The notes below the pieces were generated by a model. The model searched no databases. It saw only the letters and a list, made by a program, of their open reading frames with translations, and was not told where the DNA came from. 33,022 nucleotides of DNA from Pseudomonadota bacterium (GTDB lineage: Bacteria > Pseudomonadota > Gammaproteobacteria > Steroidobacterales > Woeseiaceae), in NCBI GenBank assembly GCA_027621915.1, contig JAQCAD010000036.1:1-33022 (forward strand), written 5' to 3'. Below, piece after piece: positions 1 to 33,022 of the stretch. The translations under genes and the position numbers were made by a program. Within the stretch, counting starts at the first letter, position 1; the number at the start of each line of letters is the position of its first letter.

Positions 1-83
1 CAAAGCGCCTGCATTCGACGCTCGGGTATACAACACCGATGGATTACGAAAGAGCTCTTAACAAAGTGTCCGGAATTACTTGA
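1..83 (+). CDS. IS3-family transposase OrfB, 3' fragment (runs off the left edge)
   Basis: Reading the third frame gives a short C-terminal peptide containing RLHSTLGYTTPMDYE, then a TGA at 81-83. The R-x-HS-x-LGY-x-(T/S)P-x-x-(Y/F)E pattern is the familiar carboxy end of IS3-family OrfB (DDE/rve integrase) proteins. The stop codon falls inside the terminal inverted repeat, as is common in this family. Only about 27 codons are in the window, so the catalytic DDE residues cannot be checked and the IS cannot be named. Confidence 0.8.
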   Translation, partial: KRLHSTLGYTTPMDYERALNKVSGIT

Positions 84-91
84 CCACTTCA
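65..91 (-). repeat. IS terminal inverted repeat (right)
   Basis: On the minus strand this begins TGAAGTGGTC and carries CCGGACAC internally. The copy at 32934-32960 has the same 10-base tip and the same CCGGACAC block. They differ at positions 11, 13, 17, 18 and 27 of the repeat, which is normal for left and right repeats of one IS3-type element. Confidence 0.75.
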
Positions 92-378
92 TGTCGTCGG
101 CGTTGCTCACAAAGGATCCTTATGATTATTGAACGGCCACGTAGCGTTAGCGACCCGCCCAACCTGGGTGCGTCACAGTCGTCGCATAACGGCCTGGCAT
201 CTTCGAAAGCAGTTTTGATTACTCACTCATTGGTTTGAGCACAGAATTTACGTGACGTTAGCCATGGCGATCATGCCGGAATATTCTGTATTAATCCTCA
301 AAGACTTAGGAGACAGACGCCAGATTTTCATGGGGCGCGAGATTGCACGCGCCGCCACTCGCGTGCTACATATAGCCA
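92..378. other. Intergenic region between the IS end and the PQQ dehydrogenase
   Basis: No convincing gene. At 93-110 on the minus strand there is a GTG with a few open codons, preceded by an AAGGATC ribosome-site-like stretch. It could be the first codons of a gene cut off by the IS, but seven codons are too few to call. A GGAG at 309-312 is not spaced correctly for the ATG at 379. The region presumably carries the dehydrogenase promoter, but no clear -35/-10 pair stands out. Confidence 0.4.
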
Positions 379-2145
379 ATGACGACTTCCAGCTGTTTGC
401 GCTCGGCCATCGGCATACTGGGCCTGAGCATGACTTTGTCTGGTGTCGTCCATGCTCAGGACGACGGCCAATGGACTCGTCCCGGCAAGGACTTCAGCGC
501 CACTCGCTATAGCGAACTTGTCGAAATCACGGCGGCAAACGTCGGACGGTTGCGGCCCACCTGGACATTCTCCACCGGCGTGTTGGGCGGCCACGAAGGG
601 CAACCCCTGGTGGTCGACGGAACCATGTACGTCGTCACTCCTTATCCCAACGTCCTTTACGCGTTCGATCTTGGCAAAGAGGACTACCCGCTGCGGTTCA
701 AATACCGTCCGGACGTGAATCCGGCATCAGTGGGCGTGGCCTGCTGTGACGCGGTGAATCGCGGCGCCGTATTCGCTGACGGAAAGATCGTCTACAACCT
801 GCTCGACGGTCACACGGTTGCGATAAACGCCGAGACCGGCAGTGAAATGTGGAAGACCAAGGTCGCGGATCTTACATCCGGTGAGACGATTACCATGGCG
901 CCGCTGGTTATTGGCGACCGGGTACTGGTCGGGCCCTCGGGCGGCGAGTACGGCATCCATGGCTGGCTCAAGGCACTGGACCTCGAAACCGGCAGCATCA
1001 TATGGACAGCAAGGAACGCCGGCCCGGATGATCAAGTGCTGGCGACGCCGGGCACGTTCAAGCCGTACTACGACAAGGGCACCGAGCTCGGGCGAGACAG
1101 CTGGGCCGATGACTCATGGCAGCGCGCCGGCGCACCGGTTTGGGGCTGGCTGTCCTACGATCCCGCGCTGGATCTCGTGTATTACGGCACCGGCAATCCC
1201 GGGCCTTACAACGCCGAGCAGCGCGCCGGGGACAACAAGTGGTCATCGAGCGTGCTGGCGCGCCGACCGGGCACCGGTGAGCTGGTCTGGGCTTATCAAT
1301 TCACCCCGAATGACAACTGGGACTACGACGCCAACGCGGAGAACATCCTCACTGAACTGACGATTGATGGCCGAAGTCGCAGTGTGCTGGTGCACTTCGA
1401 CAAAAACGGATTCGCCTACACGCTCGATCGGGCCACCGGAGAGCTGCTGGTCGCCGAGCCGTTCGTAGAGGTGAACTGGGCCGAGCGAGTCGACCTCACA
1501 ACCGGCCGACCGGTGGTGAATCCCGAGAAGCTCACCGGCAAGTCGCACGGCATGGTGAAAAACATTTGTCCGAATCTGGAGGGTGGCAAGAGCCCGGCAT
1601 CGCCGGCGTCATACTCGCCCCGGACCGGGCTCTTTTACGTGCCGACAAACAATCTCTGCATGGACTGGGAATCAGGTGACGCTGCGTATATTCGCGGCAC
1701 GCCGTATGTCAGTGCCAACGTTCCGTACACGCCGGGTCCCGGCGGGCATCTTGGCGCATTCATCGCATGGGACGCGGCAACCGGTAAACGCGTATGGGAG
1801 ATCAAGGAGAAGTTTCCGGTGTGGAGCGGCAGTGTCGTGACAGCCGGCGATGTCACTTTCTACGGCACGCTCGACGGCTGGTTTAAAGCTGCGGATGCCC
1901 GCACCGGCGAGTCACTCTGGAAATTCAAGGTGGGCTCCGGCGTCGTCGGCGCGCCGATCACTTATCGCGGCCCGGATGGCAAACAGTACGTCGCTGTATA
2001 CGCTGGCATCGGCGGCGACTGGTTCCTGATAGCCGGCGACGTACGCTCGGACGACCCGGCAGATATACGTCCTCCGGCGGATTTCGCGCCTGATCTCGCT
2101 CGATACACGAGCCGTGGCGGCATGCTTTGGATTTTTGCGTTGTGA
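379..2145 (+). CDS. PQQ-dependent alcohol dehydrogenase, lanthanide-type signature
   Basis: A periplasmic quinoprotein that oxidises alcohols with PQQ and passes electrons to cytochrome c. The 588 residues begin with a signal peptide: Arg8, a hydrophobic stretch at about 9-24, and a likely cut after VVHA. An eight-bladed beta-propeller with repeated W-motifs (for example GKRVWEI, GESLWKF) follows. Visible hallmarks are the vicinal pair Cys122-Cys123 that forms the disulphide ring over PQQ, and the catalytic Asp315 in NWDYD. The residue two after it is Asp317, the position reported as Asp in lanthanide-dependent XoxF/PedH enzymes but Ala or Ser in Ca-dependent MxaF and ExaA/PedE. Family length is about 570-620. 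An in-frame TAG lies six bases upstream, which fixes the ATG at 379, although no good ribosome site precedes it. It overlaps the cytochrome gene behind it, its probable electron acceptor. The substrate alcohol is unknown. Confidence 0.9.
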   Translation: MTTSSCLRSAIGILGLSMTLSGVVHAQDDGQWTRPGKDFSATRYSELVEITAANVGRLRPTWTFSTGVLGGHEGQPLVVDGTMYVVTPYPNVLYAFDLGKEDYPLRFKYRPDVNPASVGVACCDAVNRGAVFADGKIVYNLLDGHTVAINAETGSEMWKTKVADLTSGETITMAPLVIGDRVLVGPSGGEYGIHGWLKALDLETGSIIWTARNAGPDDQVLATPGTFKPYYDKGTELGRDSWADDSWQRAGAPVWGWLSYDPALDLVYYGTGNPGPYNAEQRAGDNKWSSSVLARRPGTGELVWAYQFTPNDNWDYDANAENILTELTIDGRSRSVLVHFDKNGFAYTLDRATGELLVAEPFVEVNWAERVDLTTGRPVVNPEKLTGKSHGMVKNICPNLEGGKSPASPASYSPRTGLFYVPTNNLCMDWESGDAAYIRGTPYVSANVPYTPGPGGHLGAFIAWDAATGKRVWEIKEKFPVWSGSVVTAGDVTFYGTLDGWFKAADARTGESLWKFKVGSGVVGAPITYRGPDGKQYVAVYAGIGGDWFLIAGDVRSDDPADIRPPADFAPDLARYTSRGGMLWIFAL

Positions 2146-2603
2146 GGCTGGCCCTGGCAGCAGTACTGGTGGCGCTGGCCTCTTGCAATGGCCCCGAGCC
2201 TGTCGGCCCGGAAACCAGCACGGCGGCACGCAACTCGCCAATTTCTGTGCGTTACGATCAGTACGGCGCTGCCGGCAGTCTCGCGCCCCCGGCCGAGTCT
2301 CTCATCAACCCGCTCAACGACGACCTGGAATCGGCACAGCAAGGCGAAGTACTTTTCGGTGCAATGAACTGCGACGGGTGCCATGGTGGCGGTGCCGTCG
2401 GTTTCGTTGGGCCGAGCCTGGTGGACGGGCGCTGGCGCTACGGAGGCGATGATGGCGCGCTTTTCCACTCGATCTTCTACGGTCGACCGAGCGGCATGCC
2501 GGCTTATGGCGGCATACTCGCCGACGTCACGGTCTGGCAGCTGGTGACCTACGTCCGATCGCAGCCGGTGCCTGGAGTTGTGCCGACTGTTTCCTGGCCC
2601 TAG
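2142..2603 (+). CDS. Cytochrome c lipoprotein, partner of the PQQ dehydrogenase
   Basis: A mono-haem cytochrome c, likely anchored to a membrane by a lipid and taking electrons from the upstream quinoprotein. From the GTG at 2142 the protein has 153 residues. It starts with a short signal sequence and lipobox (LASC, Cys15), an Ala/Pro-rich linker, the haem motif CDGCH (Cys77, Cys80, His81) and a probable axial Met119 in SGMPAYG. The GTG overlaps the dehydrogenase stop as GTGA, which points to translational coupling. A TTG at 2127 in the same frame would add five residues and is less attractive because it puts acidic and hydrophobic residues before the Arg. Fusion or pairing of PQQ dehydrogenases with such a domain is common. 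Confidence 0.85.
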   Translation: MRLALAAVLVALASCNGPEPVGPETSTAARNSPISVRYDQYGAAGSLAPPAESLINPLNDDLESAQQGEVLFGAMNCDGCHGGGAVGFVGPSLVDGRWRYGGDDGALFHSIFYGRPSGMPAYGGILADVTVWQLVTYVRSQPVPGVVPTVSWP

Positions 2604-2660
2604 GCCGCTGCACCGCTGTTGTTCGTGTTCGGCCAATGCCCCGTGATTTCCGGGCGCTCG

Positions 2661-3134
2661 TCAGTTGACCGGCACGTAAGCGTAGCCCTCGGTCTGATAA
2701 TCCACGAGATAAACCGCCTGCAGCTTGTCTGAGTTTACGTACGAGTAGAGGGAATCTGCCCGGATGTTGCGATCTTTCATTCCGACTTCGCACATTTCGA
2801 ACTTGACGCCGTAAGTTTCATTGAGTTCTTTGAAAATCGGCCGGAACCGGTTCTGCAGTTTCACAAGTTCCTCGTCACCCTTGTAAGGCGAATTTTCCAG
2901 ATCTTCGATGAAAAATTTGTAGGCGCGGCCGGAGATCACGACCACGGCCTTGAATTCAATATTCCGCTTCTTGTAATGATCCGTCATGTACTTAATGTCG
3001 TCGACGAGACGGGCTTGAATCCTCTCGGGATCATCTGCCCTGAGATCGAATACAGCTTTTCTTTCTTCAGCCGCCGACAGACCTGTCAGGAAAAGAAACA
3101 CGAATCCCGACAGCAACATTTTCGTAATACTCAT
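2661..3134 (-). CDS. Exported DsrE-family protein
   Basis: 157 residues from the ATG at 3134, which is preceded on its strand by AGAGGG at a suitable distance. Another in-frame start 24 bases upstream would bury the signal peptide and is disfavoured. Residues 1-21 form a signal peptide (MLLSGFVFLFLTGLSAA). The rest fits the small alpha/beta fold of DsrE/DsrF/YchN-like proteins. Residues at about 58-68 (FKAVVVISGRA) form a core strand, and Cys115 in FEMCEVG sits where family members keep their reactive Cys. Cytoplasmic DsrE relatives carry sulphur atoms; for exported versions the role is not established. It is convergent with the cytochrome gene, 57 bases away. I am confident of the family but not of the function. 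Confidence 0.75.
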   Translation of the reverse strand: MSITKMLLSGFVFLFLTGLSAAEERKAVFDLRADDPERIQARLVDDIKYMTDHYKKRNIEFKAVVVISGRAYKFFIEDLENSPYKGDEELVKLQNRFRPIFKELNETYGVKFEMCEVGMKDRNIRADSLYSYVNSDKLQAVYLVDYQTEGYAYVPVN

Positions 3135-3756
3135 TGGCGTAACCCTCTGATCAATCAACTAGTAAAGTTTCGGCAACGCACGGCGTTCTCGAATTGTGGC
3201 CTGTTGAAATTAATGTACGTAGCCAAGACCACATTCGCGTCGTTTGCGATACTACGCGCCGAGTTTTTGTGATTGTACGAGCCAATATTAGACCAACTTT
3301 GGCGTATGCAAAAACATCATATTCACTAATTCGACAAGAGGGCAGCGGTAGCCACTGCCGCCGCAACTACGTAGAGAACCGCAACACCTCCCACTGCAAG
3401 CGCGGTCGTCTTGCCGCCACAGAATTCCTTTGTTTCCACGGCCACAGGTACTTCGTACCAAGCGCAAGAATGCGCTCTGTTTACGTTTGGTCCCTAATAT
3501 TCGGCTGATTGAGTTCCGGTGAATAAATGATGGCCCGCGAGGGGGGTCATTCGCAGCCATTCCGATCAACAGTGGCGGGGCAACTGCTGCTGCGTATGCC
3601 CGAAACCAGCGTCGCCTGGTTTAGCCCAGTAGAGAGCGCCGCTTGCGGCCGGACCTCGTCGCGGAGAGCAGGAAAAGTACGTGCAAGCCCCTATGTTTTC
3701 AGACTAATAGCGCGGTCAGTATGGGTCATGACCTCGTCCGGCGTGGGAGGCAGGCA
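3135..3756. other. Long intergenic region between the divergent DsrE and cytochrome c5 genes
   Basis: About 620 bases with no standard gene. The AT-rich stretch at 3200-3330 could hold promoters. A short minus-strand reading frame at 3326-3439 encodes a strongly hydrophobic segment and is listed separately. The part nearest the cytochrome gene is GC-rich, and the only ORFs there lack ribosome sites. Confidence 0.5.
3326..3439 (-). CDS. Possible small membrane peptide (37 aa)
   Basis: From a GTG at 3439 (another lies at 3445) the frame reads into a Cys-Gly-Gly-Lys motif. About 24 almost purely hydrophobic residues follow (ALAVGGVAVLYVVAAAVATA) before LLSN and a TAG. This is the composition of one transmembrane helix or a hydrophobic peptide. 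No ATG and no good ribosome site are visible, so the start is uncertain and the frame may be fortuitous. It lies on the DsrE strand, about 190 bases upstream of that gene. Confidence 0.25.
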   Translation of the reverse strand: METKEFCGGKTTALAVGGVAVLYVVAAAVATAALLSN

Positions 3757-4122
3757 ATGCGACAGATTGGATGGCTCTTAATGGTAGCGACTGCGCTGAC
3801 GGTTGTCGCTTGCGCGAGTCATGAGCCGACCGGTGCAGATGTTGACGCTGTGACACCGCCAGTTGCGGGGCAGGTAACGTACGAAAGGCTGTGCGCGTCT
3901 TGCCACGAAAAAGGTGTGGGAGGAGCGCCTGTTGCCGGGGACCCATCCGCCTGGTCCGGACGCTCGTCGTTGTGGCTGGCCGTGCTCGCAGAGCATGCGA
4001 AGAGCGGTTATTTGCAGATGCCCCCGAAGGGCGGTGACGAGGCGTTGTCCGACGCGGACATAGAGGCTGCGACTGTTTACATGCTGTCACTGACATTTCC
4101 GGATCGACAACGTGATCAATAG
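3757..4122 (+). CDS. Cytochrome c5-type lipoprotein
   Basis: A 121-residue mono-haem cytochrome. The ATG at 3757 is preceded by a strong GGGAGG at 3745-3750, so the longer in-frame extension back to 3643 is rejected. The signal sequence ends in a lipobox-like VVAC (Cys19). The haem motif is CASCH (Cys46, Cys49, His50), followed by EKGVGGAP, a sequence typical of the c5 class. The axial ligand is probably Met88 in LQMPPKGG. It is likely a membrane-tethered periplasmic electron carrier. No oxidase or dehydrogenase adjoins it directly, so its partner is unknown; the quinoprotein module 1.6 kb upstream is one candidate. Confidence 0.85.
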   Translation: MRQIGWLLMVATALTVVACASHEPTGADVDAVTPPVAGQVTYERLCASCHEKGVGGAPVAGDPSAWSGRSSLWLAVLAEHAKSGYLQMPPKGGDEALSDADIEAATVYMLSLTFPDRQRDQ

Positions 4123-4163
4123 CCGCGGTTGATTCTGCGAAGAGCGGTAAATCGTTTTGCCTC

Positions 4164-4949
4164 TTAACAGAGTCGTCCGTAGAACGTCATGCGCGCGGAT
4201 TCCGAAAGAGATATTCCAGGCCTGGAATTGTAGGCAAGTACCACCAGCATTCGCGTGCGAGCGCCCTCTACAGGCGTAACACGGTGCATCGAATTTCTCC
4301 CACGAAACAACACGAGCGCGCCGTCATCCATTGCCAGGGAACGAGTCTGAATCTCGCCGTCGAGGACTTGTCCGGAAAGCTCAAAATTCATCTCCCCGCT
4401 GTCGGCGTCGCGCACGTCTTTGACGTACTCAAATACTCCGCCGCCGTCCGGTTTCTGAATCATCAGGGTGATAGCAAAGGAAGAGTTGTCGAAGTGCCAG
4501 CCGAGCTCCTGTCCGTCACCCGCATAATGAAGATTGATCGAAGATAACGGGTCGGCGTATTCGAAGAGCTCCCTTTCACCCAGGACAGCGCACAGGAATT
4601 CACGAAACTCGGGCGCATCATAAAGTGCGCGTAATGCCGAATCGGCAGGGATCTGATCGGTCGTAATACAACCCTTGGAAGAATTGATTTCCCGGTTTCG
4701 CGTATGGTCAACCGGAAAATCCGGATCAGGTGGCGTCAGGTAAATATTGTGTCTGCTGGCGGTGTAGTACGCGAGATGCCGGTTCTCATCGCCTTCTTTT
4801 TGAACATCAGCAATCGCCGCCGGCCGCAAAAATCCATGCAAGACAAGAACGCCGTCTTCATTAAGCGTGCGCTGACACCTGGACCGAAATTCGACACTGG
4901 CCAGTGGGTATTGCGAGGTATCGACAATTGTTTCGAGCAATTTACTCAT
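4164..4949 (-). CDS. 2-oxoglutarate/Fe(II)-dependent oxygenase, substrate unknown
   Basis: 261 residues with a double-stranded beta-helix oxygenase pattern. The iron triad is probably His152 and Asp154 (WHFDNSSF) with His222 (MHRVTPV). Arg233, eleven residues after the distal His, is a fit for the 2-oxoglutarate carboxylate. Between them are DGALVLFRGR and the strand RMLVVLAYN, both typical of the fold. No signal peptide is seen, so it should be cytoplasmic. The ATG at 4949 follows an AAAGGGA ribosome site closely. It lies 62 bases downstream of queF on the same strand and may share its transcript. Such enzymes hydroxylate or halogenate small molecules or peptides; nothing here decides which. 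Confidence 0.7.
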   Translation of the reverse strand: MSKLLETIVDTSQYPLASVEFRSRCQRTLNEDGVLVLHGFLRPAAIADVQKEGDENRHLAYYTASRHNIYLTPPDPDFPVDHTRNREINSSKGCITTDQIPADSALRALYDAPEFREFLCAVLGERELFEYADPLSSINLHYAGDGQELGWHFDNSSFAITLMIQKPDGGGVFEYVKDVRDADSGEMNFELSGQVLDGEIQTRSLAMDDGALVLFRGRNSMHRVTPVEGARTRMLVVLAYNSRPGISLSESARMTFYGRLC

Positions 4950-5011
4950 TCCCTTTCGACCAAAAGATCCATTGTTCGATTGTGAATTAAAAAACCAAGA
5001 TCAACATCAAT

Positions 5012-5824
5012 TTACTGTCGCCACAAGCGCGAATTCTCCGGGGCTTGATCAGTGTCGGTTCGAAACGGATTGATGTCGAGCCCGCCACGCCGGTTATAGC
5101 GCGCATAGACCGTCAAAGTGTCCGGTGCGCAACGATTCTTGATGTCTACAAAGATCCGCTCCACACAGGCCTCATGAAAATCATTGTGTTGTCGATACGA
5201 CACGATGTATCGCAGAAGAGACGAGCGATCAATTTTCGGGCCGCAGTAGCGAACGAGCAAACTGCCCATATCCGGTTGGCTGGTCACCGGACAATTGCTG
5301 CGCAGCAGGTGCGAGTGCAGTGCTTCACTGACTATTTCCCCCGATTCACACCGCAACAACGGGGCATCGACTTCATCGGGAAGAACCGCCATATCCAGGT
5401 CATCGATACACGCACCGGCGAAATTCGATATTGGGCTGACAGATGCGTCTGCCGTCGTCACGATATCGACTGCGACATCCGCGCCAGCCGTTCGCGACAG
5501 ATCGGCAGTCATCAGCGTGGCGACAGCATCCGCGGACACATAACGAGTCATGGCAAATGAATTCAGATAAAGCTTCAGGGACTTCGACTCAATGACGTTT
5601 GGTGAGGTCGCATCGACTATCAAAGTGGCCGTTGCGATGACAGGTTTGCCGTCGCTGTTCATCCAGGTGAGTTCCCATGCATTCCAGACGTCGGCCCCGG
5701 TGAACGGCAATTCCGTGCCGAGTCCAAGAATATCGCGGGCAACTGCCCGGGGCACCGCAAACAGCACGCCCGGGGCATATTCGTCAGAATATTCAGTAGG
5801 TTGTCCAAGGGGAGATTCACGCAT
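5012..5824 (-). CDS. queF: NADPH-dependent 7-cyano-7-deazaguanine reductase (QueF, long form)
   Basis: Reduces preQ0 to preQ1 in queuosine tRNA-modification synthesis, in the cytoplasm. At 270 residues it is the two-module form seen in E. coli. The N-terminal module carries the QueF motif ESKSLKLYLNSF at 79-90. The C-terminal module carries the nucleophile Cys178 in RSNCPVTSQPDMGS, the proton-relay Asp185, and His217-Glu218 (FHEACVE) for base recognition. All active-site residues are present. The gene is divergent from the cyanophycin operon, separated by only 60 bases, and is followed by the oxygenase gene. No preQ1 riboswitch is evident in the short leader. Confidence 0.95.
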   Translation of the reverse strand: MRESPLGQPTEYSDEYAPGVLFAVPRAVARDILGLGTELPFTGADVWNAWELTWMNSDGKPVIATATLIVDATSPNVIESKSLKLYLNSFAMTRYVSADAVATLMTADLSRTAGADVAVDIVTTADASVSPISNFAGACIDDLDMAVLPDEVDAPLLRCESGEIVSEALHSHLLRSNCPVTSQPDMGSLLVRYCGPKIDRSSLLRYIVSYRQHNDFHEACVERIFVDIKNRCAPDTLTVYARYNRRGGLDINPFRTDTDQAPENSRLWRQ

Positions 5825-5884
5825 GTTTCGGTATCTGTCACCTGTTTAGGCCAAGCCCGGTAGTGTAATATAGCCGCCCCGTTT
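5825..5884. promoter_or_regulatory. Shared short promoter region between queF and the cyanophycin operon
   Basis: Only 60 bases separate two divergent starts, so the two promoters must overlap each other or the coding regions. A TGTAATAT at about 5864-5871 resembles an extended -10 element facing iadA, but no matching -35 is clear. No ribosome site is visible in front of iadA. Confidence 0.3.
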
Positions 5885-7069
5885 TTGGCCGGTTCCTTCC
5901 CCTTGTTAAAACTACTTTCCAACGCCAGGGTCTTCGCCCCGGAAGACCTCGGAATCTGCCATGTGCTGGTCGGCGGCGGCAGGATTCTTGGTGTCAGCGG
6001 CAAAAAGAACGAGTTGTCGGCCGCCGGCGCGACCGAGTCAGATCTGGCAGGGCGTCGATTAATCCCGGGATTCATTGACGGGCATGCACATGTAACAGGA
6101 GGAGGCGGCGAAGCAGGCTTCAGCAGCCGCGTGCCACCGGTGCCGCTTGGCCATTTTACGACGGCTGGCGTCACGGGCGTTGTCGGCGTGCTTGGTACAG
6201 ATGACACGACTCGTGACACTCGTTCTTTGCTGGCGCAAACTCGCGCACTGCGTGAAGAGGGCCTTGGCGCCTGGTGCCACACGGGTGGATATCACGTCCC
6301 GCCGGTGACGCTGACCGGAAGTGTTCGCGACGACATCGTCTTTCTCGACCCCGTCATCGGCGTTGGTGAACTGGCGATAAGTGATCATAGATCGAGCCAG
6401 CCGACGCTGAACGAATTATTGCGTATCGCCAGCGACGCCCATGTGGCCGGCATGATTTCGGGCAAGGCCGGAATTCTTCATCTTCACCTGGGCGATGGTG
6501 AGCGAGGTGCCGATCTGATCCGCCGTGCGCTGGCCAAAAGCGAATTGCCGGCGAGAGTATTCAACCCGACCCATATCAATCGCCGAAAAGCACTGTTCGA
6601 GGAAGCGATCGAACTCGCGCATCGCGGTTGTACCGTTGACATCACCGCGTTTCCTGTTGCCGATGACGAGGATGCCTGGTCGGCCGATGTCGCGTTGGAG
6701 AAATATCTCGACACCGGTGCGCCGGCGAATCGAATCACAGTCAGTTCGGATGGAGGCGGTTGTCTGCCGGTGTTCAACGAACAGGGCGAAATGTTGTCGA
6801 TGGATATCGGTCGACCATCGAGCCTCATCGAAACGTTGCGTAGCCTGCTAAATAGTGGTCGGGCACCTGAACAAATATTGCCCGCATTTACGAGCAACGT
6901 GGCTGATATTTTGCGTCTTGGTGATCGTGGTCGAATACGCCCTGGCGCCGTTGCCGACATGATCGTGCTCGATGTTGACCACCGCATCAGCGATGTTATG
7001 GTCTCCGGCATCTGGCACGTCCAGAACGGCAAGCAGAAAATCTTCGGCCAGTTCGAATCACCAAACTAA
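5885..7069 (+). CDS. iadA: Isoaspartyl dipeptidase (last step of cyanophycin breakdown), unusual metal-bridging residue
   Basis: An amidohydrolase (peptidase M38) that splits beta-aspartyl dipeptides. Next to cyanophycinase it would cut beta-Asp-Arg to Asp and Arg. The 394 residues align from end to end with my recollection of E. coli IadA: APEDLGIC near the N terminus, GGGGEAG, GTDDTTRD, AISDHRS and VSSDGGG. Metal ligands seen are His67 and His69 (DGHAH), His201 (HLGD), His230 (PTHIN) and Asp289. At position 162, where the E. coli enzyme has the carboxylated Lys that bridges the two zincs, this protein has Glu (VGELAISDH). No ATG or GTG is available: an in-frame TAG lies at 5861, and the first start codons are TTG at 5885 and TTG at 5903. 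The E. coli alignment favours one of these. First gene of iadA-cphB-cphA-cphA-like, 26 bases before cphB. Confidence 0.92.
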   Translation: MAGSFPLLKLLSNARVFAPEDLGICHVLVGGGRILGVSGKKNELSAAGATESDLAGRRLIPGFIDGHAHVTGGGGEAGFSSRVPPVPLGHFTTAGVTGVVGVLGTDDTTRDTRSLLAQTRALREEGLGAWCHTGGYHVPPVTLTGSVRDDIVFLDPVIGVGELAISDHRSSQPTLNELLRIASDAHVAGMISGKAGILHLHLGDGERGADLIRRALAKSELPARVFNPTHINRRKALFEEAIELAHRGCTVDITAFPVADDEDAWSADVALEKYLDTGAPANRITVSSDGGGCLPVFNEQGEMLSMDIGRPSSLIETLRSLLNSGRAPEQILPAFTSNVADILRLGDRGRIRPGAVADMIVLDVDHRISDVMVSGIWHVQNGKQKIFGQFESPN

Positions 7070-7095
7070 AACAGCGGAACCAGAAGAAATATAAT

Positions 7096-7917
7096 ATGAG
7101 CCCGTCCAATCATTCCGACAACGCCAGCCGTGGCTATATCATTCCCATCGGCGGGGCCGAACAAAAACTGTACAACACCGAAATACTGGATCGTTTCATC
7201 GAGATATGCGGTGGTAAGTCGTCGCGCATATCAATTATCCCGACCGCATCCGAGCTTGAGGACACGGGCCGGAATTATGAAAAACTATTTCGGCAGATTG
7301 GGGTGCAGCACGCGAAAGTACTCAACATACTGACGCGCGAAGATTGCAAAAAAAGTGAGTTTACCGACTACCTGGAGAAGTCTGACGGCGTGTTCATGAC
7401 CGGCGGCAATCAGCTCCGCCTGTCAACAACACTCGGCGGCACACCGGTCGCGCAATTGATTCGCCGACGCAATGCGGACGGTATGCATGTAGCAGGCACC
7501 TCGGCGGGTGCCGCATTCATGCCGGAGCACATGATTGCCGGCGGGCTCGAGGGCAGCACGCCTAGTCCGGACATGGTGACGATGGCTCCGGGCCTTGGCC
7601 TGACAAATAATTTCATCATTGACCAGCACTTCCGCGAGCGTGACCGTCTGGGGCGCTTGCTGACCGCACTGGCCTACAACCCGTTTGCTGTGGGCATCGG
7701 CCTTGACGAGGACACAGCGGCCTTTATTCGCCCGGGGGACACGCTCGAAGTGGTCGGCAGCGGCGGCCTGACGATTATTGACCCGACCAATCTGAGTTAT
7801 TCTTCGATGGACCGTGCACGCCGCGGCGAGCCGGTCAGCCTGATCGATGTAAAGCTTCATGTACTGATTTCAGGCGGTCGTTTTGAAATCAAGTCCAGAA
7901 AGGCGTTTGCAGAATAA
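7096..7917 (+). CDS. cphB: Cyanophycinase
   Basis: A serine exopeptidase of family S51 that releases beta-Asp-Arg dipeptides from cyanophycin in the cytoplasm. The protein has 273 residues, the usual length. The nucleophile is Ser136 in the elbow GTSAGAAFM. His178 (DQHFRERDR) and Glu205 (LDEDTAA) follow at 42 and 27 residues, the same spacings as the published Synechocystis triad Ser132-His174-Glu201. FMTGGNQLRL at 100-109 is also a family block. The ATG at 7096 has a weak AGAAG upstream. It sits between iadA and cphA with gaps of 26 and 15 bases, so polymer synthesis and breakdown are probably co-transcribed. Confidence 0.95.
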   Translation: MSPSNHSDNASRGYIIPIGGAEQKLYNTEILDRFIEICGGKSSRISIIPTASELEDTGRNYEKLFRQIGVQHAKVLNILTREDCKKSEFTDYLEKSDGVFMTGGNQLRLSTTLGGTPVAQLIRRRNADGMHVAGTSAGAAFMPEHMIAGGLEGSTPSPDMVTMAPGLGLTNNFIIDQHFRERDRLGRLLTALAYNPFAVGIGLDEDTAAFIRPGDTLEVVGSGGLTIIDPTNLSYSSMDRARRGEPVSLIDVKLHVLISGGRFEIKSRKAFAE

Positions 7918-7932
7918 TAAAGAGGCAGGGCT

Positions 7933-10719
7933 ATGAAAATAATCAGCACTAACGTCTACGTTGGCCCAAATGTTTACGCACATTTTCCTGTTATCCGGCA
8001 CGTGCTGGATCTCGAAGAACTTGAAGAGTGGCCAACCGGCCGGCTTGGCAAGGCGTTTGTTGAGGCGTTGCTGGCGGTCCTGCCCGGGCTGCACGAGCAC
8101 GGCTGTTCTTATAGTGAACCGGGTGGTTTCGTACGACGCCTTGTCGAAGAGGAAGGAACGTGGCTCGGCCATGTCATGGAGCACGTTGCCATAGAACTGC
8201 AGAACGTTGCGGGTTCCGCCGTTACGTTCGGACGTACCCGGTCGGTTGATGGTGAGAAGGGTATTTACACTATGGTGTTTCAGTATCTCGACATTGAAGT
8301 AGGTCAGGAAGCAAGTCGGCTTGCGCTCGACCTGATTCGAAGTCTTTTGCCCGACGAGTTGAAGACCCGGGGCATGCCGGCAGTAGGTTGGGATTTTGCT
8401 GAAGCACGAGATGGGTTTATTCGCTACGCGCAGGCGAAAGCGTTCGGACCCAGTACCGCTTCGCTCGTCAAAGCCGCTGAGGAGCGCAATATTCCGTGGA
8501 TTCGTCTTAATCGACAAAGTCTCGTGCAATTTGGCCATGGTCGTTATCAGCAACGCATCCAGGCAACGACGACCAGCAGAACCGGCAACATCAGCGTGGA
8601 ACTTGCCGGCGACAAGGAAGAGACAAACAACATCCTGCGTGATCTGGGCCTGCCGGTTCCCAAGCAGCGGATGGTTAAGAACTCCAGTGATGCCAAACGT
8701 GCCGCAGAACGCATCGGATATCCGGTCGTACTCAAACCACTCGCGGGCAACCATGGTCGCGGCGTTTCGATCAATCTGAAAACGCCGGAAGAGATAGAAG
8801 TGGCTTTCGAAAAGGCGCGAGAGCATGGTCGAAATGTCATCGTTGAAAGTTTCATCGAAGGTTACGACCACAGGCTCCTGGTCGTTAACGGCAAGCTGGT
8901 CGCCGCTGCAAAACGAATGCCGGGTCACGTTGTCGGTGATGGGAAACTTACGATTGCTGAGTTGGTAAACACGGTCAATTCAGATCCGCGGCGTGGCGTT
9001 GGTCACGAAAAAGTTCTGACGCGACTTGAACTGGACCACCAGGCAGATCGACTACTGGCGAAGCTGGGATACGACCATTCCTCTGTTCCGACGGATGGTG
9101 AGGTCGTGTTCCTGCGATCAACGGCGAATCTATCGACAGGTGGGACCGCGATCGATGTGACAGATGTTATTCATCCGGATAATCGCGACATGGCTGAGCG
9201 CACGATCAAGGCGATCGGTCTCGATATCGGGGGCGTCGATTTTCTGACGAATGATATTACGGAGTCGTATCGGGAGGCCGGCGGTGGTATCTGCGAAGTT
9301 AATGCGGGGCCTGGATTTCGCATGCATGTAGCGCCAAGTGAGGGCACACCGCGGGACGTAGCAGGGCCGGTGCTGGATATGTTGTTTCCGCCAGATACAC
9401 CGAGTCGCATTCCAATTGCTGCAATAACCGGAACGAACGGCAAGACGACAACGTCACGCATGCTTGCACATATTCTCAAGTTGTCAGGAAAGACGGTTGG
9501 CCTGACGTCGACCGACGGCGTCTACATCGATGGTCGACTTAGCGTTCCGGGCGACATGACCGGCCCGGTATCCGCGAATATGATTTTGCGTGACCCGTCC
9601 GTCGATGCGGCAGTTCTTGAGACTGCTCGCGGCGGGCTGGTCCGTGGCGGCATGGGTTACCAGAACTGCAATGTTGCCGCCTGCCTGAATGTATCGGCCG
9701 ATCATCTTGGGCTGAAAGGCATCAATACACTCGCCCAGTTGGCGGAGATCAAGCGCGTGCCCATCGAGGTGGCGACAGATGCGGCGGTTCTCAACGCAGA
9801 TGACGTGCACTGCCTGCAGATGGCGGATTACACAGATGCGAAAACGCTCTGTTACGTGACGATGAATCGTGGCCACCCTTTGGTGAGACAACACATACAT
9901 GCGGGTGGCATGGCGTTTGTGCTCGAAGAAGGCATGAACGGCCAGATGATTACGATTTACGACAACGAAGGTAATACCCAGCTTCTCTGGACGCACCTGA
10001 TTCCAGCGACGATCGAAGGTCGTGCCATGCACAACGTGCAAAATGCAATGTTCGCTGCAGCGCTTGCCTACAACATGGGCGTTAGTCTTGAGGATATCCG
10101 GCACGGGTTGCGTACATTTGATTCGACGTTTTTCCAGGCACCGGGTCGAACCAATATATATGACGAGTATCCGTTCAAGGTTATTCTTGATTATGCACAT
10201 AACCCTGCCGCCGTCCGCGCCATGTCACATCTCGTGGATCGATTCGAACCGCTTGGTAAACGCATTGTTGTTCTTGCCGCACCGGGCGACCGCCGGGATG
10301 AAGACATTCGAGAGATCGCGAATATCGCATCCAGCCATTTCGATTACTTCATTTGCCGCTGCGACGACAATCGTCGTGGTCGAGGGCAAGATGAAGTTGC
10401 TGTGATGCTGAAAGACAAGCTGCTCGAATGCGGTATCGACTCTGATCGCATTGAGGTAATACCTGATGAGCAGGAAGCTATTACCAGATCTTTGAGCATG
10501 GCCGCGAGTGGTGATCTCCTGCTCGTGCTGGCGGACAACATTAAACGAAGCTGGAAACAGATCATTTACTTCAACTCGAAGGGCAAGCGCAACGACAGTG
10601 CCGGTAAAACGAAAGTGACGATCGATCTGTCGGACAGCGAAGGGTTCACTTTTGACGATAACGTGGAAATTATCAGCGACGAGCGCGGAGTTAGAATCGC
10701 CAGAGAAGAGGCCGACTAG
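7933..10719 (+). CDS. cphA: Cyanophycin synthetase
   Basis: Makes the multi-L-arginyl-poly-L-aspartate storage polymer, adding Asp then Arg with ATP. The 928 residues show three parts. The N-terminal domain (about 1-160) contains GHVMEHVAIELQ (His80, Glu83, His84), a block reported in some CphA proteins as a hydrolytic, primer-making site. The ATP-grasp domain (about 220-485) has VVLKPLAGNHGRGVS (Lys268), the VESFIEGYDHR strand, and the metal-binding end EVNAGPGFRMH; this module adds Asp. The Mur-ligase-like domain (about 490-928) has the P-loop GTNGKTTT at 500-507, ETARGG, NVSADHLG, an IKRVP Lys and LDYAHNP; this module adds Arg. The ATG at 7933 is preceded by AGAGGC. All motifs look intact, so the enzyme should be active. 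Confidence 0.96.
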   Translation: MKIISTNVYVGPNVYAHFPVIRHVLDLEELEEWPTGRLGKAFVEALLAVLPGLHEHGCSYSEPGGFVRRLVEEEGTWLGHVMEHVAIELQNVAGSAVTFGRTRSVDGEKGIYTMVFQYLDIEVGQEASRLALDLIRSLLPDELKTRGMPAVGWDFAEARDGFIRYAQAKAFGPSTASLVKAAEERNIPWIRLNRQSLVQFGHGRYQQRIQATTTSRTGNISVELAGDKEETNNILRDLGLPVPKQRMVKNSSDAKRAAERIGYPVVLKPLAGNHGRGVSINLKTPEEIEVAFEKAREHGRNVIVESFIEGYDHRLLVVNGKLVAAAKRMPGHVVGDGKLTIAELVNTVNSDPRRGVGHEKVLTRLELDHQADRLLAKLGYDHSSVPTDGEVVFLRSTANLSTGGTAIDVTDVIHPDNRDMAERTIKAIGLDIGGVDFLTNDITESYREAGGGICEVNAGPGFRMHVAPSEGTPRDVAGPVLDMLFPPDTPSRIPIAAITGTNGKTTTSRMLAHILKLSGKTVGLTSTDGVYIDGRLSVPGDMTGPVSANMILRDPSVDAAVLETARGGLVRGGMGYQNCNVAACLNVSADHLGLKGINTLAQLAEIKRVPIEVATDAAVLNADDVHCLQMADYTDAKTLCYVTMNRGHPLVRQHIHAGGMAFVLEEGMNGQMITIYDNEGNTQLLWTHLIPATIEGRAMHNVQNAMFAAALAYNMGVSLEDIRHGLRTFDSTFFQAPGRTNIYDEYPFKVILDYAHNPAAVRAMSHLVDRFEPLGKRIVVLAAPGDRRDEDIREIANIASSHFDYFICRCDDNRRGRGQDEVAVMLKDKLLECGIDSDRIEVIPDEQEAITRSLSMAASGDLLLVLADNIKRSWKQIIYFNSKGKRNDSAGKTKVTIDLSDSEGFTFDDNVEIISDERGVRIAREEAD

Positions 10720-10736
10720 CCAGTTGTTCGGAATCC

Positions 10737-12413
10737 ATGGAATTTCTTGATGCAAGGCGTTTAACGGGCCCGAATATTCTTTGGAACAGGCCCAGCGCCA
10801 TGCTGGATATCGCATGTACGCCGGAAGAAGCAGACGACCTGATTCCATTTTGCGAAGAGCATATTCAACGCATGCTTGACGCTGTCGGCTGGGGTGGTGA
10901 ATCGGTCCGCCACCTGCGTGTTGTCGGCGGTTTGACGATCGCTTTCTCGGCCCCGATCGATGCGCTTTACGCGGCCACGGAAATTGTCGAATGGGTCTGG
11001 GCCTGCTGCGAAGCAGAATTTTGTGGCGCTCAAGTACCGGATTTTAATAGAAAAAAAACAGAAATCAGGATTGCCATAGCTGAAGAAGTTAACCCGCCTT
11101 TGCTCACGATGCAGGTCGCTGCGCTCAAACATGGCGTATCTTTTCTCTGGGACGATGACGAAGTTTCGGTCGGTCACGGAAGTCATTCCCAGACGTGGCC
11201 TTTTCGTGAGTTGCCGAACCCCGAGGCGCTGGATTGGTCGCGCTATCGCGATGTTCCGGTGGGCATCGTCACTGGCACCAATGGTAAGACGACGACCGTT
11301 AGAATCGCGAAACACCTTTTGCAGTCGGCCGGTCGAATTGTCGGATTGAGTTGCACTGACTGGGTATCAGTTAACGACGAGATCATCGATCGGGATGATT
11401 GGTCGGGTCCGGGCGGTGCCAGGCTCGTATTGCGCCAGGATCGTATTGACACCGCGATACTCGAGACAGCACGTGGAGGATTGTTACGACGTGGCCTCGG
11501 GGTTGAACGCGCCCAAGTCGCGTTAATTACCAATGTTTCAGAAGATCACCTTGGCGACTTCGGTTCCCGGAATGTCGACGAATTGCTGAACATCAAATGG
11601 GTCATCAGCCGCGCCGTGGAAGACACCGGCAGCCTGATTCTCAATGCAGATGACAAACTGTTAGTCGCGAAGTCGGAAGAATTCGACGGTTGCATCGCCT
11701 GGTTCAGCCTCAACGATTCAAATCCTGTCATCATTGAGCATGCAAAGCGCAATGGAATTGCATTCGTTTATTCGAAGGGAGACCTCGTTCGAATCGAAGG
11801 GAACGACAGACAGACAATCTGCCAGGCGAAAGATATTCCGATCACTTTGAACGCTGCCGCGGAACACAATATTGCCAATGCGCTGGGTGCTGCTGCGCTG
11901 ACTGAGAAACTCGGCTTATCGATAGAGCAGATTGCCGGCGGCTTGAAAACCATGTCGCAGGATTCCAATCCTGGTCGGAGTAACCTGTTCGAGATCGATG
12001 GTTTCAAAGTGCTGGTGGATTTCGCCCACAATCCGGAAGCCATGCAGGCGTTGTTCGCGGTGGCAAGTGCTATTCCTGCGAGTCGACGCGTCCTTTGTTT
12101 CGCCCAGGCGGGCGATCGTACGGACTCGCAAATTCGAGAATTCGCCAGGAGCGCGTGGGCGATCGGTCTCGACATGGTGAACATCGCGGAACTCGAGGCC
12201 TATCGGCGCGGGCGAGCGGAAGGCGAGGTGTTCCGAATTTTACGCGATGAGCTGTTGAAATCCGGCGCGCGCAGCGATCAGATACAGTATTTCCGCGAAG
12301 AAAACGAATCGTTCGATGCGGCGCTCGAGTGGGCAAAGGAGGGCGACCTGGTGGTTATCCTCGATCTGGGTCGAAATTCGAACACCCAGGGGAAAATTAC
12401 TGCCCGATTATAG
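10737..12413 (+). CDS. Short CphA-like Mur ligase lacking the ATP-grasp domain
   Basis: 558 residues related to CphA but built differently. Residues 1-160 begin ARRLTGPNILW, like the LxGPNxW start of cyanobacterial CphA. The N-domain HxxEH motif is not seen, and there is no ATP-grasp module at all. From about residue 173 a complete Mur-ligase part follows: P-loop GTNGKTTT at 180-187, ETARGG at 243-248, NVSEDHLG with His271, Lys287 in NIKWV, and VDFAHNPEAM. All catalytic motifs are kept, so it should activate a carboxylate with ATP and join an amine to it. Seventeen bases after cphA, it is the last gene of the operon. It might, like cyanobacterial CphA2, polymerise beta-Asp-Arg dipeptides or modify the polymer. 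That is inference; the reaction is not known from sequence. Confidence 0.85.
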   Translation: MEFLDARRLTGPNILWNRPSAMLDIACTPEEADDLIPFCEEHIQRMLDAVGWGGESVRHLRVVGGLTIAFSAPIDALYAATEIVEWVWACCEAEFCGAQVPDFNRKKTEIRIAIAEEVNPPLLTMQVAALKHGVSFLWDDDEVSVGHGSHSQTWPFRELPNPEALDWSRYRDVPVGIVTGTNGKTTTVRIAKHLLQSAGRIVGLSCTDWVSVNDEIIDRDDWSGPGGARLVLRQDRIDTAILETARGGLLRRGLGVERAQVALITNVSEDHLGDFGSRNVDELLNIKWVISRAVEDTGSLILNADDKLLVAKSEEFDGCIAWFSLNDSNPVIIEHAKRNGIAFVYSKGDLVRIEGNDRQTICQAKDIPITLNAAAEHNIANALGAAALTEKLGLSIEQIAGGLKTMSQDSNPGRSNLFEIDGFKVLVDFAHNPEAMQALFAVASAIPASRRVLCFAQAGDRTDSQIREFARSAWAIGLDMVNIAELEAYRRGRAEGEVFRILRDELLKSGARSDQIQYFREENESFDAALEWAKEGDLVVILDLGRNSNTQGKITARL

Positions 12414-12449
12414 GAGCCCGCCACTATCGGGCGAGCTCCCGGCTCCCCA
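12414..12449. terminator. Possible hairpin between the convergent cyanophycin operon and TPR gene
   Basis: GCCCG at 12416-12420 pairs with CGGGC at 12428-12432 across a 7-base loop. The flanking GGAG and CTCC could extend the stem with a bulge. No run of T follows on either strand, so it is a weak candidate for a shared terminator. Confidence 0.3.
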
Positions 12450-14156
12450 CTAAAAACGGGATGCGGTCAGTGTGACGTCTGCCTGCGCCCAGATTCGGTC
12501 AAATCGTTCCTGTACTTCACTCGAGTCCTTGCCCTGGGCATTCAGCGCCTGGACCAGGCCGAACAGGGACCATCCGTTGCGTGGGTACTCATTGAGATCG
12601 GTTCGATATACGTCCTCGGCACCAGCTGCATCGTCAGCGGCGAGCAGTGCTTTGCCCAGGCTGTGCCGCGTTGGGTAATACCAGAACGGAGGTTCGGTAT
12701 AAGGCAGTTCATCCTGGGTATCAACCGCAACACGGAAATGGCCAACAGCATCGGCATAACGTTTTTCAGCCATTGCGATCTCGCCCTCTATTAATGCATC
12801 TGCGATAGTCAGAAGCATCGTTGCCGGGTAATAGATCGAATCCAGGAAGACGACGTCGGTTTCGTCGCGAAGCGGCCCGAACAATGCGTGCGCGGCTTTC
12901 GCAGATTCAATATCCCCTTTCTGTGCATGCGCTGTTGCACGCACGTAGTGCCAGATGGCGTTGGAGTATTCCAGGTTCGCCGGCGGCTGTGGCTCCGCGA
13001 GCACTTCATCCCAACGACCGAATTGCGTCAAGGCAAGCAATGGAATCGTATTGAAGAACTCCACACCGGGAAATTCGTCAATCATTTCCAGGCGCACGTT
13101 CGCGGCGACTTTTCTGGCGGCCTCAATCGATACTGCACTGCGACCTTCCATGCTGGACGCCGCCCAAAGGAAATGGATGTTGTGAGGGTAATAGGCGGCC
13201 GGGTAGAAACCCTGTGCGTTGCACGCTGCGATGTATGCCTCGTCTACCGCTGCCGCTTTGACATTTGCCTCAGATGCATCGGCATAACGACCGACCCGCC
13301 AGTAAATATGCGATGGCATGTGCACCAGGTGTCCAGCGCCAGGTACGAGGTCCGCAAGATTGTCGGCCGGTTTCTCAGCACGTTCCGGTCGCGATGATGC
13401 CTCGACTGCGTGGATGTAGAGGTGAATGGCAAGCGGATGTTCGGGTGATCGCTCCAACACCGTTTCCAGCGCATTGAGTACTTCGACCGTCAGCGGCTTC
13501 GGGTTTTCCGGGTCAACCCAGTAGTCCCATGGCATCGTATTCATAAGTGATTCGGCGAAAAGTGACGCGGCATCATCGTCGTCCGGATATTTTTGATGCA
13601 GGGCGCGCATCGCATTGCCGTAGGCCTCATCAAGCGGTTCACGCGATGTCGACGGGTCACCGTTGTAACGCACGGCTAGTGCCTCGATATAGTCGCGTTC
13701 TGCTTCGCTGACAGAATCCTTCAGCGCCACAGCTTTCTGAAGCGCGGCGAACGCGGACGTTCTCTCATTGTCACTCATCACGACTTTGCCATTGCTGGTG
13801 ACGTTGATATTCGGGCCCAGCGCCAGCGCTTCACCCCAATAACACATGGCGCATTCGGGATCGAGTGTTTGTGCAGCACGAAAAGACCGGACCGATTCAG
13901 CATGGTTGAATGCGAAATCGATGACCATGCCCTGATCGAAATATCGTTGCGCGTCCGGGTCGCTGGTTGTTATCGGATGGTGATGATTGCCCATACCATC
14001 GAACAGCGGTGCACCAGCCCGAGTGGCCAACTCATTTCGTGACGCGGTTGCGTCGGCATCTGGCTCCATCGCTCCCTGATTTGACCCATCTTTGGAACAT
14101 CCGGTCAATGCAAGCAAACTCGACAGGAACAGCATGACTATTATCGGGGACTTCAT
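12450..14156 (-). CDS. TPR-repeat lipoprotein of unknown function
   Basis: 568 residues. A signal peptide with lipobox LTGC (Cys20) points to a lipid-anchored envelope protein. After a short linker comes GNHHHPITTSDPDAQRYFDQG, then helical TPR-like repeats throughout. Examples are SVRSFRAAQTLDPECAMCYWGEAL and the later DAVGHFRVAVDTQ and GKALLAADDAAGAEDVYRTDL. A histidine-rich block (HLVHMPSHIYWRVGRYADA) lies near residue 285. I recognise it as a widespread family of TPR lipoproteins but know no assigned role. The ATG at 14156 follows CAGGAGACCCAAC, a good ribosome site. The EVE-domain gene lies 57 bases upstream on the same strand. Its end faces the cyanophycin operon. Confidence 0.75.
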   Translation of the reverse strand: MKSPIIVMLFLSSLLALTGCSKDGSNQGAMEPDADATASRNELATRAGAPLFDGMGNHHHPITTSDPDAQRYFDQGMVIDFAFNHAESVRSFRAAQTLDPECAMCYWGEALALGPNINVTSNGKVVMSDNERTSAFAALQKAVALKDSVSEAERDYIEALAVRYNGDPSTSREPLDEAYGNAMRALHQKYPDDDDAASLFAESLMNTMPWDYWVDPENPKPLTVEVLNALETVLERSPEHPLAIHLYIHAVEASSRPERAEKPADNLADLVPGAGHLVHMPSHIYWRVGRYADASEANVKAAAVDEAYIAACNAQGFYPAAYYPHNIHFLWAASSMEGRSAVSIEAARKVAANVRLEMIDEFPGVEFFNTIPLLALTQFGRWDEVLAEPQPPANLEYSNAIWHYVRATAHAQKGDIESAKAAHALFGPLRDETDVVFLDSIYYPATMLLTIADALIEGEIAMAEKRYADAVGHFRVAVDTQDELPYTEPPFWYYPTRHSLGKALLAADDAAGAEDVYRTDLNEYPRNGWSLFGLVQALNAQGKDSSEVQERFDRIWAQADVTLTASRF

Positions 14157-14212
14157 GTTGGGTCTCCTGGCCGGTTCAAACCCGGCTGGTGGTTGATCAG
14201 ATAATTATAGTT

Positions 14213-14665
14213 CTATTCGAGATCGAGTATGAAATCCCAGTGTTTTTTGTCCACGGGAAATATTGAAAGGCGGTTGCCGCGCTGGTTCAGCCGAAAATCG
14301 CCAAGCGCCGGATGTTCCTTCAGTTCAGTCAGCGTAATCGGCCGTTTCAATTTTCGTCCGAATGCAATGTCAACGAGCACCCAGCGCTGATTGCCTTCCG
14401 TACTTTTTGCGTCGTAATACTTTGATTTCTTGTCGAACTGGGTTGGATCCGGATAGGGTGCGCTGGCAACTTTCGCGATACCGACAACAGCGGGAATCTT
14501 GCAACTTGAATGATAGAAAAGCACTTCATCTTCCATCTTCATTTCGTCGCGCATCATATTTCGCGCCTGGTAGTTGCGAATCCCGTCCCAGGGTTGCGTC
14601 CCGTCGCGCATCAGGTCGTCGATGCTATAAGCATCGGGTTCGGATTTCATCAGCCAGTAAGCCAC
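14213..14665 (-). CDS. EVE-domain protein
   Basis: 150 residues from the GTG at 14665, beginning VAYWLMKSEPDAYS. That is the standard start of this family (the crystallised Pseudomonas member also begins AYWLMKSEPD). A longer frame reaching 14767 adds a 34-residue arginine-rich leader with no counterpart, so I reject it. Other family blocks are WDGIRNYQARN, VLFYHSSC, VGIAKV, YPDPTQFD and the end QRGNRLSIFPV. EVE domains share the PUA-like/YTH fold and are thought to bind modified bases in RNA or DNA; in bacteria they often sit near tRNA-modification or defence genes. No such neighbour is obvious here except queF, 8.8 kb away. Confidence 0.88.
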   Translation of the reverse strand: MAYWLMKSEPDAYSIDDLMRDGTQPWDGIRNYQARNMMRDEMKMEDEVLFYHSSCKIPAVVGIAKVASAPYPDPTQFDKKSKYYDAKSTEGNQRWVLVDIAFGRKLKRPITLTELKEHPALGDFRLNQRGNRLSIFPVDKKHWDFILDLE

Positions 14666-14858
14666 CAGTCGGCCCCGGAGTTGTAGTAGTGAACGGTTTA
14701 TGAGTCTAGCACGCGACTGCATTTTTGAACGCGCGGGTCCAAATTCACAGAACGGCAATTTCATCAATCCGGTGTGTTAGAATTCCGCCGAAAACAGCCG
14801 TCCCATGACGCGAAGCGTCGAAAAAAAATCTGCGAAACCTGACGGGGAGGTCAGTTAA

Positions 14859-15533
14859 TTGGCAAATATGCTAGCAAACATCTTCGGTGCATCTCCGGTT
14901 ATGCCGCTCGAAAAGCACGTTGGTATCGCCTATAAATGTGCCAGCGAACTTCGGGATTTCTTTGCCGCGGCCATCGATGGCGACTGGGACAAGGCATCGG
15001 AGAGTCGTGAAAGAATTGTTCAATACGAAAATGAAGCCGATGCCCTTAAAAAGAATATTCGACTGCACTTACCCAAGAGTCTGTTCATGCCAGTTCCGCG
15101 CGAGGATCTTCTCGAGCTTCTGCTGGTGCAAGACAAGATGGCCAATCGGGCCAAAGACGTTTCCGGAATTGTTTTTGGGCGAAAGATGACGATTCCAGCA
15201 TCGATCGCAGGCGAGTTTCTCGAATTCGTTGACAGAAATATTGATGCGGCCAAGCTGGCGCGCAAAAGCGTTCGGGAGCTGGATGAGCTTTTTACCAGCG
15301 GATTCCGTGGTGCCGAGGCGGCGCTGGTTGAATCAATGGTGGAGGAGCTGGATCGGGTTGAAACGGATACAGATGATCGACAGGCTCACCTGAGGTGGTC
15401 GTTGTTCAAAGTTGAAAAAGAACTAAATCCGGTCGATGTGATGTTTCTTTACAAAGTGATTGAGTTAACCGGTGAAATCGCCGATATGGCGGAGCGTGTC
15501 GGCCGCCGCCTCGAGCTTTTGCTCTCCCACTAA
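14859..15533 (+). CDS. DUF47/PhoU-like phosphate transport accessory protein
   Basis: 224 residues of the TIGR00153/DUF47 family, all-helical PhoU relatives usually encoded beside PiT permeases and thought to regulate them. Blocks seen are RERIVQYENEADALKKNIR, LPKSLFMPVPREDLLELL and the closing VIELTGEIADMAERVGRRLE. The start chosen is TTG at 14859, eight bases after a strong GGGGAGG at 14844-14850. The ATG three codons later (14868) is 17 bases from that site and less likely. It lies 53 bases before the PiT gene, surely one unit. The phosphate-binding acidic residues sit in the E-x-x-x-D patterns of the helices. Confidence 0.9.
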   Translation: MANMLANIFGASPVMPLEKHVGIAYKCASELRDFFAAAIDGDWDKASESRERIVQYENEADALKKNIRLHLPKSLFMPVPREDLLELLLVQDKMANRAKDVSGIVFGRKMTIPASIAGEFLEFVDRNIDAAKLARKSVRELDELFTSGFRGAEAALVESMVEELDRVETDTDDRQAHLRWSLFKVEKELNPVDVMFLYKVIELTGEIADMAERVGRRLELLLSH

Positions 15534-15586
15534 ATAGTTAATAAAAAGTCACTAAGAATAAATAACAAGCAGTCGGGGACGCTTTC

Positions 15587-16837
15587 ATGGAAGCAGAGTT
15601 ACTCTATATCGGCCTTGCGGCACTGTTCGGGATATTTATGGCGTGGGGTATCGGCGCCAACGATGTCGCCAATGCGATGGCCACATCGGTTGGATCCAGG
15701 GCGCTTACGATCAAGCAGGCGATTCTCGTTGCGGCCGTATTCGAGTTTCTCGGTGCAGTGCTCGCCGGGGGCGCAGTCACGTCAACCATTCGACAGGGCA
15801 TTGTTGACTCTGAACTCATGGCCGGCACGCCTGAATTGCTTATCTACGGCATGCTCGCGTCCTTGCTCGCCGCCGGTATCTGGTTGCTGATCGCGTCACG
15901 AAACGGCTGGCCCGTGTCCACCACGCATTCCATTGTTGGTGCGATTGTTGGATTTGCTGCCGTTGGTATTGGAATCGATGCGGTTCAGTGGGCGAAAGTC
16001 GGCACGATTGTCATGAGCTGGGTCGTTTCTCCCTTGCTGGCGGGTTTCATTGCGTACCTGATTTATCGCAGCGTCCAGAAGCTGATTCTTAGCCAGGACG
16101 ATCCGCTGGCTCAGGCAAAGCGATTCGTACCTGTGTACATTTTTTTTGCGGCGTTCACGATTACTCTCGTCACGATTCTCAAGGGGTTGTCACACGTCGG
16201 CCTCGAGATCAGTCTGGCATCGAGCTATACACTTGCCACGGCAATTGCAGCGTTGATTGCGGTTCTGGGCGCCGTGGTGATACACCGAATCAAGCCGGAT
16301 CCGAAAGCCGAAAAGAAACAGCATTTTTACACTGTAGAACGTGTTTTCGCGATACTGATGATTGTTACTGCTTGTTCAATGGCGTTCGCACATGGTTCCA
16401 ATGACGTTGCAAATGCAATTGGACCACTGGCGGCCGTCATCAGTGTGGCCCAAACGGGCATTGTTGGCGCCAAGTCTACGTTGCCACTTTGGGTATTGGT
16501 TATTGGCGGTGCGGGCATCGTTATAGGTCTTGCGACATTTGGCGTGCACGTCATTTCGACCGTCGGCAAGAAAATCACACAGCTGACGCCGAGCCGCGGA
16601 TTCGCGGCAGAACTGGCCGCCGCAACAACCATCGTTATTGCATCAGGCACTGGAATTCCGATTTCGACTACACATACGTTGGTCGGTGCTGTTTTGGGTG
16701 TTGGACTTGCTCGTGGTATCGATGCTATCGATCTGCGAGTAGTCGGCAGAATATTCATTTCATGGGTGGTGACCATTCCAGCTGGCGCGTTTCTCTCAAT
16801 TATCTTTTTCTTCATTTTCAGAACCATCCTGCCCTGA
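15587..16837 (+). CDS. PiT-family inorganic phosphate permease
   Basis: An inner-membrane low-affinity phosphate:cation symporter. The 416 residues form about ten hydrophobic helices. The two inverted-repeat signature motifs are intact: GANDVANAMATSVGSRALT with Asn25-Asp26, and AHGSNDVANAIGPLAA with Asn272-Asp273. PVSTTHSIVGA and PISTTHTLVGA are the matching second motifs of each half. The ATG at 15587 follows a GGGGAC stretch. Encoded with the DUF47 partner. A 30-residue loop (about 225-245), rich in Lys and Glu, separates the halves. Confidence 0.94.
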   Translation: MEAELLYIGLAALFGIFMAWGIGANDVANAMATSVGSRALTIKQAILVAAVFEFLGAVLAGGAVTSTIRQGIVDSELMAGTPELLIYGMLASLLAAGIWLLIASRNGWPVSTTHSIVGAIVGFAAVGIGIDAVQWAKVGTIVMSWVVSPLLAGFIAYLIYRSVQKLILSQDDPLAQAKRFVPVYIFFAAFTITLVTILKGLSHVGLEISLASSYTLATAIAALIAVLGAVVIHRIKPDPKAEKKQHFYTVERVFAILMIVTACSMAFAHGSNDVANAIGPLAAVISVAQTGIVGAKSTLPLWVLVIGGAGIVIGLATFGVHVISTVGKKITQLTPSRGFAAELAAATTIVIASGTGIPISTTHTLVGAVLGVGLARGIDAIDLRVVGRIFISWVVTIPAGAFLSIIFFFIFRTILP

Positions 16838-16884
16838 TCGCAGGTCAGGTGTTCCGACGGCTGGCGGCGAAATGGTGAAATTCG

Positions 16885-18171
16885 TTGATTGACCAAAAAA
16901 GCGATTCGATAAGCAATACAACCCGACGGTATGCGCTTGCGATGCTTGCCGCAGTTTATGTTTTCAACTTCATAGACCGGCAGATCCTTGCGATCCTCTT
17001 GCCTGCGATTAAAGCGGAATTTGGTGTCGACGACTGGGTGCTGGGTTTCCTCGCAGGATCGGCGTTTGCACTTTTCTACGCGACTTTGGGTGTGCCGATC
17101 GCGTTACTGGCTGACCGGTGGAACAGACGCAATCTGATTGCGATAGCGTTGACTTTCTGGAGCGCCATGACCGCACTGTCCGGCGCCGCCGGTAGCGTAT
17201 TTCACCTGGCCCTGGCACGGGTGGGGGTTGGCATCGGCGAAGCCGGATACTCGCCACCCGCACATTCCATGATCGCCGACTACTACGGTCCGGAAAAGCG
17301 CTCCCTGGCAATGGGTGTTTTTTCACTCGGCATCTCCATAGGCATCATGATCGCCTATCTTGGCGGCGGCTGGCTCGTACACAATTTGGGCTGGCGACAG
17401 GCCTTTCTGGCTGTTGGAGTACCCGGACTGGTGTTTGCCCTTATTTTTCGACTCACGGTGAAGGAGCCACCGCGTGGGCTGTCGGACGGGCGGGTGGATG
17501 GCGGTGAAAAATACGGCGTCCGGGCCGTCGCGAAGTTTCTTCTGCGTCGAAAGTCGTTCATGCACATGTCAGTGGGCGCCGGATTGTCGTCTTTCACTGC
17601 TTACGCAACCCTGAGTTTCTTTCCAAGTTTTCTCGTGCGCAGTCACGGAATGAATTTGCAGGAGATCGGTGCATTCCTTGGCATCATCATCGGTATTTCG
17701 ACCGGCATCGGTTATATCGGTGGCGGCTATTTCGCCGATAAGATCGGTGCAACCAGTCGGCGAAGGGCGCTACAGGCCGTTGCGGTTACGCTTTTGCTGG
17801 GATGGGTGTTTGTATTTCCGCTTTATCTCATGAGCAATCCATACTGGGTGCTCGGACTTTTCTTTCTTCCTTCAATGCTGTCGAACTGCTATTTGCCAAC
17901 GACCTTCGCACAGACGCAGGGACTGGTTGGCATCCGGATGCGATCGGTCGCGTCAGCGATCATGCTGTTCGTGCTGAATATAATAGGGCTGGGCCTGGGA
18001 CCGCAGATTGCGGGCATCCTCAGTGACTATCTCGCATCGACAGTGGGCGCGGAGTCACTCCGTTACAGCCTGCTCATTGTCAGCGCGATCGCCGGGCCGT
18101 GGGCCGCCTGGCATTTCTACATGGCCAGTCGATACATCGATGCTGATCTCGCTCGGGTCGATGAGCACTGA
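16885..18171 (+). CDS. MFS transporter, Spinster-like
   Basis: 428 residues with twelve predicted membrane helices. FNFIDRQILAILLPAIKAEF in helix 1, LADRWNRRNLI in the 2-3 loop, and GVGIGEAGYSPPAHSMIADY in helices 4-5 are signatures of the Spinster-type MFS branch common in proteobacteria. Substrates for bacterial members are mostly unknown. The start is uncertain. The frame opens with a TTG at 16885 that has only a weak ribosome site; the next candidate is ATG at 16942, which would cut into the start of helix 1, so TTG is preferred. It lies 48 bases after the PiT gene and is convergent with the thioesterase gene. Confidence 0.82.
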   Translation: MIDQKSDSISNTTRRYALAMLAAVYVFNFIDRQILAILLPAIKAEFGVDDWVLGFLAGSAFALFYATLGVPIALLADRWNRRNLIAIALTFWSAMTALSGAAGSVFHLALARVGVGIGEAGYSPPAHSMIADYYGPEKRSLAMGVFSLGISIGIMIAYLGGGWLVHNLGWRQAFLAVGVPGLVFALIFRLTVKEPPRGLSDGRVDGGEKYGVRAVAKFLLRRKSFMHMSVGAGLSSFTAYATLSFFPSFLVRSHGMNLQEIGAFLGIIIGISTGIGYIGGGYFADKIGATSRRRALQAVAVTLLLGWVFVFPLYLMSNPYWVLGLFFLPSMLSNCYLPTTFAQTQGLVGIRMRSVASAIMLFVLNIIGLGLGPQIAGILSDYLASTVGAESLRYSLLIVSAIAGPWAAWHFYMASRYIDADLARVDEH

Positions 18172-18181
18172 ACGCCAATAA

Positions 18182-18607
18182 TTACGCGCCTGGCGATCTG
18201 TGGATAATGCGCGCGGTTGAACTGGCCCTGGCGAGCACGGTACCTTGTTCATCAAGCAATTCAGCTTCGAGAAAGCTGATTGTTTTTCCCATTCTGCAAA
18301 TCCAGCCGCGACCAACAAGTTTGCCTGGACGTGCAATCGCCAGATAGCTGACTTTGATTTCCAGTGTGGCGACGACAACGATTGCGTCCAGTACGCAGAA
18401 AACAACGTGCGCCATTGTCGCGTCCAGCATGCCGGCCAGAAATCCGCCCTGAACAATATCCCCTGAATGACAATGAGATTCGTCGGCAACGAAATACATT
18501 TCGATCGTGCCCGTGTCCTGATTGAATGATTGAACCTTTCCGCCAAGCAATTTCAGGGCGGGCGGCGCATGAAAATTCATATCGTCAATCGAAATTGTTC
18601 TGGTCAT
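18182..18607 (-). CDS. Hotdog-fold thioesterase (PaaI-like)
   Basis: 141 residues of the PaaI/YbgC hotdog superfamily, which hydrolyse acyl-CoA thioesters. The central block HCHSGDIVQGGFLAGMLDATMA corresponds to the family's conserved G-x-x-x-G-G-x-x-x-x-x-x-D helix start, with the likely catalytic Asp in MLDATM. Strands VATLEIKVSYLAIARPGKLVGRG and ISFLEAELLDEQGTVLARA follow. It lies 17 bases downstream of puuA1 on the same strand, so it is probably co-transcribed with that gene. No thioester intermediate is known in the gamma-glutamyl polyamine route, so its role there is unexplained. Confidence 0.82.
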   Translation of the reverse strand: MTRTISIDDMNFHAPPALKLLGGKVQSFNQDTGTIEMYFVADESHCHSGDIVQGGFLAGMLDATMAHVVFCVLDAIVVVATLEIKVSYLAIARPGKLVGRGWICRMGKTISFLEAELLDEQGTVLARASSTARIIHRSPGA

Positions 18608-18624
18608 TGGGATTAAGGTCCGTC

Positions 18625-20016
18625 CTAAACTGCCCGCATGTACCAGTCGAAGTCGAGCGTGCTTACTGCATTGTGAAATTGGCGGGATTCATCCCGGCGA
18701 TGCATTGCGTAGATTTTGCAGAAATCTTCACCAAGATATTGCGGAAGAATTTTGCTTCTCGAGAACAGATCAATAGCAGCGTCCCACCGATTGGGAATTT
18801 TCAATACCGGCTCAATCACCTCATGCACTTGAACCATACGACCGGGGTCACATTTATTCTTCAGTCCGTAATGGACGCCAGCAAGTATTGCTGCCGTGAC
18901 GAGATAGGGGTTAGCGTCAGCGCCTGGTACTCGGTGTTCGAATCGCAAATTTTTCTCGTCCGACATCGGAATACGCAGCGCGACGGTGCGATGATTTGCG
19001 CCCCAGTTCGGTTCGACGGGTGCCTGCATGTCGGGACGTAGACGGCGGAATGAGTTGGCATTTGGAGCAAAAATCGCTGTGGATTCCGCCATTATCTTCG
19101 CGAGGCCGCCGACCGAATGTCGAAGCCTGCTGGAAAACGGCGGCGATGCCATGTTCTGTTTGCCCTGTGAAAAATAATTCTTGCCGTTCCTGTCGACCAG
19201 GCTCATGTGCACATGCATACCCGAGCCCGCGTCTTCCTCGAAAGGCTTTGCCATAAAACAGGCAACAAGGCCATGTTTTCTCGCGATCGCCTTGATTGCG
19301 CGTTTGAGGAGTACGCCTTGATCACAGGCGAGCACCGGATCGTCGACGTGCTGAAGGTTGATTTCAAACTGGCCGGGTGAAAATTCAGATGTCGTTGTGC
19401 CGGCGGGGATTCCCTGGGCATCGCAGGTTTCGTTCAGGTCATTGAGAAAGGTCTCAATGTCCCAGAGATCGTCGGGGCTAAATACCTGCGGGCCCGGTTG
19501 CACTCTCCCGATGCCCGGCACTTTCGACACGCGAGCTGTGGGTTTGTCGGCCTTGCCATCAAGCAAATAGAACTCGAGTTCTATCGCCATTACGATCTTA
19601 AGCCCCATTTTCCGAACAGGTTCCGCAGCACGTTCGAGAACGTGTCGCGAATCTGCGAGAAAGGGTTCCCCATCGTGTGTGAAAAAACGAAACATTACCT
19701 GCGCGCTTGGCTTTTGTGCCCACGGAATTGGAGTCAGGCTGCCGGGTACGACGATGGCGTTGACGTCGGGGTCGCCATCCGTTGACGACCAGGGACTGCC
19801 CTTGATGTCGCCACCGATTGTGTCGAGGAGCACTGCGGCGCCGGGCATGTAAAATCCGTTTTTGAAGGTCTTCGCAAAATCGTTATTGCGGATACGCTTG
19901 CCGCGTAACGCGCCGGTGACGTCGGCGATCAGTAGCTCAATGACCCCGGTGTCCGGGTGTTTTTTCAGAAATTTCTGCAGTTCAGTTTCAATCTGGCTGA
20001 TTCGTTTGCCGGGCAT
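18625..20016 (-). CDS. puuA: Gamma-glutamylpolyamine synthetase (glutamine synthetase family), copy 1
   Basis: Ligates glutamate to a primary amine such as putrescine with ATP, the first step of the Puu/Pau route. The 463 residues show the glutamine synthetase fold. The catalytic-domain Glu146 and Glu148 lie in AIELEFYLLDG, and Glu211 and Glu218 in SEFSPGQFEIN. His268 is in SGMHVHMSLVD, followed by FAPNANSFRRLRPDMQAP and the ATP-site arginines in NRTVALRIP-like NHRTVALRIP. The MPG start at 20016 follows AAAGA. The short N-terminal beta-grasp and the absence of the adenylylation loop separate it from GlnA. It is divergent from the IclR gene and upstream of the thioesterase. Which amine it prefers cannot be read from sequence. 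Confidence 0.88.
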   Translation of the reverse strand: MPGKRISQIETELQKFLKKHPDTGVIELLIADVTGALRGKRIRNNDFAKTFKNGFYMPGAAVLLDTIGGDIKGSPWSSTDGDPDVNAIVVPGSLTPIPWAQKPSAQVMFRFFTHDGEPFLADSRHVLERAAEPVRKMGLKIVMAIELEFYLLDGKADKPTARVSKVPGIGRVQPGPQVFSPDDLWDIETFLNDLNETCDAQGIPAGTTTSEFSPGQFEINLQHVDDPVLACDQGVLLKRAIKAIARKHGLVACFMAKPFEEDAGSGMHVHMSLVDRNGKNYFSQGKQNMASPPFSSRLRHSVGGLAKIMAESTAIFAPNANSFRRLRPDMQAPVEPNWGANHRTVALRIPMSDEKNLRFEHRVPGADANPYLVTAAILAGVHYGLKNKCDPGRMVQVHEVIEPVLKIPNRWDAAIDLFSRSKILPQYLGEDFCKIYAMHRRDESRQFHNAVSTLDFDWYMRAV

Positions 20017-20172
20017 CTTTTCTTTCCAATCTCACGTATTTGACTATTAGGCATGCATTTTTAACGGGTTACCAGACCACCCTTTGGCCATTCCTAACTA
20101 TCGGAATGCTCGCCTTCGGTGCAACTTGAGGTCATAATATGAAACCGAACGCCACAATATGACCCGACTATC
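20017..20172. promoter_or_regulatory. Divergent control region of puuA1 and the IclR gene, with operator-like repeats
   Basis: TCATAATATGA at 20132-20142 is an 11-base palindrome. GGTCATA at 20130-20136 and TATGACC at 20158-20164 form a wider inverted repeat ending eight bases before the IclR start. IclR proteins bind such palindromes and often repress themselves. No clear ribosome site precedes the ATG at 20173. Confidence 0.45.
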
Positions 20173-20928
20173 ATGAACCAGACCCGTCCACCGCAGGGCG
20201 CACAGGCGGCACTGCGAGCTGTCCGCCTGCTGAAATTGTTCTCTACCGAGCGCTCGGAGATGTCGCTCGCAGAGCTTTCCCGCGCATCCGGATTAAACAA
20301 AACAACGACTCATCGACTTTTACGCGCGTTGCAGAGCGAGGCGTTAATCGACAGAAATCCGGCAACCAGTACGTACAGCCTGGGGGCGGGGCTGATGGCG
20401 CTCGGCGTGCAGGCGCTTGCGAGTAGCGACCTGCGAAGGCGAGTGCGACCGGTCCTGCGTTCTCTGGCCAAAGAAACCGGCGAGACGGCCACGCTCGAGG
20501 TTCCGTTTGAAGACAGCATGCTGATACTGGACGAGGTTGCAGGCAGCCACGTCCTTGGGTCCGCCGGAAACATTGGAACACGCTGGCCTATCCATGCGAC
20601 CTCGACCGGCAAGGCATGGCTGGCGTTCGACGAGTCAGGCATCGACAGGCTGGAGCACACGCTCAAAGCACTGACGTCAAAAACCGTTGTTAAGAAAGTT
20701 GATTTTCAGCCGCAACTCGCAGAGATCCGGCGGCGTGGGTACGCCATTACCATCGATGAACTCGAAGAAGGGTTTACGGCAGTAGCAACCATTATTCGAG
20801 GGGTCCTGGGTGATGTCCAGGGAGCCCTGTCTATCGGGGGCCCAACGCAACGACTCACCGCGGTGCGACGTGCGGAACTTGGATCCACACTGTGTCGGGC
20901 GGCGCAAAGGCTCAATCCGGAATTTTAA
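20173..20928 (+). CDS. IclR-family transcriptional regulator
   Basis: 251 residues. The N-terminal winged helix-turn-helix (about 12-72) contains MSLAELSRASGLNKTTTHRLLRAL, the canonical IclR recognition region. The C-terminal effector domain (about 85-250) has FEDSMLILDEV, the glycine-rich WPIHATSTGKAWLAF and the closing block RRRGYAITIDELEEGFTAVA. IclR proteins usually control degradation operons and respond to a pathway metabolite. Here it is divergent from puuA1 and precedes puuD-puuA2, so it probably controls one or both. The ligand is not predictable from sequence; a polyamine or gamma-glutamyl intermediate is a reasonable guess. Confidence 0.92.
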   Translation: MNQTRPPQGAQAALRAVRLLKLFSTERSEMSLAELSRASGLNKTTTHRLLRALQSEALIDRNPATSTYSLGAGLMALGVQALASSDLRRRVRPVLRSLAKETGETATLEVPFEDSMLILDEVAGSHVLGSAGNIGTRWPIHATSTGKAWLAFDESGIDRLEHTLKALTSKTVVKKVDFQPQLAEIRRRGYAITIDELEEGFTAVATIIRGVLGDVQGALSIGGPTQRLTAVRRAELGSTLCRAAQRLNPEF

Positions 20929-21132
20929 TTCGCCCATCATTAGAGCCCGGCGAAACGACTGATTAAGTCACTCGATAATGCGCCTTTCTTTGAGACTGGA
21001 TGGTGGCTGTGCAATACGATTATGGTGCGAATGTCGTGCCCCTGTCGTATACAGGGCAATGACGAGTCGCTATATTAACTGCCTCAAAATGATACCGGAG
21101 GTACGGGCCCGCACGAAATATCAGGGCCCTGT
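20929..21132 (+). promoter_or_regulatory. puuD leader with repeated CCCTGT/ACAGGG arms
   Basis: CCCTGT (21040-21045) and ACAGGG (21051-21056) form a 6-base-pair hairpin with a 5-base loop. The palindrome CAGGGCCCTG (21122-21131) lies against the puuD start and ends in a further CCCTGT. The 21051 arm could therefore pair either upstream or with the start region. A perfect GGAGG at 21097-21101 lies 31 bases before the ATG, too far for normal use. Function is inferred only. Confidence 0.35.
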
Positions 21133-21897
21133 ATGTGTAGCAAGCCGTTAATTGGTATACCGGCAGACCGAAGAGTGCTGGACCCCCACCCGTTTCATAT
21201 GGTGGGCGAAAAATATATTGCTGCAGTCAGGGATGGCGCAGGGGCGATTCCATTTCTTATTCCCGCATTGGGTGACAGCATCGATGCTGATGACATTCTG
21301 TCGCGGGTTGATGGTCTTCTGCTGACCGGAAGCCCATCGAATGTTGAACCGCATCATTACAACGGTGATCCGAGCCGGCCTGGAACCCTGCACGATTCGC
21401 ATCGTGACGCCACAACGCTAAGACTGATTGAGCGTGCGCTCGAAAATGGGGTGCCAATGTTCGCAATCTGCCGGGGTTATCAGGAATTGAACGTGGCACT
21501 TGGGGGGAGCCTGCATCAGCATGTTCATGAGCAGGAGGGCTATCACCTTCATAAAGAAAATCCGGATGATCCTCTTGATGTCCAGTACGGACCATCGCAT
21601 GAGGTTCACCTGGTCGAAGGTGGACTTCTGAGGAAGCTTGCCGGAAGAGATACCGTTGTTGTCAATTCTCTGCATTCGCAGGGTGTTGCCCGGTTAGCAG
21701 ACGGAGTGACTGTTGAAGCAGTTGCCGATGACGGACTGGTAGAGGGTTTTTACGTGGACGGCGCGACGAGTTTCGCGCTTGCTTTGCAGTGGCATCCAGA
21801 ATGGAAAGTTACTGAAAACGAATTCTCAATGAAAATTTTTAAATCATTCGGTGACGCGTGCCGCGAGTACGCCAACCAAAAAACAGGTGTAACGTGA
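21133..21897 (+). CDS. puuD: Gamma-glutamyl-gamma-aminobutyrate hydrolase (class I glutamine amidotransferase fold)
   Basis: Frees GABA (or a related omega-amino acid) from its gamma-glutamyl conjugate, the last hydrolytic step of the Puu route. The 254 residues follow E. coli PuuD closely: GSPSNVEPHHY, the nucleophile elbow FAICRGYQELN with Cys113, then GGSLHQ, PSHEV, VNSLHSQG and LQWHPEW. The triad is Cys113-His221-Glu223. The ATG at 21133 agrees with the start of the E. coli protein, although its ribosome site is poor. The gene ends in a 4-base GTGA overlap with puuA2, so the two are translationally coupled. Confidence 0.93.
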   Translation: MCSKPLIGIPADRRVLDPHPFHMVGEKYIAAVRDGAGAIPFLIPALGDSIDADDILSRVDGLLLTGSPSNVEPHHYNGDPSRPGTLHDSHRDATTLRLIERALENGVPMFAICRGYQELNVALGGSLHQHVHEQEGYHLHKENPDDPLDVQYGPSHEVHLVEGGLLRKLAGRDTVVVNSLHSQGVARLADGVTVEAVADDGLVEGFYVDGATSFALALQWHPEWKVTENEFSMKIFKSFGDACREYANQKTGVT

Positions 21898-23225
21898 GTG
21901 GACAAGATTCTATACAAGAATGGCTAAAGACTAATGGCATTGAAGATGTAGAAGCGTTCGTGCCGGATATGGCCGGAGCCGCGCGCGGCAAGGTGTTGCC
22001 GGCCGGAAAATTTGGTGCGGGGGAGTTGAAGCTTCCGGAAGGTATTTTTGCTCAAACCGTGTCCGGCGACTATGCGAAGAACGCCGCGAATATCGAGGAC
22101 CGGGACATGTTGCTCAAGCCTGATCCCTCGACATTACGGCCGGTCCCCTGGGCGACGGATCCATCCGCGTCCATTTTCCTTGATTGTCATCACAGGGATG
22201 GCACGCCAGTCAATACATCGCCGCGCCAGGTTCTGCGGAACGTATTGAAACTGTATTCAGACAAGGGATGGAGTCCGGTTGTTGCGCCGGAGGTTGAGTT
22301 TTACCTGATCAATCCGCATGCAGATGCGAATGAAGAGGTTGAACCGCCGGAGGGCAGGCTTGGCCGGACCGAAACATCCAGGCAACCGTATAGCATCGAT
22401 ACAATGAACGACTTCGATCCGTTTATTAACGACGTTTACTCTTACTGCGAGACTCAGGACATCGCCATCGACACGTTGTCTCAGGAAATGGGCCCGGCAC
22501 AGTTTGAAATTAATTTTCTGCACGGTAATGCAGTGGATCTCGCCGACCAGGTTTTTCTGTTCAAGCGCACCGTCCGTGAGGCTGCAATTGCACATGAGAT
22601 GCACGCCACGTTCCTGGCGCGGCCTATGTCAGAGGAAGCCGGCAGCGCCTTGCATATACATCAGAGTGTTGTCGACAATAACGGCAGAAATATTTTTTCA
22701 AATGACGATGGCAGCGCCAGTGAATTGTTCATGTCTTATATCGGTGGCCTGCAAAAATATATGCCTGAAGCACTGCTTATATTCGCGCCTTACTCGAACT
22801 CGTACCGGCGCTTCCTCAGCTACTGGGCGTCGCCTGTGAATCTCGACTGGGCGATAGACAACCGAACCGTCGGCCTGCGCGTGCCGGATTCAGAACCTGA
22901 AGCCAGGCGTGTCGAAAACCGACTTGCCGGCTCCGATGTCAATCCTTATCTCGCGCTCGCCGCCAGCCTCTCGTGTGGGTATCTTGGCATGCTTGAAGGA
23001 TTGAAACCAAGCGAGCCCATCCAAGGCAGCGCGTATGACCGTCCGTTTGGTTTGCACCGTTCTCTGTATGAATCGATTGATTCGTTTGAGAATAGCGTCG
23101 CCATGCATTCGACGCTTGGAGAATCGTTTGTCAATCTCTACGCCACCATAAAAAAGATGGAGTGTCAGGAATTCCAGGAAATCGTCACGCCGTGGGAGCG
23201 TGAGGTTCTGATGTTCAACGTCTGA
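21894..23225 (+). CDS. puuA: Gamma-glutamylpolyamine synthetase, copy 2
   Basis: A second glutamine synthetase-family ligase, 443 residues from the GTG at 21894. That start overlaps the puuD stop (GTGA). A further GTG at 21858 would lie inside puuD and adds an arginine-rich stretch, so it is disfavoured. Motifs are PEVEFYLIN (Glu133, Glu135), QEMGPAQFEINFLHG, the His motif SALHIHQSVVD, FAPYSNSYRRF and DNRTVGLRVP, with RRVENRLAGSDVNPYLALAA near the C-terminal third. It differs substantially from copy 1, so it probably has another amine preference, as seen for the several PauA enzymes of Pseudomonas. It is likely controlled with puuD. Confidence 0.9.
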   Translation: MSGQDSIQEWLKTNGIEDVEAFVPDMAGAARGKVLPAGKFGAGELKLPEGIFAQTVSGDYAKNAANIEDRDMLLKPDPSTLRPVPWATDPSASIFLDCHHRDGTPVNTSPRQVLRNVLKLYSDKGWSPVVAPEVEFYLINPHADANEEVEPPEGRLGRTETSRQPYSIDTMNDFDPFINDVYSYCETQDIAIDTLSQEMGPAQFEINFLHGNAVDLADQVFLFKRTVREAAIAHEMHATFLARPMSEEAGSALHIHQSVVDNNGRNIFSNDDGSASELFMSYIGGLQKYMPEALLIFAPYSNSYRRFLSYWASPVNLDWAIDNRTVGLRVPDSEPEARRVENRLAGSDVNPYLALAASLSCGYLGMLEGLKPSEPIQGSAYDRPFGLHRSLYESIDSFENSVAMHSTLGESFVNLYATIKKMECQEFQEIVTPWEREVLMFNV

Positions 23226-23303
23226 GATGAAGAGGGTCAGAGACGGGCTCTGTCATCGTTTCTGCTTGGGTTGCTGCGTTCATCATGACGAAATTGCTGC
23301 GAT

Positions 23304-23324
23304 GCCCGTGATGCGGGCCGTTTT
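23304..23324 (+). terminator. Possible intrinsic terminator after puuD-puuA2
   Basis: GCCCG at 23304-23308 and CGGGC at 23314-23318 make a 5-base-pair stem with a TGATG loop, followed by CGTTTT. It lies in the 200-base gap between puuA2 and the next operon. A second small hairpin (CAGAG/CTCTG) occurs near 23238-23252. Both are short, so termination strength is uncertain. Confidence 0.4.
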
Positions 23325-23425
23325 CGTAAATTTCAGGATGTGGAGCGGGGATGACCTTCTCTGCCTTCTCAGCTAGCATCACCGCCATTAAATCGTGGCC
23401 CGCCGGCTGATTTCGGGGAAAACCA

Positions 23426-24802
23426 ATGGCTATTGCTGAGAACCGCTCAAGGTCAGAGTGGCAGGAACTCGACCGTCAACACTATCTTCATCCTTTTACG
23501 GATCATAAGGATCTTGGGGAAAAAAGAAGCCGCATTATCACGCGCGCCGAAGGCGTGTATATCTATGATGCCGATGGCAACAAAATTCTCGATGGGATGT
23601 CCGGGCTGTGGTGTGTCAATACCGGTTATGGCAGAGAGGAACTGATCGCGGCAGCGACAAATCAGCTAAGAGAGCTGCCGTACTACAACAGCTTCTTTCA
23701 GTGCGCGCATCCGCCATCTATAGAGCTGTCCCGAATTCTCTGCGAAGTAACGCCGCCGCATTTTAATCGCGTTTTCTATGCAGGTTCAGGATCTGAATCC
23801 ATCGACACGATGATACGAATGGTGTGGCGTTACTGGGATCTTGTGGATCAGCCCGAGCGCAAGATAATCATTGCACGCAAGAACGCTTACCATGGATCGA
23901 CCGTAGCTGGCGCAAGTCTCAGCGGTATGGAGCCTATGCACCAGCAGGGCGGAATTCTCGGCAATATCGCCCATATTGATCAGCCCTACTGGTTTGGCAG
24001 CGATCGATCGATGTCAGAGGATGACTTCGGCGTGCATACGGCGCGTGCGTTGGAACGCAAAATCGAGGAGCTCGGCGCGGATAAGGTTGCAGCATTTGTC
24101 GCTGAGCCAATTCAGGGTGCCGGTGGTGTCATTATTCCGCCCAGTACCTATTGGCCTGAGATTCAGCGAATCTGCAATGAGCACGGAATACTCCTGGTCA
24201 CGGACGAGGTGATTTGCGGATTTGGCCGCCTGGGTGCGTGGTTCGGTGCGGATTACTACGGTGTAAAACCGGACCTGATGACTTTCGCCAAGGGCGTCAC
24301 GTCCGGGTACCTGCCGTTGGGTGGTGTCATGGTCGGTGACCGCGTTGGCGATGTTTTGATCGACAAGGGTGGCGAGTTTTATCACGGATATACCTACTCG
24401 GGACATCCTGCGACATGCGCTGTTGCCATTGAGACTGTGAATATATTGCAACGCGAGAAACTGATCGAGCGTGTCCGGGACGACATCGGTCCCTATCTGC
24501 AAAAGAAATGGGCCACGCTGCGCGAACATCCGATTGTTGGCGAGACACGCATGGTGGGACTGATGGGCGCACTGGAGCTGGTCAGGGACAATCGTTCCCT
24601 CGAACGTTTTGATGGAGACTCCAAAGCCGGTGTCGTCTGCCGGAATTTCCTGGTGAACAATGGACTCGTGATGCGCGCAGTAGGTGATACGATAATCACT
24701 GCTCCGCCTTTCACGCTGTCACATGACGAAGCAGACGAACTAATCGAAAAGGCGTGGAAGTGCCTCGATCTCACACAGAAAGCGCTCTCTAAAGGGAGTT
24801 AA
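23426..24802 (+). CDS. Class III aminotransferase, putrescine/omega-amine:pyruvate type (SpuC-like)
   Basis: A PLP enzyme, 458 residues, of the omega-transaminase group. It resembles SpuC/putrescine-pyruvate aminotransferases in its start (QHYLHPFTDHKDL), in GMSGLWCVNTGYGR, and in the cofactor pocket GSGSESIDTMIRM. Lys289 in FAKGVTSGYLPLGG binds PLP, and Asp260 in LVTDEVICGFGRLG contacts the pyridine nitrogen. GEFYHGYTYSGHPATCAVA is a further family block. The ATG at 23426 follows GGGGAAAACCA. It is two bases from the agmatinase gene, so it likely handles putrescine released there, giving 4-aminobutyraldehyde. Amines or GABA are alternative substrates. Confidence 0.88.
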   Translation: MAIAENRSRSEWQELDRQHYLHPFTDHKDLGEKRSRIITRAEGVYIYDADGNKILDGMSGLWCVNTGYGREELIAAATNQLRELPYYNSFFQCAHPPSIELSRILCEVTPPHFNRVFYAGSGSESIDTMIRMVWRYWDLVDQPERKIIIARKNAYHGSTVAGASLSGMEPMHQQGGILGNIAHIDQPYWFGSDRSMSEDDFGVHTARALERKIEELGADKVAAFVAEPIQGAGGVIIPPSTYWPEIQRICNEHGILLVTDEVICGFGRLGAWFGADYYGVKPDLMTFAKGVTSGYLPLGGVMVGDRVGDVLIDKGGEFYHGYTYSGHPATCAVAIETVNILQREKLIERVRDDIGPYLQKKWATLREHPIVGETRMVGLMGALELVRDNRSLERFDGDSKAGVVCRNFLVNNGLVMRAVGDTIITAPPFTLSHDEADELIEKAWKCLDLTQKALSKGS

Positions 24803-24804
24803 CG

Positions 24805-25758
24805 ATGACGGTCAAAAAATCAGGTGACAACGCGATCGATCGCGATACCCTTTACGGCACAATCAGTGAACCAACTTATGCAGGCGCCGTGTCATTCATG
24901 CGCCGCAAATACACGCGTGATCTCACCGGTGTAGATCTGGTTGTGACCGGCGTGCCGCTCGATACAGCAACGACGAACAGGCCAGGTGCTCGCTTCGGTC
25001 CGCGTGCGATTCGAGCCGCTTCCTCATGTATTGCCTGGATGCGGCCATACGACACCAAAGTCGATCCGTTCGACAAACTTGCTGTGGTCGACTATGGCGA
25101 TTGTTTTTTTGATTTCGGCCGTCCTGAAACCGTACCGGGCGCGATTGAGGCCCATGCGAGCAGCATTATCGATCAGGGCCCAGGATTACTGTCATTAGGC
25201 GGCGATCATTTCATCGCGTGGCCGCTCCTGAAGGCGCATGCGAAGAAACATGGCAAACCGTTGTCACTCTTGCATTTTGATGCACACAGCGATACCTGGG
25301 CCGACGAAGAAGGCCGAGTTGATCACGGCACGATGTTCTGGCATGCGGCGAAAGAAGGTCTCGTCAATCCGGAGGCATCGGTTCAGATCGGTTTGCGTAC
25401 CACGAACGATGACACGCTTGGATTCAATATTTTCGACGGTCCCTATGTTCACAAACATGGCGTGGAAGATGTCGTCGCGAAAACCAGGAAAATACTTGGT
25501 GATAATCCAGTCTATCTGAGTTTCGATATTGACTGCCTGGATCCAAGTTACGCGCCCGGGACCGGCACACCGGTTTGTGGCGGGCTCACATCGCATCAGG
25601 CAATCGCAATCATTCGTGGGTTGCTGGGCATTAATATAATCGGTATGGATATCGTAGAAGTGGCGCCGGCCTATGATGTCGGTGAAATCACTGCACTGGC
25701 TGGCGCCACACTCGGAATGGAAATGATCAATCTGTATGCCAACCGGCCCGGAAGTTAA
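24805..25758 (+). CDS. speB: Agmatinase (ureohydrolase family)
   Basis: Hydrolyses agmatine to putrescine and urea in the cytoplasm with two Mn ions. The 317 residues track E. coli SpeB throughout (TGVPLDTATTNRPGARFGPRAIR, then HGTMFWHAAKEGL). Metal ligands are His135 (GGDHF), Asp159-His161-Asp163 (DAHSD), and Asp241 and Asp243 (FDIDCLDPSYAPGTG). The last block, MDIVEVAPAYD, carries the conserved Glu. The start follows an AAGGGAG site within the previous gene's end, with a 2-base gap. Guanidinobutyrase is an alternative family member, but the agmatinase match is better. It supplies putrescine to neighbouring genes if an arginine decarboxylase exists elsewhere. Confidence 0.92.
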   Translation: MTVKKSGDNAIDRDTLYGTISEPTYAGAVSFMRRKYTRDLTGVDLVVTGVPLDTATTNRPGARFGPRAIRAASSCIAWMRPYDTKVDPFDKLAVVDYGDCFFDFGRPETVPGAIEAHASSIIDQGPGLLSLGGDHFIAWPLLKAHAKKHGKPLSLLHFDAHSDTWADEEGRVDHGTMFWHAAKEGLVNPEASVQIGLRTTNDDTLGFNIFDGPYVHKHGVEDVVAKTRKILGDNPVYLSFDIDCLDPSYAPGTGTPVCGGLTSHQAIAIIRGLLGINIIGMDIVEVAPAYDVGEITALAGATLGMEMINLYANRPGS

Positions 25759-26216
25759 TGGTTGACGCGCGTTCTCTCGATCCACGATTTCTGGACGCGG
25801 CGATAGAGGAAGCAGTAGCCGGACGTCGCGCCGGCGGAATCCCGATCGGATCGGTGCTGGTTATTGACGGCGAAATCGTGGGCCGCGGACACAACAAAAG
25901 AGTTCAATCCGGCAGCGCCGTGCTGCACGCTGAAATGGATTGCCTGGAAAGTGCAGGGCGCCTGACCGCCGCCGAGTATCAACGATCTGTATTATATTCA
26001 ACGTTGTCACCGTGCGACATGTGCAGCGGTGCCATTTTGTTATATAAAATTCCAACCGTTGTTGTCGGCGAGAATCGAACATTCCAGGGTCCGGAAGAGC
26101 ACCTCCGCAACCGGGGAGTTGAATTGCAAATAATGGATAACGCGGATTGTGTTCACCTCATGGAGGCATTCATTGCGAAAGATCCATCGCTGTGGCATGA
26201 AGATATCGGTGAATAG
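25758..26216 (+). CDS. Cytosine deaminase of the fungal (FCY1-like) zinc type
   Basis: 152 residues of the CDA/deaminase fold. Zinc and catalysis come from His57-Ala-Glu59 (VLHAEMD) and Cys86/Cys89 (SPCDMCSGA). The match to yeast cytosine deaminase is unusually close over the whole length: GGIPIGSVL, GRGHNKR-Q-GSAVLHAE, LYSTLSPCDMCSGAILLYKIP, VVGEN and the C-terminal W-EDIGE that caps the yeast active site. It therefore probably deaminates cytosine to uracil rather than acting on tRNA or guanine. The start ATG overlaps the speB stop by one base. Its presence in an agmatinase operon is odd; ammonia release is the only obvious link. Confidence 0.85.
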   Translation: MVDARSLDPRFLDAAIEEAVAGRRAGGIPIGSVLVIDGEIVGRGHNKRVQSGSAVLHAEMDCLESAGRLTAAEYQRSVLYSTLSPCDMCSGAILLYKIPTVVVGENRTFQGPEEHLRNRGVELQIMDNADCVHLMEAFIAKDPSLWHEDIGE

Positions 26217-26225
26217 GAATTACTC

Positions 26226-26675
26226 GTGAAGATATGGGTCGATGCCGACGCGTGTCCCGTCGTCATCAAAGAAATTATTTTCAGGGCTGCCAGGCGAACT
26301 GCGACTGAAACGACCCTTGTTGCCAATCAGCCGATTCGCGTTCCAGCGTCCCCATTCATCACGGCAATCCAGGTTGCGTCAGGGTTTGACGTGGCAGACA
26401 ACGAAATTGTCAGGCGTTCGTCGGTCGGTGACCTTGTAATTACTGCAGATATTCCGCTGGCAGCGGAAATCATCGAGAAAGGCGCCCATGCGCTCAATCC
26501 GCGAGGCGAGTTGTATACGACGGAAAATATCAAGGCTCGTCTTAATATGCGGGATTTCATGGACACGCTTCGGGGTAGTGGAATTCAAACTGGTGGCCCA
26601 AAAGAATTTAACCATTCAGATCGACAGGCCTTCGCGAACGCGCTTGACCGGATGCTGGCCAAGGCCAATATGTAG
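26226..26675 (+). CDS. yaiI: UPF0178/YaiI family protein
   Basis: 149 residues beginning [18 protein letters not shown], the signature of the YaiI/YqxD (DUF188) family, which has a PIN-like fold with an acidic cluster (Asp6, Asp8) suggestive of a nuclease. Further family blocks are [18 protein letters not shown] and [11 protein letters not shown]. The GTG at 26226 lies nine bases after the deaminase stop. No function is established for the family. Probably the last gene of the aminotransferase-speB-deaminase operon, convergent with puuR. Confidence 0.9.
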
Positions 26676-26689
26676 AGATTTGTTTAAGG

Positions 26690-26782
26690 TCAAACCGGAA
26701 CATCAGAAGCTGGCGGCTGCAGAAGAACAAAGAATGCGGCAACGGCGTGCATCAAGACACCGATAAGAATGGCACTGATCAA
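26690..26782 (-). CDS. Possible 30-aa membrane peptide behind puuR
   Basis: From a TTG at 26782, placed five bases after GAGG (26788-26791), the frame encodes LISAILIGVLMHAVAAFFVLLQ and a polar tail PPASDVPV before TGA. That is a single transmembrane helix. The same frame is open without a stop from the puuR TAG (26825) to 26690, 44 sense codons, so readthrough would give PuuR a membrane tail. No ATG is available. It may be chance, but the helix is clean. Confidence 0.3.
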   Translation of the reverse strand: MISAILIGVLMHAVAAFFVLLQPPASDVPV

Positions 26783-26824
26783 TGCAACCTCGGAACTCGG
26801 CCTGCCTTGTCTTTTCTCCCATTC

Positions 26825-27370
26825 CTAAAAACTTGGCGGTGTGCAAGCAGATACGACTATGCAAGCGTCGTTGCCCGTATTCCTGAATCGATGTGGCAGG
26901 AGACTGCTGAAACGATAAGCATCACCCGCCGACAAAGTCTTCACCTGATCTCCGACGGTCACCTCGAGCCGTCCCTGCAGGATAACTCCGCCTTCCTCAG
27001 CATCATGGGTCAGCATAGATTGGCCGGTATCGGCACCTGGTTGATAACGTTCGTACAATATCTGCAGCTGACTGTTGCTAAGATCGCTGCCAACTTGCCG
27101 GTACGAAATCGCGCCACTGCCAATTTCCGACAGTTCGTTATTGAGATAAAAATACTTGCCGTCACTCAAAGCGTCTGCGGAAAAAAACTCGGCGAACGAT
27201 ACGCCCAGCGATTCCAGAATACGTTTCAAGAGGCCCATGGACGGATCGGTACGGCCATGTTCGATGAGCGAAATCGTCGCGTTCGACACGCCCGCTGCCG
27301 CTGCCAGCTTGCGTTGCGACAGGTTCCTCGAGTTGCGAAGGTTTTTCAGTCTGTGGCCAATATCTTCCAT
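26825..27370 (-). CDS. puuR: PuuR-type repressor (HTH plus cupin)
   Basis: 181 residues from the ATG at 27370. An upstream extension to 27436 would run through the promoter and lacks homology. The N-terminal XRE helix-turn-helix (about 7-62) has LSQRKLAAAAGVSNATISLIEHGR. The cupin domain (about 105-178) has the YQPGADTGQSM, GVILQGRLEVTVGDQ, AGDAYRF and PHRFRN strands and ends SACTPPSF, as E. coli PuuR ends SAHTPTTF. In E. coli PuuR represses the puu genes and is relieved by putrescine. It is divergent from puuB, and a sequence close to the E. coli PuuR box lies between them. Confidence 0.92.
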   Translation of the reverse strand: MEDIGHRLKNLRNSRNLSQRKLAAAAGVSNATISLIEHGRTDPSMGLLKRILESLGVSFAEFFSADALSDGKYFYLNNELSEIGSGAISYRQVGSDLSNSQLQILYERYQPGADTGQSMLTHDAEEGGVILQGRLEVTVGDQVKTLSAGDAYRFSSLLPHRFRNTGNDACIVVSACTPPSF

Positions 27371-27498
27371 GTCGATTTTCCACGTTGAATCGTTGAATAT
27401 AATCAACAATATGGATTCATATTCTAATAAAAACAAAGAGTTAAATACAATAGTTTAAATATTGTTAACTGTTCAGGCTTCCAGTACGCTGCCGGGCT
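27371..27498. promoter_or_regulatory. puuR-puuB control region with a PuuR-box-like site
   Basis: TGAATATAATCAACA at 27394-27408 matches 12 of 15 bases of the E. coli PuuR box as I recall it (AAAATATAATGAACA). GTTGAAT occurs twice, eight bases apart (27384, 27392), and ATATTC near 27419 inverts the GAATAT at 27395. The stretch is distinctly AT-rich against its GC-rich neighbours. It lies where a repressor could block both divergent promoters. Confidence 0.6.
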
Positions 27499-28788
27499 AT
27501 GCGCGACACCACTGAACATGCGAACTCCTATTACGCAGCTACGGCGAATTGGCAGACCGACTATCCAAAGCTCGTCGGCGAGCACCGCTGCGACGTTGCG
27601 GTTGTCGGTGCGGGATTCACTGGCGTCTCGGCTGCCCTGCATCTGGCGGAGCGAGGCTACGACGTTGCATTAATCGAAGCCAATCGCGTCGGTTGGGGCG
27701 CTTCGGGTCGAAATGGTGGCCAGTTGATCGACGGAATCGTCGAGGTTGACAAGATCGGGCTGATTGGCAAGCGGTTCGGCAACGAAGCGGCAGAAGTTGT
27801 ACGAAAGATCGGAGTCGACTCCCGCGACGTCGTCCTCGAGAAGATCAAAAGATATTCGATCAATTGTGATCTCAAGTTTGGCTTCCTGGATGTTGCGCTC
27901 AGTCAGGGCGACCTTGACTACTTCCAGTCTGAAATCGCACGCAAGAATGCGAATCAGTATCCGCACAAAATGGAACTGGTGTCGAAGGAAGACATGCATA
28001 CGGTGATCGGTTCGGACCGTTACATCGGGGGGATGGTGCATCACGGTAATGGACACCTGCATCCCCTGAATCTCTGCATTGGTGAAGCCCGTGCTGCAGA
28101 AGAACGGGGCACCCGAATTTTTGAGCAGTCAAAGGTGACGCGGATCGTACATGGTGACAAGCCGAAAGTGGTCACTGTCGATGGAGTCGTGCATGCAAAG
28201 AAGGTCGTGTTGGCCGGTAATGCATATCTCGGAAAGTCCGAACCGAAACTATACGGCCAGGTTATTCCCGCGGGCAGTTACATCATTGCAACCGAACCGC
28301 TTGATGCCGACCTGGCGAAGGAACTTCTGCCCCGTGACATGGCCGTGTGTGATCAGCGCGTCGGCCTCGATTACTTTCGACTATCTGCTGACAAGCGAAT
28401 GCTGTTCGGCGGACTATGTAACTATTCGGGACGGCACCCGAAAAGTATTTCGGGCGCTATCCAGCCTAATATGATCAAGGTTTTCCCGCAGCTAAAGGAC
28501 GTACGTATTGACTACGAGTGGGGCGGCTACATTGCGATCAGCATTAAACGAATCCCGCAGTTTGGCCGCATCCAGGGTAACACCTGGTATGCGCAGGGTT
28601 ACTCCGGGCATGGTGTCGCGCCAACGCACATTGCCGGCCAGATACTCGCTGACGCCATTGCAGGCGACATGGAACGTTTTGATGTTTTCGAAAAAATTCG
28701 CCACTGGAAACTTCCGGGTGGCAAGTGGTTTGCCAATCCCGTGCTGGCACTTGGCATGCTTTATTACCGACTCAAAGAAATTTTCTGA
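27499..28788 (+). CDS. puuB: Gamma-glutamylputrescine oxidase (FAD-dependent)
   Basis: Oxidatively deaminates the free amine of gamma-glutamylputrescine (or a related conjugate) to the aldehyde, with FAD. The 429 residues are of the DAO/GlpO superfamily. The Rossmann motif GAGFTGVSAALHLAERGYDVALIEA at about 37-61 is complete, ending in the acidic Glu60. WGASGRNGGQL at 66-75 is the PuuB-type FAD contact, and GYSGHGVAPTHIAGQ near the C terminus closes the FAD site. The E. coli enzyme has the same layout and about the same length (426). No signal peptide, so cytoplasmic. First gene of puuB-bauA-mmsA-xdhC, divergent from puuR. Confidence 0.9.
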   Translation: MRDTTEHANSYYAATANWQTDYPKLVGEHRCDVAVVGAGFTGVSAALHLAERGYDVALIEANRVGWGASGRNGGQLIDGIVEVDKIGLIGKRFGNEAAEVVRKIGVDSRDVVLEKIKRYSINCDLKFGFLDVALSQGDLDYFQSEIARKNANQYPHKMELVSKEDMHTVIGSDRYIGGMVHHGNGHLHPLNLCIGEARAAEERGTRIFEQSKVTRIVHGDKPKVVTVDGVVHAKKVVLAGNAYLGKSEPKLYGQVIPAGSYIIATEPLDADLAKELLPRDMAVCDQRVGLDYFRLSADKRMLFGGLCNYSGRHPKSISGAIQPNMIKVFPQLKDVRIDYEWGGYIAISIKRIPQFGRIQGNTWYAQGYSGHGVAPTHIAGQILADAIAGDMERFDVFEKIRHWKLPGGKWFANPVLALGMLYYRLKEIF

Positions 28789-28808
28789 GGCTAAACCGGA
28801 GCTCAGCT

Positions 28809-30146
28809 ATGACTGATAATACCGTTCGAAAAATTACGCCGAATCTCCCTGATCTGGAATCCTACTGGATGCCATTCACCGGTAATCGCTATTTCAAACA
28901 GAATCCACGCATGATTTCACGCGCTGAAGGCATGTATTGCTACTCACCCGAGGGGAAGAAGTTGCTGGATGCAGTGGCGGGTCTGTGGTGTTGCAACGCT
29001 GGCCATTGCCACCCGAAGATTGTCGAAGCGATCAAGAATCAGGCTGAAGTGCTCGACTACTCGATGGCGTTCCAGCTTGGTCACCCGAAGGCGTTTGAGC
29101 TGGCCAACCGGGTGACCAGCATTGCACCCGAGGGCATTGACTACGCATTCTTCGTCAACTCCGGTTCAGAAGCCGTCGACACGGCGCTCAAGATGGCGCT
29201 TGCGTATCACCGAACTCGCGGTGAAGGTGCACGCACACGATTGATCGGTCGGGAAAAGGGCTACCATGGTGTTGGATTTGGTGGAATATCGGTTGGTGGC
29301 CTGTCGGCAAATCGAAAGATGTTTGGTGCGATGCTGCCAGGCGTTGATCACCTGCCACATACGCACAGCATAGAGCACAACGCCTATTCAAGAGGTCTGC
29401 CAAAATGGGGCGCTCAACGGGCAGACGAACTCGAGAACATCATCGCATTGCACGATGCATCAACCGTTGCAGCGGTGATCATCGAGCCGATAGCCGGCTC
29501 TGCCGGTGTCCTGCTTCCACCTGAGGGATACCTGAAGCGAGTTCGGGAAATTTGTGACAAGCACGGCATTCTCCTGATTTTCGACGAAGTTATATGTGGT
29601 TTCGGTCGGACCGGGGACTCGTTCGCTGCCACCCGTTTCGGCGTTACCCCGGACCTCATGACCACCGCAAAGGGTCTGACCAGCGGCACTGTGCCGATGG
29701 GCGCGGTCCTTGCGTCAAAGAAAATCTACGATACGTTTATGACCGGTCCGGATGGTGCAATAGAATTCTTCCACGGCTACACCTACTCCGGGCACCCGCT
29801 CGCGGCCGCTGCCGGTGTGGCAGCAATGGACGTTTACGAGAGCGAAGGTCTGTTCGATCGCGCCAGGGAGATGGAGGACAAATTTGCCGATGCGTTACAC
29901 AGCCTAAAGGGTGAGCCGCACGTCATAGACATCCGAAATTTCGGTTTGATCGGAGCCGTGGAACTAAGGGGCATCGAAGGACAGCCGACGGCTCGTGCAA
30001 TGTCAATTTTTCGCGAGTGTTTCGACAAGGGAGTCATCATCCGCACAACGGGCGACACTCTCGCATTTTCGCCACCGCTGATCATTAGCGAGACGGAGAT
30101 CGAGATCGTTGTTGATGCAGTACGCGCTGCATTGCGTGCGCAATAA
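28809..30146 (+). CDS. bauA: Beta-alanine (omega-amino acid):pyruvate aminotransferase
   Basis: A class III PLP aminotransferase, 445 residues from the ATG at 28809, which follows a GGAG at 28798-28801. The frame open from 28725 overlaps puuB and is disfavoured. It matches the beta-alanine:pyruvate transaminases of pseudomonads: YWMPFTGNR at 19-27, GLWCCNAGH, NSGSEAVDTALK, the GYHGVGFGGISVGG loop, Asp259 (FDEVICGFGRTG) and the PLP Lys288 (TAKGLTSGTVPMGA). It should turn beta-alanine to malonate semialdehyde. The next gene can consume that product, so the pair resembles Pseudomonas bauA-bauC. Twenty bases after puuB. Confidence 0.9.
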   Translation: MTDNTVRKITPNLPDLESYWMPFTGNRYFKQNPRMISRAEGMYCYSPEGKKLLDAVAGLWCCNAGHCHPKIVEAIKNQAEVLDYSMAFQLGHPKAFELANRVTSIAPEGIDYAFFVNSGSEAVDTALKMALAYHRTRGEGARTRLIGREKGYHGVGFGGISVGGLSANRKMFGAMLPGVDHLPHTHSIEHNAYSRGLPKWGAQRADELENIIALHDASTVAAVIIEPIAGSAGVLLPPEGYLKRVREICDKHGILLIFDEVICGFGRTGDSFAATRFGVTPDLMTTAKGLTSGTVPMGAVLASKKIYDTFMTGPDGAIEFFHGYTYSGHPLAAAAGVAAMDVYESEGLFDRAREMEDKFADALHSLKGEPHVIDIRNFGLIGAVELRGIEGQPTARAMSIFRECFDKGVIIRTTGDTLAFSPPLIISETEIEIVVDAVRAALRAQ

Positions 30147-30163
30147 ATAAAAGGGTTAGACCA

Positions 30164-31681
30164 ATGGCACGAATAGCTGAAAACGTGAACGCGATCCGGA
30201 CGGTATCGAACTGGATCACTGGTGAAGTTCAGGTCGCACAGTCTGATCGATGGGCAGACGTGTTCGATTCTGCGACGGGCAAGAAATGCGCCCAGGTCGT
30301 GATGTCATCAGAAGCTGATGTCGATGCGGCGCTCTCTGCCGCAAAAGCGGCATTGCCAGCCTGGTCCAAAACTTCGGTGCTCCGTCGCGCCAGGGTCATG
30401 TTCCGGCTCAAGGAGCTGATCGAAAGAGACCGTGGCGAAATCGCGGCGTTAATTACGCAAGAACATGGCAAGGTCCTGCACGATGCGGATGGATCGATCC
30501 AGAGAGGCCTGGAAGTCGTCGAATTCGCCTGTGGCATTCCGCATTTGATCAAGGGTGAATACAGCGACCAGGTTGGCGCCGGCGTAGATTGTTATTCCAT
30601 GCGCCAGCCGGTTGGCGTCTGTGTTGGAATCACACCGTTTAATTTTCCTGCGATGGTACCTTTATGGATGTTTCCGCTGGCAATTGCCTGTGGCAATACT
30701 TTTATTCTGAAACCGTCCGAAAAAGATCCCAGCTGTTCGTTAAAGTGGGCGGAGCTTTTGGCGGAGGCTGGATTGCCGCCCGGTGTTTTCAATGTTGTCC
30801 AGGGCGATCATGTTGCAGTTAATGCACTATTGAACGACAAGCGCGTATCAGCAGTCAGTTTCGTCGGATCGACTCCGGTCGCCGAACACGTGTACAAGAC
30901 GGCGTCGGCAAACGGGAAACGTGTGCAGGCGCTTGGTGGAGCCAAGAATCACCTCGTCGTTTTGCCGGATGCCGACATGGATCAGGCTGCAGACGCATTG
31001 GTCGGTGCCGGTTACGGATCGGCCGGTGAGCGATGTATGGCGATATCGGCCATCGTAGCTGTCGGTGATTCGGCGGAGCCTCTGCTCGAAAAGTTACTGC
31101 CGAAAATAGCGGCGTTGAAAATCGGCACCGGTATGGACAATAACAACGATATGGGCCCGCTGATTACTGCAGAGCATCGTGACAAAGTCCGATCGTATAT
31201 TGACGTGGGTGAGGAAGAGGGCGCCACGGTCGTTGTCGATGGTCGCACACACGACATTACTAAATCAGCTGGGTATTTCCTGGGACCGACTCTGTTCGAT
31301 AACGCGAAGCCGCACATGCGCGTTTATAATGAGGAAATTTTCGGGCCGGTCCTGACGATGGTCCGGGTCGCAACTTTCGATGATGCGATCAGGCTGGTAA
31401 ACGAGCACGAATATGGCAACGGCACTGCGATTTTTACACGTGACGGTGACGCTGCGCGTGAGTTTGCCAATAACATTGAAGTCGGTATGGTTGGTGTCAA
31501 CGTGCCTATCCCGGTGCCGCTTGCATTCCACAGCTTCGGCGGATGGAAGCGCTCATTATTCGGCGACATGTCCATCTACGGTATGGAGGGCGTTCGATTT
31601 TATACTCGCCTCAAGACAGTAACCTCTCGCTGGCCCACTGGAATCCGGTCAGGCGCGGATTTTTCAATGCCGACGATGTGA
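30164..31681 (+). CDS. mmsA: CoA-acylating (methyl)malonate-semialdehyde dehydrogenase
   Basis: 505 residues of the aldehyde dehydrogenase family. Asn160 in GITPFNFPAM and the nucleophile Cys291 in GSAGERCMAIS are present. In the usual general-base position ALGGAKN has Ala rather than Glu, as in the CoA-dependent methylmalonate/malonate-semialdehyde dehydrogenases, which use CoA for deacylation. Fits IolA/MmsA/BauC by length and by the C-terminal KTVTSRW block. Product would be acetyl-CoA plus CO2 from malonate semialdehyde. It follows bauA by 17 bases and an AAGGG site. Confidence 0.92.
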   Translation: MARIAENVNAIRTVSNWITGEVQVAQSDRWADVFDSATGKKCAQVVMSSEADVDAALSAAKAALPAWSKTSVLRRARVMFRLKELIERDRGEIAALITQEHGKVLHDADGSIQRGLEVVEFACGIPHLIKGEYSDQVGAGVDCYSMRQPVGVCVGITPFNFPAMVPLWMFPLAIACGNTFILKPSEKDPSCSLKWAELLAEAGLPPGVFNVVQGDHVAVNALLNDKRVSAVSFVGSTPVAEHVYKTASANGKRVQALGGAKNHLVVLPDADMDQAADALVGAGYGSAGERCMAISAIVAVGDSAEPLLEKLLPKIAALKIGTGMDNNNDMGPLITAEHRDKVRSYIDVGEEEGATVVVDGRTHDITKSAGYFLGPTLFDNAKPHMRVYNEEIFGPVLTMVRVATFDDAIRLVNEHEYGNGTAIFTRDGDAAREFANNIEVGMVGVNVPIPVPLAFHSFGGWKRSLFGDMSIYGMEGVRFYTRLKTVTSRWPTGIRSGADFSMPTM

Positions 31682-31711
31682 CCCGCGCTAACTGATCCTT
31701 TGTGATGTGAA

Positions 31712-32779
31712 ATGACAGCTACCGGGTTACTCAACGCTTTTGCTGCATGGTCCGCGGAAAGAAAGCCGCTGGCGCTTGCCAGTGTGTTTGAAACGGCAGG
31801 TTCGACCTACAGCAAGACGGGTGCACAGATGCTCATTACGGGCGATGGCGATTTCCGGGGAATGTTGTCCGGAGGTTGTCTCGAGGGTGACCTTGCCGAA
31901 CGGGCCCGTGCCGTCCTCGATACCGGTCGTCCACAGTCGGTGACATATGATCTCGGTAGCAACGATGAAGAGCTGTGGGGTCTTGGCGTTGGCTGCGATG
32001 GCCTGATGAAAATATTCCTGCAGCCGCTCCATCCTGACACGGGGTACGAACCGTTCGCGACGATGGTGCGGGCACTGGAAGGAGATAGCGAACAGGTCGC
32101 CGCTACTGTGATTGAATCAACGCTCGAAAATCTTCCTGTCGGTGCAACTATCGTAACAATCGACGGCGACGTGTCGTACAGCGATATGGATGACGAATTT
32201 GCACATCAAGTCAGTACGATCGCAAAGGCAACACTGTTTGCGCGCCGGTCCGATAGCCATAAGATAGTGACGAAAGCGGGCGGCGCAACATTGCTGCTTT
32301 CTTTGCTCCAGCCGCCGCCGGCAATTCTTGTGCTTGGTGCCGGCCTGGATGCCGAGCCGGTTGTACGTTTCGCAACCGAGCTTGGTTGGCGGGTTACCGT
32401 TCAGGATCACAGGCCGGCTTATATCGGGTCAGGAGAATTCGCCGGTGCAGAGGTGCTTCACTGTATTCCGGTTCAGGAAGTCGCTGCCACGATTGACCTG
32501 GATCGCTTTGCCGCCACAATTGTCATGAGCCATCACCTGGCAAGCGATCGGCAGTATCTCAGTCAGCTGGCATTGAGTCGGATACCCTACATCGGTTTAC
32601 TAGGGCCGATCGACCGACGCCGACGCCTGCTAGCTGAGCTGGGTGAACTATCTTCGAAACTGGAGTTTCGATTGCACGGGCCCGCTGGCATGGATATCGG
32701 TGGTCGCGGTCCTGCATCCATCGCATTGTCGATTGTTGCCGGGATACATCAGCAACTCATGCGACCGGGCGCATATTAA
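31712..32779 (+). CDS. xdhC: XdhC/CoxI-family molybdenum cofactor maturation protein
   Basis: 355 residues. XdhC proteins bind molybdenum cofactor and deliver it, sulphurated, to xanthine dehydrogenase-type enzymes. The N-terminal block GSTYSKTGAQMLITGDGDFRG and the following LSGGCLEGDL (Cys56) are the family signature. The C-terminal Rossmann-like part is at about 204-222 (AILVLGAGLDAEPVV) and ends with GPAGMDIGGRGPASIALSI. No molybdenum hydroxylase is in the window, so it is an orphan here. Thirty bases after mmsA; its stop overlaps the end of the convergent TetR-like fragment by three or four bases. Confidence 0.9.
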   Translation: MTATGLLNAFAAWSAERKPLALASVFETAGSTYSKTGAQMLITGDGDFRGMLSGGCLEGDLAERARAVLDTGRPQSVTYDLGSNDEELWGLGVGCDGLMKIFLQPLHPDTGYEPFATMVRALEGDSEQVAATVIESTLENLPVGATIVTIDGDVSYSDMDDEFAHQVSTIAKATLFARRSDSHKIVTKAGGATLLLSLLQPPPAILVLGAGLDAEPVVRFATELGWRVTVQDHRPAYIGSGEFAGAEVLHCIPVQEVAATIDLDRFAATIVMSHHLASDRQYLSQLALSRIPYIGLLGPIDRRRRLLAELGELSSKLEFRLHGPAGMDIGGRGPASIALSIVAGIHQQLMRPGAY

Positions 32780-32933
32780 TCCTTCGCGACGTCTCCTGGA
32801 AGGAAAAACGCAATTATCAAATCGGCAAGCTCGTCCAGATCTTTCGATCCCTCGAGGCTGATATTTGAAGTACTTTTTAGTTCGAGGGCCAACGCAATAA
32901 GTCCGCCGGACGAAGCACGAATCATGTTGTAAA
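32776..32933 (-). pseudogene. C-terminal remnant of a TetR-type regulator, cut by an IS
   Basis: The last 52 codons on the minus strand read FIYNMIRASSGGLIALALE, then a polar stretch and LDELADLIIAFFLPG before TAA. That resembles the ligand-domain end of TetR/AcrR regulators. Upstream the frame runs straight into the IS left repeat at 32934, and the DNA-binding half is not in the window. It is therefore interrupted, or its 5' part is on the far side of the IS. The TetR assignment rests on composition and a weak pattern only. Confidence 0.4.
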
Positions 32934-32960
32934 TGAAGTGGTCTACTAAAACCGGACACC
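32934..32960 (+). repeat. IS terminal inverted repeat (left)
   Basis: Begins TGAAGTGGTC and contains CCGGACAC. It pairs with the minus-strand repeat at 65-91 in 22 of 27 positions and starts with the TG expected of IS3-family ends. Confidence 0.75.
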
Positions 32961-32996
32961 GAGTTAAGGCGTTAAAATGCCATAACGAGGTGAATG

Positions 32997-33022
32997 ATGA
33001 CAACAGAAACGAGAACGAGACG
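32997..33022 (+). CDS. Start of IS3-type orfA (runs off the right edge)
   Basis: ATG at 32997 (another at 32994) follows GAGG at 32987-32990 and opens MTTETRTR before the window ends. A short basic/polar start right after the left repeat fits OrfA, but eight residues cannot prove it. Confidence 0.5.

Follow-up and report, generated by a model that had tools for sequence, protein, structure and literature searches.

CphA1, the cyanophycin synthetase, has two ligase sites, one in an ATP-grasp (G) domain that adds Asp to the backbone and one in a Mur-ligase (M) domain that adds Arg to the side chain, and cyanophycin is described as the product of this single enzyme (available sections of PMC9427784). 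What, then, is the role of a second CphA-like gene, placed next to cphA, whose product has an M domain and no ATP-grasp domain? The question is raised by a contig of 33,022 nucleotides from a bacterium of the Woeseiaceae (Gammaproteobacteria; GCA_027621915.1, JAQCAD010000036.1), hereafter the window, i.e., the whole stretch of DNA analysed. Four genes follow one another on its forward strand in the order iadA, cyanophycinase, cphA and, last, the gene under study, with gaps of 26, 15 and 17 bases (Table 1); the original prediction, which spoke of a CphA paralogue in a cyanophycin operon, is borne out by this cluster. The product of the last gene is referred to below as the N-M protein, and members of its family as companions of the adjoining CphA. 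The cluster is adjoined by a gene for QueF, a reductase of the queuosine pathway, and a relative of QueF was found near the cluster in at least five of the 30 stretches compared, the window counted. Another gene of the window codes for an Fe(II)/2-oxoglutarate enzyme, related to the amino acid halogenases HalD (by Pfam) and, far under the cut-off, BesD (by NCBIfam).

Table 1. Position of the genes and domains discussed, in the window or, where a locus is named, within that locus
Feature	Position	Strand	Basis or remarks
Fe(II)/2-oxoglutarate enzyme	4164-4949	-	Pfam
QueF	5012-5824	-	
Isoaspartyl dipeptidase (IadA)	5885..7069	+	TIGR01975, 387.9 bits, cut-off 331.25
Cyanophycinase	7096..7917	+	TIGR02069, 257.7 bits, cut-off 126.6
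cphA (CphA1, 928 aa)	7933..10719	+	N, G and M all there; Pfam and NCBIfam
N-M gene (558 aa, ATG start)	10737..12413	+	CphA N domain, ATP-grasp (G) stub, Mur-ligase (M) domain
N domain, residues ~1-118, without HxxEH zinc motif	10737..11090	+	Fold matches and motif check
Remnant of G (ATP-grasp), start of the domain only, residues ~106-153	11052..11195	+	hhalign, family profile
Mur-ligase (M) domain with complete catalytic positions, residues 173-558	11253..12413	+	Pfam and alignment
Actinobacterial N-M gene	L075:7886-9571	-	Opposite strand to adjoining cphA
Actinobacterial N-M gene	L082:8000-9673	-	Opposite strand to adjoining cphA
Actinobacterial N-M gene	L089:8230-9909	-	Opposite strand to adjoining cphA
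Legionella adelaidensis N-M protein (630 aa open frame)	L147:5884-7773 (plasmid NZ_LR134428.1)		N domain with HxxEH, then M
Duganella sp. sic0402 CphA-like frame (701 aa), beside cphA	L103:7220-9322	-	ATP-grasp part eroded

Only two Pfam families are matched by the N-M protein, Mur_ligase_M (PF08245; residues 178-388, E = 1.7e-23, 84.1 bits against a gathering score of 24) and Mur_ligase_C (PF02875; residues 413-541, E = 2.9e-13, 51.2 bits against a gathering score of 28.4). No ATP-grasp family was found in it at E-values of up to 10, whereas the CphA of the window matches several. The NCBIfam model for CphA (TIGR02068) covers residues 171-542 only, with 367.5 bits (cut-off 850), and the MurE model (TIGR01085) scores 98.9 bits (cut-off 257.3). 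A complete Mur-ligase half had been proposed, and every motif then named was found in its place: GTNGKTTT at residues 180-187, ETARGG at 243, NVSEDHLG at 266, K287 and DFAHN at 428. The absence of ATP-grasp, also part of the original prediction, holds as well, since neither the Pfam search nor Foldseek recognised such a fold in residues 1-170.

The CphA-like N-terminal start that had been proposed was harder to recover. In a BLASTP comparison with the CphA of the window, significant alignment starts only at residue 173; PF18921 is not matched (Pfam, E-values of up to 10), and an early profile comparison with a narrow set of 18 CphA sequences gave a probability of 3.3% (E = 0.0044). In a later profile comparison (hhalign) of 48 family members with 91 more diverse CphA-type sequences, however, residues 1-153 aligned with the N domain of CphA and, beyond it, with the opening helix and strand of G, at a probability of 96% (E = 4.5e-9); the score, 60.8, compares with a maximum of 24.8 after shuffling, and none of 60 column-shuffled controls came as high. 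For the G part alone (residues 106-153), the probability was 91.3% (E = 9.5e-7) and the score 34.1, against a shuffled maximum of 17.3 and again no control as high out of 60. This relic of G is visible in the family profile only: in single companion sequences it is mostly not above chance (best 6.4 bits, the best of 560 shuffled sequences reaching 5.7), and the protein of the window by itself scores -2.9. Thus, profile and fold (see below) agree on a CphA-like start, whereas the single-sequence tests fail. Because the family profile holds both an N domain and a relic of G, we read the gene as a probable copy of CphA from which the ATP-grasp core (about CphA residues 212-490) was deleted, with a short edge left behind. 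The HxxEH zinc peptidase motif, found in the N domain of the window CphA together with a Cys 21 residues upstream, was seen in none of 64 companion N domain entries, a few of which are copies of one gene.

The original prediction had also called for a structural comparison with CphA and CphA2. A model of the whole protein, predicted from 59 rows in which the N-terminal part was covered by the family and by actinobacterial N-M members and not by CphA, had a mean pLDDT of 92.4 and a pTM of 0.92. The nine best PDB matches of this model in Foldseek were CphA1 chains (E down to 4.9e-41), and with VIA-align 2 it superposed on CphA1 from end to end, with G missing: four CphA1 chains of Synechocystis could be aligned with 545-549 of the 558 residues (Z 35.9-38.3, rmsd 3.7-5.8), and MurE came first among the matches other than cyanophycin synthetases (Z 27.6). 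In view of this near full-length superposition, N and M are predicted to hold about the same arrangement as in CphA1. The N-terminal 172 residues were also modelled alone, from five family sequences (pLDDT 90.1, pTM 0.70). The 14 Foldseek matches of this model with E < 0.001 were all to CphA1 or CphA2, fitted over the N domain of cyanophycin synthetase and a short stub, and among its best 50 matches no ATP-grasp entry besides cyanophycin synthetase was noticed. Residues 1-118 fit the N domain of CphA2 to within 2.6-3.1 Angstrom over 111-112 residues (Z 10.4-10.9). Longer fits to CphA1 had an rmsd of 10.5-12.8, with Foldseek TM-scores by query of 0.36-0.51, and values this large leave the place of the G relic in the fold unfixed; we read them as reflecting an N domain and a stub that are probably oriented differently when M is absent from the model.

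How often such a gene follows cphA, a survey likewise proposed at the outset, was determined at three levels. Within the order of the window, at least 64 of 196 genomes (its own included) have a match to the family, a few of them partial, and two more have a fragment; CphA is among the matches listed in 64 of these 66, and in the two exceptions (G181 and G057) the family match lies 5 and 746 bases from the start of the contig. Among the matches listed for the 196 genomes, CphA never occurred where the family was missing. The tallies were drawn up by hand and include ten more distant members, in one family; seven of the ten were fetched and confirmed as N-M proteins, and the other three were assigned from the range of the match and the open frame. 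Among 369 genomes of the class, 18 had a match, eight with both proteins and 10 with CphA-type matches only; the figures for 398 genomes of the phylum were 29, five and 24, a few genomes being shared by the two samples. In 61 of 61 loci, chosen for matching the family, the next gene upstream is a cphA in the same orientation, at a distance of about 2-85 bases as counted from the start of the profile match; three copies of counted loci (L001, L134 and L135) and the loci collected later are left out of this number. Carriers include Lysobacter sp. Root916, a Lysobacterales MAG, an Acidobacteria MAG and Plesiocystis pacifica, and the gene also comes after cphA on plasmids of Ruegeria, Shinella and Roseateles (the last an "unverified organism"), whose records annotate it only as "Mur ligase family protein". 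The family thus extends to Acidobacteria, Myxococcota and Alphaproteobacteria, with a related form in Actinobacteria. The architecture of the gene, its origin and its link to cphA are well supported. At one locus from the genus of the window (L005, genome G163), an intact companion stands next to a cphA whose match is divided between two reading frames; the gene may really be broken there, or the assembly may be at fault.

Recurring neighbours were sought in 30 stretches, in which frames were picked greedily, so that the counts are lower bounds. Cyanophycinase was present in at least 16 of the 30 and IadA in at least nine. A further cluster, present in at least six, consists of ABC-transporter ATPases (three of six checked), a very broad family, with permease- and HlyD-type genes beside the ATPase at three loci of one family; the cluster termed C2 looks to be mostly antisense frames, and the others were common to small groups only. 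No recurring further neighbour that would name an amino acid was found in the 30 stretches. One Ruegeria plasmid has saccharopine dehydrogenase-like and aldehyde dehydrogenase genes upstream, a clue that was given no weight because the plasmids of Shinella and Roseateles lack them.

From the 197 M domains collected, 95 were used for a tree, in which the CphAs that have a companion form one clade (SH-aLRT 100), and the companions form another together with an actinobacterial N-M form (SH-aLRT 99), encoded beside cphA in Nocardioides, Terrabacter and a Micrococcales MAG. In two of the actinobacterial loci (L082 and L089) the open frame runs on into a long C-terminal extension. By informal comparison, branching within the companion clade resembles that within the cphA clade, with some differences, e.g., for Plesiocystis. 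Just outside the clade of companion-associated CphAs lies an Acidobacteria CphA (L084) whose genome gave no other match. A distant companion (L139), on a long branch, falls beside the family and not inside it; it was omitted from a second tree, of 64 M domains, used for AU tests. Two proteins resemble the family in their domain losses. That of Legionella adelaidensis, followed by genes for cyanophycinase and isoaspartyl peptidase, appears on a plasmid on which no other CphA match was found, and is apparently the result of an independent loss of G; that of Duganella sp. sic0402 matches no ATP-grasp family of Pfam at E-values of up to 10 and has a clear relic of the start of G. Membership of these proteins in the family was rejected (p-AU of 0.00025 for Legionella and 5.4e-5 for Duganella; quick tree, one model). 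Since both fall outside it, the G domain seems, on this tree, to have been lost or eroded at least three times, in the family and in at least two other lineages. The original prediction was correct as to architecture; it had missed the relic of G, the wide conservation of the gene and the loss of the zinc motif.

For the active site, 40 of the 49 family sequences listed were aligned, the other 39 being 33-76% identical to the N-M protein of the window. Residues K184, T186, T207, E243, N266, D270, H271, K287, R414, D428, H431 and N432 are identical in all 40. So is R461 in the pocket, invariant likewise in CphA, which we take to be the counterpart of the MurE residue that holds the carboxylate of the incoming amino acid. 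E485, also present in 40 of 40 and in 89% of a wider set, aligns with the Asp in the DNPR motif of MurE, where the N-M protein reads ELEA; this correspondence comes from one profile alignment, with gaps just after the motif. That Asp is D406 in Staphylococcus aureus MurE, where it binds the amino group of lysine together with E460 (PMC3829189, in its available part). Among the CphA1s compared, E or Q occupies the column of E485 in 88% of those without a companion, and most companion-associated ones have R, C or A there. Other positions of the pocket have changed: R788 of CphA, an Arg in 100% and 94% of two CphA groups, is replaced in the companions by P (36%), T (22%) or S (17%), and D791 and D811, near-fixed in CphA near the amino acid, are not kept; G227 (100%), N411 (100%) and Y489 (86%) are specific to the companions. 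The gene is under purifying selection, dN being well below dS in four family pairs (dN/dS of about 0.13, 0.10, 0.08 and 0.11, the last two less certain with dS > 1.3); three further pairs were saturated at synonymous sites.

What could such a protein do? We give an even chance to the reading that a copy of CphA1, on losing ATP-grasp by deletion, became a free-standing side-chain ligase of the Mur type, and that its substrate is the cyanophycin chain which the upstream-encoded CphA1 produces. In a published superposition, a cyanophycin analogue comes to lie between two parts of CphA1, the N domain and the M core (PMC9427784, in the sections available); the N-M protein retains both, which points to an ATP-dependent side-chain ligase that would work without growth of the backbone. 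N domain and M core would hold the chain as in CphA1; the M site would use ATP to activate an Asp side-chain carboxylate, most probably at the last residue, to which it would join an amino acid. With the G site gone, the Asp backbone could not be lengthened by the known route. That the amino acid is a basic one is a guess by analogy, based on the carboxylate-holding Arg that is kept and on the Glu (E485) found at the lysine-binding Asp of MurE. As pocket residues conserved in CphA1 are not kept, the added residue, or the acceptor, may differ from that of CphA1. Several points count against this reading. CphA1 makes cyanophycin alone, and the M domain of the window CphA is complete, so that a second ligase is not obviously needed; many genomes with CphA-type matches lack the gene (the 10 of 18 and 24 of 29 given above for class and phylum); the invariant catalytic positions are equally expected if the protein merely repeats the CphA1 reaction; and E485 is not unique to the companions. 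That the gene might stand in for a defective M domain of CphA was discounted, since the M motifs of the window CphA are complete.

Rather than the chain, the enzyme might use small molecules, with free Asp or a short β-aspartyl peptide accepting the amino acid, and so make primers or recycle the dipeptides released by cyanophycinase. Cyanophycinase and IadA are indeed among its neighbours; the minimal primer is (β-Asp-Arg)-Asp, the supply of which can limit CphA1 (PMC9262961, available sections), and a loop that would, by analogy with MurE, face the acceptor is unlike that of CphA1 (G227 in 100%, against Ser in 92%). However, the fold of the N domain, the part of CphA1 that anchors the polymer, is kept, and the primer-making HxxEH motif is present in 25 of 25 CphAs encoded beside an N-M gene, 24 of them with the Cys at a spacing of 21 (19 in the published case), so that these CphAs may make their own primers. 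We consider small-molecule substrates unlikely, while granting them some weight.

An exact repeat of the M reaction of CphA1, with the companion as a helper that attaches Arg to the C-terminal Asp also used by CphA1 and accelerates the alternating cycle, would account for the catalytic set shared with Mur ligases and for the 64 positions of the M domain at which companion and CphA1 have the same conserved residue (>85%). It would leave unaccounted for the release from conservation of R788, D791 and D811 and the fixation of the companion-specific residues G227, N411 and Y489 instead, and we regard it as rather improbable. Still less probable is a partner of CphA1 without catalysis, i.e., a scaffold or a factor for chain length or granules. 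The adjoining genes and the CphA1-like arrangement of N and M would suit a scaffold, which, however, would have no need of a P-loop lysine, a carbamylated-lysine position, a metal ligand and R461 that are invariant in 40 of 40 sequences; moreover, in the tetramer of CphA1 the M core is in contact with three G cores (PMC9427784, available sections), and the N-M protein is without G.

Joining of β-Asp-Arg dipeptides into polymer, as done by CphA2, could be thought of in view of the N domain, which matches that of CphA2. It is the least likely of the reactions that the original prediction had put forward, and we judge it very improbable: this activity is tied to the G domain, through which CphA2 works after loss of the M P-loop and of Mlid (as given in the sections available of PMC9427784), and the N-M protein shows the opposite loss. 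Among the other reactions named in that prediction, capping of the polymer or addition of a residue other than Arg may still apply. A decaying gene or an assembly artefact, suggested by the loss of a domain of about 280 residues, can be set aside with near certainty in the face of open frames of similar length in many genomes of several phyla, dN well below dS and invariant catalytic positions.

Beyond the side-chain ligase itself, we put forward, tentatively and as a doubtful rather than a probable proposal, that a dedicated second ligase of this type, carved out of CphA and retained next to cphA in several phyla, endows cyanophycin with another kind of side chain or with a chain end, the stored polymer being a hitherto undescribed variant, and that the backbone-adding domain has been lost from a CphA copy more than once. 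In line with the original prediction, which knew of no established reaction for this architecture, no published reaction for an N-M form without ATP-grasp was found in the open-access literature, the scope of our search, outside of which most subscription papers fall; nor is the form described in the available parts of PMC9262961, PMC10206079, PMC9427784, PMC8560796, PMC3646047 and PMC11915815. The conservation of the companion suggests that a second enzyme may take part in cyanophycin metabolism in many bacteria, and a change in side chain, chain end or chain length would bear on bacterial nitrogen storage and on modified cyanophycin as a material.

Among known systems, CphA1 (TIGR02068; PDB 7LG5, 7WAE) shares with the N-M protein the fold of the N domain, the M domain with its catalytic residues, the full-length superposition and, as a relic, the start of G; the N-M protein differs in having no ATP-grasp G domain and no HxxEH (present in most, not all, CphA1s) and in its altered pocket. 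Adames et al. are said to have described, in 2013, a second CphA-like gene beside cphA in Ralstonia eutropha H16, coding for CphA' (H16_A0775), which reportedly lacks a large part of the J-loop in its ATP-grasp part and keeps part of G; the N-M protein would differ from it in keeping only about 50 residues of G. With MurE and other Mur ligases it has in common the central and C-terminal ligase domains (Z 23.2-27.6 among the best 50 matches), but it lacks the DNPR motif, has a CphA-type N domain in place of the Mur N-terminal domain and scores far below the MurE cut-off. CphA2 (PDB 7TA5, 8FXH) is, like the N-M protein, derived from CphA, with one active half and the same fold of the N domain; however, CphA2 keeps G and is without the M P-loop and Mlid (PMC9427784, available sections), whereas the N-M protein keeps the P-loop GTNGKT and Mur_ligase_C and is without G. 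The N-M protein represents a familiar enzyme type in a new and widespread form, the mirror image of CphA2, and the two together show that one half of CphA, whichever it is, can persist without the other.
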